Below the pieces are notes generated by a model. The model had not been told where the DNA came from. It did not search any database and saw nothing but the letters and a program-made list of their open reading frames with translations. A stretch of 64,000 nucleotides of DNA from Rhodovulum marinum (GTDB lineage: Bacteria > Pseudomonadota > Alphaproteobacteria > Rhodobacterales > Rhodobacteraceae): positions 14,923-78,922 of the forward strand of contig NZ_SLXP01000010.1 in the NCBI RefSeq assembly GCF_004343075.1. Direction: 5' to 3'. The position numbers and the translations under genes are program-made. Within the stretch, counting starts at the first letter, position 1. Every line of letters starts with the position of its first letter. Shown piece after piece: positions 1-64,000 of the stretch.

Positions 1-71
1 CCTTACACGCATGGGGCGCGGCCCCGGCCGTGGATCCGTGCCCGGGCCCCGCTGGCGCCGGGCACGCTGTC

Positions 72-152
72 GGTTTCGCCTTGGCTACGCCATGGCGACC
101 GGCTGGGGGGCTTTGCCCCCCAGACCCCCCAGAGTACTTGCCCCAAGAAAAA
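72..152 (+). repeat. Two-hairpin intergenic repeat, copy A
   Basis: Non-coding element just downstream of the minus-strand operon end. It has a first imperfect hairpin (76-98, TCGCC..GGCGA), then a strong one (CTGGGGGGC 103-111 / GCCCCCCAG 115-123, loop TTT), then a tail reading AGAGTACTTGCCCCAAGAAAAAG. Copy B at 48759-48840 has the same order with different stem bases that still pair; a looser inverted copy lies at 62935-62993. Position 1-231 otherwise holds no gene that I can support. Such elements may act as terminators or mRNA 3'-end protectors; that role is inferred. Confidence 0.7.
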
Positions 153-231
153 GACGCGCGCCGTTTTGCAGCGGGACGTGTCACGGCAGAACCCGTTGGG
201 CGCAGCGCGCAAGGCACCTGAAACGGCCGGG

Positions 232-1455
232 TCAGCCGTAGCTGCGCCGGTCGTCGATCACCTTGCCGTCGTTCGGCAGGCTGCCGGGTGCCACCAGTTC
301 GATGCGGCCCTTGAGTTTCAGCACCGCGGCGACGCTCGCCTCGAAGGCGGCCGGGTCGGTCGCCTCGGTTTCCAGCTGAACGGTCATGGTATCCATTTCG
401 CCCTCGCGGTCCGCGATTACGCGGGCCCTGGCCACCTGGGGATGACGGGCGACCAGGTCGGCCACCTGTTCGGGGCGCACGAACATGCCCTTGATCTTGG
501 TCGTCTGGTCCGCGCGCCCCATCCAGCCCTTGATCCGCATGTTGGTCCGGCCGCAGGGCGAAACGCCGGGCAGCACGGCCGAGAGGTCGCCGGTGGCGAA
601 GCGGATCAAGGGGTAATCGGGGTTCAGCGCGGTGACGACGACCTCGCCGACCTCGCCATCGGGGACGGGGTCGCCGGTGCCGGGGCGCACGATTTCCACG
701 ATCACGCCCTCGTCGACGATCATCCCCTCCATCGCGGGGGATTCGTAGGCGACATTGCCGAGATCGGCCGTGGCATAGCATTGCAGGCAGGCGATGCCGC
801 GATCCGCGTATTCCTGACGCAGCGAGGGGAAGAGCGCCCCGCCCGAGACCGCCGCGCGGGTGATGCGCGACAGGTCGAGGCCCATTTCATCGGCCTTGTC
901 GAGGATCACCTTGAGGTAATCGGGCGTGCCGGCATAGGCCGTCACGCCCACGTCATGCGCGGCGCGGGCCTGCAACTCGGTCTGGCCGGTGCCGGCGGGC
1001 AGGATCGCGGCGCCCACCGCGCGGGCGGCGTTCTCGAACATCATCCCCGCGGGCGTCAGGTGATAGCCGAAACAGTTCTGCACGATGTCGCCTTCGCCGA
1101 TCCCGCAGGCATGGAGGAACCGGCCCAGCCGCCACCAGTTGGTCGAGACGCAGCCCGGTTCGTAGATCGGCCCGGGCGACTGGAAAACGTGATCGAAGCC
1201 CGAGGCCGGCCAGACCGTATAGCCACCAAAGGGGGGCTGGCCCGCCTGCGCCCCGGTCAGATCGGATTTGCGCAGCACCGGCAGCGCCGCCAGCGCGGCC
1301 CGGCCGGTGACCGCGTCGGGGTCGATATCGGCCAGCGTCGCGGCATAGCCGGGCAGCGCCTTGGCCGCGGCGATCTGCGCCGGCAGGCAATGCGCAAGCG
1401 AGGCCGCGCGCTCGTCGGCCGAACGGGTTTCCAGGTCGTCGAAATGGGCGCTCAT
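232..1455 (-). CDS. Phenylacetate-CoA ligase (PaaK)-like AMP-forming ligase
   Basis: Predicted cytoplasmic 407-residue member of the adenylate-forming superfamily, PaaK branch, which activates a carboxylic acid to its CoA thioester through an acyl-AMP. The order of elements fits that branch: a Gly/Ser-rich segment (VSGGALFPSLRQEY), the YATADLGNVAYES segment in the middle of the chain, the RFATGDLS hinge and a short C-terminal domain with KIKGMFVRPEQV. It is the last gene of a minus-strand operon with a Liv-type ABC transporter and a second AMP ligase at the other end, so it probably activates the imported acid or a product of it. The substrate cannot be read from the sequence; phenylacetate itself is not implied because no paa oxygenase genes are in the window. 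Confidence 0.85.
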   Translation of the reverse strand: MSAHFDDLETRSADERAASLAHCLPAQIAAAKALPGYAATLADIDPDAVTGRAALAALPVLRKSDLTGAQAGQPPFGGYTVWPASGFDHVFQSPGPIYEPGCVSTNWWRLGRFLHACGIGEGDIVQNCFGYHLTPAGMMFENAARAVGAAILPAGTGQTELQARAAHDVGVTAYAGTPDYLKVILDKADEMGLDLSRITRAAVSGGALFPSLRQEYADRGIACLQCYATADLGNVAYESPAMEGMIVDEGVIVEIVRPGTGDPVPDGEVGEVVVTALNPDYPLIRFATGDLSAVLPGVSPCGRTNMRIKGWMGRADQTTKIKGMFVRPEQVADLVARHPQVARARVIADREGEMDTMTVQLETEATDPAAFEASVAAVLKLKGRIELVAPGSLPNDGKVIDDRRSYG

Positions 1456-1516
1456 GGCAGGTCCTTCGGGTCGCGGTCGATATGCCCGGCCAAGGTGCGC
1501 CGGGCGGCGCGGCAGG

Positions 1517-2341
1517 TCAACTGAGCCAACGCTTGCGCCGCCGGTAGGAGCGCACGTCGCGGAAGCTCTTGCGGCCGGTGTCGGACATGCCGAGGTAGAA
1601 TTCCTTGACGTCGGGGTTCTCGCGCAGGTCGGCCGCCGGGCCGTCCATCACGATGCGCCCCGATTCAAGGATATAGCCGTAATGGGCATAGCGCAGCGCC
1701 ACGTTGGTGTTCTGCTCGGCCAGCAGGAACGTCACGCCCTCGTTCTCGTTCACCGATTTCACGATCTCGAAGATCTGTTCGACCAGCTGCGGCGCCAGCC
1801 CCATCGAGGGTTCGTCCAGCAGGATCGTCTCGGGGCGGGACATCAGCGCGCGGCCGATCGCCGTCATCTGCTGTTCGCCACCCGAGGTATAGCCCGCCTG
1901 GGATTTCCGCCGCTCCTTGAGCCTGGGGAAATAGGAATAGACCATCTCGAGGTCGGCCTGGATCGCTGCCTTGCCGTCGGTGCGGGTATAGGCCCCGGTC
2001 AGCAGGTTTTCCTCGACCGTCAGGTGTTCGAAGCAGTGGCGCCCCTCCATCACCTGGATCACGCCCTTTTTCACCAGGTCCGAGGGCGCGAGATCCTGGA
2101 TCTTCTCGCCGCGATAGAGGATCGACCCCTTGGTCACCTCGCCGCGTTCCGAGTGCAACAGGTTCGAGATCGCCTTGAGCGTGGTGGTCTTGCCCGCACC
2201 GTTACCGCCCAGAAGCGCGGTGATACCGCCCTTGGGCACCGAGAGCGACACGCCTTTCAGCACGAGGATCACATGGTTGTAGATCACCTCGATGTTGTTG
2301 ATTTCAAGAAGCGTCTCTTGGGTGCGGCCTGAATCGAGCAT
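1517..2341 (-). CDS. Branched-chain amino acid-type ABC transporter, ATP-binding protein (LivF-like)
   Basis: One of two nucleotide-binding subunits of the importer encoded by this operon. With the start used here (274 aa) Walker A is GGNGAGKTT at 45-53, the ABC signature SGGEQ at 153-157 and Walker B ILLDEP at 173-178. A longer reading from 2386 exists, but that ATG lies inside a 10-bp hairpin (2373-2402), whereas the ATG at 2341 is preceded by GAAGGGA at a normal distance, so I prefer it. Its LivG-like partner is at 6208-7026, and the two probably form a heterodimer under the LivH/LivM-like permeases. The substrate is more likely an organic acid than leucine, given the flanking acyl-CoA ligases (inference). 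Confidence 0.92.
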   Translation of the reverse strand: MLDSGRTQETLLEINNIEVIYNHVILVLKGVSLSVPKGGITALLGGNGAGKTTTLKAISNLLHSERGEVTKGSILYRGEKIQDLAPSDLVKKGVIQVMEGRHCFEHLTVEENLLTGAYTRTDGKAAIQADLEMVYSYFPRLKERRKSQAGYTSGGEQQMTAIGRALMSRPETILLDEPSMGLAPQLVEQIFEIVKSVNENEGVTFLLAEQNTNVALRYAHYGYILESGRIVMDGPAADLRENPDVKEFYLGMSDTGRKSFRDVRSYRRRKRWLS

Positions 2342-2372
2342 CCCCGGGCAGTCCCTTCGAATTCCGGTAAGA

Positions 2373-2402
2373 CCCGGCGCGGACATGCTGGCCCGCGCCG
2401 GG
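2373..2402 (-). promoter_or_regulatory. Strong hairpin between binding-protein gene and livF-like gene
   Basis: Perfect 10-bp inverted repeat CCCGGCGCGG (2373-2382) / CCGCGCCGGG (2393-2402) with a 10-nt loop, located directly after the stop of the periplasmic binding protein gene. There is no T tract, so it is less likely a full terminator than an mRNA-stabilising or partially terminating hairpin that lets the binding protein be made in excess of the ATPase, as is common for ABC importers. Confidence 0.6.
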
Positions 2403-2412
2403 AAAGGTCAGG

Positions 2413-3693
2413 TCACTCGCAGCGCAGCGACAGGTTGTTCTCGCTGGCATAGGCCATCGAGTCCTCTTCGACGAGCGGGGCGATGATCGCGTCGTCGGGC
2501 ATGATGTAGTCGGTCAGCGCGACCCACTTGCCCTCGGATGCGTTCCACTGCTGGACGATGCCCATGCCGGAGCCGCCGTGATCGGTGCAGGAGACGCCGA
2601 ATTCCGGCCCGATCCCCGGCGCGCCCAGCGCCTCCATCTTGGCCGCGTCCATGACCAGCGCCTCCATCCCGTCGCGCATCATCGCGGCGGTGATATCGGG
2701 CGTGCCGTGGATTTCCTGCGCCGTCTTCGCGGCCTCGACCGCCAGCATCGCGGCATACATGCCCCGGGTGTACAGCACCTTGCCCACGTTCGACCCGTCG
2801 CCCGCGGCAAGGCCCTTGTCATGGACATGGGTCTTGATGTCCGCGAAGACCGGGTAATCGGCGATGCGGTTCATGTTCAGCGACTTGTAGCCATCCGCCG
2901 CGGCGCCGGCCGGCGTCACGTCATGTTCGGCGCCCGCCCACCAGTTGCCGATGAAGTTCTCCATCGGGAAGCGGATGTTGGCGGCTTCCTGTATCGCGAC
3001 CTGGTTCATCACGCCCCAGCCCCACATGATCACGTAGTCGGGCCGTTCGCGCCGGATCTGCAGCCATTGCGATTTCTGCTCCTGGCCGGGGTGATCCACG
3101 GGGATCGTGTTCAGCGTGTAGCCGTGCTTCTTGGACAGCTCTTCCAGCGTGCGGATCGGCTCCTTGCCATAGGCCGAGTTGTGGTAGAGCAGCGTGATGG
3201 TCTTGCCGCTCAGGTCACCGCCGTTCTCGTCCAGCAGGTACTTGATCGCGACCGAGGCCGCGTCCCAGTAGTTGGCCGGGTAGTTGAAGACCCACTCGAA
3301 CACCTTGCCATTGGCGGCCGAGGTGCGGCCATAGCCCATGGTGTGCAGCGGGATCTGGTCGGCAGAGACCTTGGGGATCAGCTGGTAGGTGATGCCGGTC
3401 GACAGCGGCTGGTAGATCAGCGCGCCCTCGCCCTTGGTCGCCTCATAGCACTCCACCCCCTTCTCGGTGTTGTAGCCGGTCTCGCACTCCATGACCTTGG
3501 CCTTGACCCCGCCGATGCCACCATCGCGTTCGTTGACCAGGGCGAAATAGTCCTGGTAGCCGTCCGAGAACGGGATGCCGCCCGCGGCATAGGCGCCGGT
3601 GCGATAGCTGAGGTCGGGGAACACCAGGTCGGCCAGGGCCGGGCTTGCCGCCACCAGCGCGCCCAGCGCGGCGGATGCCAGTTTCAGTTTCAT
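2413..3693 (-). CDS. ABC transporter periplasmic substrate-binding protein (Peripla_BP_6 type)
   Basis: Predicted periplasmic receptor of the operon's importer, 426 aa from the ATG at 3693, which is preceded by a GGAG ribosome site; the upstream ATG at 3708 would add five residues. The N-terminus is a classic signal peptide (MKLKLASAALGALVAASPALA, cleaved before DLVFPDL). The mature part has the family's layout: GIPFSDGYQDYFALVNERDGGIGG near the start (mature-domain ligand/dimer region), then alternating Rossmann-type lobes. Three Cys remain in the mature chain (ECETGYN, VECYEA, VSCTDHG) plus a C-terminal LRCE, so disulfides are possible. It is flanked on both sides by hairpins (3720-3735 and 2373-2402). 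The ligand is unknown. Confidence 0.9.
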   Translation of the reverse strand: MKLKLASAALGALVAASPALADLVFPDLSYRTGAYAAGGIPFSDGYQDYFALVNERDGGIGGVKAKVMECETGYNTEKGVECYEATKGEGALIYQPLSTGITYQLIPKVSADQIPLHTMGYGRTSAANGKVFEWVFNYPANYWDAASVAIKYLLDENGGDLSGKTITLLYHNSAYGKEPIRTLEELSKKHGYTLNTIPVDHPGQEQKSQWLQIRRERPDYVIMWGWGVMNQVAIQEAANIRFPMENFIGNWWAGAEHDVTPAGAAADGYKSLNMNRIADYPVFADIKTHVHDKGLAAGDGSNVGKVLYTRGMYAAMLAVEAAKTAQEIHGTPDITAAMMRDGMEALVMDAAKMEALGAPGIGPEFGVSCTDHGGSGMGIVQQWNASEGKWVALTDYIMPDDAIIAPLVEEDSMAYASENNLSLRCE

Positions 3694-3719
3694 CAGATCT
3701 CCTCCCAAGTTTGAGCCGT

Positions 3720-3735
3720 GCCGGGTTGACCCGGC
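3720..3735 (-). promoter_or_regulatory. Short hairpin between livM-like and binding-protein genes
   Basis: GCCGGG (3720-3725) / CCCGGC (3730-3735), loop TTGA. It lies in the 64-bp gap upstream of the binding-protein start. With the hairpin at 2373-2402 it brackets the binding-protein message. No T tract; function inferred only. Confidence 0.4.
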
Positions 3736-3757
3736 TATTCGCGCGTCTCCCCGTTCC

Positions 3758-4834
3758 CTAATGCGGGAACGGCCATAGTCTCAGTTTCTCCTTGCCGATG
3801 CGCCAAAGCTGCGCCAGCCCGTGCGGCTCGGCGATCAGGAACACGATGATCAGCGCCCCCACGATCATCAGCTCGATATGCGCGGCCAGGTCGGTGGGCC
3901 AGCCCATGCCGCCCACCAGCACGTTTTTCAGCAGCACCGGCAACAGCACCAGGAAGGCCGCGCCTGCGAAACTGCCGAAGATCGAGCCCAGGCCCCCGAT
4001 GATCACCATGAACAGGATCAGGAACGATTTCTGGATTCCGAACGCCTCGCCCACCTCGACCGCGCCCAGGTAGACCGCGAAGAACAGCGCGCCCGCGATG
4101 CCGATATAGAAGGACGACACGGCGAACGCCGTCAGCTTGGCCTTCAGCGGGTTCACCCCGATGATCTCGGCCGCGATGTCCATGTCGCGGATCGCCATCC
4201 ATGACCGCCCGATCGTGCCGCGCGTCAGGTTCCGCGCCGCCCAGGCCAGAACGACGACGAACAGCAGGCAGATCAGGTATTTTGCCCAGGCCGTGGTTTC
4301 GGGGCCGGTGACCGCGATGCCGAGAACCGTGCGCTCGGGCGCCGATATCTGGCCCGAGGCGGAGTAGTTGTAGAACCACGGCACCTTGTTGAACAGCCAG
4401 ACCAGGAAGAACTGCGCCGCCAGCGTCGCCACCGCCAGGTAGAACCCCTTGATCCGAAGCGATGGCAGACCGAACAGCACGCCCACGCCCGCCGTGATGA
4501 ACCCCGCCGCGATCACGTGCAGAACGATGCTGACATCGGGAAAGGCGGTCATCAGCTTGTAGCAGGCATAGGCGCCAACCGCCATGAAGCCACCAGTGCC
4601 CAGGCTGACCTGCCCGCAATAGCCGGTCAGGATGTTCAGACCGATCGCCGCGATCGAGTAGATCAGGAACGGCACCAGGATCGCGTTGGCCCAGTAATCG
4701 TCGACGACGAACGGTATGACCGCGAAGGCGACGACCAGGACCGCATAGTAGCGGTAGCGGTCGAACCGGATCGGAAAGGTCTGGCTGTCCTCGCTGTAGG
4801 AGGTCTTGAAGTCGCCGGCCTCGCGGTAGAACAT
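3758..4834 (-). CDS. Branched-chain-type ABC transporter permease (LivM-like)
   Basis: Inner-membrane permease subunit, 358 aa from the ATG at 4834 (SD GGGAGA upstream; the stop of the preceding small gene is one base away). After a hydrophilic N-terminal stretch of about 25 residues with unusual EDSQTFPIRFDRYR, there are several hydrophobic segments and the LivM hallmarks: LNILTGYCGQVSLGTGGFMAVGAY near residue 60-80, and the cytoplasmic coupling region SWMAIRDMDIAAEIIGVNPLKAKLTAFAVSS. The late IIGGLGSIFGSFAGAAFL segment is also typical. It pairs with the LivH-like protein at 5084-6079. Confidence 0.92.
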   Translation of the reverse strand: MFYREAGDFKTSYSEDSQTFPIRFDRYRYYAVLVVAFAVIPFVVDDYWANAILVPFLIYSIAAIGLNILTGYCGQVSLGTGGFMAVGAYACYKLMTAFPDVSIVLHVIAAGFITAGVGVLFGLPSLRIKGFYLAVATLAAQFFLVWLFNKVPWFYNYSASGQISAPERTVLGIAVTGPETTAWAKYLICLLFVVVLAWAARNLTRGTIGRSWMAIRDMDIAAEIIGVNPLKAKLTAFAVSSFYIGIAGALFFAVYLGAVEVGEAFGIQKSFLILFMVIIGGLGSIFGSFAGAAFLVLLPVLLKNVLVGGMGWPTDLAAHIELMIVGALIIVFLIAEPHGLAQLWRIGKEKLRLWPFPH

Positions 4835-4835
4835 C

Positions 4836-5081
4836 TCAGGCGATCTCCCTCGTGAACTCGCGCCGCCGGGGCGCACGCACGGGCGCCGGGCGCAGGCTTG
4901 GCGCCTTGCCGCCGACGATCCGCACCCAGCACAGCATGCCGGTCAGAAACCCTGCGAAGGCGAGCACCGCATAGGTGGCGGGCATCCATGCCGCATCGTT
5001 CAGCGACGTGACCGCGAGATAGCTGAAGGCATAGAAAAAGCCCCAGCCGACGACACAGGTAATCGCGTAGATCTTCTGCAT
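4836..5081 (-). CDS. Small two-helix membrane protein inside the ABC operon
   Basis: An 81-residue protein starting MQKIYAITCVVGWGFFYAF, with hydrophobic segments at about 4-25 and 34-55 and an Arg/Pro-rich basic C-terminus. It starts two bases after the livH-like stop and ends one base before the livM-like start, so it is translated as part of the operon. I do not recognise a named family; its fixed place between the two permease genes and its size suggest an accessory or scaffold subunit of this transporter subtype. The first helix could be read as a signal sequence, but the basic tail and second helix argue for a membrane protein. Confidence 0.75.
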   Translation of the reverse strand: MQKIYAITCVVGWGFFYAFSYLAVTSLNDAAWMPATYAVLAFAGFLTGMLCWVRIVGGKAPSLRPAPVRAPRRREFTREIA

Positions 5082-5083
5082 GG

Positions 5084-6079
5084 TCAGACCCTTTCGATGA
5101 TCTTTTCCCCGAACAGGCCCTGTGGCCTGAACACGAGGAAGAGTAGCGCGAGCACATAGGCGAACCAGTTCTCGGTGGCGCCGCCGATCATCGGCCCGAT
5201 GGTGAATTCGAACAGCTTTTCGCCGACACCGATGATCAGCCCGCCGACGATGGCGCCCGGGATCGAGGTGAACCCGCCCAGCATCAGCACCGGCAGCGCC
5301 TTGAGCGCGATCAGCGACAAGCTGAACTGCACCCCCGACTTCGCGCCCCACATGATGCCCGCGACCAGCGCCACGAACCCCGCGATGGACCAGACCAGCA
5401 CCCAGATGAAGCGCAGGCTGATGCCCACCGACAGCGCCGCCTGGTGGTCGTCCGCCACCGCGCGCAGCGCCCGGCCCTGTTTCGAATACTGCGAAAACAG
5501 CGTCAGCGAGATCACCAGGATCGCCGCCACGACCGTGGCCACGATGTCCAGCTTGTCGATGAAGAAGCCATAGAACCCATCCCCACCCAGCACGGCGGTC
5601 TTTTCCTCGATCCAGAAGCTGCCACCCTGCGGCAGGCCCACGTCCAGCGTCTTGACGTCGGCGCCCCACATCACGTCGCCGAAGCCTTCCAGGAAATAGG
5701 CAAGCCCGATGGTGGCCATGAACAGGATGATCGGCTCCTGGTTGACCAGATGTTTGAGGATGAAGCGTTCGATGGCCACGGCCAGCAGGATCATCACGCC
5801 AACGGTCAGCAGGATCGCCACGATCGACGGAAGCTGCCAGCCGAAATGGTGCACCTCGGTGCCGAAGGCCGCGTTGATCAGGTGGGCGAAGGGCACCTGC
5901 CCCTCTTGCAGGCCCACCAGGGTCAGCGCGGCGAACAGCGCCAGCACGCCCTGGGCATAGTTGAAGATGCCGGAGGCCTTGAAGATCAGCACGAAACCCA
6001 GCGCGACCAGGGCATAGAGCACCCCGGCCATCAGGCCGTTGATCATCACCTCGGCCGCATAAAGAAGCTGGTCAGGCAC
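5084..6079 (-). CDS. Branched-chain-type ABC transporter permease (LivH-like)
   Basis: 331-residue inner-membrane permease. It begins with the characteristic NGLMAGVLYALVALGFVLIFKASGIFNYAQG region, which is the LivH signature, and has a second conserved block GRALRAVADDHQAALSVGISL (coupling helix to the ATPase) and a C-terminal block LMLGGFTSIPGAIVGGLIIGVGE. About eight transmembrane segments can be seen. An insertion with the sequence GADVKTLDVGLPQGGSF lies in the middle periplasmic loop. Forms the channel with the LivM-like subunit. Confidence 0.93.
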   Translation of the reverse strand: MPDQLLYAAEVMINGLMAGVLYALVALGFVLIFKASGIFNYAQGVLALFAALTLVGLQEGQVPFAHLINAAFGTEVHHFGWQLPSIVAILLTVGVMILLAVAIERFILKHLVNQEPIILFMATIGLAYFLEGFGDVMWGADVKTLDVGLPQGGSFWIEEKTAVLGGDGFYGFFIDKLDIVATVVAAILVISLTLFSQYSKQGRALRAVADDHQAALSVGISLRFIWVLVWSIAGFVALVAGIMWGAKSGVQFSLSLIALKALPVLMLGGFTSIPGAIVGGLIIGVGEKLFEFTIGPMIGGATENWFAYVLALLFLVFRPQGLFGEKIIERV

Positions 6080-6207
6080 GGGTCAATCCTCCCTCGTTGC
6101 ACCCCGCGATCCCTGAACGCGCGCGATCCGCCCGCGGCTCACGTCCGAAACGCAACCGGCACGGTTCCACCTCCCGGCACCGGATCGCCGGGGCAATATG
6201 GGCACGC

Positions 6208-7026
6208 CTAGTCATGGCTGACCCCCAGATAGGCCTCGATCACGTCGGGATTGGCGCGCACCTCCTCGGGCGGGCCGTCGCCGATCTTCTTGCCGTAATC
6301 CATCACGACCACGCGGTCGGACAGGTCCATCACCACGCCCATGTCGTGTTCGATCAGCACGATCGTGGTGCCGAACTCGTCGTTCACGTCAAGGATGAAG
6401 CGGGACATGTCCTCTTTCTCCTCGACATTCATCCCGGCCATCGGTTCGTCCAGCAGCAGCAGCCGCGGCTCGGCGGCCAGCGCCCGGCCCAGTTCCACCC
6501 GCTTTTGCAGGCCATAGGGCAGGCGGCCCACCGGCGTCTTGCGGATGTGCTGGATTTCCAGGAAGTCGATGATCTTTTCCACCGCCTCGCGGTTCGCGGT
6601 TTCCTCTCGTTCGGCCTTGCCCCACCAGGCGGCCTGGCTGAACAGCCCCGCGCTCATGTGGGTGATCCGCCCGGTCATGATGTTGTCCAGCGTCGACATG
6701 CCGGAAAACAGCGCGATGTTCTGGAAGGTCCGCGCGATCCCCTGTTGCGCGACCTTGTAGGGGCGCATCTGGGGGCGTTTCTTGCCCTCGAACCAGACCT
6801 CGCCCTCGGTCGGCGTGTAGAACCCTGAGATGACGTTCAGCATGGACGACTTGCCCGCACCATTGGGCCCGATGATCGCGCGGATCTCGCCCTCGCGGAT
6901 GTCGAAGGAGATATCCTTGATCGCCACCACGCCGCCGAATTTCAGCGTGATATGCTTCAGCTCCATCAGCACGCCGCCGATGGTCCGGCCGTCCTCGGTG
7001 ACGTAGGGTTCGACGGTGTCTTTCAT
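6208..7026 (-). CDS. Branched-chain-type ABC transporter, ATP-binding protein (LivG-like)
   Basis: Second ATPase of the importer, 272 aa. Walker A GPNGAGKS is at 53-60, Walker B LLLLDEP lies ahead of MAGMNVEE (the LivG form of the post-Walker-B segment), and the signature region is LPYGLQKRVELGRAL, as usual for LivG where the canonical LSGGQ is modified. The start overlaps the stop of the upstream AMP-ligase gene as ATGA (7023-7026), indicating translational coupling. A 128-bp gap with a weak hairpin (6173-6192) separates it from the livH-like gene. Confidence 0.93.
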   Translation of the reverse strand: MKDTVEPYVTEDGRTIGGVLMELKHITLKFGGVVAIKDISFDIREGEIRAIIGPNGAGKSSMLNVISGFYTPTEGEVWFEGKKRPQMRPYKVAQQGIARTFQNIALFSGMSTLDNIMTGRITHMSAGLFSQAAWWGKAEREETANREAVEKIIDFLEIQHIRKTPVGRLPYGLQKRVELGRALAAEPRLLLLDEPMAGMNVEEKEDMSRFILDVNDEFGTTIVLIEHDMGVVMDLSDRVVVMDYGKKIGDGPPEEVRANPDVIEAYLGVSHD

Positions 7027-9185
7027 GCCGCCACCTGCCCGGACGCCTTGGCCGGCGCGACAGCCGCATCCCTGATCTGCAAGGTCGCCTTGATGCGGCC
7101 CTTGCGGCCGTCCTCGTAGGTGACTTCGGTTTCGGTGTAGATGCTGTCGGACCCGTCATAGAGCGCGGTCACGAGGTCGGCGAATTTCTCGGCGATGATG
7201 TTGCGGCGGACCTTGCGGGTGCGGGTCAGTTCGCCGTCATCGGCATCGAGTTCCTTGTGCAGGATCAGGAAGCGGTGGATCTGGCAGCCCGAGAGCATCG
7301 GGTCATCGGCCACGGAGCGGTTCACCTCTTCGACATGGGCCTGGATCGTATCCAGCACGCGCGGATGGCCGGCGAGTTCCTGGTAGGAGGCATAGGCGAT
7401 GTTGTTCCGCTCGGCCCAGTTGCCGACCGCCGTCAGGTCGATGTTGATGAAGGCAGTGCAGCGGTCGCGCCCCGCGCCGAACACCACCGCCTCCAGGATG
7501 TCGGGATAGAACTTCAGCTTGTTCTCGACATATTTGGGGGCGAACAGGCGCCCGTCGGCCATCTTGCCCACGTCCTTGGCCCGGTCGATGATCCGCAGAT
7601 GCCCGGTCGCCTCTTCGAAGAAGCCGGCGTCGCCGGTGGCCACCCAGCCTTCCGGGTCCTTGGTGGAGGCGGTGCTTTCGGCGTTCTTGTAGTATTCGAC
7701 GAAGGTGCCGGGCGAGCGATAGAACACCTCGCCGTTCTCGGCGATCTTCACCTCGACGCCCGGGGAGGGCACGCCCACGGTGTCGGATCGCACCTGGCCG
7801 TCGGGCTGCTGGGTGATGAACACGCTGGCCTCGGTCTGGCCGTAGAGCTGTTTGAGGTTGATGCCGAGCGAGCGATAGAAGTCGAAGATCTCGGGGCCGA
7901 TCGCCTCTCCGGCGGTATAGGCCACGCGGATCCGCGACAGACCGAGGGTGTTCTTGAGCGGTCCGTAGACCAGCACCTCGCCCGTGCGGTAGTTGAAATA
8001 ATCCCGCAGCGGCTGCGGATAGAGGTTCAGAAGCGGCCCCCGCGCGCGGAAGTATTTCCGCGCCTCCAACGGATGGCGCAACCGGACGAAGAAACCCCGC
8101 ACCGCGTTTTCCACGATGGTTTCAATCGCGAAACCGATCCCCATGGCATAGCGATACATCCAGCGCAGGCGCCGGCGCAGCGTGGGCCTGGACCGCTTGG
8201 TGCGGTAGCGCGGCATGCCGTATTCCTCGCCGGTATCCTTGGCGAACTCCATGAAATGCTTGAAAAGCGCATGTTTAAGGTCGCCCGCATCCTCCATCCG
8301 GATCATGACATTGGTCAGCATCGTCTCGAAGATGCGGGGCGGCGCGAAGAAATAGGTGGGGCCGATCTCGCGCAGGTCGGTCATCATCGTGTCGGGGCTT
8401 TCGGGGCAGTTCACGCAGAAGCCCGCGACCATGGCCTGGCCGATGGAAAAGATGAAATCCCCCACCCAGGCCATCGGCAGGTAGGCGAGAACCTCTTCGT
8501 CCTGGCCCAGGTGGTCGAACTCCACCGACGCCTTGGCCGTCTCGATGATGTTGCGGTTGGACAGCACCACGCCCTTGGGCTTGCCCGTCGTGCCGCTGGT
8601 ATACAGCATCACGCAGGTCGACTCCCAGGTCAGCTCGGCGATGCGCGCCTCCAGCTCGGGTTCCAGCCGGGCGTGGGCCGCGCGGCCCTCTTCCTCGATG
8701 TCCTTCAGCCAGTTCAGGTGCGTGTGGTCGTATTTCCGCATGCCCCGCTTGTCGTTGTAGAGGACATGTTCGATGTGGTGGATGCGGTCCTGAACCTCGA
8801 TGACCTTGTCGACCTGTTCCTGGTCGCCGCAGACCACGAAACGCGCACCGCAATGGTCCAGCACATAAGCCATCTCCTCGGCCACCGCGTCCTGGTACAG
8901 CGGCACCGGGATCGCGCCGCACATCTGTACGGCCACCATCGCCCAGTAATGCGCCGGCCGGTTGCGCCCGATGACCGCGACATGCTCGCCGCGCTCGAGC
9001 CCGAGGGCCAGCATGCCCATCGCTATGGCACGGATTTCGTCATTGGCCTGGCCCCAGGTCCAGCACTGCCAGATCCCGAATTCCTTTTCGCGATAGGCGG
9101 GCTTGTCGCCGTAAAGACGCACGTTCCGGGCCAGCAGTGCCGGAATGGAACAGAGCTCGTCCGTGGACGCGCCATGTAGTGCCAA
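7023..9185 (-). CDS. Long-chain acyl-CoA synthetase-type AMP-dependent ligase
   Basis: First gene of the operon, a 720-residue ANL-superfamily ligase of the long FadD15/plant-ACSBG type. The P-loop-like motif YTSGTTGKPKG is at 195-205; later segments include YGQTEASVF (adenine-binding Y/F-G-x-TE motif), ATGDAGFFEE (the TGD motif) and DRAKDVGKMADGRLFAPKYVEN (hinge and A10 region). It converts a carboxylic acid, ATP and CoA to acyl-CoA. A central insertion (about 310-380) rich in aromatic and basic residues is typical of the long form. Together with the PaaK-like ligase at the other end, it implies an acid imported by the ABC system and then trapped as a CoA ester. Confidence 0.88.
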   Translation of the reverse strand: MALHGASTDELCSIPALLARNVRLYGDKPAYREKEFGIWQCWTWGQANDEIRAIAMGMLALGLERGEHVAVIGRNRPAHYWAMVAVQMCGAIPVPLYQDAVAEEMAYVLDHCGARFVVCGDQEQVDKVIEVQDRIHHIEHVLYNDKRGMRKYDHTHLNWLKDIEEEGRAAHARLEPELEARIAELTWESTCVMLYTSGTTGKPKGVVLSNRNIIETAKASVEFDHLGQDEEVLAYLPMAWVGDFIFSIGQAMVAGFCVNCPESPDTMMTDLREIGPTYFFAPPRIFETMLTNVMIRMEDAGDLKHALFKHFMEFAKDTGEEYGMPRYRTKRSRPTLRRRLRWMYRYAMGIGFAIETIVENAVRGFFVRLRHPLEARKYFRARGPLLNLYPQPLRDYFNYRTGEVLVYGPLKNTLGLSRIRVAYTAGEAIGPEIFDFYRSLGINLKQLYGQTEASVFITQQPDGQVRSDTVGVPSPGVEVKIAENGEVFYRSPGTFVEYYKNAESTASTKDPEGWVATGDAGFFEEATGHLRIIDRAKDVGKMADGRLFAPKYVENKLKFYPDILEAVVFGAGRDRCTAFINIDLTAVGNWAERNNIAYASYQELAGHPRVLDTIQAHVEEVNRSVADDPMLSGCQIHRFLILHKELDADDGELTRTRKVRRNIIAEKFADLVTALYDGSDSIYTETEVTYEDGRKGRIKATLQIRDAAVAPAKASGQVAA

Positions 9186-9523
9186 GAATGTCTCCTCCCC
9201 TGCGCCGCGACGCCATCAGCGCGACCCGCGATGCAACGCGGGCGGCCGTGGCCCCTCGGCTGGCCGGTTTCCGGCCCGTTCGGCGGCTGTAGCCGCCTGA
9301 TTGTCCTCGCTTCACCCCGGCAATTCCTGGCTGCACCAGCCTCCTCCGAACCGGGGTAGGTGGAGATTTGCGCATGGCCCCGGGGGCGGTCAAGCAAAAG
9401 GTTAGATAATTGCGCAAGATGCGACGGTGCGGACCACGACGCGCAGGCCCGGCCGCGACCGGGCCAACCCTTGGCCCCGCCCACGCTTTGCCCTAGACGG
9501 GGCGAAACGGAACGGGACGGACG
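9186..9523. other. 338-bp intergenic region between divergent operons
   Basis: No gene seen. It separates the minus-strand transport/ligase operon from the plus-strand saccharopine operon. The AT-richest part is 9391-9416. On the minus strand TTGACC (9388-9393) and CAAATC (9365-9370) are 17 bp apart and could be a weak housekeeping promoter for the transport operon; the -10 match is poor, so this is only a candidate. No clear operator palindrome or terminator was found. Confidence 0.5.
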
Positions 9524-10588
9524 ATGACGCATCTCTGGGTCAGGGCCGAACAGCGGCCGAACGAGGAACGGGTGGGCCTGACGCCCGAAGGCGCGGCGCA
9601 ATTGATCGGCGCCGGGTTGAAGGTCAGCGTCGAGGAAAGTTCGGTGCGCGCACTCCCGATTGACGGTTACGCGCAGGCCGGCTGCGAGATCGTGGCCGAG
9701 AATTCCTGGCCCGACGCACCGGCCGATGCGATCATCTTCGGGCTGAAGGAGCTGCCCGAGGATGGCACGCCCCTGCCCCACCGGCACATCATGTTCGGCC
9801 ATGCCTACAAGGGCCAACCCGCCGGGCGCGACCTGCTGCGCCGCTTTGCGGCGGGGGGCGGGACGCTTTACGACCTGGAGTATCTGGTGGACGACAGCGG
9901 CCGCCGGGTCGCGGCCTTTGGCTATTGGGCGGGCTATGCGGGCGCGGCGGTCAGCCTGATGTGCTGGGCCGCCCAGCAGCGTGGCGGCATCGCGGGGCCG
10001 GCGGGCGTACATCCCGGATCGGAGAGCCTGAAGGCCGCGCTTTCGGAAACGCTCGACGGGCTGGGCCGACCGACCGCCATCGTGATCGGCGCGCTGGGCC
10101 GCGTGGGGACCGGGGCCAGCGATCTTTGTCGCGCGATGGGTGTTGAAACGACCCGCTGGGACATGGCCGAAACCGCCCATGGCGGCCCGTTCCCGGAAAT
10201 CCTGGACCACCAGATTTTCCTCAATTGCATCTTCGCCGCACCGGGTACGCCGGTTTTCGTGCCCGAAAACGCGAAAACGGCGCCAAGGCAGCTAAGCGTG
10301 ATCGGCGACATCGCCTGCGACCCGACCTCGGACTTCTCGCCGATCAAGGTCTATGACCGTGTGACCGACTGGCAGGCGCCGGCGCTGCGCGTCCACGATG
10401 CGCCGCCGCTGGACGTCACCGCCATCGACAACCTGCCCTCGATGCTGCCGGTCGAGTCGTCCCAAGATTACGCCGCGCAGCTTTTGCCCTCGTTGCTGAC
10501 GCTCGCGGATCTGGACGCGGGCGTCTGGGGCCGGGCCAAGGCGGAGTTCGACAAGCATATAAAGACGATCCAGGGAGAACACGCATGA
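9524..10588 (+). CDS. Saccharopine dehydrogenase, NAD+-dependent, L-lysine-forming type (LYS1-like)
   Basis: 354-residue protein of the alanine dehydrogenase/PNT-like fold. The N-terminus LWVRAEQRPNEERVGLTPEGAAQLI is the diagnostic start of lysine-forming saccharopine dehydrogenases, and IMFGHAYKGQP carries the conserved His/Lys of the family active site. The central VIGALGRVGTGA is the dinucleotide-binding loop. It interconverts lysine plus 2-oxoglutarate with saccharopine. Coupled by an ATGA overlap to the next gene, which handles the other half-reaction. Because dapB in this window shows that lysine is made by the diaminopimelate route, the pair most probably works in lysine breakdown (the lysine-ketoglutarate-reductase direction); that direction is an inference. 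Confidence 0.88.
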   Translation: MTHLWVRAEQRPNEERVGLTPEGAAQLIGAGLKVSVEESSVRALPIDGYAQAGCEIVAENSWPDAPADAIIFGLKELPEDGTPLPHRHIMFGHAYKGQPAGRDLLRRFAAGGGTLYDLEYLVDDSGRRVAAFGYWAGYAGAAVSLMCWAAQQRGGIAGPAGVHPGSESLKAALSETLDGLGRPTAIVIGALGRVGTGASDLCRAMGVETTRWDMAETAHGGPFPEILDHQIFLNCIFAAPGTPVFVPENAKTAPRQLSVIGDIACDPTSDFSPIKVYDRVTDWQAPALRVHDAPPLDVTAIDNLPSMLPVESSQDYAAQLLPSLLTLADLDAGVWGRAKAEFDKHIKTIQGEHA

Positions 10589-11715
10589 CGATCCACTGGT
10601 GCGGCACGGGGCTGTCGGCGATTCCGGGGCTGCGACGGCTGATCGAGGCGGGCCGGCCGGTCACCGTCTGGAACCGGACGATCGCCAAGGCGCGCGACGC
10701 CGTCGGCGACCTGACCGACGACATCCGCGCCTTTGACATCGATGCGCTGGCGGGCGTCCTCGCGCCGGGCGACGTTGTGGTGTCGATGCTGCCTGCCGAC
10801 TGGCACGTGCGGCTGGCCGAACTGGCCATCGAGAAAAAGGCCCACTTGGTCACTTCCAGCTATATCTCGCCCGAGATGCATGCGCTGGACGGCGCCGCGC
10901 GCGAGGCGGGCGCCGCCATCGTCAACGAAGTCGGCCTGGATCCCGGCATCGACCACCTGATGGCGCATTGGCTGATGGCCGATTACCGCGCCTCGGGGGC
11001 CTATGCGCCGGACAACACCTATGCCTTTACTTCTTATTGCGGCGGCGTGCCGAAGATCGCCAACGCCTTCCGCTACAAGTTCAGCTGGTCGCCGCTGGGG
11101 GTGCTGCGCGCACTGAAATCCCCCTCCCGTTCGATCCGCGATTTCTCGGAGCTTTCGGTACAACGCCCCTGGGATGCGCTGGGCCGCTACGACGCGCCGC
11201 TGCCCATTCCCGAGACGTTCGAGGTGTACCCCAACCGCGACTCCCTGCCCTTCATGGCGCATTACGGGTTCGAACCGGTCTGGAAGGTGCGCGATTTCGT
11301 GCGCGGCACACTGCGTCTGAACGGCTGGGCCGAGGCGTGGAAACCGATCTTCGACACCATCGAGGGCGGCGCGGACGAGGCCGAATTGAAGGCGCTGTCC
11401 GACCGGCTTTGGGCCGAGAACGCCTATGATGCGGACGAACCCGACCGGGTGGTGTTGTGCGTGTCACTGCATGTCACGCGCGACGGCGCGACCGTCTATC
11501 ACAAGACCTACGTGATGGATGCCTGGGGCGACGCGCGCGGCACCGCCATGGCGCGGCTGGTCTCGGTGCCCGTGGCGCTGGCCGTCGAGGCGGTGCTGAC
11601 CCGCGAAATTCCCGCGGGCGTCACCGCCGCCCCCAGCGACCCGCGGCTGGTCGACCGATGGCTGGGCGAGGTCGATACGCTGGCCCAGCACCTGCAGGTG
11701 GTCGACGGGGCCTAG
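10585..11715 (+). CDS. Saccharopine dehydrogenase, glutamate-forming (LYS9/saccharopine reductase-like)
   Basis: 376-residue protein. It starts with a Rossmann region (IHWCGTGLSAIPGLRRLI; the second Gly motif is slightly altered), followed by VVVSMLPADWHVRLAELAIEKKAHLVTSSYISPEM and NEVGLDPGIDHLMAH, both hallmarks of glutamate-forming saccharopine dehydrogenases. It would split saccharopine to glutamate and 2-aminoadipate-6-semialdehyde. The start codon overlaps the preceding stop (ATGA, 10585-10588). No aminoadipate-semialdehyde dehydrogenase follows directly, though an aldehyde dehydrogenase sits far downstream (61440). Confidence 0.88.
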   Translation: MTIHWCGTGLSAIPGLRRLIEAGRPVTVWNRTIAKARDAVGDLTDDIRAFDIDALAGVLAPGDVVVSMLPADWHVRLAELAIEKKAHLVTSSYISPEMHALDGAAREAGAAIVNEVGLDPGIDHLMAHWLMADYRASGAYAPDNTYAFTSYCGGVPKIANAFRYKFSWSPLGVLRALKSPSRSIRDFSELSVQRPWDALGRYDAPLPIPETFEVYPNRDSLPFMAHYGFEPVWKVRDFVRGTLRLNGWAEAWKPIFDTIEGGADEAELKALSDRLWAENAYDADEPDRVVLCVSLHVTRDGATVYHKTYVMDAWGDARGTAMARLVSVPVALAVEAVLTREIPAGVTAAPSDPRLVDRWLGEVDTLAQHLQVVDGA

Positions 11716-11733
11716 GATGCGCCGGGGAAGCCC

Positions 11734-12066
11734 CTAGCGGTCGAAGAAATCCTCTTCGACCTCGGTCGGGTTGATGCCGATGGCCTCTAGCCCCGCCTCG
11801 AGGTAGTCGGCGAACAACGGCATGTCGACGAGGTAGTTCTCGGTCGGCGTTGTCGCCTCGGCCTTGGCGGTCTCGATCGCCTCGGCCAGGTCGTCGGCGT
11901 CAAAGGTTTCGCGGCCGATCCAGGTCAGCGCGACGAGACTGGCCTTTTCATCCTCGTTCATCGCCCGGATGAAACCGCGCAGCTCGGCCTCGCCCGTCCG
12001 TTTCTCACGGGCCTGAAAGATGACTTGCACCACCTTGCGCGGGCTGATCTCAAGCAGGTCTTCCAT
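11734..12066 (-). CDS. DUF3775 domain protein
   Basis: Small acidic cytoplasmic protein of 110 aa matching the DUF3775 pattern: MEDLLEISPRKVVQVIFQAREKR at the start, FIRAMNEDEKASLVALTWIGRETFD in the centre and a C-terminal stretch on level placement (LVDMPLFADYLEAGLEAIG). Members are conserved in alphaproteobacteria without known function. It lies convergent to the saccharopine genes, separated by 18 bp, and 67 bp downstream of the SDR gene end on the same strand, so it is probably its own transcription unit or a read-through product of the ufa operon. Confidence 0.85.
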   Translation of the reverse strand: MEDLLEISPRKVVQVIFQAREKRTGEAELRGFIRAMNEDEKASLVALTWIGRETFDADDLAEAIETAKAEATTPTENYLVDMPLFADYLEAGLEAIGINPTEVEEDFFDR

Positions 12067-12132
12067 GTCGTCTCATTCTCCTCCGAACGCAAAGGCCAGT
12101 GTCGCCCGCGCGCGCGCCGCGCACAAGGGGCG

Positions 12133-12873
12133 TCACCGCCTGGGCGCGAAGATCGGGAAATACAGCCAATCGGGCAGGAATTGCGACAGCCGGAACAGCC
12201 AGGAAAAGACCGTGGGAAAGCTGCGCGCGAAATTGTCGGTCATCATGTGTTCGACGAATTCATGCGCGGCCGGTTCCGGGTCCATGATGAACGGCATGGC
12301 GAAGTCGTTCTTTTCGGTGAGGCGGGTGCGGATGAAGCCGGGATTGACCACCTGCACCTTGACGCCCGTGCCGCGCAGATCGGCCTGCATGCTTTCGGCC
12401 AGCGACATGACGCCCGCCTTGGACGCGCAATAGCCGATGGCGCCGGGCAGACCGCGGAAGCCCGACAGGCTGCCGGTCAGCACGACATGGCCCGTGCCGC
12501 GTTCGACGAAGCGGGGCACCACCTGCCCCAGCACCCGCGCCGCGCCGGTGAAGTTGATGTCGCACATCGCCTCGACCTGGTCGGCGTCCCAGTCCTGCGC
12601 CGCCTGTGGCCAGTAGACACCAGCAAGGTAGACCAGCCCGTCGATTTCGCCCGCCTCGGTCGCCGCGGCCTTGACCGAGGCGCTGTCCGAGACGTCGATG
12701 CCGACGACATGCGCCCTGGCGGGCAATTCGGCGGCCAGTTCCTCCAGCCTGTCGGTGTTCCGGGCGCTGAGGACCAGTTCCACGCCCAGCGCGCTGAGCC
12801 GTTCGGCGACCGCGCGCCCCAGCCCTTCGCTTGCCCCAACGATCCAGTAACGTTTGCCAATCCAGTTCGTCAC
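12133..12873 (-). CDS. Short-chain dehydrogenase/reductase, last gene of the ufa-type operon
   Basis: 246-residue classical SDR. GASEGLGRAV at 13-22 is the cofactor-binding Gly motif; the catalytic residues are Ser135/137, Tyr148 and Lys152 (YCASK). The start is GTG at 12871-12873, overlapping the upstream stop as GTGA, so it is translationally coupled to the DUF3833 gene. The C-terminus is hydrophobic and aromatic (SWLFRLSQFLPDWLYFPIFAP), suggesting membrane contact. In R. sphaeroides the equivalent five-gene operon ends with an SDR and is part of the RpoE regulon. The substrate is unknown; a lipid-derived carbonyl is a reasonable guess. Confidence 0.85.
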   Translation of the reverse strand: MTNWIGKRYWIVGASEGLGRAVAERLSALGVELVLSARNTDRLEELAAELPARAHVVGIDVSDSASVKAAATEAGEIDGLVYLAGVYWPQAAQDWDADQVEAMCDINFTGAARVLGQVVPRFVERGTGHVVLTGSLSGFRGLPGAIGYCASKAGVMSLAESMQADLRGTGVKVQVVNPGFIRTRLTEKNDFAMPFIMDPEPAAHEFVEHMMTDNFARSFPTVFSWLFRLSQFLPDWLYFPIFAPRR

Positions 12874-13433
12874 GCTGCCTCCTTCGGCCGCAGCGTCGCC
12901 ACCAGTTCGGCCACGGGGATGCCGAACTTGCGGAACTGGCTGCGGTTCATGATCGTTCCATTCTCCATCAAGTACATCCAGTCGACCGTGTCGAGAACAT
13001 GACCGCCGGACTCTTCGGGCAATCTGATACGATAACGCAGATGCACCGCAGACCCCTTTTGCATGCCTTCGCCCGTGCCCACAACGTCGGGCGCCGCGGC
13101 GCGGATGCGGCCGTCATTGCCCAGCGTGAAGGTCCAGCAGCGACTTTGGGTCGCGCCGCTGTCATAACGGAATTCCTCGGCCATGGTTCCGGTGTTGCCG
13201 TCCCAGCGCGCCTCGATATCCGCGACGAATCGCGAGGCGACCCGACCGGTGGGGCCGTAGATCACGCCCTCGCACAGGATCGGGCCGTTCAGATGCCTGC
13301 GGATGTCGAAATCCGGTCCCTTGTCGGCGTAATCCGCGGCGGTCTGGGCCGGGAAGGCCAGCGTGCGCGCACGCAAGATCGCCAGCGCCAGCATCGCAAA
13401 TGCGCCCAGCAGGAAGGCCAGAACGGGGCTCAT
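12870..13433 (-). CDS. DUF3833 family membrane-anchored protein
   Basis: 187 aa, from the ATG at 13433 that overlaps the MFS stop (ATGA). One N-terminal hydrophobic segment (about 3-20), then a soluble domain with the DUF3833 pattern (FDIRRHLNGPILCEGVIYGPTGRVASRF, then TIMNRSQFRKFGIPVAELVATL). No lipobox Cys is visible, so it is an uncleaved anchor rather than a lipoprotein. Function unknown; co-transcription with ufaD/ufaO-type genes and an SDR suggests a role in membrane-lipid modification or lipid-damage handling. DUF3833 proteins look like lipocalin-type folds, which would fit lipid binding (inference). Confidence 0.8.
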   Translation of the reverse strand: MSPVLAFLLGAFAMLALAILRARTLAFPAQTAADYADKGPDFDIRRHLNGPILCEGVIYGPTGRVASRFVADIEARWDGNTGTMAEEFRYDSGATQSRCWTFTLGNDGRIRAAAPDVVGTGEGMQKGSAVHLRYRIRLPEESGGHVLDTVDWMYLMENGTIMNRSQFRKFGIPVAELVATLRPKEAA

Positions 13434-14662
13434 CGGATCGCCTCCCGGGTCAGGGGCGTCGCGACCAGAAGCGCGACGGCCAGCAGTTTCAGGGCGCAGG
13501 GCACCAGCGCATAAAGAACCCCCAGCATCGCCAAGGCGGCGGGCGGGTTGTCGGCACCCGCCGCGAAACCCGCAAGGTCGAGCAGCGGCAGCAGCGTCAC
13601 CGCGGCAAAGGCCAGGGTAAATTTCGACACGAAGGACCAAAGCCCGAAGGCCTGGCCCGCATTGGGGGCGACATGGGCCATGCGGCCGGCGAAGATCGCC
13701 GGCAAAAGCGTCATGTCCGCGCCCAGCGCCGCGCCCGAGGCGATGCAGATCAGCGCGAAGGGGATGATATCGCCCGGCCCCAGCAGCGCGGCATAGCCGA
13801 ACGCCAGGATCGACAGCACCATGCCCGCGATCAGCGTGCGCTTCTCGCCCCAGGCCCGCGCCGCGCGGCCCCAGGCCGGTGCTGACGCGGCGGCCGACAG
13901 GAAGAACAGCAACAAAAGCGGCCCCTCCCAGCCCGGCGCGGCAAGCCGGCTTTCGACGAAGAACAGGAACAGCGTCGAGGTCACGGCAACGGGCGTGGCA
14001 TTCACCAGCGCGATCAACAGCAGGCGACGCGCGACGGGGTCGGCCAGCACCTCGCGAAAGCCGCTGTCCGCGCGGGCGATGGGCAGGTGCCATTCCCGGC
14101 GCATCGCGACCGCGGCCAGCAGCGCAAGCCCCGCGAAGCCCGCAGCGAAAAGCGCGAAGGGTTCCCTGGTCGACATCAGAAGCGTCGGCGCCACCGCCGC
14201 CGCACTGACCCCCAGAAGCGCGCCGGTCTCGCGCCAGGCGGCCAGCCGGACATGCCCGCCCTCGCCCAACCGGCCGGCCCGCGACACGCCCTGTGCATAG
14301 AAGGTGATGGTGAGAAAGCTGAAGGCGGTGAACAGCCCGGTCAGCGTCAACCCGAACCACAACAGCGGCGCGACGGGGGGCGTGACGGCGAACAGCGCGA
14401 CCATCGAAAGCGCCAGAAGCGCCACCGCCCCGGCGACCGCCAGCCCCCGCGCCCGGTGCAACCGTTCCGACAGCCAGCCCAGCGCCGGGTCCTGCACCAC
14501 GTCCAGCAGGCGCAGCCCGAACAGAACCGCGCCCAGCGCGGCCAGGCTGACGCCGTATTCATCGACATAGAACTTGGGCGCATGGATGTAGATCGGCAGC
14601 CCCGCAGACGCGAGCAGCGCCGCGAACAGCGCATAGCCGGGCAGCGGCGCCGCCTCGCGCAT
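13430..14662 (-). CDS. MFS transporter (GPH/MFS_2-type) of the ufa-type operon
   Basis: 410-residue inner-membrane protein with about twelve hydrophobic segments. The N-terminal motif LRLLDVVQDPALGWLSERLHRARG corresponds to the D-x-x-x-D-P-x-x-G-x-x-SD/E signature of the glycoside-pentoside-hexuronide/cation symporter branch. Start ATG at 14662 shares one base with the DUF1365 stop (TGATG) and its stop overlaps the next start (ATGA), so it is locked into the operon. In the R. sphaeroides operon an MFS gene occupies the same place. Substrate unknown; lysolipid or lipid-precursor transport is possible by analogy with other MFS_2 proteins. Confidence 0.85.
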   Translation of the reverse strand: MREAAPLPGYALFAALLASAGLPIYIHAPKFYVDEYGVSLAALGAVLFGLRLLDVVQDPALGWLSERLHRARGLAVAGAVALLALSMVALFAVTPPVAPLLWFGLTLTGLFTAFSFLTITFYAQGVSRAGRLGEGGHVRLAAWRETGALLGVSAAAVAPTLLMSTREPFALFAAGFAGLALLAAVAMRREWHLPIARADSGFREVLADPVARRLLLIALVNATPVAVTSTLFLFFVESRLAAPGWEGPLLLLFFLSAAASAPAWGRAARAWGEKRTLIAGMVLSILAFGYAALLGPGDIIPFALICIASGAALGADMTLLPAIFAGRMAHVAPNAGQAFGLWSFVSKFTLAFAAVTLLPLLDLAGFAAGADNPPAALAMLGVLYALVPCALKLLAVALLVATPLTREAIR

Positions 14663-15426
14663 CAACTGACCTCTTCGGTCGGCGGCTCGGGGCGGGTTCG
14701 GTATTTCGCGCCTTTCAGAAACAGCCACAGCGCATGCCAATGGATCAGCACCAGCACGCGGCGCGACCCGAACGGGCGGCGGAACAGCCCCTTGAGGATC
14801 GCCCAGTTGGTCAGCGGCCGGCGCGGGCCGGTCAGCGTGGCGTATAGCCCGTCCTCGCCATTGGTCGAAAAGTCGATCCAGATGCCCACCCTGTCCGGGC
14901 GGATGTCGAACCGGAAACGATAGCCGCCCTCGATCGGCAGGAAGGGCGAAACGTGGAAGATCTTGGTCGCGGTCAGGATATCGCTGGCCTGGATCGGGCG
15001 CTGGTCGGGGTGGTGGCACAGATAGGAATGACGGTCGCGGAAGGGGTTGTTCACCTCGGCGATCACCACGCGCAGCGTGTCGTCCTTGCCGTAACACAGC
15101 CAGAAGCTGACCGGGTTGAATTCGTGGCCCAGAACGCGCGGGATGGTCAGCAGCTCGATCCGACCCTTGGCCGAATGCAGCGCGTGGGCCGACAGCACCT
15201 GGCGCACCCAGGCGGCGCCCTGCCCGGCGAAATAGGGGCCGCCATGGTCGATGTCATGCACCGACATCACGTTCGAATGGTTGTACGAAAACAGGCGCGG
15301 GCGCCGAGGCGTCGGATCTTCGGCGTTCAGCAGGACATAGTCCACCGTGTGGCGCAGCTTGTGTTCCACCTCGCCACGCCGCTGGTGAAAGGTCACGCCC
15401 CTGACATGTTCAACGATCGCTGTCAT
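14662..15426 (-). CDS. ufaO: DUF1365 protein, UfaO-type (furan fatty acid synthesis)
   Basis: 254-residue DUF1365 protein. Conserved segments: RPRLFSYNHSNVMS with a His, GHEFNPVSFWLCY (the DUF1365 signature), EVNNPFRDRHSYLC and KIFHVSPFLPIEGGYRF. His and Glu in these blocks could bind a metal. From memory of the R. sphaeroides work, the DUF1365 protein of the RpoE regulon is the O2-using enzyme that closes the furan ring of methylated furan fatty acids (UfaO), while the flavoprotein next to it is the desaturase (UfaD). I assign the names by family and gene order only. Its start overlaps the ufaD stop (ATGA at 15423-15426). Confidence 0.7.
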   Translation of the reverse strand: MTAIVEHVRGVTFHQRRGEVEHKLRHTVDYVLLNAEDPTPRRPRLFSYNHSNVMSVHDIDHGGPYFAGQGAAWVRQVLSAHALHSAKGRIELLTIPRVLGHEFNPVSFWLCYGKDDTLRVVIAEVNNPFRDRHSYLCHHPDQRPIQASDILTATKIFHVSPFLPIEGGYRFRFDIRPDRVGIWIDFSTNGEDGLYATLTGPRRPLTNWAILKGLFRRPFGSRRVLVLIHWHALWLFLKGAKYRTRPEPPTEEVS

Positions 15427-16718
15427 GCCGCCACCGTTTCGCGCTCCTGCCGTTTCATCGCCTCGGCCACGTCGACCGCGCTGGCCAAGCCGTCTTCGTG
15501 GAACCCGTTCTTCATCCAGGCACCGCAGAACCAGGTCCGGTTCCGGCCGTTCATGTCCCGTATCTGGCCCTGTGCAGCCAGCGCCGCAAGGTCATAGACC
15601 GGGTGCCGGAACGTCACCGTGTCATAGATCAACTCGTCGCGGATTTCCCGCTGGCAGTTCAGCGTGACGAACAGCGGATCGCTTTCGGGAATGGGCTGCA
15701 GCGAGTTCATCCAGTAGGTCAGGTCGATCCTGTCGCTTTGCCGGTCGCTGTCCTCGGTATAGACCCAGCTGGCCCAGGCGGCGCGACGTCGGGGCATCAT
15801 CCGGGTATCGGCGTGCAGGACGGCCTCGTTCGGCTGGTACTTGACCGCGCCCAGCGCCGCGCTTTCTTCGGGCGTGGCATCGGCCAGCAGCGCCAGGGTG
15901 TCGTCGGAATGGGTGGCAAAGACCACCTCGTCGAAACCTTCCCAGTCGCCGCCCGTGGCGCGCAGTTCGACGCCCGCTTCGGTGCGGCGCACCGCCGCGA
16001 CCGGGGCGCCGGCGCGGATCTCGACGCCTTGGCCGTTCAGGGCGGCCTCCAACCTGCGGACATATTCGATGGACCCGCCTTCAACGGTATACCACTGGTG
16101 CTGGCCGGTATGGCTGAGCAAGGCGTGGTTCTCGAAGAACCGGATCATCGCCTGGGCGGGAAAATCGAGGATGCCCTTGGTCGGCGTCGACCAGATCGCG
16201 CCCGACAGCGGCAGCAGGTAGCGGTCGCGGAACCAGTCGCCGGTGCCCAGCGCCGCGAGAAACTCGCCGATGGTCATGTCCGGGTCCCGGGCCACCTTGA
16301 GCGCGTTGGCGTTGAACTTCATCACGTCGCGCAACATGCCCAGGAATTTCGGGCTGAAGGCGTTGCCCGGCTGGGCAAAGACCGCCTGCAGGTTCTTCAG
16401 CCCGTATTCGAAACGCCCACCGTCCAGCGAGGCGCCGAAGCTCATGTCGGATTTCGCCACCGGCACGTCCAACGCCTCGAACAGCCGGGTCATGTGCGGA
16501 TAGTTCACGTAATTGAACACGATGAACCCGGTATCCACCGGCTGATCGCCGCGCTTGCCCGCGATCACCGTCCGCGCGTGCCCGCCCAATCGCTTTTCCG
16601 CCTCGAACAGCGTGATCTGGTGATCGGTTCCCAGCAAATGGGCCGCGCCCAGGCCCGATATCCCCGCACCGATGACGGCGATGCGCCGGGGGGCACCCGC
16701 TGCGGTTTCGAAAGGCAT
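15423..16718 (-). CDS. ufaD: FAD-dependent amine-oxidase-fold oxidoreductase, UfaD-type
   Basis: 431 aa from the ATG at 16718, preceded by GGAG at the right distance; the longer frame to 16895 would run through the regulatory region and is rejected. RRIAVIGAGISGLGAAHLLG at 11-30 is the FAD Rossmann motif, followed by LFEAEKRLGGHARTV, and a C-terminal NRTWFCGAWMKNGFHEDGLASA segment closes the flavin site. First gene of the five-gene operon divergent from rpoE-chrR. In R. sphaeroides this protein is reported to be needed for furan fatty acid formation and for the singlet-oxygen response. The methyltransferase partner (UfaM/Cfa-like) is not in this window. Confidence 0.75.
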   Translation of the reverse strand: MPFETAAGAPRRIAVIGAGISGLGAAHLLGTDHQITLFEAEKRLGGHARTVIAGKRGDQPVDTGFIVFNYVNYPHMTRLFEALDVPVAKSDMSFGASLDGGRFEYGLKNLQAVFAQPGNAFSPKFLGMLRDVMKFNANALKVARDPDMTIGEFLAALGTGDWFRDRYLLPLSGAIWSTPTKGILDFPAQAMIRFFENHALLSHTGQHQWYTVEGGSIEYVRRLEAALNGQGVEIRAGAPVAAVRRTEAGVELRATGGDWEGFDEVVFATHSDDTLALLADATPEESAALGAVKYQPNEAVLHADTRMMPRRRAAWASWVYTEDSDRQSDRIDLTYWMNSLQPIPESDPLFVTLNCQREIRDELIYDTVTFRHPVYDLAALAAQGQIRDMNGRNRTWFCGAWMKNGFHEDGLASAVDVAEAMKRQERETVAA

Positions 16719-16838
16719 GTCTGCTGCTCCTGCTCTGTCCGAGGTCTGGATATGGCCCCAGCCCCCGTACTGTCCAGCGACGCAGGTCTTGCCGGGGTGA
16801 ATTAAAGACGCAATTCGACGATTTTTTCGGCAAACCGG

Positions 16839-16868
16839 TGATCCGGTCGGGCCCGATGCACGTAATCC
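16839..16868 (+). promoter_or_regulatory. Candidate sigma-E (RpoE) promoter for rpoE-chrR
   Basis: TGATCC (16839-16844), an 18-bp spacer, then TAATC starting at 16863. The R. sphaeroides RpoE consensus, as I recall it, is TGATCC with about 18 bp to TAAGA, and rpoE is auto-activated. The site lies 115 bp ahead of the rpoE GTG start. I did not find an equally good TGATCC on the opposite strand for ufaD, so control of the divergent operon is open. Confidence 0.6.
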
Positions 16869-16977
16869 CGACATGTTGAACGGCTCATGTGCCACCGAGG
16901 AATCGGATGCAGCGTTTTGCGACAGGTCCTATCCTGTCGTTCAGAAACGTGCAGTCCGATCAGTCGAGGCGAGGGTC

Positions 16978-17526
16978 GTGAACGAAAGAAAGACGTCCGA
17001 CGCGCGTTGGGTGCGGCTGGTAGAGCGGGTGAGGTCCGAAAAGGATCAATCCGCATTCGCCGAGCTGTTCGGCCATTTCGCGCCACGCGTTAAGGCGTTT
17101 CTGATGAAATCGGGGGCCGACGAGGCCCTGGCAGAGGAATGTGCGCAGGAAGTGATGGCGACGGTCTGGAACAAGGCGCAGCTGTTCGACCCTGAACGGG
17201 CGAGCGTGGCGACCTGGGTTTTCACCATCGCCCGGAACCGCCGGATCGACGCGTTGAGAAAGCAGCGCCGCCCGGAGCCCGAGGACTTGCCCTGGGGCCC
17301 CGAGCACGAGCCGGACCAGTCCGAAACCATCGCCCTGCAGCAAGAGAGCGAACAACTGGGCAAGGCGCTTGCCGCCCTGCCCGAGAACCAGAGAGTGCTG
17401 ATCGAAAGAGCCTATTTCGGGGAACTTTCGCACAGCGAGATCGCCGCCGAGACGGGTCTCCCGTTGGGGACGATCAAATCGAGAATACGCCTGGCGCTGG
17501 AACGCCTGCGCCACGAGATGAAATGA
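16978..17526 (+). CDS. rpoE: RNA polymerase ECF sigma factor RpoE (singlet-oxygen response type)
   Basis: 182-residue ECF sigma factor. I place the start at GTG 16978 (CGAGG eight bases upstream); the ATG at 16873 would add 35 residues that are upstream of the conserved region 2. Region 2 is FAELFGHFAPRVKAFLMKSG through SVATWVFTIARNRRIDALRK (residues 27-95), region 4 LPENQRVLIERAYFGELSHSEIAAETGLPLGTIKSRIRLALERLR (134-178). This closely follows R. sphaeroides RpoE. Its stop overlaps the chrR start (ATGA). It is expected to be held inactive by ChrR and to be released when singlet oxygen appears, then to transcribe its own operon and the divergent lipid-modification genes. Confidence 0.93.
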   Translation: MNERKTSDARWVRLVERVRSEKDQSAFAELFGHFAPRVKAFLMKSGADEALAEECAQEVMATVWNKAQLFDPERASVATWVFTIARNRRIDALRKQRRPEPEDLPWGPEHEPDQSETIALQQESEQLGKALAALPENQRVLIERAYFGELSHSEIAAETGLPLGTIKSRIRLALERLRHEMK

Positions 17527-18194
17527 AGAAGATGCTCATGACAACAACGATCAAACACCACCTGACCGACGATCTGCTGATGGGCTATGCCGCAGGCACA
17601 CTGCCCGAGGCATTCAGCCTTGTGGTGGCAACCCACGTGTCGTTGTGCGACGAGTGCCGCGCCCGGCTGGCCGGTTACGAGGCGGTGGGCGGTGCCGTTC
17701 TGGAAGAGGCGCCCGATTGCGCGATGGCCGAAGACAGCTTTGCCGCGACCATGCGGCTGATTGCCGAAATGCCCGCGGACGAGCGGATCGAGACCGACGG
17801 GGCCGCTGTGGATCACCTGTTCCCCAAGCCGCTGCGCGACTATGTGGGGGGCGATGTCGAGGCGGTGCATTGGAAATCCGTCGCCGGGAAGGTGCGCCAG
17901 GCGGTGCTGCCCACGTCGAGGGACGCTTCGGTGCGGTTGCTCTACATCCCGGCGGGCATGGCAATGCCCGACCATGGCCACAAGGGCACGGAACTGACCA
18001 TGGTCCTGCAAGGCGCGTTCCAGGACGAGGACGGCCTGTTCGCGCGCGGTGACGTCGAGGTGGCCGACGAAGAGATGGAACACACGCCCGTCGCCGCCCC
18101 CGGACCCGACTGCATCTGTCTCGTGGCGACCGATGCGCCGCTGAAGTTCAGCGGGTTCCTGCCGCGCATCGCGCAACCTTTCATCGGGATCTAA
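17523..18194 (+). CDS. chrR: ChrR-family zinc anti-sigma factor
   Basis: 223 aa. The N-terminal anti-sigma domain carries the zinc ligand set: His12 or His13, His38, Cys42 and Cys45 (HVSLCDEC). The C-terminal cupin has DHGHKGTE with His151, His153 and Glu157, and His187 (EHTP), plus the Cys pair of DCICLVAT (197, 199). This is the two-domain structure of R. sphaeroides ChrR, where the first domain binds RpoE and the cupin senses. Coupled to rpoE by ATGA. The downstream gene (rmuC) is convergent, four bases beyond its stop. Confidence 0.93.
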   Translation: MKKMLMTTTIKHHLTDDLLMGYAAGTLPEAFSLVVATHVSLCDECRARLAGYEAVGGAVLEEAPDCAMAEDSFAATMRLIAEMPADERIETDGAAVDHLFPKPLRDYVGGDVEAVHWKSVAGKVRQAVLPTSRDASVRLLYIPAGMAMPDHGHKGTELTMVLQGAFQDEDGLFARGDVEVADEEMEHTPVAAPGPDCICLVATDAPLKFSGFLPRIAQPFIGI

Positions 18195-18197
18195 GGC

Positions 18198-19367
18198 CTA
18201 TTCGCCGGGCTTGGTCAAGGCGACCACCCGGCCCTCGTCGACCTCCAGTTCCTCGAAATCGAAATTGTCCAGCCGCGCGGCCCGCTTGCCCGCGCGTTCG
18301 GCCGCGGTTCCGATTCCTTCCAGGTCGGCGCGCGCCTGTCCGAAATGGGTGTTCAGCTTGTCCACCCGTTCCACCACCAGTTCGACGTCCCGGTGCAGCT
18401 GTTTCAGCGTCTTGCGGATCGCGCCCGCCTGTTCGCGCATCCGCGCGTCCTTCAGGATCGCGCGCATGGTGTTCAGCGTGGCCATGCAGGTCGTCGGCGA
18501 CACGATCCAGACCCGCGCCTCGAACCCCTCGCGCACCAGTTCGGGGAAATTGGCGTGGAGTTCCGCATAGACCGCCTCGGACGGCAGGAACATCAGCGCC
18601 CCGTCAGCCGTTTCGCCCTCCAGGATGTATTTTTCGGAGATCGCCTTGATATGGGCGCGGACCGAGGTTTTCAGCTGCTTGGCGGCCTCGTTCGCCTCCC
18701 ATTGGGTATCCGCACGCCGCAAGGCCTCGTAGGCCTCCAGCGGGAATTTCGAGTCGATCACGATGGGCCCGGGCGGGTTCGGCAGGTGGATCAGGCAATC
18801 GGCCCGCTTGCCGTTCGACAGCGTCACCTGCATCGCGTAGCTGTCCTTCGGCAGCGCCTTGCCGACGATATCATGCAGCTGGATTTCCCCGAAGGCGCCG
18901 CGGGTCTGCTTGTTCGACAGGATGTCCTGCAGGGACAGCACGTCGCCCGACAGTTTCTCGATATTGGCCTGCGCCTTGTCGATCGTGGCCAGGCGCTGCT
19001 GCAACTCGCCCAGCGAATGCGCCGTGCGCCGCGATGTGCCTTCCAGGTTCTGGGTCATCTGCTCGCTGACCTGCGCCAACCGGGCCTCCATCAGGCGCAG
19101 CATGTTGGTCTGGCTCGCCGCCTGCGCCTCGGACACATGGGTCAGCCCGCCCGCCAGCCGGTGCTGCCCCTCGCCCAGCGCCTCGACCCGGCGGGCCAAC
19201 TGGTCCATCTGGTAGATCAGCGGTTCGGCCAGCGCGGCCGAGCGCCCGGCCCGGCGCACGGCCAAGATCAAGAGCGTCAGCACCAGCAGGACCAGCGCCG
19301 CCGCCACCGCCCCGGCGATCACCAGCGGGTCGTCATAGGCGTATGTCTGTCCGAACATCGTGATCAT
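18198..19367 (-). CDS. rmuC: DNA recombination protein RmuC
   Basis: 389 aa from the ATG at 19367, which overlaps the mutL stop (ATGA); an in-frame ATG at 19358 is an alternative. One N-terminal transmembrane helix (about 15-37), then a long coiled coil (about 50-150: [30 protein letters not shown] and following) and the RmuC nuclease-like domain ([43 protein letters not shown]). RmuC limits rearrangements at inverted repeats and is membrane-anchored. Its location behind mutL puts two genome-maintenance genes in one transcript. Confidence 0.92.
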
Positions 19368-21199
19368 CGCCGCCCGAACAGCCTTTCGATATCCGACAGC
19401 TTCAACTCCACATAGGTGGGCCTGCCATGGTTGCACTGGCCGGAATGGGGTGTCGCCTCCATCTCGCGCAACAGCGCGTTCATCTCGTCGGCCCGCATCC
19501 TGCGGCCCGAGCGGATCGAGCCGTGGCAAGCCACCCTCGACAGGATCGCCTCGATCCGCGCTTGCAGCGTCTGGCTGTCCCCCAGATCGCCCAGTTCATC
19601 CAGGATGTCACGGACGAGCGCGCCTGCGTTCACCTCGCCCAGCACCGCCGGCGTTTCGCGCACCGCGACGGCGCCCGGGCCGAACGGTTCGACGGTCAGA
19701 CCCAGGCGGGCCAGCGTGTCGGCATGATCGATCAGCCGGGCGACATCGGCGTCGGACAGATCAACGATTTCGGGGATCAGAAGCGCCTGCGCCGCGACGC
19801 CGTTTTCGGCCATCTGGCGTTTCAGCTTTTCATAGACCAGCCGTTCATGGGCCGCGTGCTGATCGACGATCACGAGGCCTGTTTCGGTCTGGGCGATGAT
19901 GTAGTTTTCATGGATCTGCGCGCGCGCCGCGCCCAGCGGCAACGACTCTGTCCCGACCGCCGGTTCGGCGTCCTCGAACCGCGCCGTGGGCTCGGCAAAG
20001 CCCGGCGCCAACGGCGCCGGGGCCTGGGCGGCATGGGCCACCGTCAGCGCCCCCGGCGAGGGGCGGTCCATCTGGTAGACGCGGGTCGCGCCCGGCGGTT
20101 CGGGCCGCATCGCGCCAAGCGTCGCCCCGGCCACGGTCGTCGAGGCCCGGTGCCCCGCCTCGGCCAGGGCATGGCGCAGGGCCGACACGATCAATCCGCG
20201 CACCAGCCCCGGTTCGCGGAACCGCACCTCGGCCTTGGCGGGGTGCACGTTCACGTCAACGAAATGCGGGTCGCATTCCAAAAACAGCGCGGCGGCGGGA
20301 TGCCGGTCACGGCTGAGGAAATCCATATAGGCGCCGCGCAACGCGCCGATCAGCAGCTTGTCCCGCACCGGACGGCCGTTCACGAAAAGGTATTGCGCCA
20401 CCGCCGAGCCGCGCGAATAGGTCGGCAAGGCGGCGTATCCCACAAGCGACACGCCCTCACGCTCCGCGTCGATCCTCAGCGCGTTCTCGGCGAAATCGGC
20501 GCCCAGCACCCGTGCCAGCCGCCCGCGCATCGCGTCGAACAGATCGCCCGATTCCGCATCGGCGCGAAAGGATACGCGCCCCTCGCCACCCTCGGACATG
20601 TCGCGCAGCACGAACCCCACGAAGGGCTCGGCCATCGCCAGCCGCTTGACCACGTCGGAGATCGCCTGGCCCTCGGCCCGGTCGGTGCGCAGGAATTTCA
20701 GCCGCGCCGGCGTGGCAAAGAACAGGTCGCGCAATTCCACCACCGTGCCGCGGGTCAGCGCCGCGGGCGTGACCGGCCCCATCCGCCCGCCAGAAACTTC
20801 GATCCGGGCGGCCTCGGCGCCCGGTGCGCGCGAGGTGATCATCAGCCGCCCGACGGCCCCCAGCGACGGCAGCGCCTCGCCACGAAAGCCGAAGCTTGCG
20901 ATGTTCAGAAGGTCAGACCCGTCGATCTTGGACGTGGCGTGCCGGGCCAGCGCAAGCGGCAGGTCGCCGGGCGCGATGCCGTGCCCGTCATCGGTTACGC
21001 GGATCAGCGTCTTGCCGCCATGGGCGATGGCCACCTCGATCCGGCGCGCGCCCGCGTCCAGCGCGTTTTCCACCAGTTCCTTGACCGCCGAGGCCGGCCG
21101 TTCAACCACCTCGCCCGCCGCGATCCGGTTGATCGCAGCTTCGTCAAGCTGACGAATTCGGGGAAAATCGGCGCTTATGTTGGGGCTGGGCGAGTTCAT
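19364..21199 (-). CDS. mutL: DNA mismatch repair protein MutL with endonuclease motif
   Basis: 611 aa. The GHKL ATPase motifs are in place ([35 protein letters not shown]). The C-terminal domain contains [12 protein letters not shown] (Asp446 onward), matching the DQHA(X)2E(X)4E metal-binding signature, so this MutL probably nicks DNA itself, as in organisms without MutH. A Pro/Ala-rich linker of about 100 residues joins the halves. mutL and rmuC overlap by ATGA. The 42-bp gap to the M16 peptidase gene stop suggests possible co-transcription. Confidence 0.95.
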
Positions 21200-21241
21200 A
21201 CCACAAGGGTTAGCACGCCCACCCCGATTCTGCCACCGGGA

Positions 21242-22561
21242 TCAGTTGGTGGTTTCCAGCCCCTCGGGGCGCCCGACGACCACGAAATGCAACTGGTCCG
21301 GCTGCAACAGCTTACCCGCCACGCGCCGCACATCCTCCAGCGTCACCGCCATGATCTGGTCGTTGCGGGTGTTCACGTAACCGGGGCTCAGCCCCTCCAT
21401 CTGCATGCCGACCAGGATGCGCGCGATGGGGGCGTTCCCATCGAAGCGCAGGGGATAGGCCCCGGTCAGGTAGGTCTTGACATCCTCCAGTTCCTGCTCG
21501 GTCACGCCGCTTTCGGCCATCTTCGCCCATTCGGCGCGGATCACCGCGATCGCCTCGGCGATGTTCTCGTTGCCCGAGGCGACCTGGCCCAGCATCAGCG
21601 CGGCGTAATCCATCGGGTAAAGATAGGAATAGACGCCATAGGTCAGGCCGCGCTTGACCCGCACCTCCTTCATCAGGCGGGATTCGAACCCGCCCGCGCC
21701 CAGCACTTCGTTCATCACGTAGGCGGCGAAGAAATCGGGATCGTCACGTTCCATCCCCCGATGGCCGAACACCGCGACCGATTGCGGCGTGTCGAAGGGC
21801 ACGACGGTGATTCCACCACCCAGTACGTACGGGGCTTGCTCGGGCAGCGGCGCGCCGGTCTCTGGCAGGCCGTCGAACAGCCGGTCCAGCAGCGCGCCCA
21901 GTTCCTCGGCGGTGATGTCGCCAACCGCCGCGACATAGAGCCGGTCACGCGCGACCACGCGGGCATGGGCATCGAGAAGGTCGGCGCGCGTTAGGGCGGT
22001 CACGCTGTCCTCGGTGCCGTCGATCGGGCTGGCATAGGGATGCGCACCAAAGGCCAGCCGGTCGAAGGTTTGCCCGGCGATGGCGTTCGGGTCCTTGGCG
22101 TCCGACCGGATCGACGAGATCACCTGGCTGCGCACCCGCTCGATCGCGTCTGCGTCAAAGCGGGGCGCGTGCAGCGCCTGGCGCAACAGGGCCACGGCCT
22201 CGTCGCGGTTCTCGCTCAGCATCCGGGCCGAGAGCGACAGCGAATCCTGACCCGCGCTGAACCGGAACGATGCCGCCAACGCGTCGCGCGCCCGCACGAA
22301 GGCACGTGCGTCCATCTCGCCCGAGCCTTCCTCCAGAAGTGCGGTCATCAGGTTGACCGCGCCACGCTTGCCCGGTGCGTCCAGGCTTGCCCCGCCGCGA
22401 AAACGGATTTCCAGCGCGACGAAGGGAATCTCGTGGCTTTCCACCAGCCAGGCGTCGATTCCGCCGGGCGAGGTCACCTCCTGGATGTCGACGGCGGCGC
22501 GCGCGGGCAACGCCAGCCAAAGCGCCAGACCGACGGTGGCGATCAGCCGGATCATGCTCAT
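21242..22561 (-). CDS. M16-family peptidase-like protein, zinc motif lost
   Basis: 439 aa with a signal peptide (MSMIRLIATVGLALWLALPARA). Both halves have the M16 fold segments (ALEIRFRGGASLDAPGKRGAVNLMTALLEEG; LLDAHARVVARDRLYVAAVGDI; MNEVLGAGGFESRLMKEVRVKRGLTYGVYS). The position where HxxEH should stand reads NLMTALLEEG, so it cannot bind zinc in the standard way. The preceding gene (22558-23904) encodes the active partner, and the two overlap by ATGA. This active/inactive pairing is the usual M16B arrangement in the bacterial periplasm. Substrate unknown. Confidence 0.88.
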   Translation of the reverse strand: MSMIRLIATVGLALWLALPARAAVDIQEVTSPGGIDAWLVESHEIPFVALEIRFRGGASLDAPGKRGAVNLMTALLEEGSGEMDARAFVRARDALAASFRFSAGQDSLSLSARMLSENRDEAVALLRQALHAPRFDADAIERVRSQVISSIRSDAKDPNAIAGQTFDRLAFGAHPYASPIDGTEDSVTALTRADLLDAHARVVARDRLYVAAVGDITAEELGALLDRLFDGLPETGAPLPEQAPYVLGGGITVVPFDTPQSVAVFGHRGMERDDPDFFAAYVMNEVLGAGGFESRLMKEVRVKRGLTYGVYSYLYPMDYAALMLGQVASGNENIAEAIAVIRAEWAKMAESGVTEQELEDVKTYLTGAYPLRFDGNAPIARILVGMQMEGLSPGYVNTRNDQIMAVTLEDVRRVAGKLLQPDQLHFVVVGRPEGLETTN

Positions 22562-23904
22562 TGCGTCACCTCCGCCCGGTCGTCCGCGGGCCGTTCCAGC
22601 CAGCCGGTCACCGCGCGGTTGCGGTCCAGCACGTCGCGCGCGGCGGTCATCACGTCCTCGGGCGTGACCGCCTGCAGCAGTTCGGGCCAGGCCTGCACAT
22701 CCGCGACCGACAGCCCCGAGGCCAGCGCCGCGCCATAGCGCCGGGCCAACCCCTGCACGCTGTCACGTGCATAGATTTCCGAGGCGTGCATCTGCGCCTT
22801 GATCGTGGCGAACAGGTCAGGGTCGACACCCTCGGCCAGGAACTCGGCCAGCGCTGAGTCGAGCGCCGCCTCGGCCTCGGCGAGCGTCACGCCCGGGGCG
22901 GGCACCACGACGAACCCGAAGGTCGTGTCGTCGATCGAAAGCCCGTCATAGAAGGCCGCGGTATAGATCGCCGTTTGCGCATCGAATTGAAGCTTGTCGC
23001 CCAGCACCGAATTCGCGCCCTCGCCGCCCAGGATCTCGGCCAGGTAGGTCAGCGCCGCGGCGGTTTCCTGATCGCCCGGGTCGCGCTCTGGCGCCAGGTA
23101 GGTGCGCAGGACGTAAGGCTGGGCGACCCGCGGATCGGCGAATTTCAGACGCCGTTCGGCCAGTTGCGGCGGCTCTTGCGGGCGGGTCCGCTCGGGCAGG
23201 GCCTGGGACGGGGCAAGCGGGCCGTAATGCTTTTCGGCAAGGGCACGTACCGCGTCGGGATCCACGTCGCCCGCCACCACAAGGATCGCATTGTTGGGGG
23301 CATAGAAGGTTTCGTAATAGGCCAGCGCGTCGGCCTTGTTCAGTCGCTCGATCTCTGACTTCCAGCCGATGATCGGGATGCCATACGGGTGATTCATATA
23401 TTGCGCCGCGCGGCGCTGTTCGGAAAACAGCGCGCCCGGGTCGTTCTCGGTGCGCTGGTTGCGCTCCTCGAGGATGACCGAGCGCTCGGTCGCGACGTCT
23501 TCCTCGGCCAGCCGCAGGTCGGTCATCCGGTCGGCCTCGATCTGCATCATCAGACCCAGCCGGTCGGCGGCGACACGCTGGAAATAGGCGGTGTAATCCC
23601 ACGAGGTGAACGCGTTGTCCGACCCCCCGTTGGCCTGCACGATGGCGGAAAACTCGCCCGGGCCCAGGTCGTCGGTGCCCTTGAACATCAGGTGTTCCAG
23701 GAAATGCGCGATCCCCGACTTGCCGGGCGGTTCGTCCGCGGCGCCCACGCGGTACCAGACCATGTGCACCACGACGGGGGCGCGATGATCCTCGATCACC
23801 ACGACGTCCAGCCCGTTGTCCAGGGTGAATCCCGTGACGGTTTCCGCCCGGGCCGGCAAGGCCAGCATCATCAGGGCGGCAAGCGCGAGGCGGATCGGGC
23901 GCAT
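22558..23904 (-). CDS. M16-family zinc peptidase (active subunit)
   Basis: 448 aa, exported (signal peptide MRPIRLALAALMMLALPARA). It has the inverted zinc motif HFLEH at residues 67-71 (His67, Glu70, His71) within AHFLEHLMFKG, and the downstream Glu in the TERSVILEERNQR helix. The C-terminal domain has the SYG-like R/Y segment used in substrate binding. The pair with the next gene would form a clam-shell heterodimer that degrades peptides in the periplasm. First of the two genes, 93 bp downstream of bamF. Confidence 0.92.
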   Translation of the reverse strand: MRPIRLALAALMMLALPARAETVTGFTLDNGLDVVVIEDHRAPVVVHMVWYRVGAADEPPGKSGIAHFLEHLMFKGTDDLGPGEFSAIVQANGGSDNAFTSWDYTAYFQRVAADRLGLMMQIEADRMTDLRLAEEDVATERSVILEERNQRTENDPGALFSEQRRAAQYMNHPYGIPIIGWKSEIERLNKADALAYYETFYAPNNAILVVAGDVDPDAVRALAEKHYGPLAPSQALPERTRPQEPPQLAERRLKFADPRVAQPYVLRTYLAPERDPGDQETAAALTYLAEILGGEGANSVLGDKLQFDAQTAIYTAAFYDGLSIDDTTFGFVVVPAPGVTLAEAEAALDSALAEFLAEGVDPDLFATIKAQMHASEIYARDSVQGLARRYGAALASGLSVADVQAWPELLQAVTPEDVMTAARDVLDRNRAVTGWLERPADDRAEVTQ

Positions 23905-23997
23905 CGGGACATCTCCTTACCGGGGCCGGTCCCGATCAAGCTACGCCAGAACCGAGCTTTTTCAAGCAGCCGCCACGGAGATGTGAGGGCGGAAAAG

Positions 23998-24513
23998 TTA
24001 CTCGATACCCTCGGGCGGGGCGCCCACGTTACGCGCCCCCGCGCGGCGCCAACGCTCCAGCTCGGCGTGCTGGTCGAGCGACTGTTTGCGATACGCCTTG
24101 AAATAGACGTTCACGTTGAACCAGCGTTCCAGAAGCCGGCCATCGTTCTGGCGGCGATATTCCAGGTCTTCGGCGGCCAGCGTCTGGCGGATCGTCGGGC
24201 TGACGCCGAAGCGCGTCACATGGGCCATCAGCCCGCGGTCGCCCGCGCCCGCGCGCGCCGCGTTCCCGCCCAGCGCGGCGATCGCGTCGGCCTCGGGGGT
24301 GGGATCGGTGCGCGAAGCAGCGCCCGGCGTGGGCGGGGGCAGCTGCGCCAGGTCCTCGGGCATTTCCAGCGGCTTGCCGGGCAAGACCGCGAACTCGTCC
24401 GGCCCGCGGTTTTGCGACCGCAGGTTCATCAGTTCCGGCGTCTTGTCGCGGCTGCAGCCGGCCAGCGTGGCGGCCACCGCAACCCCAAGAACCAGTATCC
24501 GCGCGGATCGCAT
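23998..24513 (-). CDS. bamF: BamF lipoprotein (DUF3035), outer-membrane beta-barrel assembly
   Basis: 171 aa lipoprotein: signal sequence with lipobox LAGC (Cys20). Directly after the anchor comes NRGPDEFAVLPGKPLEMPEDL, the conserved P-D-E-F-x-V-x-x-x-x-P-L-x-x-P motif of alphaproteobacterial BamF. The remainder is helical and charged. BamF is an extra subunit of the alphaproteobacterial BAM complex that inserts outer-membrane proteins. Sits right after lspA, whose product processes such lipoproteins; 53 bp separate them. Confidence 0.85.
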   Translation of the reverse strand: MRSARILVLGVAVAATLAGCSRDKTPELMNLRSQNRGPDEFAVLPGKPLEMPEDLAQLPPPTPGAASRTDPTPEADAIAALGGNAARAGAGDRGLMAHVTRFGVSPTIRQTLAAEDLEYRRQNDGRLLERWFNVNVYFKAYRKQSLDQHAELERWRRAGARNVGAPPEGIE

Positions 24514-24566
24514 CGCCTTCGTCCTCCGTCCGGTCCCGCCCTCTTTAGCGCATGGCTTGGGCGCCG

Positions 24567-25037
24567 TCACGGGGTGTTCTCGCGCCCGGTGAAGGCCACC
24601 AGGCCCAACGCGCCCGCGAAGATCGCGATATCGGCCACGTTGAACGCATAGGGGTTGTCGATGCCACAGCAGGACATGTTCAGGAAATCCGCCACCGCGC
24701 CGTAAACCAGCCGGTCGACGACATTGCCCAGCGCGCCGCCCACCAACAGCCCCCCCGCGACCAGTGCCACCGGCCGGTGCGCCCCCCGCATCAGCCAAAC
24801 CGTGACCCCGGCCGAGATCGCAAGTGCGACCCCGATCAGGATCCAGCGCCCAAGATCGGTATCGTTCGACAACAGCCCGAAATTGACACCCCGGTTCCAC
24901 GCCATGCGCAGGTTCAGATAGGGCGGCCAGACATCCAGCCGAAGACGCTCGGCCAGGCCAAGCCCCTGCACGATGTAAAGCTTCGACGCCTGGTCCAGCG
25001 CGAAGACCAGGAGCGCGGTGATCCCGAACAGACGCAT
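24567..25037 (-). CDS. lspA: Lipoprotein signal peptidase (signal peptidase II)
   Basis: 156-residue four-helix inner-membrane aspartic protease. Catalytic aspartates are Asp109 in GGALGNVVDR and Asp136 in NPYAFNVADIAIF; the N-terminal LDQASKLYI block and WNRGVNFGLL (the Asn-x-Gly-x-x-F/SF region) are also present. It removes signal peptides from prolipoproteins such as BamF next door. Starts 3 bp after purH, so the two are co-transcribed. Confidence 0.95.
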   Translation of the reverse strand: MRLFGITALLVFALDQASKLYIVQGLGLAERLRLDVWPPYLNLRMAWNRGVNFGLLSNDTDLGRWILIGVALAISAGVTVWLMRGAHRPVALVAGGLLVGGALGNVVDRLVYGAVADFLNMSCCGIDNPYAFNVADIAIFAGALGLVAFTGRENTP

Positions 25038-25040
25038 GCG

Positions 25041-26630
25041 CTAGTGGCGGAAGTGGCGCATGCCGGTGAACACCATGGCCAGCCCCGCCTCGTCGGCGGC
25101 GGCGATCACCTCGTCGTCGCGCATGCTGCCACCGGGCTGGATCACCGCCGTGGCGCCCGCCTCGGCCGCGGCCAGCAACCCGTCGGCAAAGGGGAAGAAC
25201 GCATCCGAGGCCACGACCGAGCCCTTGGTCAGCGGCGCGGGAAGGCCCAGCACCTCGGCCATGTCCATCGACTTGCGCGCGGCGATCCGGGTGGAATCGA
25301 CCCGGCTCATCTGGCCCGCGCCGACGCCCACGGTCGCGCCGTCCTGCACATAGACGATGGCGTTCGACTTGACATGCTTGGCGACGGTCCAGGCGAACAT
25401 CATGTCGGCGATCTCGGCGTCAGAGGGGGCGCGCTTCGTCACTACCTTCAGGTCGTCGCGCCGCAGCCGGCCGTTGTCACGATCCTGCACCAGGAACCCG
25501 CCCGAGACCTGGCGGACCGCCAGCCCGGGTTCGGCCGGGTTCGCCAGCCCGCCGGTGGTCAGAAGGCGCAGGTTCTTCTTGGCGGCGAAGATTTCCTTGG
25601 CCGCATCGTCGGCGGCGGGCGCGATCACCACCTCGGTGAAGATCTCGCAGATCGCCGCCGCGGTCGGCGCGTCCAGCTTCATGTTCAGTGCCACGATCCC
25701 CCCGAAGGCCGAGGTCTGGTCGCAGTCGAACGCGCGCCGATAGGCCGCCTCCAGCGTCTCGCCGCGGGCCACGCCGCAGGGGTTGGCGTGCTTGATGATC
25801 GCGCAGGCCGGGCCGTCGGCGGGCAGGAATTCCGACACCAGTTCAAACGCGGCGTCGGTATCGTTGATGTTGTTGTAGGACAGCTCCTTGCCCTGCCATT
25901 GCTTCGCCGTCGCCACGCCGGGCCGGTCGGAGCCGTCGACGTAGAAGGCCGCGGCCTGGTGCGGGTTTTCGCCATAGCGGAGCGTCTGGGCCAGCGTCCC
26001 GGCGAAGGCGCGGCGCCGCGGCGCGGTGTCGCCCAGCGCGCCGGCCATCCAGGTGGAGACCGCCGCGTCGTAGGCCGCGGTGCGCGCATAGGCGCGCTGC
26101 GCCAGCCCCCGCCGGAAGGCAAGCGACGTCGCGCCGTCGTTCTTTTCCAGTTCGACCAGAAGCGCGGCGTAATCCTCGGTGTCGACGACCACGTTCACGA
26201 AGGCATGGTTCTTGGCCGCGGCACGGATCATCGCCGGGCCGCCAATGTCGATATTCTCGATGCAGTCGTCATACCCGGCGCCCGCGGCCACCGTTTCCTC
26301 GAACGGGTAAAGGTTCACCACAAGAAGGTCGATCGCCCCGATTCCGTGCGTTTCCATCGCGGCGACGTGGTCGGGATTGTCCCGCAGCGCCAGCAGCCCG
26401 CCATGCACCATCGGGTGCAACGTCTTGACCCGCCCGTCCATCATCTCGGGGAACCCGGTCACGTCGGCCACGTCGACGACGCCCAGCCCCGCCTCGCGCA
26501 GCGCGCGCGCGGTCCCGCCGGTGGACAACAGTTCGACCCCGCGCGCGGCCAGTGCCCGGCCCAGATCGACAAGGCCCTCCTTGTCTGACACGGAAATCAG
26601 GGCGCGGCGCAGGGGCACGAGATCGGTCAT
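25041..26630 (-). CDS. purH: Bifunctional AICAR formyltransferase / IMP cyclohydrolase
   Basis: 529 aa, the usual length. The start is the ATG at 26630 ([24 protein letters not shown]); the open frame extends upstream but is not conserved. The N-terminal MGS-like domain ([28 protein letters not shown]) is IMP cyclohydrolase; the C-terminal part has KHANPCGVA (catalytic Lys-His) and [10 protein letters not shown] of the transformylase. Catalyses the last two steps of purine synthesis. Five bases downstream of the heparinase-like gene. Confidence 0.96.
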
Positions 26631-26634
26631 GGGA

Positions 26635-28428
26635 TCATCCTTCGTGTTCAGGGCGGTCCCGCCGGGTCCAGGGCAGCACCCACGGCGCCTGTTCGTCCTC
26701 TGGTTCGAGGTCGCGCGGCGCGCGCGGCGTGTCCTGGGCCTTGGCCAGGGTCCATGTGATGAGGCTCGCATAATCCATCACGCGGGCGGATAGAACGATT
26801 TGTTTCGTCGCGCGTGGCTTCACCCGGCCGTTTTCAAGATAGACGCTGGGGGCCAGGTCCATCTCGGCCGCCCCGTCATGGCGGAACACCCAGATCTCGC
26901 CGCTTTTCAGCGCCAGCGACACCGCCGCCCCGCCCATGTCGATTTCGGCGTCGACATCGGGGTGGATGTGGAACCGGATGTCGTAACCGACGCCTTGCAG
27001 CGCGGTTCGTTCCATCGTCTTGTCGAAGACCGCGCGTTCTTCGTCGGTAAAGGCGGCCAGCGTGTCCTCGCCCGACAGCGCGCGCCCGTCATAGGCCAGC
27101 ATCAATTGCCGAACATGGGTCAGGCCGTGCGTCGGCCCATAGCCGTCATGCCAGGCGGTCAGGCTGTGCCCCGCCAAACCCGATTCCGTGCGCGATTCGA
27201 CGGATTTAGGCACCTCGGTGAGCAACGCGGGGGTCCCGCCCTTGCGCCGGGGCGCGAAGCGTGACGAGGAAAATCCCCGGATCGCCAGCGTCGAATGCGA
27301 TTGCGTGGCCCGCCCGGCCCGGCGCCATTCGGGTCCGAAACTGGTCCCCGCGCCACAATTGACGATCACCGGCCGCCGCCCCGAGGTCAGTTCGAAGGCC
27401 AGTGTCGAGGCATGCGCGTTCTGCGAAACGGCGGGCGCGGGCGGCGGGCCGGCATCCACGATCACCGTGGTCCGCCCCGAGGCGAGCCGGGCGAACCCCA
27501 TGGCCAAGCCGCGCACCGGGCGCGCCTTGACCCCCGATTCCGCAAGCGCCTGGTCCAGCCGCCCCTCGGGGCCACGCCCGCCGCCATGGAACCGCGCCAA
27601 CGCGCCGTCGGCATGGCGCAGCGCCCTGAGCGTCGGCGCGATGCGCTGGATCGCGGCGCGATGCGCGGCGGCCGGTTCCTGCCCGGCATCGGCCAGCGCG
27701 GCCTCGGCCCAGGTCAGCAGCGTGAATACGGAAAGCAGTTCCTCGGGGTTTCGGGTCGGCAGCCCGCCCCCCTGGTCGATCTCGCGGTCGCATTCCCGTT
27801 CCAACGCCTTGAGCGCGGGCGCCAGGTGCCGGGCCATCCCGTTCAGCGACACCCCGGCATAGATCAGACCGGTCAGCGCCTCGAACCGGGGCAGGCCCGG
27901 TGGGGCGCTTTTCCAGCGACGGCCAAGGAATGCCGTCTGCTGCGCCAGCGAACGGAAGATCGCATCGGACTGCGCACGCTCCAGCCCGTTCAGCAGCATC
28001 AGCGCATGGTGCAGCCAGCGGATCAACCGCCGCGCGGTCAGATCGGGCGTCCAGCCAGGGCCGCGGCCGCGGCCGAACCGGTCGACCCACGCCAACGTCC
28101 AGCCCTGCGCGCGCGTCCGCGCCGCGCCGTCGCCCGCCGCGGCCAGGTCGTCCAGCCAGGTGAACCCGTGCGCCTCCTCCTCGAAGCGCGGGCCGGGCAT
28201 GTCGAGCTCCCAGATGGCGACGCCCGGCGCCTCGACCTGAGCACCTCCGAACAGGAAATTCCCTGCGCAAAGCTGCCGCCCGCGGGCGAAGCTGCCGATC
28301 GAGCGCGGTTCGGGCTGCGAAACGATCCCCGAGGCCGGACGCGCAAGCGTCGCCAGCCGCGCGTGGATGCGGTTCATCGCGTCGCCGCGCCGTCTGTGCG
28401 GTTGATCGCTCTGCAAGGCGCCTGCCAT
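26635..28428 (-). CDS. Heparinase II/III family protein
   Basis: 597 aa from the ATG at 28428 (an alternative ATG is at 28377; neither has a strong ribosome site). The N-terminal alpha-toroid half contains [33 protein letters not shown] and [17 protein letters not shown]; the C-terminal half is the beta-sandwich heparinase II/III domain ([52 protein letters not shown]). No signal peptide. In Rhodobacteraceae a cytosolic heparinase-like protein of this kind always lies between rsmB and purH; the substrate is unknown and a lyase activity on host-type heparin should not be assumed. Confidence 0.85.
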
Positions 28429-28512
28429 GGGTTAGGGTCTGCTCTGGGGCCTCGATGCCAGCGGGCGGACAATACCGGCGGGGTTTCCCCCTGTCACCGG
28501 CGAATACCCCGC

Positions 28513-29793
28513 CTAGCCGGTTTTGCCCAGAACCGCGATGTAAAAGCCGTCGATCCCACCGCGGTCGGCCCAGAAATCGGGGCGCAGGCGCAGCGCGCCG
28601 TGGTCCGTGCGCCAGCCCGGTTCGATCCAGGGCGCCTCGGCGGGGATCGCGGAGAGGTCCGCGTGCCGATCCAGCGCGGCGGCGGTTTGCGCCTCGCCCT
28701 CCTCGGGCAACAGCGAACAGGTGCAATAGACCAGCCGCCCGCCCGGCCCGAGCATCGCCAGCGCCCGGTCGATCAACCGCGCCTGCAGCTCGAACAGCGG
28801 CTTGATCCCCGCCGCATCCTTGGCAAAGGGCAGGTCGGGGTGGCGGCGCACCGTGCCGGTCGCCGAACAGGGCGCGTCCAGCAGGATCGCCTCGGCGGGC
28901 GTGGACGGGGCCCAGTCCAGCACATCCGCCACGATCAGTTCGGCCGACAGGTCGGTGCGCGCGAGGTTCTCCTCCACCCGCGCCATCCGCGCCTCGGAGA
29001 TGTCGACGGCGGTCACCTCGGCCCCCGCGGCGGCCAGTTGCAGCGTCTTGCCGCCCGGCGCGGCGCACAGGTCGAACACCCGCAGACCCGGCCGCGGCGC
29101 CAGCAGTTTCGCGGGCAAAGCCGCGGCGGCGTCCTGCACCCACCAGTCACCTGCCTCGTATCCCGGCAGCGCCGAAACCTGCACCGGCCCGGTCACCCGG
29201 ACCGACCCGGTGGGCAAGGCCACGCCCCCGACACGCGCGGCCAGCGCGACGGCATCGCCATCCTTCGGCGTCAGGTCCAGCGGCGCGCCCGCGGCATGCG
29301 CCGCCTCGATCCCCGTCACCGCCGCGCGCCCGCAGGCACTGTCCAGCCGCCCGCGCAGCCAACCGGGCAGCCGTTGCGGCCCCTGCGCCTTCCATGCATG
29401 TTGCGGCGTCTCGGCGACCTTGCGCAGCACCGCGTTGACAAGCCCCGCCATCGCCTTGGTGCCGCGCCCGTCGCGGGCCATCGTCACGGCGGCGTTCACC
29501 ACGCCATGGGGCGCGGCCCCCTCTTGCAGCATCTCGACCGTCGCAAGGCGCAGGATCGCGCGCACGGCTGGCGGCGGCGCCTTGCGCAGGTGGGGTTTCA
29601 GGATCGCATCCGCCGCACCCAGATGGCGCAGCGTCGCCAGCGCCAGCCGCTGCGCGCGCGCCCGCCCGGCCGGATCCAGCACGCCCATCGGCCCCTCGGG
29701 TCCCGACAGTTCGGCGACCGTCCGGCCCTCGTCCAGCACCCCGGTCAACAGCCGCAGGGCGGCGGCCCGGGGGGTATCTTCGTTCCGGCTCAT
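28513..29793 (-). CDS. rsmB: 16S rRNA (cytosine-967-C5)-methyltransferase RsmB-type
   Basis: 426 aa. N-terminal NusB-like RNA-binding domain (RAAALRLLTGVLDEG to LVNAVLRK, residues 9-135), then a SAM-dependent methyltransferase domain: DLCAAPGGKTLQLA (motif I), LDAPCSATGTVRRHPDLP (motif IV) and VYCTCSLLPEEGE (motif VI with the catalytic Cys). Methylates C967 of 16S rRNA. Divergent from the DUF1674 gene (72 bp). Confidence 0.92.
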   Translation of the reverse strand: MSRNEDTPRAAALRLLTGVLDEGRTVAELSGPEGPMGVLDPAGRARAQRLALATLRHLGAADAILKPHLRKAPPPAVRAILRLATVEMLQEGAAPHGVVNAAVTMARDGRGTKAMAGLVNAVLRKVAETPQHAWKAQGPQRLPGWLRGRLDSACGRAAVTGIEAAHAAGAPLDLTPKDGDAVALAARVGGVALPTGSVRVTGPVQVSALPGYEAGDWWVQDAAAALPAKLLAPRPGLRVFDLCAAPGGKTLQLAAAGAEVTAVDISEARMARVEENLARTDLSAELIVADVLDWAPSTPAEAILLDAPCSATGTVRRHPDLPFAKDAAGIKPLFELQARLIDRALAMLGPGGRLVYCTCSLLPEEGEAQTAAALDRHADLSAIPAEAPWIEPGWRTDHGALRLRPDFWADRGGIDGFYIAVLGKTG

Positions 29794-29865
29794 GGCGCTG
29801 TCCCGCTTGCCCCTTGACGCGGCCCGGGTATATCACCCGGCACGAACCGGCAAGGAGCCCCTGCG

Positions 29866-30045
29866 ATGAGCGAGACCGACCGCAAAGACCTGCCCCCCGA
29901 AGCGATCCGCGCACTTCAGGAAGCCGAGGAACGGCGCAAGGCCGCCAAGGCGCTGGAGCTGCCGCCGGAACTGGGTGGCCGTGACGGACCGGAACCCGTG
30001 CGCTATGGCGATTGGGAAAAGAAGGGAATCGCGGTCGATTTCTGA
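29866..30045 (+). CDS. DUF1674 protein, succinate dehydrogenase assembly factor 4-like
   Basis: A 59-residue protein, from ATG with AAGGAG eight bases upstream. The C-terminus reads ELGGRDGPEPVRYGDWEKKGIAVDF, the conserved P-x-R-Y-G-D-W-E-x-x-G-R/I-x-x-D-F of DUF1674/SDHAF4. The N-terminal half is a charged helix (EEAERRKAAKA-type). SDHAF4 in mitochondria chaperones the flavinylated SdhA subunit; the bacterial role is inferred from that. No sdh genes are in the window. Confidence 0.85.
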   Translation: MSETDRKDLPPEAIRALQEAEERRKAAKALELPPELGGRDGPEPVRYGDWEKKGIAVDF

Positions 30046-30054
30046 CCCCGGCCA

Positions 30055-30095
30055 AGCAAAAGCGCCCCGCCCACCGGTTCAGGCGGACGAGGCGC
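30055..30095 (-). terminator. Intrinsic terminator of the 120-aa secreted protein gene
   Basis: On the minus strand GGCGC/GCGCC (91-95 with 62-66) encloses CCGCC/GGCGG (82-86 with 68-72), followed by TTTTGCTT. It lies 44 bp beyond the stop of the minus-strand gene at 30139. Confidence 0.6.
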
Positions 30096-30138
30096 ATCTA
30101 CGCGTGAGCGAGCGTATTCCGCGGCCCGTTCGAGGCCG

Positions 30139-30501
30139 TCATTCCATCCGCAAGTCAGCGGATCGCCCGGCCCCCCTGTCGGCGATGAACCGCACGGTGC
30201 TGCCCTTGACCTGCACCAGCTGGCAGTTCGGGCCGAGATCTTCGTTTCCGAAATAGAGGTCGCGGCAGAAATACCTGCCGTCCCAGCGCCATGCCCCGCT
30301 GACGCGCTTGCCGAAAGCCTGACCGCGGATTTCACCGCCGGGCGTCACTGCAAGGTTGATTCCAAGGCGCTTGAGCTTTTTGCCGTCCACGAGGCTCAGG
30401 AAGACCGAGCGGCTTTCGACCGTGCGGAATCCCTCGGCGGCGGCGGGGGCTGCGGCCAGAGTCGAAATGACCGCGGCGGCGAGAACGGGTATGCGATACA
30501 T
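30139..30501 (-). CDS. Small secreted protein of unknown function
   Basis: 120 aa with a signal peptide (MYRIPVLAAAVISTLAAAPAAA, mature EGFRTVES). The mature domain FLSLVDGKKLKRLGINLAVTPGGEIRGQAFGKRVSGAWRWDGRYFCRDLYFGNEDLGPNCQLVQ is strand-rich and contains two Cys (YFCRD and PNCQL) that could form a disulfide. Small proteins of this type are often mislabelled dihydrodipicolinate reductase because they sit near dapB; no catalytic motif of DapB is present. GGAG ribosome site eight bases before the start. Function unknown. Confidence 0.75.
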   Translation of the reverse strand: MYRIPVLAAAVISTLAAAPAAAEGFRTVESRSVFLSLVDGKKLKRLGINLAVTPGGEIRGQAFGKRVSGAWRWDGRYFCRDLYFGNEDLGPNCQLVQVKGSTVRFIADRGAGRSADLRME

Positions 30502-30600
30502 CGCAAATCTCCGGTGTCGTTCTGACAGGCTCGTGTCAGCAATCTTACGCGGAACTATTGCGATTGGATGAATCGTCCAGCGTTTTCCCCGCGCCCCGCG

Positions 30601-31410
30601 CTACAGGCCCAGCACGTCCAGCATGTCGTATTCGCCGGGCTTGCGATCCTGGCCCCAAAGCGCGGCCTTCAGCGCGCCGCGGGCGAAGATCGCCCTGTCC
30701 GTCGCGATGTGGCGCAGCACGATCCGTTCGCCCAGCCCGGCAAAGATCACGTCGTGTTCGCCGACCACGTCGCCGCCCCGAATCGCCGAGAACCCGATCG
30801 CACCCCGGCCGCGTTCGCCGGTGATCCCGTCGCGCCCCCGTTCCGATACCTCGTCCAGCGCGACACCGCGCCCCTCGGCCGCGGCCTGGCCCAGCATCAG
30901 CGCGGTGCCCGACGGCGCGTCGACCTTGTGGCGGTGATGCGCCTCGACCACCTCGATGTCGAACTCCTCGTCCAGCGCCGCGGCGACCTTGCGCGTCAGT
31001 TGCATCAGCAGGTTCACGCCCAGGCTCATGTTGCCCGCGCGCACGACCACCGCGTGGCGGGCCGCGGCCTTGATCTTTTGCAGGTGTTCGTGGCTGAACC
31101 CCGTCGTCCCGATCACGTGGACCGCGCGGGCCTGCGCGGTCAGCGTGGCGGTCGCGACCGTGGCCTCGGGCGAGGTGAAGTCGATCACCGCCTGCGCCTG
31201 CGCGATCACGTCTATGGCATCGTCGGTCACGGCAAGCCCCATATGCGGCCCGCCCATCGCCTCGCCCACGTCGCGGCCAACCCAGGGATGGCCTGGGCGC
31301 TCGACGCAGCCCACCAGGCGCGCCTGCTCGCTTTGCAGCACGGTGTGGATAAGCATCTGGCCCATCCGCCCCGATGCGCCCATGATCACGATGCCCGGCA
31401 GGTTCGCCAT
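30601..31410 (-). CDS. dapB: 4-hydroxy-tetrahydrodipicolinate reductase
   Basis: 269 aa, start ATG 31410 with a strong AAAGGAGGG ribosome site. [15 protein letters not shown] is the nucleotide-binding loop; [22 protein letters not shown] contains the catalytic His pair and Lys. A second-step enzyme of the diaminopimelate route to lysine and cell wall; its presence makes the saccharopine genes at 9524-11715 more likely catabolic. Divergent from rbfA. Confidence 0.95.
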
Positions 31411-31485
31411 TTCGCCCTCCTTTGCAATGTTCGCCCCGATGTAGCCGCTCTTCGCCCGCTTGGCAAAGCGCCCGGCTTCGCCTAG

Positions 31486-31899
31486 ATGGGGCGCATGTCC
31501 AGATCCTCCGCCCCTTCCCAGAGACAGCTTCGCGTGGGCGAACTGATCCGCCGCACGCTGTCCGAGGTTCTGTCGCGCGGCGATGTCCATGACCCGGAAT
31601 TGAACGCGATGTCGATCACGGTGGGCGAAGTGCGAACCTCGCCCGATCTGAAGGTCGCCACTGCCTTCGTGCTTCCGCTTGGCGGACGCGATGCCGAGGC
31701 GGCGTTGGCCGCGCTGCGCCGCAACCGCGGTGAATTGCGCCGGGCGGTGTCGAAAAAGATCGACCTGAAATTCTCGCCCGAACTGCGCTTCGCGCTGGAC
31801 GAGACATTCGACCGGATGGACGAAACCCGCCGGCTGCTGTCGCAAGAGAACGTCCGCCGCGACCTGGCCGCCCCCGATCCCGACGCCGATGAGGGCTAG
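31486..31899 (+). CDS. rbfA: 30S ribosome-binding factor RbfA
   Basis: 137 aa (134 if the second ATG at 31495 is used; ribosome sites are weak). [27 protein letters not shown] is the first helix, [19 protein letters not shown] the KH-type core with the RxSPDLxxA motif, and [14 protein letters not shown] the last helix. RbfA matures the 16S 5' end and supports cold growth. The downstream genes start 11 bp before its stop, so transcription with the glycosidase and probably truB is likely. Confidence 0.93.
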
Positions 31900-32632
31900 C
31901 GCCGCGATTGCCGTTTTCGGGGCGCTTCTGACCCTGCCCGGTGTGGCGTCCGCGGGGTGCAATCACATCGACCACGAAGGCCGCGGCTATGTCGTGTGCG
32001 ACGTCGATCCCGCCCAAACCGAACTGCGGCTGTTTCACCGCGCCGCCGACGGCGGCATCCTGGGCAGTTTCGCCCGGGTCGACGCCATGCTGGAGGCTGA
32101 GGGCAAGTCGCTGGTCTTCGCCATGAACGGGGGCATGTACCACGCCGACCGTGCGCCGGTCGGCCTTTACATAGAGGATGGGCAGGAACGGGCGCCGGCC
32201 ATCGCCTCGGCCGGGCCGGGGAATTTCGGCATGCTGCCCAACGGTGTACTCTGCCTGATGGCCGACTCGGCCTCGGTGATCGAAACCCGCACCTACCTGG
32301 CCGATCCGCCCGCCTGCCGCCACGCCACGCAGTCCGGCCCGATGCTGGTGATCGACGGCGATCTGCACCCCCGTTTTCTGCCGGACAGCGACTCGCGCTT
32401 TGTCCGCAACGGGGTCGGCGTGCGGGCAGATGGCGCCGCCGTTTTCGCGATTTCCGACCGGCCCGTCACCTTTCATGAATTCGCCCGGCTGTTCCGGGAC
32501 GTGCTGGACACCCCGAACGCCCTTTACCTGGACGGCAAGGTTTCCAGGCTGTACGCGCCGGACCTCGGTCGGTCGGATATCGGCCTGCCGATGGGGCCGA
32601 TCGTCGGAGCGGTCGCGGACGCGCCGCGTTGA
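31889..32632 (+). CDS. Exported phosphodiester glycosidase (NAGPA-domain) protein
   Basis: 247 aa with a signal peptide ([22 protein letters not shown]). Domain pattern: [27 protein letters not shown] and [29 protein letters not shown], matching the phosphodiester glycosidase/NAGPA family (PF09992) that includes the uncovering enzyme and bacterial YiiX-like exoproteins. Conserved acidic residues in VGLYIEDG and [10 protein letters not shown] could hold metal. The gene overlaps rbfA by 11 bp. Substrate in this organism unknown. Confidence 0.85.
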
Positions 32633-32688
32633 CGCGCCGGGCCGGCTTCGTTAGCAGGCGGGTTTCGTAGCAAGCAAGGAGCGCACGC

Positions 32689-33594
32689 GTGGGACGCCGC
32701 CGCAAGGGACGCGATATTTCGGGCTGGCTCGTCGTCGACAAGCCCGCAGGCATCACCTCGAACGCCGTCGTGAACAAGGTGCGCTGGGCCTTCGGCGCGC
32801 AAAAGGCAGGGCATGCGGGCACGCTGGACCCCGCGGCGACCGGCGTGCTGGCCATCGCCCTGGGCGAGGCGACCAAGACCGTGCCCTACATCACCGACGC
32901 GTTGAAGGCCTATCGTTTCACCGTGCGGCTGGGCGTGGCGACCAACACCGACGACGCCGAAGGCGAAGTGATCGAAACCTCGGACGCGCGGCCCTCGGAT
33001 GCCGAGATCGCCGCCGCCCTGCTGCGGTTCATCGGCGATATCGAGCAGGTGCCGCCCCGGTTCTCGGCCGTCAAGATCGACGGCGAACGCGCCTATGCCC
33101 TGGCCCGTGCCGGCGAAGAGGTCGAGATCGCGCCACGCCCGCTTTACGTCGAAAGCCTGGAAATGGTCGCGCGGCCCGACCCCGACCATGTCGAACTGGA
33201 AATGGTCTGCGGCAAGGGCGGCTATGTCCGCTCGATCGCCCGCGATCTTGGCCGGGTTCTCGGCTGCCTGGGCCATGTGACCGAACTGCGCCGGGTCTGG
33301 TCGGGGCCGTTCGATGCCGAGGACGGCGTGACGATGGACCTGGTCGAGGAACTTGCGAAAACGCCCGAACTCGACGATTACCTCCGCCCGCTGGAAGAAG
33401 GGCTTGCCGATCTGCCCGAACTGCGCACCACGCCCGAGGGCGCGACGCGGATGCGCAACGGCAACCCGGGGATAGTGCTGACATCCGACGCGGAATACGG
33501 CGACGAGGCCTGGGCGTCGCTCGACGGCGAGGCGGTCGCCGTTGGCATCTACAAGGCCGGAGAGTTGCACCCCAGCCGCGTGTTCAAAGGCTAG
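32689..33594 (+). CDS. truB: tRNA pseudouridine-55 synthase
   Basis: 301 aa, GTG start at 32689 with AAGGA eight bases upstream. [13 protein letters not shown] carries catalytic Asp47; [14 protein letters not shown] and the [14 protein letters not shown]-type segment follow the family. Converts U55 in tRNAs. Follows the rbfA-glycosidase unit (56-bp gap), as in the common rbfA-truB arrangement. Confidence 0.95.
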
Positions 33595-33663
33595 GAACTG
33601 ACCGCGTCACGCGACCTCACTTGGACGCCCTGGCGTCGATCATCACGGCAAGAGGACCCGAAC

Positions 33664-33687
33664 GCTCTTTTTCTTGACCCAAAGAGC
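33664..33687. terminator. Hairpin between convergent truB and DUF2783 genes
   Basis: GCTCTTT (33664-33670) / AAAGAGC (33681-33687), loop of ten. On the minus strand the sequence reads GCTCTTTGGGTCAAGAAAAAGAGC, resembling the tail of the dispersed repeat (CCAAGAAAAAG). It may be a two-way terminator; no long T run. The remainder of 33595-33799 shows no gene. Confidence 0.35.
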
Positions 33688-33799
33688 CTTGGCGTGCACC
33701 AGCCCAGTGCCATCGGTCCGGGCAACGATGGCAACGGGGCCATGCCCCCAAAGGATCGCATTGGCAAGGCCAAGGCGAAACCCGACACGCCGCCCCGGT

Positions 33800-33988
33800 T
33801 CAGCGTTTCCTTGCCAGGTCCAGCGCCTCGCTCAGCACCTGGCGATCACCGATATGGTTGGCGAGGATCAGCACAAGCTGCGCGTTAAGCGCGTGGCTTT
33901 GCGCTTCGCTCAGCCCGCGATGGGCGGCCAGAAGTTCGGCATAGAACCCATCGTGGTCGTCGAGGTTCGGGGTGTCGATCAACTTCAT
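33800..33988 (-). CDS. DUF2783 small protein
   Basis: 62 aa, from the ATG at 33988 that shares one base with the stop of the upstream FAD monooxygenase (TGATG). The sequence MKLIDTPNLDDHDGFYAELLAAHRGLSEAQSHALNAQLVLILANHIGDRQVL follows the DUF2783 pattern: an all-helical, acidic protein regularly found directly after FAD-dependent aromatic hydroxylases. Role unknown; a helper subunit of the monooxygenase is a plausible guess. Confidence 0.85.
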   Translation of the reverse strand: MKLIDTPNLDDHDGFYAELLAAHRGLSEAQSHALNAQLVLILANHIGDRQVLSEALDLARKR

Positions 33989-35535
33989 CACCGTCCCTCC
34001 CAAAGCGCGTCCACCGCCCGTCGCACCTGCCGCGCGTCGGCCTCGACCCAGCGGGCGGCGATCACCTGGTCGGGCCGGACCAGATACAGCGCCTGTCGGG
34101 CGTCCCCCAAGTAGCGGGCGCGGATCATGTCGTTGATCCGCGGGGCGATCACCGGCAAGTCGAGCCCCGCAGGCGCGGCGCAGTTCAACGCCATCAGCGT
34201 GACATCCCGGCCAAGTTCATTCAACAGCCAGCCGTTCTGCTGCGGCGCATCGGGCGCCACCGTTCCGGGGCGCGATATCTCGGGCAGCGACAGGTCGTCG
34301 GGGGCAGACAGGGCATAGACGCAGGGCGTCGACAGCCGGCCGGAATTGACCCACCCCCGGGCGAACGGCGCCTTGCGCGCCAGGGCCAGCACCTGGTCGC
34401 GGAACAGCCGTTCGGCCCCGTTCGCTGGCGTCATGAAACGCGTCGCCCGCGTCGACTGCAGGATGTTCTCGTCCGCGGCCTGTACGCGTTCGCGGTTATA
34501 GCTGTCGATCAGGCTTGCGGGCGCGCGCCCGTCCAGCACCGCCGCCAGTTTCCAGCCCAGGTTGTCTACGTCCTGAAGACCGCCATTGCCGCCCCGCGCC
34601 CCGAAGGGCGAAACGACATGGGCGCTGTCCCCCACGAAGATCACCCGGCCGTGCACGAATTCCCGCAGCCGCCGGCACTGAAAGCTGTAGATCGACACCC
34701 ATTCCAGGTCGAAATCGGCGCCCACCACCTTTTCGATCCGCGGGATCACCTTCTCGGGTTTTTTCTCTTCCTCGGGGTCGGCGTCCCAACCCAGTTGCAG
34801 GTCGATCCGGTAGATGTTGTCCGCCTGCCGGTGCAACAGCGCCGATTGCCCGTCATGGAAGGTCGGTTCGAACCAGAACCAGCGTTCCGGCGGGAAATCG
34901 GCCTCCATCTCGATATCGGCGATCAGGAAGCGTTCCTCGAAGAATTCGCCTTCGAAATCGAGGTCCAGCATCGCGCGTGTCGTCGAGCGTGCGCCGTCAC
35001 AGGCGATCACGTAATCCGCCGTCAGCCCGTATTGCCCGTCCGGCGTCTTGACCGTGACATGGGCGGCCTCGCCGGTCTGGTCGACGCCCGTCACCCGGTT
35101 CCTGAAGCGCAGGTCGATCAGCGGCTGGGCCAGCGCGCGTTCGACGAGGAATTCCTCGACATAGTATTGCTGAAGGTTGACGAAGGGCGGCATACGCTGG
35201 CCCGGATCGACCGCGAGGTCAAAGCTGAAGATCTCGTCGTCGCCATGACAGACGCGGCCGACGCTCCAGGTCATCCCCTTGTCCAGCACCTTGTCGGCAA
35301 TGCCGAAGCGGTCGAACAGTTCCAGGCTGCGCTTGGACCAGCAGATGGCGCGCGACCCCATCGAGACCACGTCGTTGTCGTCCAGCAGGACCGAGGGCAC
35401 GCCACGGTTCGCCAGGTCCAGCGCCATGGCAAGGCCGATGGGGCCCGCCCCGACAATGACCACCTTGTGCGGGGGTTCCGGCGCGCTTAGCCCGGGCGGC
35501 GCGACATAGGGAAAGGGCTTGTAGTCATAGGGCAT
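33988..35535 (-). CDS. FAD-dependent aromatic hydroxylase (MhpA/PHBH-like)
   Basis: 515 aa from the ATG at 35535 (shares a base with the upstream small-gene stop). KVVIVGAGPIGLAMALDLANRGVPSVLLDD is the FAD motif, YVIACDGARSTTRAML the DG motif, and VIFVGDSAHVVSPFGARGGNGGLQDVDNLGWKLA the GD motif of group A flavin monooxygenases. The closest family is 3-(3-hydroxyphenyl)propionate hydroxylase/pentachlorophenol-type. The C-terminus shows the family's thioredoxin-like extension (YALSAPDDLSLPEI to end). Substrate unknown; TGATG coupling on both sides ties it to two tiny genes. Confidence 0.85.
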   Translation of the reverse strand: MPYDYKPFPYVAPPGLSAPEPPHKVVIVGAGPIGLAMALDLANRGVPSVLLDDNDVVSMGSRAICWSKRSLELFDRFGIADKVLDKGMTWSVGRVCHGDDEIFSFDLAVDPGQRMPPFVNLQQYYVEEFLVERALAQPLIDLRFRNRVTGVDQTGEAAHVTVKTPDGQYGLTADYVIACDGARSTTRAMLDLDFEGEFFEERFLIADIEMEADFPPERWFWFEPTFHDGQSALLHRQADNIYRIDLQLGWDADPEEEKKPEKVIPRIEKVVGADFDLEWVSIYSFQCRRLREFVHGRVIFVGDSAHVVSPFGARGGNGGLQDVDNLGWKLAAVLDGRAPASLIDSYNRERVQAADENILQSTRATRFMTPANGAERLFRDQVLALARKAPFARGWVNSGRLSTPCVYALSAPDDLSLPEISRPGTVAPDAPQQNGWLLNELGRDVTLMALNCAAPAGLDLPVIAPRINDMIRARYLGDARQALYLVRPDQVIAARWVEADARQVRRAVDALWEGR

Positions 35536-35735
35536 CAGTCGTCCTCGCGACGCGTCAGCGCCCGCGCACTCCACAGCGCGGTGCCCCCGAAGAAAAGCCC
35601 TGCTATCCCGAGGACCTCGACAGTGGCCGCACCATCGAAGCCACGCACGATCCCCGCGACAAGCACGCCACCAAGGCCAAGCAGACTCAGGAACAGCCGG
35701 ACCTTGTGGTCACCCCGGCCGGGTCCCTTTGTCAT
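35535..35735 (-). CDS. Small two-helix membrane protein ahead of the FAD monooxygenase
   Basis: 66 aa from the ATG at 35735, which has GGGAGG six bases upstream. Two hydrophobic segments (VRLFLSLLGLGGVLVAGIVRG; ATVEVLGIAGLFFGGTALW) with a basic-to-acidic tail. First gene of a three-gene unit; its stop overlaps the monooxygenase start (TGATG). I do not recognise a family. It may anchor the enzyme at the membrane or help move its hydrophobic substrate; only the coupling supports that. Confidence 0.65.
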   Translation of the reverse strand: MTKGPGRGDHKVRLFLSLLGLGGVLVAGIVRGFDGAATVEVLGIAGLFFGGTALWSARALTRREDD

Positions 35736-36131
35736 GGCGCCCTCCCACACCGGTTCTATTCGTTATCCGTTATCCGGCTGTTAACCTCTGCTACGATGCC
35801 GCGCGCTGCAACCGGTTTTTTGGTCGGGTTTTCGGCATATCGAAGGCGGGGGGCGGACAACGCGACCAGCCCCGGGGGCGACCATCGAACCTGTGTTCCG
35901 GCCCGCTCCGGCGATCGGCGCAATCGTCCGGCAAAGCCGCATCGGTCGCGGCGGGGGGCTTGCTCGCGCATCGCGATCCACGGGGGGCGTTGCTGCAGGC
36001 GCCCACCGGAACGGTATCGCCGCCGCGGCCGGAGGATCACGCACGCGCGCCGCCCCGGCATTCGGCACTGGCCAAGCGCGGCCCGGCGGGCAAGACTGCC
36101 GCCGATGAGAACCCCCCGGAGGAATCGCCCC
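35736..36131. other. 396-bp intergenic region upstream of thiolase
   Basis: No gene supported. An open frame runs from 35706 into the thiolase but has no conserved protein features. A 7-bp tandem duplication CGTTATC-CGTTATC lies at 35761-35774 in a less GC-rich stretch (35755-35800), close to the start of the divergent unit; this is where I would expect promoters. Otherwise GC-rich and without clear hairpins. Confidence 0.5.
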
Positions 36132-37316
36132 ATGACCGGCATCGTCATCCTGAGCGGCGCGCGCACCGCCATCGGCACTTTCGGCGGCAGCCTGGCCGGC
36201 ACGCCGCCAATCACGCTGGGGGCCATCGCCGCGCGGGCCGCCCTGGACCGTGCGGGCGTGAAGGGCGACCGGATCGGCCATGTCGCCTTTGGCCATGTCA
36301 TCAATACCGAACCGCGCGACATGTACCTGTCGCGCGTCGCCGCGATCGAAGCGGGCATCCCCGAGACGACGCCCGCGATGAACGTCAACCGGTTGTGCGG
36401 ATCGGGGGTGCAGGCCATCGTTTCGGTCGCGCAGGCGCTGATGCTGGGCGAGGCCGAGTTCGGCCTGGCCGGCGGCGCCGAAAGCATGAGCCGCAGTCCG
36501 CACATCCTGCCCGCGACCCGCTGGGGCCAGAAGATGGGCGACACACCCGCCGCCGACATGATGCTGGGCGCGCTGAACTGCCCCTTCGGCACCGGGCACA
36601 TGGGCGTCACGGCCGAGAACGTGGCGGCCGAACATGGCATTTCCCGCGAAGATCAGGACGCATTCGCCCTGAAAAGCCAGGAGCGCGCCGCCTGGGCCAT
36701 CGCCGAGGGGCGGTTCGACGCGCAGATCGTGCCCGTCGAGGTTCAGCGCAGGCGCGAGACGGTGATGTTCAAGGTCGATGAACACCCAAAGGCGACGACC
36801 GCGAACGGGTTGGCCGGGTTGCGGCCCGCCTTTCAGAAGGATGGCACGGTGACGGCGGGCAACGCGAGCGGGATCAACGATGGCGCCGCGGCACTGGTGC
36901 TGGCGCGCGAAGATGCGGCCGCGGCGGCGGACCTGACCCCGCTGGCGCGGATCGTGGCCTATGCCCATGCCGGGGTGCGCCCCGAGGTGATGGGGATCGG
37001 GCCCGTGCCGGCGGTCGAGGCCTTGCTGGCCAGGACCGGCCTTTCGATCGACCGGTTCGACGTGATCGAAAGCAACGAGGCGTTTGCGGCCCAGGCGATC
37101 GCGGTCAACCGCGCGCTGGGGCTGGACCCCGCCCGGGTGAACCCCAATGGCGGGGCGATCGCCCTGGGGCACCCGGTGGGCGCGACCGGCGCGATCATCA
37201 CCGTCAAGGCCTTGTACGAACTTCAGCGGACCGGTGGGCGTTTCGCGCTGGTGACGATGTGCATCGGCGGCGGACAGGGTATCGCGCTGGCGCTGGAGCG
37301 GCTTTCGGAAACCTGA
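36132..37316 (+). CDS. Acetyl-CoA C-acyltransferase (thiolase)
   Basis: 394 aa, ATG 36132 preceded by GGAGGAA. Cys89 in NRLCGSGVQAI is the nucleophile; NGGAIALGHPVGATG carries the catalytic His and MCIGGGQGIA the second Cys. Overall length and sequence fit a biosynthetic/degradative tetrameric thiolase (acetoacetyl-CoA or beta-ketoacyl-CoA). Likely monocistronic: two hairpins follow and the neighbours are unrelated. Confidence 0.92.
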   Translation: MTGIVILSGARTAIGTFGGSLAGTPPITLGAIAARAALDRAGVKGDRIGHVAFGHVINTEPRDMYLSRVAAIEAGIPETTPAMNVNRLCGSGVQAIVSVAQALMLGEAEFGLAGGAESMSRSPHILPATRWGQKMGDTPAADMMLGALNCPFGTGHMGVTAENVAAEHGISREDQDAFALKSQERAAWAIAEGRFDAQIVPVEVQRRRETVMFKVDEHPKATTANGLAGLRPAFQKDGTVTAGNASGINDGAAALVLAREDAAAAADLTPLARIVAYAHAGVRPEVMGIGPVPAVEALLARTGLSIDRFDVIESNEAFAAQAIAVNRALGLDPARVNPNGGAIALGHPVGATGAIITVKALYELQRTGGRFALVTMCIGGGQGIALALERLSET

Positions 37317-37325
37317 TCCAAAGGC

Positions 37326-37371
37326 GGCCCCTTCGGGGCCAAGCCCTTGCGTGGCGCGCCTTTCGGCGCGC
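37326..37371 (+). terminator. Two GC-rich hairpins after thiolase
   Basis: GGCCCC/GGGGCC (37326-37340) and GCGCGCC/GGCGCGC (37354-37371, loop TTTC). They follow the thiolase stop at once. Neither is followed by a clean T run, so they may be Rho-assisted or stabilising. The rest of 37317-37548 contains no gene; the kinase promoter is expected there. Confidence 0.45.
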
Positions 37372-37548
37372 GGGTTTGGCGTTGCGCATCTCCGCGGGCG
37401 ATAGGCAACCGGGCGACCCTGGCGCCCGGCCATGCCGGCGGCACAGGCACCCGGCCCCAGCCCGTCGGCGTCGATTCCCCGGGACACGTTAATCGCCTGT
37501 TCACCTTGGTTTGCCCAAACTGCGTCAAACCCCGTGGAGAATCCGCGT

Positions 37549-40185
37549 ATGGACGTGATCGAGAAACTGGCGAACGAACGGCGCAAACGGCTGGCGGCGG
37601 AACGGCTGCTGGACCAGAAAAGCCGCGAGTTGTTCGAGGCCAATCGCCGCCTCGCCCAGCATGCCCGACACCTGTCCGAAGAGATCATCGAGACCCGCCA
37701 GACCGCCGAGGAACTGCGCGGCCGCAACTCCGAGGTGCTGTCGGAACTGGCCGAGGTCTCGCAAGAGGCCGATGTCGCCAAGCAGCGCCTGTGGGATTCG
37801 CTGGAAACCGTGCATGACGGCTTTGCGCTGTTCGACGCCAAGGACCGGCTGGTGATCGCGAACCGCGCCTATCTCTCGGTATTCGACGGGCTCGACGCCG
37901 TTGTCCCGGGCGTGCGTTATGACGAGATTGTCCGCCTGACCGTCGAGGAAGGCATCATCGACATCGGCGACCGCGACCCGCTGGGCTGGATCGAGGACAT
38001 GCTGACGCGCTGGCACGACGACCCGGTGCCCTCGCGCGTGATACGGCTGTGGTCGGGCGACTACATCAAGCTGGTGGACCGGCGCACGCCATCGGGTGAC
38101 ATGGTGTGCCTGTCGATCAACATCACCGAGATGATGCGCATGTGGGCCGCAGTCGAGGCGATCCCGGACGGGTTCGTACTGTATGACCATGACGACCGGC
38201 TGGTGATGTGCAACGATCGCTACCGTGACTTCTACGCCGAAAGCGCGCCGATCATGGAGCCCGGCAACCGGTTCGAGGACATCCTGCGCTTTGGCCTGGA
38301 AAACGGCCAGTATCCCGAGGCAGTGGGCCGCGAGGACGACTGGCTGTCGGAACGGCTGAACCGTCACCAAAGCCCCGAGGGCATGATCGAGCAGCGGCTT
38401 GCCGATGGCCGCTGGCTGCGCATTCTCGAGGAACGCACCCCCGATGGCGGGCTTGTCGGCCTGCGCGTCGACATCACCGAGCAGAAGCGCCAGCAAGAGG
38501 CGCTGGACCGTGCCCGCGTCGCCGCCGAGGCCGCGAACCGGGCCAAGTCGGCCTTCCTCGCCAACATGAGCCACGAATTGAGAACGCCGATGAACGGCGT
38601 CGTGGGCATGGCGGAACTGTTGTGCGAGACCACGCTGAGCGAGGAACAGCGGCTTTACGCCCACACGATCAAGGAATCGGGCGAGGCGCTTCTGGGGCTG
38701 CTGAACGACGTGCTCGACTATTCCAAGATCGAGGCCGACAAGCTTCAGCTTCATTCCGAGCCGTTCGACCTGGAACGCACGATCTACGAGATCGTCATGC
38801 TGCTTCAGGCGCCCGCGCGGGACAAGCATCTGGACGTGCTGATCGACTACGACATGTTCCTGCCCACCCGGTTCACCGGCGACCGCGGCCGCGTCCGGCA
38901 GGTGCTGACCAACCTGATCGGCAACGCGGTCAAGTTCACCGACGAGGGCCACGTCCTGGTCCGGGTCGTCGGGTTCAAGGCCGAGGGCGACGCGCTGCAA
39001 CAGGTGCACATCACCGTCGAGGACACCGGGATCGGCATCGCCGACGACATGCAGGAACATATCTTCGGCGAGTTCAACCAGGTCGAGGACCAGCAGAACC
39101 GCAAGTTCGAAGGCACCGGCCTGGGCCTGGCGATCACGAAGCGGCTTATCGAGATGATGGGCGGCGAGATCTGGCTGGAATCCGCAAAGGGCGAAGGGGC
39201 CTGTTTCGGCTTCCGCCTGCCGCTGCCGGTCGCCGAACCGCACGAAACCCTGCCTGCCCCCGAAACCGCCTCGGTGCGCCACGTACTGGTGGTCGACGAC
39301 CAGGAGGTGAACCGGACGATCCTGGAACGCCAGTTGTCGCAACTGGGGCTTGACGTGACCTGCCACGTCACCGGCCATACGGCGTTGGGCGACGCCCAAC
39401 ATGCGGACCTGGTGATCACCGATCACCGGATGCCGGGCATGGATGGCTATGCCTTTTCCAAGGCCTTGCGCGCCGGCGGCTACCGTGGTCCGATCCTGAT
39501 GCTGACCTCGAACCCGGCCTGCCTGGGCAATACCGGAGAGAATGCCGAATCGGGCATCAACCTTGTGCTGCAGAAACCGGTCCTGCGCCGCGCCCTCTAC
39601 GAGGCGATCTCGACCCTGACACCCGCCGCGGCCAACATCCCGGACGATGGCGATGCCGACCTCGTGGCGCGGCGCCCGATGCGGGTGCTGGCCGCCGAGG
39701 ACAACCGCACCAACCGCCTGGTGCTGAACAAGATGGTGTCGTCCCTGGATGTCGAGATGCGATTCGCCACGGATGGCAACGAGGCGGTAGCCGCCTTCCT
39801 GGAAGAACGGCCCGACCTGATCTTCATGGATATCTCGATGCCCGAATGCGACGGCAAGCAGGCCACCGGCGAAATCCGCCGGATCGAGGCGGAAAACGGC
39901 GATCCGCCGGTACCGATCGTCGCGCTGACCGCGCATGCCCTGCAGGGCGACGCCGAAGACATCCTGGCCGCGGGGCTGGACGCCTGTCTGACGAAACCGC
40001 TGCGCAAGACCGACATCCTGGCCGCGATTGAGGCGCATCATCCGAAGACATGCACACCGCTTTGCCCCGATGCCGCCGGCACAACGGACGCTGCGGCGCC
40101 CGAAACAGCGCCGGACCCGGGTATGGCGGAGGACGAAGACGCCGCCACCGGCGAGACATCCAAGCCGCGGCTGCGCGCGATCTAG
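37549..40185 (+). CDS. Soluble hybrid histidine kinase: coiled coil-PAS-PAS-HisKA-HATPase-REC-REC
   Basis: 878 aa from ATG 37549 (GGAG nine bases upstream). An N-terminal coiled coil (1-78: RRKRLAAERLLDQKSRELFEANRRL), two PAS-like domains (about 80-195 and 198-315: ETVHDGFALFDAKDRLVIAN; EAIPDGFVLYDHDDRLVMCN), HisKA with His342 in NMSHELRTPMNG, HATPase with GTGLGLAITKRL near 523, then two receivers with phosphorylatable Asp625 (DLVITDHRMPGMDG) and Asp761 (DLIFMDISMPECDG). No transmembrane segment, so it senses something inside the cell. No separate response regulator or Hpt is adjacent; the output route is unknown. An acidic C-terminal tail of about 50 residues follows REC2. Confidence 0.92.
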   Translation: MDVIEKLANERRKRLAAERLLDQKSRELFEANRRLAQHARHLSEEIIETRQTAEELRGRNSEVLSELAEVSQEADVAKQRLWDSLETVHDGFALFDAKDRLVIANRAYLSVFDGLDAVVPGVRYDEIVRLTVEEGIIDIGDRDPLGWIEDMLTRWHDDPVPSRVIRLWSGDYIKLVDRRTPSGDMVCLSINITEMMRMWAAVEAIPDGFVLYDHDDRLVMCNDRYRDFYAESAPIMEPGNRFEDILRFGLENGQYPEAVGREDDWLSERLNRHQSPEGMIEQRLADGRWLRILEERTPDGGLVGLRVDITEQKRQQEALDRARVAAEAANRAKSAFLANMSHELRTPMNGVVGMAELLCETTLSEEQRLYAHTIKESGEALLGLLNDVLDYSKIEADKLQLHSEPFDLERTIYEIVMLLQAPARDKHLDVLIDYDMFLPTRFTGDRGRVRQVLTNLIGNAVKFTDEGHVLVRVVGFKAEGDALQQVHITVEDTGIGIADDMQEHIFGEFNQVEDQQNRKFEGTGLGLAITKRLIEMMGGEIWLESAKGEGACFGFRLPLPVAEPHETLPAPETASVRHVLVVDDQEVNRTILERQLSQLGLDVTCHVTGHTALGDAQHADLVITDHRMPGMDGYAFSKALRAGGYRGPILMLTSNPACLGNTGENAESGINLVLQKPVLRRALYEAISTLTPAAANIPDDGDADLVARRPMRVLAAEDNRTNRLVLNKMVSSLDVEMRFATDGNEAVAAFLEERPDLIFMDISMPECDGKQATGEIRRIEAENGDPPVPIVALTAHALQGDAEDILAAGLDACLTKPLRKTDILAAIEAHHPKTCTPLCPDAAGTTDAAAPETAPDPGMAEDEDAATGETSKPRLRAI

Positions 40186-40195
40186 GGCGCGCAGC

Positions 40196-40972
40196 TCAGT
40201 CCTCGTCCCCGCCGCGCAGGAAGACAGGGCGGTCCGGTTCGGACATGTCTGGGATATGGCGATAGCCGCCCGTGTCGAAATCGGCGAGGCTGGCCGGATC
40301 GGTCAACCGCCGCTCGACGATGAAGCGCGCCATGGCGCCACGGGCCTTCTTGGCGAAGAAACTGACGATCTTGGGGCCGCTGGGCCGTTCCTCGAAGAAC
40401 ACCGGCGTGATCACCCGCAGCTTCAGGGCGTCGGGGGCGACCGCGCCGAAATATTCCTGGCTTGCACAGTTGACCAGTACGTCCGTGCCCGCCGCCCGGG
40501 CTGCCTCGTTCAGGGCCTGGGCCAGCCTGTCGCCCCAATACTCATACAGGTTCTTGCCGCGCTCGGTCGCAAGCCGGCTGCCCATTTCCAGGCGATAGGG
40601 CTGAATCGCGTCCAGCGGGCGCAACAGGCCATAAAGCCCCGACAGGATGCGCAGGTGGTCCTGCGCGAACGCCAGGTCATCGGCATCCAGCGACGCCGCT
40701 TCGAGCCCGGCATAGGTATCGCCGGCAAAGGCCAGCGCGGCGGGCTTGACCGCATCGGGGCCCGGTTCGGCGGCGAAATCGCGGAACCGCTCGGCATTCA
40801 GCCTGGCCAGCGTGTCGCTGATGCCCATCAGCCCGGACAGGTCCGCGGGGCTGAGGTCGCGCGCGATTCCGGCCAAGTGGACCGCATCCTTTTGAAAAGC
40901 GGGCGCGGTGGGCGTGACGCCCTCTACCGGATCAAGGTCGAGGCGTTTCGCAGGCGAGATGACGACGAGCAT
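40196..40972 (-). CDS. yaaA: Peroxide stress protein YaaA (DUF328)
   Basis: 258 aa, from ATG 40972. MLVVISPAKRLDLDP at the start, LSGLYGLLRPLDAIQPYRLEMGSRL and VNCASQEYFGAV are the family's conserved blocks, and FFAKKARGAMARFIVERRLTDPASL gives the basic helix near the end. In E. coli YaaA limits free iron and DNA damage under peroxide. Convergent with the kinase gene (10-bp gap) and downstream of recQ (59-bp gap) on the same strand. Confidence 0.93.
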   Translation of the reverse strand: MLVVISPAKRLDLDPVEGVTPTAPAFQKDAVHLAGIARDLSPADLSGLMGISDTLARLNAERFRDFAAEPGPDAVKPAALAFAGDTYAGLEAASLDADDLAFAQDHLRILSGLYGLLRPLDAIQPYRLEMGSRLATERGKNLYEYWGDRLAQALNEAARAAGTDVLVNCASQEYFGAVAPDALKLRVITPVFFEERPSGPKIVSFFAKKARGAMARFIVERRLTDPASLADFDTGGYRHIPDMSEPDRPVFLRGGDED

Positions 40973-41031
40973 GGGTCCCCTTTCCGAACGGTCGGGGCGA
41001 CAGATAGCAGACCGGGCCGGGGCGTCCAGCC

Positions 41032-43071
41032 TCAGCCCTCGGACAGGACCTCCAGGAAGGCCTGCCCGAACCGGTCGGCGCGGCGTTCCCCCAGCAGGCG
41101 CGTGAGGGTGACCATGTCGCGCGGGCGCGTCTCGGCCAGCTTGGCCACCAGCGACGTCGAACAGGACAGCGGTTTGTCGCACCCGTCCTCGCCCCGGGCC
41201 AGGCGCGCCTGCACATCCATCAGCCGGTCGAACAGATCGCCCGACGGGCGCCCCGCAAGCCGCCGTCGCGCGGGGTGCGGCATCTCTGTCGCGCCGGTGA
41301 TGACCTCTAGAAAGGCCGCGCCGTACCGGTCCAGCTTGCTCGCCCCCACGCCGCCGATCCGCGCCATCTCGTCCAGCGTGGCGGGCCGCGTCTCGGCCAT
41401 CTCGATCAGCGTGCGATCGGTGAAGATGATATAGGCGGGCACGCGGGCGGCCTCGGCCAGCGCGCGGCGCTTGGCCTTCAGCGCGGACAACAGCGGCGCG
41501 TCCTCGTCCGAGACCAGCGCCTTGACCGCCGGGCGCGCCGTCGCCGCGGCGATCGTGTCGCGGCGCAGTTCGATCGTCGCCTCGCCCTTCAGGATGGGCC
41601 GCGCGGCCTCCATCATGCGCAGCGCGCCATGGCGTTCGGGGTCCGGGCGCACCAGGTCGCGGCCCATCATCTGGCGAAATACCGCCTGCCAACCGCGGCG
41701 GTCGAATTCGCGCCCCACCCCGAAGGTCGGCAAGCTGTCGTGCCCACGCGCGCGCACCTTTTCGGTGGCGGTGCCGGTCAGGATGTCGACCAGGTGCCCC
41801 GTGCCAAAGCTTTCGCCCGTCCGCAACATCGCCGACAGTGCCTTTCGCACCGCCTCGGTGCCGTCGAACCGGTCGGGCGGGCTGCCGCACAGGTCGCAGT
41901 GGCCGCAAGGTTCGGGCACGGCCTCGCCGAAATATCCGAGCAGAGTCTGCCGCCGGCACCCCGGCGCCTCGGCCAGGCCCAAAAGCGCGTTCAGCCGCGC
42001 GTGATCGGCGGCCCGGCGTTCGGGGGGGGCGGGGCTTTCGTCGATCTGGGCACGGCGCAGCCGGATGTCGTCGGCGCCATACAGCGTCAGCGTCTCGGCC
42101 GGGGCGCCGTCGCGGCCCGCCCGCCCGATTTCCTGGTAATAGCCCTCGATCGACTTGGGCAGGTCGGCATGGGCCACCCAGCGGATATCGGGCTTGTCCA
42201 CCCCCATGCCGAAGGCGACCGTCGCCACGACGATCAGCCCGTCCTCCTGCTGGAACCGCGCCTCGACGTCCCGGCGTGGGCCTGCCTCCATGCCGCCGTG
42301 ATAGGCACAGGCCGTGTGACCCGCCTCCGTCAGCGCGGCGGCCAGCGTCTCGGTCTTGGCCCGCGTCGCACAATAGACGATGCCGGACTGGCCGCGGCGC
42401 GCGGCGGCAAAGGCCAGGATCTGCTGGCGCGGCTTGTCCTTGGGCGAAAAGGCAAGGTGAATGTTGGGCCGGTCGAAGCCACGCAGAAAGGTTTCGGGGG
42501 CTGCGCCATCGAACAGGCGGGCCACGATCTCGTCGCGGGTTTCGGCATCGGCGGTGGCGGTAAAGGCGGCAAGCGGTACGTTCAGCGCCCGCCGCAATTC
42601 GCCGATCCGCAGGTAGTCGGGGCGAAAATCATGGCCCCACTGGCTGACGCAATGGGCCTCGTCCACGGCGATCAGCCCCACGCCGATCCGCCGCAACAGG
42701 GTCAGCGTGCCGCCCGCGGCCAGTCGCTCGGGCGCCATGTAGAGCAGTTTCAGCGTGCCCGCGTCGAGCGCCGCAAAGACCTCGCGCGTTTCGTCCTCGG
42801 TATTGCCGGATGTCAGCGCCCCCGCCGCGACGCCCGCTTCGGTCAGCCCGCGCACCTGGTCGCGCATCAGCGCGATCAGCGGCGATATCACCACCGTGAC
42901 ACCGTCGCGCATCAGCGCGGGCAGTTGGAAACACAGCGATTTGCCCCCGCCCGTCGGCATGATGGCCAGCGTGTTGCGACCGGCCGCGACGGCCGAAACG
43001 ATCTCTTCCTGACCGGGCCGGAAGGCATCGAATCCGAAAACGGTCGACAAAAGGTCCTGCGCGGTGGCCAT
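41032..43071 (-). CDS. recQ: ATP-dependent DNA helicase RecQ
   Basis: 679 aa. Helicase motifs: Walker A GGGKS at 41-45 with motif 0 FGFDAFRPGQEEI ahead of it, DEAHCVSQWGHDFRPDY (DEAH and aromatic loop), YHGGMEAGPRR and IGRAGRDG (motif VI). A zinc-binding RQC part has CGHCDLCG, and two HRDC-like stretches follow (about 510-590, 600-679, with WxxLVAKLAETRPRDMVTLT-type helices). Unwinds DNA in recombination repair. Precedes yaaA on the same strand. Confidence 0.94.
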   Translation of the reverse strand: MATAQDLLSTVFGFDAFRPGQEEIVSAVAAGRNTLAIMPTGGGKSLCFQLPALMRDGVTVVISPLIALMRDQVRGLTEAGVAAGALTSGNTEDETREVFAALDAGTLKLLYMAPERLAAGGTLTLLRRIGVGLIAVDEAHCVSQWGHDFRPDYLRIGELRRALNVPLAAFTATADAETRDEIVARLFDGAAPETFLRGFDRPNIHLAFSPKDKPRQQILAFAAARRGQSGIVYCATRAKTETLAAALTEAGHTACAYHGGMEAGPRRDVEARFQQEDGLIVVATVAFGMGVDKPDIRWVAHADLPKSIEGYYQEIGRAGRDGAPAETLTLYGADDIRLRRAQIDESPAPPERRAADHARLNALLGLAEAPGCRRQTLLGYFGEAVPEPCGHCDLCGSPPDRFDGTEAVRKALSAMLRTGESFGTGHLVDILTGTATEKVRARGHDSLPTFGVGREFDRRGWQAVFRQMMGRDLVRPDPERHGALRMMEAARPILKGEATIELRRDTIAAATARPAVKALVSDEDAPLLSALKAKRRALAEAARVPAYIIFTDRTLIEMAETRPATLDEMARIGGVGASKLDRYGAAFLEVITGATEMPHPARRRLAGRPSGDLFDRLMDVQARLARGEDGCDKPLSCSTSLVAKLAETRPRDMVTLTRLLGERRADRFGQAFLEVLSEG

Positions 43072-43156
43072 GGTCCCCGTGAGATGGAAGAACTGCTCGG
43101 ATTTCGACGGACCGTCCCACAGCGGGGACGAACGGACAAGCCCGCGGCGCGCCGGC

Positions 43157-43447
43157 TTAGTAGAAGTTCATCGCGACCGAAGGCAGGATGATGTCGCGCA
43201 GCGCGATCACGATCACGAACACCACCAGCGGCGCCAGATCCAGCGCACCGGTGTTCGGCAGCATGCGCCGGATCGGGCTGTAGATCGGTTCCAGCAGGCG
43301 GGACAGCCCGTCCCAGATCTGCATCACCATCGGTTGGCGCGTGTTCAACACCTGGAACGAGATCAGCCAGCTCAGGATGATGTGGACGACCATGATGAAG
43401 AACACGACGTCCAGGATAAGGTCCAGCACACCAAAGATTGCCATCAT
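43157..43447 (-). CDS. YggT family membrane protein
   Basis: 96 aa with two long hydrophobic segments (about 5-30 and 70-90) joined by the cytoplasmic/periplasmic linker WDGLSRLLEPIYSPIRRMLPNTGALDLAPLVVF, the YggT signature. YggT proteins are found across bacteria and are linked to osmotic protection or septum placement in different hosts; the exact role here is unknown. Starts at tandem ATG codons (43445-43447 and 43442-43444). Confidence 0.93.
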   Translation of the reverse strand: MMAIFGVLDLILDVVFFIMVVHIILSWLISFQVLNTRQPMVMQIWDGLSRLLEPIYSPIRRMLPNTGALDLAPLVVFVIVIALRDIILPSVAMNFY

Positions 43448-43466
43448 GTCGGGGACTTTCCAGATC

Positions 43467-43478
43467 GGGAACGTTCCC
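43467..43478. promoter_or_regulatory. GGGAACGTTCCC palindrome upstream of yggT
   Basis: A perfect 12-bp palindrome 20 bp before the yggT start, in the 142-bp gap to the divergent thioesterase gene. It could be an operator or a short hairpin in the yggT 5' leader. No regulator can be assigned; it does not match the alphaproteobacterial LexA box GTTC-N7-GTTC. Confidence 0.35.
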
Positions 43479-43589
43479 CGAGAGGTAAGCCGCCCGGCCG
43501 CCGCACGCAACCGCCTTTCCGCAGCGTTTCCCCTTGACGATCCGCCCGGCCCGCGCGACCCAGCGCAGCGCGTCCACCGGAGCCCGCCG

Positions 43590-44123
43590 ATGTATCCCTT
43601 CCTGCGCCTCGCCAAGGAATTCCACGTCCACCGCAACGCGGCTCCCCTGCCGCTGACCGGCACCCACGTGTCGCGGCACATCTGCTGGCCCTGGGACCTG
43701 GACATCTGGATGGAACTGAACAACGGGCGCACGCTGACGCTTCTGGACCTGGGGCGACTGCCCTTGGCCAAGCGCGTCGGGCTGATCGCGGCGCTGAAGG
43801 CCCAGCGTTGGGGGCTGACGATGGCGGGCGTGACCGTGCGCTATCGCCGGCGGGTGCGGATGTTCCAAAGGTTCGAGATGCGCTCGCGCTGCGTCGGCTG
43901 GGACGAGCGGTTCATCTATATCGAGCAGGCGATGTGGCGGAACGGCGAGTGCGCGAACCATGCGCTGTACCGCTCTGCGGTGACGGATGCGAACGGGATC
44001 GTGGCGCCCGCCCGCGTGATGGCGGCGATGGGTCTGGACGTGGCCTCGCCGCCGCTGCCGGGCTGGGTCCGGGAATGGATCGCCGCCGAGGCGCACCGCC
44101 CGTGGCCGCCGATGACCGACTGA
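43590..44123 (+). CDS. Acyl-CoA thioesterase (4HBT-like, hot-dog fold)
   Basis: 177 aa from ATG 43590 (CGGAG eight bases before). The core has THVSRHICWPWDLDIWMELNNGRTLTLLDLGRLPL, the helix-bearing element of the 4HBT branch with DLDIWMELNNG in place of the usual D-x-D-x-x-G/N-H motif, and RYRRRVRMFQRFEMRSRCVGWDERFIYIEQAMWRNGECANHALYR for the sheet. Substrate unknown; it probably hydrolyses an acyl-CoA. Divergent from yggT, followed by an unrelated MFS gene. Confidence 0.8.
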   Translation: MYPFLRLAKEFHVHRNAAPLPLTGTHVSRHICWPWDLDIWMELNNGRTLTLLDLGRLPLAKRVGLIAALKAQRWGLTMAGVTVRYRRRVRMFQRFEMRSRCVGWDERFIYIEQAMWRNGECANHALYRSAVTDANGIVAPARVMAAMGLDVASPPLPGWVREWIAAEAHRPWPPMTD

Positions 44124-44204
44124 TTGACGAAACGTCATCTGCGCGGTTGCGCGGGTGTCGAAACGCCTGTCTTATGCCGTCGGTTGCAGGAACGGGCAGG
44201 CGGC

Positions 44205-45557
44205 ATGACGGGATCGGCAAGGCGGCGCATCTGGGGCTGGTGGTTTTTCGACTGGGCCGCGCAACCCTATGCCACGTTGTTGCTGACCTTCATCTTCGCG
44301 CCCTATGTCAAGGATTTGCTGGGCGACGGCACCGCCGCCCAGGCGGCTTGGGGCTATGGCGTGGGCGCGGCCGGCATCGTGATCGCCCTGCTGGCGCCCA
44401 TCCTCGGCGCCGTGGCCGACAAGAGCGGCCACCGGATGCCGTGGATCGTGCTGTTTTCCGCCTGCTACGTGATCGGCGCATCGGGGTTGTGGCTGGCCCA
44501 CCCCGAGGCGTTCAGCCTGCCCCTGATCCTGTTCCTGTTCGGGCTGGGTCTGGTGGGGCTGGAATTCGCGACGATCTTTACCAACGCGATGCTGCCCGAC
44601 CTGGGGCCGCGCGACCAGTTGGGCCGGATTTCCGGCACCGGCTGGGCCTTTGGCTATGTCGGCGGGCTGATCGCGCTTGTCGCGATGCTGACGCTGTTTG
44701 CCGAGAACGCCGCCGGCACCACGCTGATCGGGCGCGAACCGGCGCTGGGGCTGGATCCCGCCACGCGCGAGGGCACGCGTTTCGTCGGGCCGTTCGTGGC
44801 GCTGTGGTATGCGGTGTTCATGATCCCATTCTTCCTGTGGGCGCGGGTGCCCACCTCGCCACCCGTCGCAACGGTGCGCGTCGCGCTGGCCACCTGCCTG
44901 CCGGAATTGCGCGCGACGCTGGCGCGCCTGCCCCGCACCCCCAGCCTGATGTCCTACCTCCTGTCGTCCATGTTCTACCGCGACGCGCTGAACGGGATGT
45001 ATGTCTTCGGCGGCATCTACGCCGCGGGCGTGCTGGGCTGGTCGGTGGTCGATGTCGGCATTTTCGGCATCCTCGCGGTGATCTCGGGGGCGGTGTTCTC
45101 CTGGGTGGGGGGGCTTGCCGATTACCGCTACGGGCCGAAGCCGGTGATCGTGGTCTGCGTGGTGCTGCTGACGCTGGTCGGCATCGGCGTGATCTTCGTC
45201 TCGCGCGAAAGCCTGTTCGGCATGGCCGTGCCGTCGGGCTCGACCCTGCCCGACATCGCCTTCTACGTGCTTGGGGCGACCATCGGCGCGGCGGGCGGTG
45301 CGCTGCAAACGGCAAGCCGCACCATGATGGTGCGGCAGGCCAACCCGGCCCGGATCACCGAGAGTTTTGGCCTTTACGCACTGGCCGGCAAGGCGACCTC
45401 GTTCCTTGCGCCGCTGTCGATCGGGATCGTGACCGATATCACCGGAAACCAGCAAGCGGGTATTACACCCCTGGTTGTGCTTTTCCTGATCGGCCTCTTT
45501 CTGCTAGCCTTCGTGCGGGCGGACGGCGAACCGGAGGAGAGATGGCACGTATCCTGA
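44205..45557 (+). CDS. MFS transporter of the UMF1 (Atg22-like) family
   Basis: 450-residue, twelve-helix membrane protein. The N-terminus RRRIWGWWFFDWAAQPYATLLLTFIFAPYVKD is the UMF1/Atg22 signature (WxxxDWAxxP/SxxxxxxxFxFxxY). The MFS loop GAVADKSGHRMPWI follows. Yeast Atg22 exports amino acids from the vacuole; the bacterial substrate is unknown. Its stop lies beyond the start of mepA (16-bp overlap), so the two are co-translated. Confidence 0.9.
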   Translation: MTGSARRRIWGWWFFDWAAQPYATLLLTFIFAPYVKDLLGDGTAAQAAWGYGVGAAGIVIALLAPILGAVADKSGHRMPWIVLFSACYVIGASGLWLAHPEAFSLPLILFLFGLGLVGLEFATIFTNAMLPDLGPRDQLGRISGTGWAFGYVGGLIALVAMLTLFAENAAGTTLIGREPALGLDPATREGTRFVGPFVALWYAVFMIPFFLWARVPTSPPVATVRVALATCLPELRATLARLPRTPSLMSYLLSSMFYRDALNGMYVFGGIYAAGVLGWSVVDVGIFGILAVISGAVFSWVGGLADYRYGPKPVIVVCVVLLTLVGIGVIFVSRESLFGMAVPSGSTLPDIAFYVLGATIGAAGGALQTASRTMMVRQANPARITESFGLYALAGKATSFLAPLSIGIVTDITGNQQAGITPLVVLFLIGLFLLAFVRADGEPEERWHVS

Positions 45558-46435
45558 TCGGGCTGATTATGGGGCTGGCGCTTGCGGCGCCGGGCTGGGC
45601 CGAGACCAAGGCGAACGCGCTGTTCGGCGCCAAGCGCGACGCCTCGAACCAGCCGCCCGCCGCAATCGGCAGCTATGCCAAGGGCTGCGCGGCCGGGCTT
45701 GTGCAACTGCCCGAAACCGGGCCGACCTGGCAGGCAATGCGGCTGTCGCGCAACCGAAACTGGGGCCACCCCGAAACCATAGCCTTTATCCGGCGGCTGA
45801 GTGCCGAGGCGACACGCCATGGCTGGAAAGGCCTTTATATCGGCGATATCAGCCAACCCCGCGGCGGGCCGATGACCTCGGGGCATGCCTCGCACCAGAT
45901 CGGACTCGACGTCGATATCTGGATGCTGCCGCCCAAGCGGCTGAACCTCAGCAGGTCGGAACGCGAGAACCTGTCCTCGATTTCCGTGCGCAGCAATGAC
46001 CAGCGGCGGGTGAACGGCAACTATACCCGGTCCCATGCAGCGATCCTGCGCGCCGCGGCACTGGACCCGGCGGTCGACCGGATCTTCGTCACCGCCCCGG
46101 TCAAGATCGAGATGTGCAAGCAGGCCACCCGGGCCGACCGGGCCTGGCTGCAAAAGATCCGCCCGCTTTACGGGCATCACTATCATTTCCACGTGCGCCT
46201 GAAATGCCCCGCCGGCGACCGCCATTGCGAAACCCAGCGGCCCACGGTAGCGGACCTGTCGAAAGGTGGCGACGGATGCGACGAGACGCTGGAATGGTGG
46301 GTGACCGACTATCTCGATCCGCCCAAGGTGGCGCCGGGCAAGAAAGCAAAGCCCGCCCCGCAGAAGCGACACCCCCGCGACTACACGATGGCCGACCTTC
46401 CCGCAGAGTGCCGCCGCGTTCTGGCCGCCGACTGA
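45542..46435 (+). CDS. mepA: Penicillin-insensitive murein endopeptidase MepA
   Basis: 297 aa with a signal peptide (MARILIGLIMGLALAAPGWA). The M74/LAS zinc site is visible: SGHASHQIGLDVDIW (His, Asp) and HYHFHVRL (second His set). Six Cys (KGCAAG, EMCKQA, LKCPAGDRHC, DGCDE, ECRRV) can make the disulfides known in MepA. Cuts D,D- (DAP) cross-links in peptidoglycan. Start ATG 45542 has GGAGGA five bases ahead, inside the preceding MFS gene. Confidence 0.92.
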   Translation: MARILIGLIMGLALAAPGWAETKANALFGAKRDASNQPPAAIGSYAKGCAAGLVQLPETGPTWQAMRLSRNRNWGHPETIAFIRRLSAEATRHGWKGLYIGDISQPRGGPMTSGHASHQIGLDVDIWMLPPKRLNLSRSERENLSSISVRSNDQRRVNGNYTRSHAAILRAAALDPAVDRIFVTAPVKIEMCKQATRADRAWLQKIRPLYGHHYHFHVRLKCPAGDRHCETQRPTVADLSKGGDGCDETLEWWVTDYLDPPKVAPGKKAKPAPQKRHPRDYTMADLPAECRRVLAAD

Positions 46436-47361
46436 CCGCGGCGCTTTGTTCCGCGCTTTTCATTGCCACACAGGCCGCGGCGGACGAGGCCGTTCACGTC
46501 GGCACGCTTGCGATTCCCAAGACGCAGACGACGCAAGGACTGTCGGGCATCGAGGTGTCGGCGGACGGGACGCAGGTTCTTGCGATCTCGGATGACGGCT
46601 GGTTCCTGCGCGGTCAGATCCAGCGCAGCGATGGTGCGCCGTCCGCGTTCTCGGTCGACCCGCCGCCGATCCGGATGCGAAGCCTGTCCGGCGACTGGAT
46701 GGCCGATCACCAGAAGGATGCCGAGGGACTGGCCATGGCGCCGGACGGTCGCGTTTTCGTATCGTTCGAGGTGTATCACCGCGTCCGGCTGTGGCGCGAC
46801 CTGCAGGCCCCTGCCATCTGGCTGCCCGACCGGCCCGAGAACGCCGGGTTTCAGCCCAACGGCGGGATGGAGGCCCTGGCCCTGGGTCCCGATGATGCGC
46901 TTTACGCCCTGCCGGAAACCATGGCCGCCGACGGCGGGATCCCGGTGTTTCGCTTTCAGGTGCCGCCGCAACGCCTGCGCCCGGACGGCACCCCGATCGA
47001 CCGCCATGTGGATATTCCCTGGACCGTTGCGTTCACCCTGCCCGCGCGCGGCCGGTTCCGCCCGGTGGGTGCCGATTTCGGGCCGGACGGGCGGTTTTAC
47101 CTGCTGGAACGTGGGGTGATCGTCCCGATCGGGTTCCGCAGTCGCGTGCGGCGCTTCGTTTTCGGCCCGGACGGCGCGACGAACGAAGAAACCCTTCTGG
47201 AAACCCCGGTTGGCCGTCACGGCAATCTCGAGGGGATTTCGGTCTGGCGGGATTCCACGGGAGAAATCCGCCTGACGATGATCACAGACGACAACGGCCT
47301 TGCGCTCCAGCGCAACGAGATCGTGGAATACCGAGTTGTCAGGACGCCTGCGGACCGCTAG
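46408..47361 (+). CDS. Exported phytase-type esterase-like protein
   Basis: About 317 aa if the GTG at 46408 is the start; this gives a proper signal peptide MPPRSGRRLTAALCSALFIATQAAA before DEAVHVG. No ATG lies close, and the ribosome site is weak, so the start is uncertain. The mature protein carries the esterase-like activity of phytase domain: TQGLSGIEVSADGTQVLAISDDGWFLRG, KDAEGLAMAPDGRVFVSFE, GMEALALGPDDALYALPE, GNLEGISVWRDSTGEIRLTMITDDN. This is a six-bladed propeller with acidic repeats. The predicted start lies within the last 28 bp of mepA. Substrate unknown. Confidence 0.8.
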   Translation: MPPRSGRRLTAALCSALFIATQAAADEAVHVGTLAIPKTQTTQGLSGIEVSADGTQVLAISDDGWFLRGQIQRSDGAPSAFSVDPPPIRMRSLSGDWMADHQKDAEGLAMAPDGRVFVSFEVYHRVRLWRDLQAPAIWLPDRPENAGFQPNGGMEALALGPDDALYALPETMAADGGIPVFRFQVPPQRLRPDGTPIDRHVDIPWTVAFTLPARGRFRPVGADFGPDGRFYLLERGVIVPIGFRSRVRRFVFGPDGATNEETLLETPVGRHGNLEGISVWRDSTGEIRLTMITDDNGLALQRNEIVEYRVVRTPADR

Positions 47362-47369
47362 AAAGCGCC

Positions 47370-47390
47370 GTCCGCCGCCGATCGGCGGAC
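47370..47390 (+). terminator. Hairpin between the phytase-like gene and yhhQ
   Basis: GTCCGCCG (47370-47377) / CGGCGGAC (47383-47390), loop CCGAT. It starts nine bases after the stop of the upstream gene and has no T run. It may be a weak terminator or a leader hairpin of the queuosine-precursor transporter. No preQ1 riboswitch pattern was seen. Confidence 0.4.
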
Positions 47391-47426
47391 CAAGTCTCCG
47401 CAACCTTGTAAAAACGGAAACCCGTC

Positions 47427-48047
47427 ATGACACGCCTGATCCCCGGCATCCTTGCCATGGCCGCCATCGTGGTGGCCTCGAATATCCTTGTGCAGTTCCT
47501 GTTCGGCCAATGGCTGACCTGGGGCGCCTTTACCTATCCGCTGGCCTTTCTCGTCACCGATGTGATGAACCGTGTCTACGGGCCGGGGCCCGCGCGCCGG
47601 GTGGTGTTCGCCGGCTTCGTCGTGGGCGTGGCCTGTTCGTTCATCGGCACCCAGATCACGGGCGAGTTCGGCCCGCTGGTCACCTGGCGCATCGCGCTGG
47701 GCTCGGGGCTGGCCTTCCTGACCGCGCAACTTCTGGACGTGGCCGTGTTCGACCGGCTGCGCCAGGGGCGCTGGTGGCGCGCGCCGCTGGCCTCGACGCT
47801 GATCGGGTCGACCGTCGATACCGCGCTGTTCTTCACCATTGCCTTTTCGGGTACGCTTGCCTTCATCGAATCGGGCAATGACGTCTCCTGGGCGAATGAA
47901 GCTCTGCCCCTTCTGGGGCTTGGGCCGGTCGTGCCGCTCTGGGTTTCGCTGGCCGTGGCGGACTGGAGTGTAAAACTTGCCCTCGCCTTGATCGCGCTGG
48001 TTCCGTTCCGCCTTATTGTTGGGCGGCTCACGGCACAGGTTGCGTGA
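47427..48047 (+). CDS. yhhQ: Queuosine precursor transporter (YhhQ/DUF165)
   Basis: 206-residue membrane protein with five to six hydrophobic segments. AFTYPLAFLVTDVMNRVYGPGPARRVVFAGF is the DUF165 signature (YP-x-x-F-x-x-x-D-x-x-N/xE-x-YG). STLIGSTVDTALFFTIAFSG and VADWSVKLALALIALVPFR follow. Takes up queuosine precursors (preQ0/preQ1) for tRNA modification. Monocistronic or downstream of the phytase-like gene with a hairpin in between. Confidence 0.93.
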   Translation: MTRLIPGILAMAAIVVASNILVQFLFGQWLTWGAFTYPLAFLVTDVMNRVYGPGPARRVVFAGFVVGVACSFIGTQITGEFGPLVTWRIALGSGLAFLTAQLLDVAVFDRLRQGRWWRAPLASTLIGSTVDTALFFTIAFSGTLAFIESGNDVSWANEALPLLGLGPVVPLWVSLAVADWSVKLALALIALVPFRLIVGRLTAQVA

Positions 48048-48099
48048 TTTAACTGGACATACACCAAATCTGTGGCACGCTACCCCTGACGGCAACAGC

Positions 48100-48267
48100 A
48101 GAAAGGAGGTGGTCCAGTGTCTAGAGTGATATTGGAGAACGAGGTTGGAACAGTCGGGAGGGCCGTGGTCTGAGGGCAGCCCCAAGGACCGAACACTTCC
48201 GATTGGGCCTTTCGCTCTAACCGGCCCATCTCCGTAGCTCTCGGGGCCGCCTTTCACCGGGCGGCCC
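48100..48267 (+). ncRNA. Structured short transcript candidate with 16S-tail complement and terminator
   Basis: Between yhhQ and arfB. AGAAAGGAGGTGGTCCAG (48100-48117) pairs over 18 nt with the standard alphaproteobacterial 16S rRNA 3' end, with one G.U position; normal ribosome sites span 5-9 nt. It is followed by an 18-codon ORF (48117-48173), a hairpin GCCC(C)AA/TTGGGC (48179-48208) and a terminator-like hairpin GGGCCGCC/GGCGGCCC (48244-48267) with TTTCC behind. This looks like one short RNA with its own end. I do not recognise the family. No strong promoter was assigned upstream; the region 48048-48099 is the AT-richest near here. Confidence 0.6.
48117..48173 (+). CDS. Predicted 18-residue peptide MSRVILENEVGTVGRAVV
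   Basis: GTG start at 48117, seven bases after GGAGG, TGA at 48171. The peptide is small, neutral and unlike a signal or toxin sequence. It is supported by the extreme ribosome-site match only, so it could be a leader peptide, a 30S-binding decoy, or a real microprotein. It ends before the downstream hairpins. Confidence 0.5.
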   Translation: MSRVILENEVGTVGRAVV

Positions 48268-48275
48268 TTTCCATT
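48244..48275 (+). terminator. Terminator of the short transcript upstream of arfB
   Basis: GGGCCGCC (48244-48251) / GGCGGCCC (48260-48267), loop of eight, followed by TTTCCATTT. It separates the short transcript from arfB. Confidence 0.7.
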
Positions 48276-48302
48276 TCCGGGCGCCTGGCCCACCATGGCC
48301 CC

Positions 48303-48725
48303 ATGCTACGCATCACCGACGAAATCGCGATCGAGGACTGGGAACTGACCGAGGTGTTTTCCCGGTCGTCCGGCCCCGGCGGTCAGAACGTCAACAAGGT
48401 CTCGACGGCGGTGGACCTGCGCTTCGAGGCGGCGCGCTCGCCCAACTTGCCCGATGCCGTCAAGGCGCGGCTGAAGCGGCTGGCGGGGCGGCGCTGGACC
48501 GAAAGCGGCGCCGTGCTGATCCGGGTCGAGGACACCCGCAGCCAGGCCCGCAACCGCGAGATCGCCCGCGAAAGGCTGGCCGAGTTGATCCGAAAGGCGC
48601 TGGAAAAGCCGAAACGGCGCGTGCCGACGCGACCGACGCTTGGCGCGAAGAAACGGCGGATCAAGGCCAAGAAGGAACGCGGCGAGATCAAGAGCCTGCG
48701 CGGCCGCGTCGCGCCCGAGGACTGA
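48303..48725 (+). CDS. arfB: Alternative ribosome-rescue factor ArfB (YaeJ)
   Basis: 140 aa: GGQ at 26-28 in RSSGPGGQNVNKVSTAVDLRF, the release-factor catalytic motif, and a basic C-terminal tail (KKRRIKAKKERGEIKSLRGR) that enters the mRNA channel of stalled ribosomes. No codon-recognition domain, as expected. Frees peptidyl-tRNA from ribosomes that ran off broken mRNA. Starts 27 bp after the terminator of the short transcript. Confidence 0.95.
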   Translation: MLRITDEIAIEDWELTEVFSRSSGPGGQNVNKVSTAVDLRFEAARSPNLPDAVKARLKRLAGRRWTESGAVLIRVEDTRSQARNREIARERLAELIRKALEKPKRRVPTRPTLGAKKRRIKAKKERGEIKSLRGRVAPED

Positions 48726-48758
48726 GCGTATCCGGGGCGGATGTCCCGCGCTTGCCGG

Positions 48759-48840
48759 GTTTCGCCTTGCTTGCGCAAGGCGACCCGCGCGGGGGGCGCT
48801 GCCCCCCGCGCCCCCCGGAGTATTTCACCCAAGAAAAAGA
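48759..48840 (+). repeat. Two-hairpin intergenic repeat, copy B
   Basis: Starts 34 bp after the arfB stop. First hairpin TCGCCTTGC (48762-48770) / GCAAGGCGA (48775-48783), loop TTGC, a perfect 9-bp stem. Second hairpin GCGCGGGGGGC (48787-48797) / GCCCCCCGCGC (48801-48811), loop GCT. Tail CCCCCCGGAGTATTTCACCC then AAGAAAAAG. It has the same layout as copy A (72-152) with compensating stem changes (CTGGGGGGC there). It lies between convergent arfB and serB. Confidence 0.75.
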
Positions 48841-48895
48841 GCCGGCCGAGGCCGAAGCTTTACTCCTGTCGGAGGACAGCCCCGCGCGCCGGCCG

Positions 48896-49765
48896 TCAGG
48901 CGGCGAAATCCGCGCGCGCATAGCCCTGCAGGTAAAGCAGGGCCGTCAGATCGCCGTGGTTGATCCGCAGGTCGCATTCGGCGGCCACCGCCGGCTTGGC
49001 GTGCAGGGCGACGCCCGCGCCGGCCAGGCCGAGCATGCCCAGATCGTTCGCCCCGTCGCCCACTGCCATCGCCTCGGCCGGGGAAATGCCCAGCCGCGCC
49101 GACACCGCCTTGAGGGCCGCGACCTTGGCCTCGCGCCCCAGGATCGGTTCGGCCACCTCTCCGGTCAGCCGCCCGTCCTGGACCAGCAGGGTATTGGCCT
49201 GGTGGTCATCGAACCCCAGATCGGCGGCCACACGGGCCGCGAAATTGGTGAACCCGCCCGAGACCAGGACGCAATGACCGCCATGGGCCTTCATGGTCGC
49301 GATCAACTCGCGGCCGCCGGGGGTATAGGTGATCCGGGTCGAAAGCACCCTGTCGATCACGCCCGCATCGAGCCCGGCCAAGAGCGCCACCCGTTCGCGC
49401 AGCGCCCCTTCGAAATCCAGTTCGCCGTTCATCGCGCGGGCCGTGATCTCGGCCACGCGCGGACCGATCCCGGCCTCGGCGGCCAGTTCGTCGATGCATT
49501 CCTGCCCGATCATCGTCGAATCCATGTCGGCGATCAGCAGCCGCTTGCGCCGCCCCTTGGCGGGCTGGATCGCGAGATCGACACATTCACCCTGCAAGTC
49601 GGCCCAGACCGACCAGATATTTCCCGGCACCGAATCAACCGGGAACTCGGCCGCAAGGTCCGGCGCAAGCCAGGTCGCCGTGCCGCCGCCCCAGGCATTG
49701 CGCAGCGCCTCGACAAGGGCGGGACGCAGCCCGCCGGGTGGCGCGATCAGGGTGACGACATGCAT
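48896..49765 (-). CDS. serB: Phosphoserine phosphatase
   Basis: 289 aa from ATG 49765 (GGAG eight bases upstream). An N-terminal ACT-like region of about 70 residues precedes LLIADMDSTMIGQE with Asp80 and Asp82 (HAD nucleophile and acid). VLVSGGFTNFAARVA and AVGDGANDLGMLGLAGAGVAL complete the HAD motifs. Last step of serine synthesis. Divergent from the CPBP protease gene, and close to serC-serA. Confidence 0.95.
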   Translation of the reverse strand: MHVVTLIAPPGGLRPALVEALRNAWGGGTATWLAPDLAAEFPVDSVPGNIWSVWADLQGECVDLAIQPAKGRRKRLLIADMDSTMIGQECIDELAAEAGIGPRVAEITARAMNGELDFEGALRERVALLAGLDAGVIDRVLSTRITYTPGGRELIATMKAHGGHCVLVSGGFTNFAARVAADLGFDDHQANTLLVQDGRLTGEVAEPILGREAKVAALKAVSARLGISPAEAMAVGDGANDLGMLGLAGAGVALHAKPAVAAECDLRINHGDLTALLYLQGYARADFAA

Positions 49766-49911
49766 GGGCGGACTCCGGCGGGAACTGAAACCGCGGGTCT
49801 TTAAACACGACCCGGCCGCAAGGACCAGTGCCCCCGCCTTGCCCAGGATCAAGGACCGGCGCTCGCGGCCCGGCAAGGCTGTGGCCCAGAAGCATCAACC
49901 GGAGGAATCAC

Positions 49912-50730
49912 ATGGGACCGCGTCCCGACCCCGCTTCGTTCACGGACCTGGAGGGCGCCGCCGCCTGGCCGTTCCTTGGCATCACCTTCGGCCTGTCCTG
50001 GGGCATCCTGGCGTTGTGGATATTGGCCGAAGCGGCGATGACGGCGTTGTTCGGGCCGCTTTCCGGCACACATCCGCTGTTCCTGCTCGCGGTCTATGCG
50101 CCCGCCATTGCCGCCGTTTCCCTGGTGCTGCGGCACGGCGGGGTGCGCGGCCTGCGCCGGTTCCTGTCACGGCTGGCTCTGTGGCGCTGTCACTGGGGCT
50201 GGTATCTCGTGTTGCTGGTCGGGCTGCCCGCGGCGTTCTACGGCGGCGCATGGATCAAGGGCGCGCCGCTGGCCGAACCGTTCCAAACGGGCGCCGGGGC
50301 ATTGCTGGCGCTGGTGGCGGTCCGCACCCTGACCGGCCCCGTCGAGGAGTTCGGCTGGCGGGGCGTGTTGCAGCCACTGTTGCAGCGGCGCCTGGCACCG
50401 CTTTGGGCGGGGGTCGTCGTGGGCCTGGTCTGGAGCCTGTGGCACCTGCCCGCGTTTTTCCTGTCCGGCACCCCGCAAAGTGCCTGGGGCTTTCTGCCAT
50501 TCCTGGTCGGTTCGACCACGGCGAGCGTCATCCTGACGGGGATGTTCAACGCCGCTCGCGGCAGCCTGCTGATCCCGGTTCTGGTCCACGCCCAGTTGAA
50601 CAGTCCGCTCTGGCCCGACGGGCAACCCGTCGACGCCTGGTTCTTCGCCGGGCTTGCCGGTCTGGTCGTCGCGTTGAACTGGCCCGCGATGACCCGGCGC
50701 GAGGGCGCCGCCACCGCCGTGATGGGGTAA
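49912..50730 (+). CDS. CPBP-family intramembrane glutamic protease
   Basis: 272 aa from ATG 49912 (GGAGGA seven bases upstream). Several hydrophobic helices; the CPBP/Abi motifs are present: PVEEFGWRG with Glu145-Glu146 and Arg150, WSLWHLPAFF with His178, and LVHAQLN. Type II CAAX-prenyl protease-like proteins cleave membrane peptides or act in bacteriocin immunity; no target is visible. It sits between serB and the serC leader RNA. Confidence 0.88.
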   Translation: MGPRPDPASFTDLEGAAAWPFLGITFGLSWGILALWILAEAAMTALFGPLSGTHPLFLLAVYAPAIAAVSLVLRHGGVRGLRRFLSRLALWRCHWGWYLVLLVGLPAAFYGGAWIKGAPLAEPFQTGAGALLALVAVRTLTGPVEEFGWRGVLQPLLQRRLAPLWAGVVVGLVWSLWHLPAFFLSGTPQSAWGFLPFLVGSTTASVILTGMFNAARGSLLIPVLVHAQLNSPLWPDGQPVDAWFFAGLAGLVVALNWPAMTRREGAATAVMG

Positions 50731-50799
50731 GGTTTCCGATCGGCAACAGCGATGTCGCGAATAGTGCCTGAAGTGACGCGATGGCGCAGTTTGGCATCT

Positions 50800-50882
50800 T
50801 GCGCGGGGCCCGGAACGGGCGTAAGCGCGGCGGTGGGACACCCCTCCCCAACGAGGGGCGAATATCTGGAAGGATACCAGCA
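50800..50882 (+). ncRNA. Candidate serC-motif leader RNA
   Basis: Upstream of serC in an alphaproteobacterium, where a conserved serC RNA motif is known. The region contains CCCCTC (50841-50846) / GAGGGG (50853-50858), loop CCCAAC, preceded by a smaller GGTG/CACC hairpin (50832-50842, sharing two bases with the next stem). A short TATC/GATA pair (50863-50876) can enclose part of the ribosome site GGAAG. Assigned by position and hairpin shape; the exact consensus was not checked. Confidence 0.5.
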
Positions 50883-52037
50883 ATGGTCACCGAGACTCCG
50901 GCCGCGCGGCCGGCCAATCCGCGCTTTTCTTCTGGCCCCTGCGCCAAGATCCCCACCTTCTCCCTCGACAAGCTGTCCGACGCGCCTCTGGGCCGGTCGC
51001 ACCGTGCCGCCGTGGGCAAGGCCAAGCTGAAGGCCGCGATCGAAACCACGCGCGAGATCCTCGGCGTGCCGGCCGATTACCGCATCGGCATCGTGCCCGC
51101 CTCGGACACCGGCGCGGTAGAAATGGCGATGTGGACGATGCTGGGCGCGCGCGGCGTGGAAATGCTGGCCTGGGAGAGCTTCGGCTCGGGCTGGGTGACG
51201 GACGTGGTCAAGCAGCTGAAGCTGGACGCGACCGTGCGCGAGGCGCCCTATGGCGAGATCGTCGATTTCGCACAGGTCGATTTCGACAAGGACGTGGTAT
51301 TCACCTGGAACGGCACCACCTCGGGCGTGCGGGTGCCGAATGGCGACGCGATCCCGGCGGATCGCGCGGGGCTGACGATCTGCGACGCGACGAGTGCGGC
51401 GTTCGCGCAGGACCTGCCCTGGGACAAGCTGGATGTGACCACCTTCAGCTGGCAGAAGGTGATGGGCGGCGAGGCCGCGCACGGGATGCTGATCCTGTCG
51501 CCCCGCGCCGTCGAGCGGCTGGAAAGCTATACCCCGAAATGGCCGCTGCCCAAGATTTTCCGCCTGACCAAGGGTGGCAAGCTGATCGAGGGCATCTTCG
51601 TCGGCGAGACGATCAACACGCCCTCGATGCTGGCGGTCGAGGATTACCTCGTGGCGCTGGACTGGGCGAAATCCATCGGCGGGCTGCCCGCGCTCATGGC
51701 GCGGGCGGATGCGAATTTCGCCGCCGTGCAGGAGTTCGTGGATGCCCGCGACTGGATCGAGAACCTGGCGGTGGACCCGGCGACGCGGTCGAACACGTCG
51801 GTCTGCCTGAAGTTCAACGATGCGCGCATCGTCGACGGCGCGGCCTTTGCCAAGGCCGTTGTCAAGCGGCTGGAGGCCGAGGGCGTGGCGCTGGACATGG
51901 GCGCCTATCGTGACGCACCTGCGGGCCTGCGGATCTGGTGCGGGGCGACGGTGGAAACCGCCGATGTCGCCGCCTTGATGCCCTGGATCGAATGGGCCTT
52001 CGAGGCCGAGATCGCGGCGCAGACCGAGGCCGCCTGA
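50883..52037 (+). CDS. serC: Phosphoserine aminotransferase
   Basis: 384 aa from ATG 50883. The alphaproteobacterial form starts [17 protein letters not shown], followed by [16 protein letters not shown]. The PLP lysine lies in [18 protein letters not shown]. It converts 3-phosphohydroxypyruvate to phosphoserine. The preceding leader is probably regulatory. serA follows after 100 bp carrying alternating hairpins. Confidence 0.95.
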
Positions 52038-52045
52038 GGCCCGTC

Positions 52046-52104
52046 GGTGGGTTTCCACCCACCCTACACATCGACGCAGCGCAGGGTGGGTGAGAATCCA
52101 CCCT
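52046..52104 (+). promoter_or_regulatory. Alternative-pairing hairpins between serC and serA
   Basis: Hairpin 1: GGTGGGT (52046-52052) / ACCCACC (52057-52063), loop TTCC. Hairpin 2: AGGGTGG (52083-52089) / CCACCCT (52098-52104). In addition ACCCACCCT (52057-52065) can pair with AGGGTGGGT (52083-52091) over 9 bp, which excludes both. This resembles an attenuator layout, but there is no T run, and the sequences also resemble dispersed Rhodobacteraceae intergenic hairpins. Confidence 0.5.
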
Positions 52105-52137
52105 CGTTCCCCTGACATTCACACAAGGACCATCGAG

Positions 52138-53733
52138 ATGGCCCCCAGAGTTCTCGTTTCCGACAAGCTTTCCGAAACCGCCGTGCAGATCTTCCGCGAC
52201 CGCGGCATCGACGTGGATTTCCAGCCCGACCTTGGCAAGGACAAGGACAAGCTGCTGGAGGTGATCGGCCAGTATGACGGCCTGGCCATCCGGTCCGCCA
52301 CAAAAGTGACCGAAAAGATCATCGAGGCCGCGACCAACCTGAAGGTCGTGGGCCGTGCCGGGATCGGCGTCGACAATGTCGACATCAACGCCGCCTCCAA
52401 GAAGGGCATCATCGTGATGAACACGCCCTTCGGCAACTCGATCACCACCGCCGAACACGCGATTTCCATGATGATGGCCGTGGCCCGCCAGATCCCCGAA
52501 GCGAACACCTCAACCCACGCGGGCAAGTGGGAAAAATCCCGCTTCATGGGGGTCGAGGTGACCGGCAAGACGCTGGGCCTGATCGGCTGCGGCAATATCG
52601 GGTCGATCGTGGCCGACCGGGCGCTGGGCCTGCGGATGAAGGTGCTGGCCTATGACCCGTTCCTGTCCGAGGAGCGCGCCGACAAGCTGGGCGTGCACAA
52701 GGTCGAACTGGACGAGCTGCTGAAGCGCGCCGATTTCATCACGCTGCACGTCCCGATGACCGAGAAGACGGCGAACATCCTGTCGGCCGAGAACCTGGCC
52801 AAGACCAAGAAGGGCGTGCGCATCGTCAACTGTGCGCGCGGCGGGCTGGTCGACGAGACGGCGTTGGCCGAGCTGCTGAAATCGGGCCACGTGGCGGGGG
52901 CGGCGTTCGACGTCTTCGCCGAAGAACCGGCCAAGGAGAACGTGCTGTTCAACCTGCCGAACGTCGTCGTCACGCCGCACCTGGGCGCCTCGACCACCGA
53001 GGCGCAGGAAAACGTCGCCCTGCAGGTGGCCGAGCAGATGTCGGATTACCTGCTGACCGGCGCGGTAACCAACGCGATCAACATGCCGTCCATCACCGCC
53101 GAAGAGGCCAAGGTGATGGGCCCCTGGATCGCGCTGGCGGGCCACCTGGGCGCCTTTGTCGGCCAGATGACCGACGAGCCGATCAAGGCGATCAACATCC
53201 TTTACGATGGCGTCGCCGCCGACATGAACACCGCCGCGCTGAACGCCTCGGCTATCGCGGGCGTGCTGAAACCGGCCAACCCCGAGATCAACATGGTCTC
53301 GGCCCCGGTCGTGGCCAAGGAACGCGGCATCAAGGCCTCGACCACCACGCAGGGCAAGTCGGGCACCTTCGACGGCTATATCAAGCTGACGGTCGTGACC
53401 GACAAGCGCGAGCGCTCGATCGCGGGCACCGTGTTCTCGGACGGCAAGCCGCGCTTCATCCAGATCAAGGGCATCAATATCGACGCCGAGATCGGCGAGC
53501 ACATGCTCTACACCACCAACAAGGACGTGCCGGGCATCATCGGCGCGCTGGGGGCCACGATGGGCGCGCATGGCGTGAACATCGCGAACTTCACCCTTGG
53601 CCGGACCGGCATCGGCGAAAGCGCCATCGCGCTGCTGTATCTCGACCAGCCGATCCCCGAACCGGTGGTCGAAGAGTTGAAAAAGACGGGGCTGTTCCAA
53701 AGCGTCCGGCCGCTGGAATTCGACGCGGTCTGA
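52138..53733 (+). CDS. serA: D-3-phosphoglycerate dehydrogenase
   Basis: 531 aa, the long type, with start ATG 52138 (AAGGA eight bases upstream). NAD domain with GLIGCGNIGSIVADRALGL; active-site Arg, Glu and His in NCARGGLVDE, FAEEPAKENVLF and TPHLGAST. Then the intervening ASB domain and a C-terminal ACT domain (DVPGIIGALGATMGAHGVNIANFTLGR) for feedback regulation. First step of serine synthesis. Ends with a hairpin terminator. Confidence 0.96.
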   Translation: MAPRVLVSDKLSETAVQIFRDRGIDVDFQPDLGKDKDKLLEVIGQYDGLAIRSATKVTEKIIEAATNLKVVGRAGIGVDNVDINAASKKGIIVMNTPFGNSITTAEHAISMMMAVARQIPEANTSTHAGKWEKSRFMGVEVTGKTLGLIGCGNIGSIVADRALGLRMKVLAYDPFLSEERADKLGVHKVELDELLKRADFITLHVPMTEKTANILSAENLAKTKKGVRIVNCARGGLVDETALAELLKSGHVAGAAFDVFAEEPAKENVLFNLPNVVVTPHLGASTTEAQENVALQVAEQMSDYLLTGAVTNAINMPSITAEEAKVMGPWIALAGHLGAFVGQMTDEPIKAINILYDGVAADMNTAALNASAIAGVLKPANPEINMVSAPVVAKERGIKASTTTQGKSGTFDGYIKLTVVTDKRERSIAGTVFSDGKPRFIQIKGINIDAEIGEHMLYTTNKDVPGIIGALGATMGAHGVNIANFTLGRTGIGESAIALLYLDQPIPEPVVEELKKTGLFQSVRPLEFDAV

Positions 53734-53756
53734 CCCCCGCCCTTTGACAACACGCG

Positions 53757-53790
53757 GGCCTTCCCCGAGACAGGGGGGGGCCTTTTCCTT
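53757..53790 (+). terminator. Terminator after serA
   Basis: GGCCTTCCCC (53757-53766) pairs with GGGG..GGCC (53773-53782) around GAGACA, followed by TTTTCCTTTT. It closes the serC-serA unit before the phosphatase gene. Confidence 0.75.
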
Positions 53791-53808
53791 TTCGGCATCG
53801 GAACATCC

Positions 53809-54540
53809 ATGCTGCGCAGCTATGCCATCGGGGACGTCCACGGCCAGCACGCCAAGCTGGTCGGCGCGCATGAATTGATCGCCGCGGACAGGGCGCGAAC
53901 CGGCGATGCCGAAGCCCCCGTGGTGCACCTGGGCGACTATGTGGACCGGGGCCCGGACAGCAAGGCGGTGCTGGACATCCTGATTGCCGGGCTGGCCGAT
54001 GGGGCGCCCTGGATCCTGCTCAAGGGCAACCATGACGACATGATGCGCGACTTTCTGGACCCCATTGTACCGTCGGGCGAGGCGGCCCGCTGGCTGACGG
54101 ACAAGGTGGGCGGTCGGCAGACCCTTGCCTCTTACGGGGTGTCGGTGGCGTCGCTGCGCGCGGCCGACCGGCTGCGGAAAGAGGCGTGCAAGACGGTTCC
54201 CTCGGGTCACCGTGACCTGCTGGAAACGCTGCGCCCCAGTTACCGGCGCGGCGAAGTATTCTTCTGTCACGCGGGCATCAGGCCGGGCATTCCGCTCGAC
54301 GACCAATCCGAACGCGATTTGATCTGGATACGCGATGAATTCCTGCTGGACCCGCGCGACCATGGCGCGCTGATCGTCCACGGCCACACACCGGGCGAGC
54401 GGGTCGTCCATTGCGGCAACCGGGTGAACCTGGACACGGGCGCGGGCTATGGCGGGCCGGTCTCGGTCGTGGTGATCGAGGGCCGCGCGGTCTGGCAACT
54501 GACCCCCGATGGCCGGGTGCCGGTGCGGGATGTTCGATGA
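53809..54540 (+). CDS. Metallophosphoesterase of the Ser/Thr phosphatase (PrpE/ApaH-like) type
   Basis: 243 aa. Metal motifs: GDVHG at 8-12, GDYVDRGPDS, GNHDDMMRDF and HGHTPG; the order is standard for PPP-fold enzymes (protein phosphatase 1-like or symmetric dinucleotide hydrolase). Start ATG follows the serA terminator by 19 bp. The stop overlaps the DUF1643 gene start (ATGA). Substrate unknown. Confidence 0.9.
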   Translation: MLRSYAIGDVHGQHAKLVGAHELIAADRARTGDAEAPVVHLGDYVDRGPDSKAVLDILIAGLADGAPWILLKGNHDDMMRDFLDPIVPSGEAARWLTDKVGGRQTLASYGVSVASLRAADRLRKEACKTVPSGHRDLLETLRPSYRRGEVFFCHAGIRPGIPLDDQSERDLIWIRDEFLLDPRDHGALIVHGHTPGERVVHCGNRVNLDTGAGYGGPVSVVVIEGRAVWQLTPDGRVPVRDVR

Positions 54541-55043
54541 TCACCCGCACCCACCAGAAAGGCGATGCCGCCTCCGAGGCGATCTATTCCGACTGCGAGG
54601 CTTACCGCTACTTGCTGACCCGCACCTGGGATCCGGCCGGGCCGCGCGCGCTTTTCGTGATGCTCAACCCCTCGACCGCGACCGAGGTGCAGAACGATCC
54701 CACCGTCGAACGCTGCGAAAGGCGGGCGCGCGCGCTGGGCTTCGGGGCGTTCCGGGTAACGAACATCTTCGCCTTCCGTGCCACGGATCCGCGCGTGATG
54801 CGCGCCGCATACGACCCGGTGGGCCCCGCGAACGATGCCGCGATCCGCGACAGCGCCCCCTGGGCCGACCAGATCGTCTGCGCCTGGGGCACCCATGGCG
54901 CGCATCTGAACCGCGGCCCGGCGGTCGAGGCGCTGTTGCGCGCGACAGGGCTGCCGCTGTTCCATCTTGGCCTGACCAAGGAAGGCCACCCCAAGCACCC
55001 GCTTTATATCGCCTACAGCCAGGCCCCCGCGCGCTGGACCTGA
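54537..55043 (+). CDS. DUF1643 domain protein
   Basis: 168 aa. RALFVMLNPSTATEVQNDPTVERCERRARALGFGAFRVTNIFAFRATDP is the DUF1643 signature, followed by DQIVCAWGTHGAHLNR and FHLGLTKEGHPKHPLYI. The family is common in bacteria and of unknown function; the folds near nucleotide or nucleic-acid binding are speculative. Coupled to the phosphatase by ATGA. Confidence 0.9.
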   Translation: MITRTHQKGDAASEAIYSDCEAYRYLLTRTWDPAGPRALFVMLNPSTATEVQNDPTVERCERRARALGFGAFRVTNIFAFRATDPRVMRAAYDPVGPANDAAIRDSAPWADQIVCAWGTHGAHLNRGPAVEALLRATGLPLFHLGLTKEGHPKHPLYIAYSQAPARWT

Positions 55044-55083
55044 GGCCGTGGCCCGCCTAGCCTGCGGGCCGGGGAGGACTGCC

Positions 55084-55983
55084 ATGACATCGGGACTGCC
55101 GGGGTTCACGCGTACGCGGATCGAAACGAATGGGATCGCGCTGTCGGTCCACCAGGCGGGAAGCGGCGCGCCGCTGGTCCTGTTGCACGGCTATCCGCAG
55201 AACCACATGTGCTGGCTGAACGTGGCGCCCGCGCTGGCCGAACGGTTCCACGTCATCGTTCCCGACCTGCGCGGCTATGGCGACAGTGACGCGCCCGCCG
55301 ATGACGCCGATCACACCGTCTATTCCAAGCGGGAGATGGCCCGCGATATCGTCGGGTTGATGGATGCGCTGGGGCTGCAACGCGCGCATGTGCTGGGCCA
55401 CGACCGCGGCGCGCGCGTGGCCTATCGGCTGGCGCTCGACCATCCGGCGCGCGTCGACAGGCTGGGCATCATCGAGATCGTGCCGACGGGCGATTTCTGG
55501 GCGGCCTGGGGCGCCGACCTTGCGCTCAAGGCCTATCACTGGACCTTCCTCGCCCAGCCCGCCCCCTGGCCCGAGCGAATGATCGGCGCCGATCCGGTGG
55601 GGTATATCGACCACACGCTGGCCAGCTGGACGCTGGCGAAATCGCTGGACGTGTTCCCGCCCGAGGCGCTTGCCGCCTATCGCCGGCAGGCCGCGGCCCC
55701 CGCGCGCATCGCGGCGATGTGTGCCGATTACCGGGCCGGGGCGACGACCGACCGGCGCATCGACGAAGCCGACCGCGCCGCCGGGGCGCGGATCGCCGCG
55801 CCCCTGATGTTCCTTTGGGCCGAAACCGGGTTCCCGGCACAGACCGGGCGCCCGGCCGCGCTTTGGCGGGGCTGGGCCGACCACGTCCACGACAGCTCGT
55901 GCCGGTCGGGCCATTTCGCGATGGAAGAGGCACCGCAGGCGGTACTTGACGCGTTCGTCCCATTCTTTTCCCACCCGGCATGA
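55084..55983 (+). CDS. Haloacetate-dehalogenase-like alpha/beta hydrolase
   Basis: 299 aa, ATG 55084 with GGGAGG before it. Aligned by motif spacing to fluoroacetate dehalogenase (RPA1163), every site is shifted by a constant three residues: nucleophile Asp107 with Arg108 and Arg111 (GHDRGARVAYR), halide site His152, Trp153 and Tyr216, catalytic His277 (CRSGHFAMEE). The acid position carries Glu131 (GIIEIVPT) where the reference has Asp. So hydrolysis of a haloacetate or related ester/epoxide is possible, but fluoride release is not proven. Not in an operon with obvious halide genes. Confidence 0.75.
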   Translation: MTSGLPGFTRTRIETNGIALSVHQAGSGAPLVLLHGYPQNHMCWLNVAPALAERFHVIVPDLRGYGDSDAPADDADHTVYSKREMARDIVGLMDALGLQRAHVLGHDRGARVAYRLALDHPARVDRLGIIEIVPTGDFWAAWGADLALKAYHWTFLAQPAPWPERMIGADPVGYIDHTLASWTLAKSLDVFPPEALAAYRRQAAAPARIAAMCADYRAGATTDRRIDEADRAAGARIAAPLMFLWAETGFPAQTGRPAALWRGWADHVHDSSCRSGHFAMEEAPQAVLDAFVPFFSHPA

Positions 55984-56237
55984 CGGCCCCCGCCCGGGGC
56001 CGCCCGTTAACCATGGCACGCGAAAGTTGAGCCCCAAAAATCCGCATTGATTCAGGATGTTGACTGACAGTGGGGGCGACGATCGGGCGCCGCTGGGCCG
56101 CGCGCCCCGGAAATCCCCGCCGATCCGTTTACCAGTTAACCGCCCCGCCTTATTCCCGCCGCTTTACCAAGACTATTCTCGCACCCGGGTGGCGTCGTCC
56201 GTCGGACGGTGAGTGAGAAATTGCGAAGGATCGGACG

Positions 56238-56813
56238 ATGATTACTTTTGCAAGTCTTCTGGGCCTCATGATGGTCGGCTCCAGCGTGGACTTCGGCGAT
56301 GCGATGGATCGCTTGACCGGCTCGAACGACGACGACACGCCCGAGGACGACGGCGACGCGTTCAACGAGGAGGTCCGCGCGTTCGGATTCGGGCTTGAAC
56401 AGCTTCTTGACGGGGCCGTCCCCACCGACGCCTTCTCGGAATTCGGCGACGAAATGCAAAGCTATTACGAGGATGAAGCCGCCCTCGACGCATTGGCCGA
56501 CGGAGCCTTGGGCGAAACCGCGGACCCGGTGGGCGCCACGCTCGACGACTGGCTGGCGATGACCGATGGCGCACCGACCCTGATCGACGAATACGATGAA
56601 ACCGAGGACGCGCTTTTCGTGGTCTACGACGCCCAGGCCCACCCCGACCCGGTGCTGTCGGTCGGCCCCTCCGACACCGGCGAGGACGACGCGATGCTGC
56701 TGCTCGACGGAATGCCGCTGGCCGTGGTCAGCGGCGGCGCCGGCCTCGACCTCGACATGGTCAGCCTGGTTCCCGAGGCGCAATTCCCGATGGCGCTGGC
56801 CGCGGGGGCCTGA
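56238..56813 (+). CDS. Highly acidic protein with hydrophobic N-terminus
   Basis: 191 aa, ATG 56238 with GAAGGA before it. A short hydrophobic start (MITFASLLGLMMVGSSVDF), then SNDDDTPEDDGD and an Asp/Glu-rich chain with few basic residues. The start resembles the leader of Rhodobacteraceae RTX-type proteins, but no GGxGxDxUx repeats are present. No family assigned. It may be an exported or calcium-affected protein. The 254-bp gap upstream contains a weak candidate promoter (TTTACC 56128, 17 bp, TATTCC 56151). Confidence 0.65.
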   Translation: MITFASLLGLMMVGSSVDFGDAMDRLTGSNDDDTPEDDGDAFNEEVRAFGFGLEQLLDGAVPTDAFSEFGDEMQSYYEDEAALDALADGALGETADPVGATLDDWLAMTDGAPTLIDEYDETEDALFVVYDAQAHPDPVLSVGPSDTGEDDAMLLLDGMPLAVVSGGAGLDLDMVSLVPEAQFPMALAAGA

Positions 56814-56892
56814 CGGATCGGCCCGCGGGCTTGGCGGGGCGCAGGCGCTTGTCTAGTCTGGCGCCAATCCGCCCCAGACACCGCGAGCCCCG

Positions 56893-57222
56893 ATGCCGGA
56901 CCACCCCGCCTCCGACACCACGACCGCCAACCGCAACGCCACCGACAGGGCCGAACCCGATCTCGCCCGCGAGATCGCCGCGCTGCGCCGCGAGGTCACA
57001 CAGCTGAACGCTCAGCGCTTTTTCCAGATCAACGGCTCTGTCTGGCGGGTAGTGGGCGTTCAGTTCCTGCGCGGCCTCGCGATGGGTTTCGGCACCGTGG
57101 TCGGCGCCACGGCTCTGGTCTCGATCATTGCCTTTTCCCTCAGCCAGATCGACTTCATCCCCGTGATCGGCGACTGGGCCGCCGAGATCGCGCGCGAGAT
57201 CCAGGAAAACACCACGCCCTGA
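56893..57222 (+). CDS. DUF5665 membrane protein
   Basis: 109 aa. A polar N-terminus with the heptad-like [57 protein letters not shown], then a second short hydrophobic turn [13 protein letters not shown]. This matches the DUF5665 pattern of one to two helices after a coiled coil. Function unknown. It lies upstream of rpsO by 137 bp. Confidence 0.85.
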
Positions 57223-57359
57223 GGCGCGGGCCTTTACAACGCGGCGGCGAATCCCCTATACGCGCCCATCCGTTCCGCCCGCGGAACGGTGTTTCTCCAC
57301 GGGCCCTGCTGGACGACATCCCGGCTTGTGCCATCAACCCCTTGCAAAAGGAGACCCCG

Positions 57360-57629
57360 ATGTCGATCACTGCCGAAGAAAAGACCAAGCTGATCAAGGA
57401 ATACGGCGCCAAGGACGGCGACACCGGTTCGCCCGAGGTGCAGGTCGCGATCCTGACCAGCCGCATCTCGACCCTGACCGAGCACTTCAAGACCCACAAG
57501 AAGGACAACCATTCCCGCCGTGGGCTGCTGAAACTCGTCGCCCAGCGCCGCAAGCTGCTGGACTATCTCAAGGGCAAGGACGAGGCCCGTTACCAGGACC
57601 TGATCAAGCGCCTCGGCATCCGCCGCTAA
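57360..57629 (+). CDS. rpsO: 30S ribosomal protein S15
   Basis: 89 aa. [36 protein letters not shown] and [29 protein letters not shown] are diagnostic. The start is at 57360, with GGAG eight bases upstream. Followed by a strong terminator, then a convergent gene and pnp; the usual rpsO-pnp pair is kept, with one gene inserted on the opposite strand. Confidence 0.97.
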
Positions 57630-57656
57630 GCGCAGACCGGACCTGGACCGATCGGA

Positions 57657-57687
57657 AACCGCGCCCCGCCGGGCGCGGTTTTGCTTT
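57657..57687 (+). terminator. rpsO terminator
   Basis: AACCGCGCCC (57657-57666) / GGGCGCGGTT (57671-57680), loop CGCC, followed by TTGCTTT. It ends 12 bp before the stop of the minus-strand gene and could serve both directions. Confidence 0.85.
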
Positions 57688-57698
57688 GCGCCAAGGTC

Positions 57699-58127
57699 TC
57701 AGGCCGCAACCTTCAACGCCTTGAACGTGCCGTCCAGCGCGAAGGCGGCCGACAGGACCGGCGCACCCGCCTCGGCGCCGTCGATCCCGAAGTCGAGCGT
57801 CACGGTCGCGTCCTCGTCTGTCCAGACCGCCTGAAGCGCCAGCGAGGCCCAAAGCGCATCCGCGGTGACCGCCGAGGCACCCGCCATGTGCGGGAACAGC
57901 TTGCCGTAAAGTTCGGGCTCGGCATCAAGCCGGTCCATCAACGCGCGCCGCACCGTGTCGAGATGTTTGGGCAGCGCATCGAGAAAGGCCGCCGCGGCCG
58001 CCATCGCCTCGCGGTCGCCCACCGTGGCCAGCATGTCGAGCCCCGCCGGGCGCAACAGCCCCGGCCCCACCGGCAGCGTCGCCTGCCCATCTTCAAGCCG
58101 GATCGTTCCGAACGTTCTGGTTTCCAT
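57699..58127 (-). CDS. Hypothetical protein between rpsO and pnp
   Basis: 142 aa, METRTFGTIRLEDGQATLPV at the start, and an ADALWASLALQAVWTDEDATVTLDFGIDG stretch typical of small beta-rich immunity-like or DUF6985-type proteins. Neither name is certain. A conserved-looking ribosome site (GGAG) precedes the ATG at 58127. It is transcribed against rpsO and away from pnp, so it is a separate unit between two classic partners. Confidence 0.7.
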   Translation of the reverse strand: METRTFGTIRLEDGQATLPVGPGLLRPAGLDMLATVGDREAMAAAAAFLDALPKHLDTVRRALMDRLDAEPELYGKLFPHMAGASAVTADALWASLALQAVWTDEDATVTLDFGIDGAEAGAPVLSAAFALDGTFKALKVAA

Positions 58128-58457
58128 CGGGATATCTCCTCGGGTTTCTGGAAAGCATCCAATGCTGCACCGCAGCTACACCAAAAGATGTAACGAATGG
58201 CTAACCATGACCCCAGTTATTTGCCCGCATACCCGGATTGCGGAAATCGTGGGGCTGATCCGATGCGCCCTGCCGTTCCGGGCCGTTAACGACTTCCTCC
58301 TTTCCAAACGGCCGGTTTTTCCTTATGTGGCGTCCATCTGAGACGTTGCGCCCGGACCCCGGCGCTCGGGAATGGATGGAAGGGGTCGGCGGCAATGGGG
58401 CCGCCAATTCAACGGGAGACCCGCAGGGGCGGGAGTGCTCCCTTACAGGATAGACGT
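58128..58457. promoter_or_regulatory. 330-bp region with pnp leader structures
   Basis: Contains no gene. A terminator-like stem GGCCGTT (58281-58287) / AACGGCC (58307-58313) with a 19-nt loop is followed by GGTTTTTCC. After it, TCCATC (58333-58338) can pair with GATGGA (58375-58380), and GGCGGC (58388-58393) / GCCGCC (58400-58405) forms a third hairpin near the start codon. pnp leaders in other bacteria are cut by RNase III and bound by PNPase, so a similar control is plausible here. Confidence 0.5.
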
Positions 58458-60593
<2,136 letters not shown>

Positions 60594-60616
60594 GCCTTCC
60601 CCTTGTTTCCGAATGG

Positions 60617-60646
60617 AAAAGGCCCCGGAGTTCCGGGGCCTTTTTT
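60617..60646. terminator. Bidirectional terminator between pnp and peroxiredoxin
   Basis: GGCCCCGG (60621-60628) / CCGGGGCC (60633-60640), AAAA before and TTTTTT after it, so it works on both strands for the convergent pnp and peroxiredoxin genes. Confidence 0.9.
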
Positions 60647-60659
60647 GCTGTTCGGAGGA

Positions 60660-61316
60660 TCAGGCCGCGGGCGACTTGACCTTGCGCAGATAGGAGAAGA
60701 TTTCCTCGACCTCGCCGAACCTGGCCTTCGCGTCCTCGGTGCTGACATCGAGGCGCACGATCACGTCCTCGCCCGGGCGCCAGTCGGCCGGCGTGGCGAC
60801 GGGGGCCTTGGCGTTGTTCTGGATCGCATCCAGCGCGCGCAGGATCTCGTCGAAATTCCGGCCCACCGTCATCGGATAGATCAGCATCAGTTCGATCTTC
60901 TTGTCGGGATTGATGATGAACGTCGTGCGCACCGTCGCGGTGTCGGCACGGGCCTCGCCATCGGTGCCATAGGCTTCGGCGGGCAGCATGTCATAAAGCC
61001 TGGCGATCTCCAGCTTGTCATCGGCGATGATCGGGAAGGTCATGTCGGTGCCTGCATAGGTCTCGACATCGGCCTTCCATTTCAGGTGCTCTTCAACCGG
61101 GTCGACCGAGATGCCGATCACCTTGGCATTGCGCTTGGCGAACTGGTCGGCCAGCCGCGCGGCGGCTGCGAATTCGGTGGTGCAGACCGGCGTGAAATCC
61201 GCCGGGTGCGAGAACAGAACCGCATAGCTGTCGCCGATCCACTCGTGGAAATCGATCTTGCCTTCGGTGGTGTCGGCGGTGAAGTTCGGGGCGATGTCGT
61301 TGATGCGCAGGGTCAA
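60660..61316 (-). CDS. 1-Cys peroxiredoxin (Prx6 type)
   Basis: 218 aa from TTG at 61316, with AGGAT seven bases upstream; the upstream ATG at 61364 would add 16 residues inside the promoter palindrome and breaks the usual LRINDIAPNFTA start. Peroxidatic Cys45 in DFTPVCTTE is the only cysteine in the chain, so it is a 1-Cys Prx that needs an outside thiol. The C-terminal extension (WRPGEDVIVRLDVS to VKSPAA) fits the Prx6 group. An ICE-like palindrome lies 38-54 bp upstream of the start. Confidence 0.92.
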   Translation of the reverse strand: MTLRINDIAPNFTADTTEGKIDFHEWIGDSYAVLFSHPADFTPVCTTEFAAAARLADQFAKRNAKVIGISVDPVEEHLKWKADVETYAGTDMTFPIIADDKLEIARLYDMLPAEAYGTDGEARADTATVRTTFIINPDKKIELMLIYPMTVGRNFDEILRALDAIQNNAKAPVATPADWRPGEDVIVRLDVSTEDAKARFGEVEEIFSYLRKVKSPAA

Positions 61317-61353
61317 GGGAGCGATCCTCTTGGTGGCTGTTTGAAGGATGTTG

Positions 61354-61370
61354 TTTAGATACATTCTAAA
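61354..61370. promoter_or_regulatory. ICE-like Irr operator candidate
   Basis: TTTAGA-TACAT-TCTAAA, a 17-bp palindrome. The Irr/ICE consensus of alphaproteobacteria is TTTAGAA-N3-TTCTAAA, and this site differs at one base. It lies 38 bp upstream of the peroxiredoxin start codon on the minus strand and 69 bp upstream of the aldehyde dehydrogenase on the other. So Irr, an iron/heme-dependent regulator, may control one or both genes. Confidence 0.55.
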
Positions 61371-61439
61371 TACATCTTTGCCAGCCCAAAATGCGCGCGC
61401 GCGACAAAAACCGGCATCAAAATGCCGAGGGAGGACCGA

Positions 61440-62921
61440 ATGATCGAAAGAACGGCATTCTACATTGGCGGTGCATGGGTTTCGCCCAAGGACGCAACAC
61501 GGGTCGAGGTGATCGACCCCTCGACCGAGGAACCCTTCGCGGTGATCTCGCTGGGCGGACAGGCCGACACCGATGCGGCCGTCGCCGCCGCCCGCGCGGC
61601 CCAACCCGGCTGGGCCGCGACGTCCAAGGCAGAACGGATGGACCTGCTGACCCGCATTCTGCAACTCTACAAAGCCCGCGCCGAGGACCTGGCCAAGGCC
61701 ATGAGCCGCGAGATGGGCGCGCCCATCGACCTGGCCCGCACCGCGCAGGTCGGCGCGGGCGCCTGGCACATCAAGGGCTTCCTCCACGCGCTGGAAATGT
61801 TCGAGTTCGACCGCCCGCTGGGCAGCCACGCCCCCGACGATCGCATCCTGATGGACCCGGTGGGCGTCGTGGCGATGATCACGCCGTGGAACTGGCCGAT
61901 GAACCAGATCACGCTCAAGGTGATCCCGGCGCTGGCCACCGGCTGCACGATGGTGCTGAAACCTTCGGAAATCGCGCCCCTTTCCGCGATGGTCTTCGCC
62001 GAGATCCTGCACGAGGCAGGCGTGCCGCCGGGCGTCTTCAACCTCGTGAACGGTGACGGGCCGGGCGTGGGCACGCAGCTGTCGGGTCACCCGGATATCG
62101 ACATGGTGTCGTTCACCGGGTCCACCCGCGCCGGCATCGCGATTTCCAAGACGGCGGCGGATACACTGAAACGGGTCCACCTGGAGCTGGGTGGCAAGGG
62201 CGCGAACCTGGTCTTCGCCGATGCCGACGACAAGGCGGTCAAGCGCGGCGTTCTGCATTGCTTCCAGAACACCGGCCAATCCTGTAACGCGCCCACCCGG
62301 ATGCTGGTGGAACGCTCGGTCTACGACGCGGCCGTGGAAACCGCCCGCGCCGTCGCCGAGAAGATGGAAGTCGGCCCTTCCGACAAGGAGGGCCGCCATA
62401 TCGGCCCCGTGGTCAGCGCGGCGCAGTTCGACAAGGTTCAGGCGCTGATCCAGACGGGCATCGACGAGGGCGCGCGGCTGATCGCCGGCGGCCCGGGCCG
62501 CCCCGAGGGTTTCAACCGCGGGTATTTCGTCCGGCCCACGGTCTTTGCCGACGTGAAGAACGACATGACCATCGCGCGCGAGGAAATCTTCGGCCCGGTC
62601 CTGTCGATCATCCCCTTCGACACCGAGGACGAGGCCGTCGCGATCGCCAACGACACCGAGTACGGCCTGACCAATTACGTCCAGTCCGCCGACGGGGCGC
62701 GGCGCAACCGGCTGGCCCGGCGCCTGCGCTCGGGCATTGTCGAGATGAACGGCGCCTCGCGCGCAGCCGGCAGCCCCTTCGGCGGGGTCAAACGCTCGGG
62801 CAACGGACGCGAAGGCGGCATCTGGGGGCTGGAAGAGTTCTGCGAGGTCAAGGCCGTCAGCGGCTGGCACGCCGAGGAACCCTGCCAGCACCACGGCCAC
62901 GGCGCCTGCGACTGCTGCTGA
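61440..62921 (+). CDS. Aldehyde dehydrogenase with Cys/His-rich C-terminal tail
   Basis: 493 aa, ATG 61440 with GAGGGAGGACC upstream. Catalytic Cys282 in NTGQSCNAPT and the general base Glu in LELGGKGANLVF; NAD site TPWNWP and SFTGSTRAG. The C-terminus is EEPCQHHGHGACDCC, which is not part of the normal fold and looks like a metal-binding tail. Aldehyde substrate unknown. Divergent from the peroxiredoxin, sharing the ICE-like palindrome. Confidence 0.92.
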   Translation: MIERTAFYIGGAWVSPKDATRVEVIDPSTEEPFAVISLGGQADTDAAVAAARAAQPGWAATSKAERMDLLTRILQLYKARAEDLAKAMSREMGAPIDLARTAQVGAGAWHIKGFLHALEMFEFDRPLGSHAPDDRILMDPVGVVAMITPWNWPMNQITLKVIPALATGCTMVLKPSEIAPLSAMVFAEILHEAGVPPGVFNLVNGDGPGVGTQLSGHPDIDMVSFTGSTRAGIAISKTAADTLKRVHLELGGKGANLVFADADDKAVKRGVLHCFQNTGQSCNAPTRMLVERSVYDAAVETARAVAEKMEVGPSDKEGRHIGPVVSAAQFDKVQALIQTGIDEGARLIAGGPGRPEGFNRGYFVRPTVFADVKNDMTIAREEIFGPVLSIIPFDTEDEAVAIANDTEYGLTNYVQSADGARRNRLARRLRSGIVEMNGASRAAGSPFGGVKRSGNGREGGIWGLEEFCEVKAVSGWHAEEPCQHHGHGACDCC

Positions 62922-62934
62922 ACGATTGCGTCCG

Positions 62935-62993
62935 CCACTTCTTCTTGGTCCAAATACCCGACCGCCGCAGGCGGATCCGGCCCGCAGGGCCGG
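62935..62993 (-). repeat. Two-hairpin intergenic repeat, degenerate inverted copy C
   Basis: On the minus strand: CCGGCCC/GGGCCGG (62993-62977), CCGCC/GGCGG (62974-62962), then GGGTATTTGGACCAAGAAG (62960-62941). The two hairpins plus the PyATTT..CCAAGAA tail match copies A and B in layout but differ in stem sequence. It lies between the convergent aldehyde dehydrogenase and RluA-type genes. Confidence 0.6.
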
Positions 62994-62999
62994 ACCCCG

Positions 63000-63647
63000 T
63001 CAAAACGGGCAGGGTACGCGGAACGCCATGCCGCGCCCGCCGTCCGGGTGGCGCAGGCGCAATTCCTCGGCATGCAGCATCAGCCGCGGCGCATCGCGTG
63101 CCGGCCCCTCCGCATAGAAGGGGTCGCCGAGAATCGGGTGGCCGATCTCTTTCATGTGCACCCGCAATTGGTGGCTGCGCCCGGTCTTGGGGAACAGCCG
63201 CACACGGGTCGTGTCGCCCTCGTGGCGCAGCACGCGCCAGTCGGTGATCGCCGGTTTGCCATTGGCGTGGTCCACCATCTGGCGCGGACGGTTCGGCCAG
63301 TCGACGATCAGCGGCAGGTCGACCGTGCCGGTCTTTGGCTCGAGCCGGCCCCAAAGCCGCGCGACATAGGTCTTCCTGGTTTGCCGCTTCTCGAATTGGA
63401 GGCCCAGATGACGCTGTGCCTGCGGGGTCAGCGCGAACACCATCACCCCCGACGTGTCCCGGTCCAGCCGATGCACCAGCAGCGCCTCGGGGAATGCGGC
63501 CTGCACCCGCGCCAGCAGGCAGTCGGCCAGATGCGCGCCCTTGCCGGGTACCGACAAAAGGCCCGGCGGCTTGTTCGCCACCAGAAGTTCGTGGTCCTGG
63601 TGCACGATCTCCAGCGGCGTGTCGGGGGGCGCGTAGGTTTCGCTCAT
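63000..63647 (-). CDS. RluA-family RNA pseudouridine synthase
   Basis: 215 aa, the short RluA type. ALLVHRLDRDTSGVMVFA carries the catalytic Asp (HRLDRDTSG motif), and the second motif KTGRSHQLRVHMKEIGHPILGDPFY follows. No S4 domain, as in RluA. Target in 23S rRNA or tRNA unknown from the sequence. Confidence 0.93.
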   Translation of the reverse strand: MSETYAPPDTPLEIVHQDHELLVANKPPGLLSVPGKGAHLADCLLARVQAAFPEALLVHRLDRDTSGVMVFALTPQAQRHLGLQFEKRQTRKTYVARLWGRLEPKTGTVDLPLIVDWPNRPRQMVDHANGKPAITDWRVLRHEGDTTRVRLFPKTGRSHQLRVHMKEIGHPILGDPFYAEGPARDAPRLMLHAEELRLRHPDGGRGMAFRVPCPF

Positions 63648-63686
63648 GGCGTTGGCCGGTAGCGGGTTCGCGCCCGGTGCGCAAGG

Positions 63687-64000
63687 TCAGCTCAGCGCCG
63701 ACAGTCCCAGCAGCACACCGTAAAGGACGAAGCACAGCGCCAGCCCCTGCCGGAGCCGCCGGTTCAGGATCGCGCCCATCGCCCGCCCGCCAAGCCAGGC
63801 CCCAAGCGCGGTATAGCCGGCATAGGACAGCGTGGTCAGGGTCAAGGCGGTGGGCACGATCACCCACATCTGCCGGCCGATGGACACGCCCGGCTCGACG
63901 AATTGCGAAAAGGCGGCAAGGTAGCCGGCGAGGCTCTTGGCATTCACCGTGGCGATCAGGAAGGCGCGGCCATACAGTCCCCCCATCCCCGTCCCCGGCG
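63687..64000 (-). CDS. LysE/RhtB-type exporter, C-terminal part (cut by window end)
   Basis: At least 104 residues of a LysE-family translocator; the frame stays open to the window edge. AFLIATVNAKSLAGYLAAFSQFVEPG is the conserved N-P/A-K-x-x-x-F/Y-x-x-A-F-x-P/xQF motif of the fifth helix region, followed by two more hydrophobic segments and RRLRQGLALCFVLYGVLLGLSAL at the end. Gene continues beyond 64000. Confidence 0.75.
   Translation of the reverse strand, partial: PGTGMGGLYGRAFLIATVNAKSLAGYLAAFSQFVEPGVSIGRQMWVIVPTALTLTTLSYAGYTALGAWLGGRAMGAILNRRLRQGLALCFVLYGVLLGLSALS

What the first reader, a model, noticed from the sequence alone, without database searches (positions are those of the whole stretch)
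48100..48173. 18-nt near-perfect complement of the 16S rRNA 3' tail placed on the start codon of an 18-codon ORF
AGAAAGGAGGTGGTCCAG is what one expects from the reverse complement of the alphaproteobacterial 16S end (…CUGGAUCACCUCCUUUCU), with one A-to-G change that still allows G.U pairing. Normal Shine-Dalgarno contacts cover 5-9 nt, and here the start codon base itself is inside the match. With a tiny ORF, two hairpins and its own terminator, this looks like a short RNA that captures 30S subunits or regulates initiation; it lies next to arfB, a ribosome-rescue gene. Function is inference; the match is direct.
Basis: partly seen in the sequence, partly recalled or inferred. Interest (0 to 1): 0.78.

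Follow-up and report, generated by a model that had tools for sequence, protein, structure and literature searches.

The report
Ribosome-tail-matching small RNA with mini-gene
The window holds one copy of a widespread alphaproteobacterial small RNA whose tiny reading frame is preceded by a ribosome-binding site matching almost the whole free end of ribosomal RNA, and in this bacterial family that site is predicted to be folded shut by a copy of the ribosomal sequence inside the same RNA.

Summary
The 18-nt match is real (48100-48117; 0.02 matches expected at up to 3 mismatches) and leads into an 18-codon ORF (48117-48173). It marks what looks like a separate RNA gene: weak predicted promoter, ~185-nt RNA, intrinsic terminator. 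It is a distant relative of Rfam CC2171 (RF01867, function unknown): 34.3 bits over the full model, below the gathering score of 75. RF01867 matches 160 of 198 family and 85 of 385 class genomes; the core motif is in 51 of 86 Alphaproteobacteria and 0 of 213 other Pseudomonadota. The conserved part is 15 nt, GAAAGGAGGTGRTCC, complementary to the 16S tail; the start-codon base in the match is incidental. The ORF is maintained, but peptides differ between orders and pN/pS is about 1. In this family the site is predicted shut by an internal 16S-tail mimic (48226-48233) and a start-codon hairpin; other lineages lack that lock. arfB is a neighbour in 80 of 92 family loci, 0 of 71 others. Best model: an RNA whose small ORF is gated by 16S-tail pairing. 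Gating and 30S capture are untested.

The parts
48054..48059 (+). -35-like hexamer TGGACA (inferred, weak)
   Evidence: In 106 related 18-codon loci TTGAC occurs upstream in 69, in 64 of them starting 49-46 nt before GAAAGG, against 20 of 106 in a control stretch 400 nt upstream; but the best overall promoter score (7.7 of 12) barely exceeds that of shuffled sequence (7.4). Window hexamer placed by analogy. No TSS data.
48076..48081 (+). -10-like hexamer CACGCT (inferred), 16-nt spacer
   Evidence: TTGACx to TGTGNCA spacing puts the CA of the -10 at 16 nt in 48 of 49 loci that have both motifs. The sigma-70 consensus scan of 47000-49500 found no promoter.
48088..48272 (+). Predicted RNA, about 185 nt (5' end inferred at roughly 48088)
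   Evidence: CC2171 full-length model match, L001:1544-1719 = window 48093-48268; MFE -85.7 kcal/mol, z -3.04
48101..48115 (+). Super Shine-Dalgarno GAAAGGAGGTGGTCC, complementary to the 16S 3' tail GGAUCACCUCCUUUC
   Evidence: 141 of 159 non-redundant loci pair at all 15 positions (G-U allowed)
48117..48173 (+). sORF, 18 codons (GTG...TGA), MSRVILENEVGTVGRAVV
   Evidence: 18 codons in 89 of 92 family loci; start and stop codons interchange
48114..48121 (+). 5' arm of start-codon hairpin (CCAGTGTC, holds the GTG)
   Evidence: 92.5% of the helix's cells paired in 78 sequences
48128..48135 (+). 3' arm of start-codon hairpin (GATATTGG, inside the sORF)
48105..48112 (+). SD segment GGAGGTGG, paired in the predicted fold with the internal anti-SD
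   Evidence: 97.6% of the helix's cells paired (7 columns)
48225..48233 (+). Internal anti-SD (16S-tail mimic) CCCATCTCC; 48226-48233 pairs with 48105-48112
48166..48191 (+). Hairpin over the stop codon
   Evidence: MFE fold
48243..48268 (+). Intrinsic terminator hairpin followed by a T-rich stretch
   Evidence: covarying pairs in the 106-sequence alignment
48303..48725 (+). arfB (neighbour, not part of the RNA)
   Evidence: PF00472, E 2e-21
47427..48047 (+). yhhQ-type transporter (neighbour, not part of the RNA)
   Evidence: PF02592 Vut_1, E 8e-30

Best explanation
48054-48272 is a separate gene for a roughly 185-nt RNA, the branch of the CC2171 RNA family found in this bacterial family (taken to be Rhodobacteraceae from named loci of the same type). 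It carries a maintained 18-codon ORF whose initiation site is a 15-nt complement of the mature 16S tail. Working model: the RNA folds so that GGAGGUGG pairs with an internal 16S-tail mimic (CCAUCUCC) and the start codon sits in an 8-bp hairpin. The unpaired GAAA at the 5' side acts as a toehold, and the 16S tail of a free 30S subunit displaces the internal anti-SD and opens the site. Initiation then exposes the 3' segment with its anti-SD motif and changes the fate or activity of the RNA. The RNA would thus be a translation-gated small RNA, with the act of initiation mattering more than the peptide. Shown by sequence: family relationship, conservation, ORF maintenance, complementarity. Predicted: promoter, structure, energetics. 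Inferred only: toehold displacement, gating and any downstream effect.
For: Family: RF01867 matches the window over model positions 1-159 (34.3 bits; E 5.7e-4, 2.1e-5 for one genome); 160 of 198 family and 85 of 385 class genomes at E<=0.001, 13 of the 385 over the cut-off. Core motif in 157 of 198 family genomes, in 51 of 86 Alphaproteobacteria and 0 of 213 other Pseudomonadota. 16S pairing: AAGGAGGTG invariant in 159 of 159; of 80 changes in the 15-nt core, 61 (A>G 52, C>T 9) keep pairing with 16S and 19 do not. ORF: starts GTG/ATG/TTG 116/38/5, stops TGA/TAG/TAA 87/41/31. Selection on RNA: crude pN/pS 0.98 over 297 close pairs; codon 3 Arg is AGA in 92 of 92, codon 12 Thr is ACA in 99 of 100. 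Lock: 94.9% of 1169 cells paired against 41-53% when slid; SD pairing probability 0.94 against 0.69 shuffled in 40 RNAs of this type; SD base A/G goes with C/T in the internal anti-SD (A-C 42, G-T 21, A-T 6, G-C 4, other 5 of 78). Energetics: duplex with the 16S tail about -29 kcal/mol against -10.1 for AAGGAGG; opening costs 10.2 on average, 13.8 for the window.
Against: Window score is below the Rfam gathering score, as in all 198 family genomes; 38 of the 198 have no match at E<=0.001. The lock is not universal: in the MSHC, MSS and MSHG groups the SD is less paired than in shuffles (0.61 against 0.73, 0.63 against 0.72, 0.59 against 0.68), so gating by an internal anti-SD cannot be the function of the whole family. 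The lock helices lack compensatory support: the SD side hardly varies, so dealing the 3' letters anew leaves 94.7% of cells paired, and the two-sided measures are reached by 50-63 of 500 shuffles. Substitution counts are not independent, the elements were anchored on the motif itself, and the loci read were mostly the better-scoring matches. The consensus promoter scan found nothing. Caulobacter ribosome profiling reported its intergenic ncRNAs, in general terms, as not translated (PMC4117421, passages). No transcript or translation data for this locus.
Confidence: 0.5

Rival explanations
1. Simple small mRNA: the super-SD drives production of a functional micropeptide; RNA structure is secondary.
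For: ORF maintained with interchanging start and stop codons; 18 codons in 89 of 92 family loci; peptides recognisable within lineages (MSR..LE.GVGT; MSHCH..; KRCHLAG).
Against: pN/pS 0.98; the most conserved residues keep one codon, as expected from RNA pairing; peptides unrelated between orders, lengths 14 to 59 codons.
Confidence: 0.2
2. Trans-acting base-pairing sRNA: the CCCACCUCC segment (anti-SD) or the conserved CUAACCGG stretch pairs with target mRNAs; the ORF is accessory.
For: Typed as sRNA in Rfam; terminator and likely own promoter; conserved CUAACC segment before the anti-SD. Other alphaproteobacterial sRNAs with CCUCCUCCC anti-SD loops are described (PMC3927594, passages).
Against: An exact CCTCC after the ORF is present in 59 of 110 18-codon RNAs and seldom in other groups; it does not account for the conserved start codon and open frame.
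Confidence: 0.15
3. 30S decoy: the 16S-complementary RNA binds 30S subunits stoichiometrically and titrates initiation.
For: Predicted duplex of about -29 kcal/mol with the 16S tail, far above an ordinary SD.
Against: Initiation-competent ORF kept rather than lost; would need high abundance, which is unknown; in this family the site is predicted shut.
Confidence: 0.1
4. Leader peptide or attenuator controlling arfB.
For: arfB lies downstream in 80 of 92 family loci; terminator between ORF and arfB.
Against: 0 of 71 class loci have arfB in the stretch read; in 12 of 92 family loci the element is present and arfB was not detected, though at least one of those stretches ends within 500 nt of the element; no other widely shared neighbour outside the family (largest cluster 11 of 129 loci).
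Confidence: 0.05

Closest known systems
Rfam RF01867 CC2171 (Caulobacter sRNA)
   Same: Full-length model match; same super-SD, start codon, short ORF and terminator layout; graded scores connect the groups.
   Different: Score below gathering; ORF 18 codons, against 21-26 in the loci over the cut-off; the long-range helix is SD:anti-SD rather than codons 2-5 (UCAUUGU):ACAAUGGA. Rfam types it as an sRNA gene.
Extended SD motifs of Staphylococcus aureus (PMC13009471; passages)
   Same: mRNA pairing with the 16S tail reaching towards the start codon; found at sORFs including leader peptides.
   Different: There a feature of many genes (about 30% of initiation sites, as the passage states); here usually one locus a genome, complementary to nearly the whole tail.
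rnTrpL / peTrpL of Sinorhizobium meliloti (PMC10117765 passages; PMC7298713 search listing with start of abstract)
   Same: Alphaproteobacterial small RNA carrying a translated micro-ORF (dual-function RNA).
   Different: Leaderless, a trp attenuator; no super-SD.
Anti-SD sRNAs of Rhizobiales (SmelA075/SmelA099; PMC3927594 passages)
   Same: CCUCC anti-SD motif in a structured small RNA.
   Different: Several loop copies; no super-SD or sORF mentioned in the passages seen.

Membership tests
Rfam RF01867 CC2171 | Bit score at or above gathering (75) | tested here: not met
   Window 34.3 bits; 0 of 198 family genomes over the cut-off
Rfam RF01867 CC2171 | End-to-end match to the 159-position model | tested here: met
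   Model 1-159 in the window
Rfam RF01867 CC2171 | Continuity through intermediate sequences | tested here: met
   Matches from 91.1 to 27.1 bits in 85 of 385 class genomes
Rfam RF01867 CC2171 | Closing helix of codons 2-5 (UCAUUGU) with pre-terminator ACAAUGGA | tested here: not met
   319 of 329 cells (97%) in 47 MSHC RNAs, 18-69% when slid. The window lacks these bases; the analogous UAGAG:CUCUA pairing reaches 237 of 390 cells (61%) against 39-44% slid
30S-titrating decoy RNA | Stoichiometric binding of 30S in vivo | not testable with these tools
   Only predicted duplex energy
arfB attenuator | Constant position upstream of arfB | tested here: not met
   80 of 92 family loci; 0 of 71 class loci
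Translated sORF | Open frame with interchangeable start and stop codons | tested here: met
   frames 1 and 2 have stops in 53 and 54 of 106, frame 0 in none, but the set was chosen for 18-codon length
Translated sORF | Ribosome occupancy or peptide detected | not tested
   No such data were read for this locus or its orthologues

The most novel reading that the evidence does not exclude
The RNA is a sensor of free 30S subunits (or of mature 16S 3' ends): an internal copy of the 16S tail competes with the real tail for a maximal SD, so sORF initiation reads out spare initiation capacity and sets whether the RNA's 3' anti-SD segment is free to act on other mRNAs. This SD:anti-SD lock would have arisen separately in the window's family (anti-SD after the ORF) and in Bradyrhizobium-type genomes (anti-SD inside the ORF, encoding RCHL).
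Probability: 0.2. Interest if true: 0.88.

Novelty: new variant of a known kind. Interest (0 to 1): 0.62.

Why it matters
A class-wide RNA family filed as an sRNA appears to be built around an SD longer than any conserved one I can recall, in bacteria where SDs can be a minority (24.6% of Caulobacter coding sequences have one; PMC4117421, passages). It gives a natural system for asking what full-tail SD pairing does, and whether RNAs can sense free ribosomal subunits.

Tried and rejected
arfB leader: rejected on distribution. 16S gene fragment: rejected; the scan of the window at gathering thresholds finds no rRNA, and after the shared bases the 16S end reads on as CCGCAGG while the locus reads on as start codon and ORF. 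Loop pseudoknot UAGAG:CUCUA in this family: 61% of 390 cells, not claimed. SD sequestration as a family-wide feature: rejected for the MSHC, MSS and MSHG groups. A common neighbour gene outside the family: none widely shared. The peptide core KRCHLAG in the literature: 0 papers. Identity with S. meliloti SEP1 (23 aa, highest translation efficiency among the non-annotated sORFs; PMC10117765 passages): six of 15 loci, perhaps Rhizobiaceae, carry a 23-codon ORF, but the paper's pI of 4.18 does not seem to fit that peptide (judged by eye) and the SEP1 sequence was not read; left open. Caulobacter CCNA_R0051 (209 nt, own promoter, 4.4-fold up with mitomycin C; PMC6237742 passages; listed under G1 in PMC5988900 passages) may be CC2171 by gene numbering; that offset is recalled and unverified. 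Function of CC2171 in print: searches for CC2171, RF01867 and CCNA_R0051 and topic searches showed me no paper describing its ORF or function; the original Caulobacter sRNA paper is not held, so what it says is unknown to me.

Full report
Observation. The window has AGAAAGGAGGTGGTCCAG at 48100-48117, whose last base opens an 18-codon ORF, GTG 48117 to TGA 48173. Against AGAAAGGAGGTGATCCAG it has one mismatch; at up to three mismatches the window has two matches, against a mean of 0.02 in shuffles. The tail of this genome was not seen: RF00177 finds no match in it, and a 271-base 16S query found nothing in 26 genomes, 15 of the same genus, in a search without a positive control.

Conservation. 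A 253-base query matches 22 of 41 genomes, among them all 15 same-genus genomes. The loci in G028 and G031, from other families, led to Rfam: L022 reaches 81.7 bits for RF01867 CC2171, over the gathering score of 75. With a permissive threshold all eight loci tested match CC2171 end to end, the window with 34.3 bits, E 5.7e-4, and so do all 18 further loci of varied types at E<=0.05. RF01867 gives 160 of 198 family genomes (0 over the cut-off) and 85 of 385 class genomes, a sample that includes the own genome and four of its family (13 over the cut-off). Among 14 named control genomes only Caulobacter vibrioides rings. A pattern at up to two mismatches gives 157 of 198 family genomes, with no match to the reversed control. 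In a phylum sample a shorter pattern gives 51 of 299 genomes: 51 of the 86 Alphaproteobacteria, 0 of the other 213; the reversed control gives one match. The window's family is unnamed in the tools; I take it to be Rhodobacteraceae because named loci with the same 18-codon type are of that group (placement recalled).

What is conserved. In 163 of 164 loci read, the motif is followed by a start codon. Among 159 non-redundant loci found by CM or BLAST, AAGGAGGTG is invariant and 141 pair at all 15 positions of GAAAGGAGGTGATCC with the 16S tail. Of 80 changes in the core, 61 (A>G, C>T) keep pairing and 19 do not. The loci were anchored on this motif and are related by descent, so these counts are descriptive. 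Codon 2 is Ser in 154 of 159. Lengths are 18 codons in 89 of 92 family loci, mostly 20-36 elsewhere, 14 in Bradyrhizobium and Rhodopseudomonas (KRCHLAG core), and 55-59 with a signal-like N-terminus in L155 and three Azospirillum loci. Two of those longer peptides were scanned and match no Pfam family.

Peptide or RNA? In 106 ORFs of the window's type, frame 0 has no stop by choice of the set, while frames 1 and 2 have stops in 53 and 54. A crude pN/pS between close pairs is 0.98. Conserved residues are tied to single codons: AGA at codon 3 (92 of 92 Arg), TTG at codon 6 (91 of 97 Leu), ACA at codon 12 (99 of 100 Thr). The frame is kept, but the letters look constrained as RNA.

Structure. The window RNA folds with z -3.04. 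GGAGGUGG 48105-48112 pairs with CCAUCUCC 48226-48233, and CCAGUGUC 48114-48121, which holds the start codon, pairs with GAUAUUGG 48128-48135; GAAA 48101-48104 is unpaired. RNAalifold on 106 sequences returns six pairs of the first helix, five of the second and a covarying terminator. On 78 aligned sequences 94.9% of 1169 cells are paired, against 41-53% with the partner slid. Dealing the 3' letters anew leaves 94.7%, and two-sided changes (2 pairs) are reached by 50 of 500 shuffles, because the SD side hardly varies: there is one-sided, wobble-compatible support but no compensatory proof. SD base A/G goes with C/T in the internal anti-SD (A-C 42, G-T 21, others 15 of 78), which may reflect clade history. 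SD pairing probability is 0.94 against 0.69 for shuffles in 40 RNAs of the window's type and 0.89 against 0.76 in 13 Bradyrhizobium-type RNAs, where the anti-SD lies inside the ORF. It is below shuffles in the MSHC (40), MSS (27) and MSHG (4) groups. In 47 MSHC RNAs codons 2-5 pair with ACAAUGGA before the terminator (319 of 329 cells; 18-69% slid). So the super-SD is common to the groups, while the SD lock is lineage-specific.

Energetics. The 16S duplex is about -29 kcal/mol, against -10.1 for AAGGAGG. Opening the site costs 10.2 on average in the window's type, 13.8 in the window, 9.6 in the Bradyrhizobium type and 6.2 in the rest. An ordinary SD would break even at best; the long one has a wide margin. 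These are nearest-neighbour estimates outside the ribosome.

Gene unit and context. TTGAC starts 49-46 nt before GAAAGG in 64 of 106 relatives, with constant spacing to a -10-like element, but overall consensus scores barely exceed shuffles (7.7 against 7.4). The window's own hexamers are weak (TGGACA/CACGCT), and the consensus scan found no promoter. The element lies between a Vut_1 transporter gene and arfB. arfB is near in 80 of 92 family loci and 0 of 71 class loci. Outside the family no neighbour is widely shared (largest cluster 11 of 129).

Literature. CC2171 appears in the passages seen only as a family with an improved structure in Rfam 15 (PMC11701678) and in a Mesorhizobium prediction table (PMC5596092). 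I found no function. A Caulobacter study states in general terms that its intergenic ncRNAs are not translated, which counts against translation if it includes CC2171 (PMC4117421 passages).

Verdict. A widely conserved RNA gene and a distant CC2171 relative. The most likely mode of action is an RNA whose small ORF is initiated through full 16S-tail pairing, with an added internal 16S-tail mimic in this family. Regulation of arfB is not supported, and capture of 30S subunits is untested.

Noticed in passing
50831-50882 (+): serC leader RNA (RF00517), 73.9 bits, before a phosphoserine-aminotransferase-like ORF (function recalled, not searched).
   Followed up: no
   Followed up: partly
L163, L214, L220, L224, L225, L239, L248, L250, L264, L265 and others: Bradyrhizobium/Rhodopseudomonas-type 14-codon ORF with the core KRCHLAG, whose codons CUGUCACCUC themselves form the anti-SD for the super-SD.
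   Followed up: partly
window 48215-48224 and relatives (A1 columns 174-184): CUAACCGG just before the internal anti-SD is strongly conserved in the window's type without a well-supported pairing partner.
   Followed up: partly
G036, G251, G371, G455, G482, G489; G190, G196: Some genomes have two or three RF01867 matches at E<=0.001. In G036 the two encode different peptides (L102, L182); for the second match of G489 (L186) no element was found.
   Followed up: partly
L112 1526-1455 (-): Weak match to Rfam BASRCII26 (30.1 bits, gathering 218) overlapping the CC2171 match.
   Followed up: no
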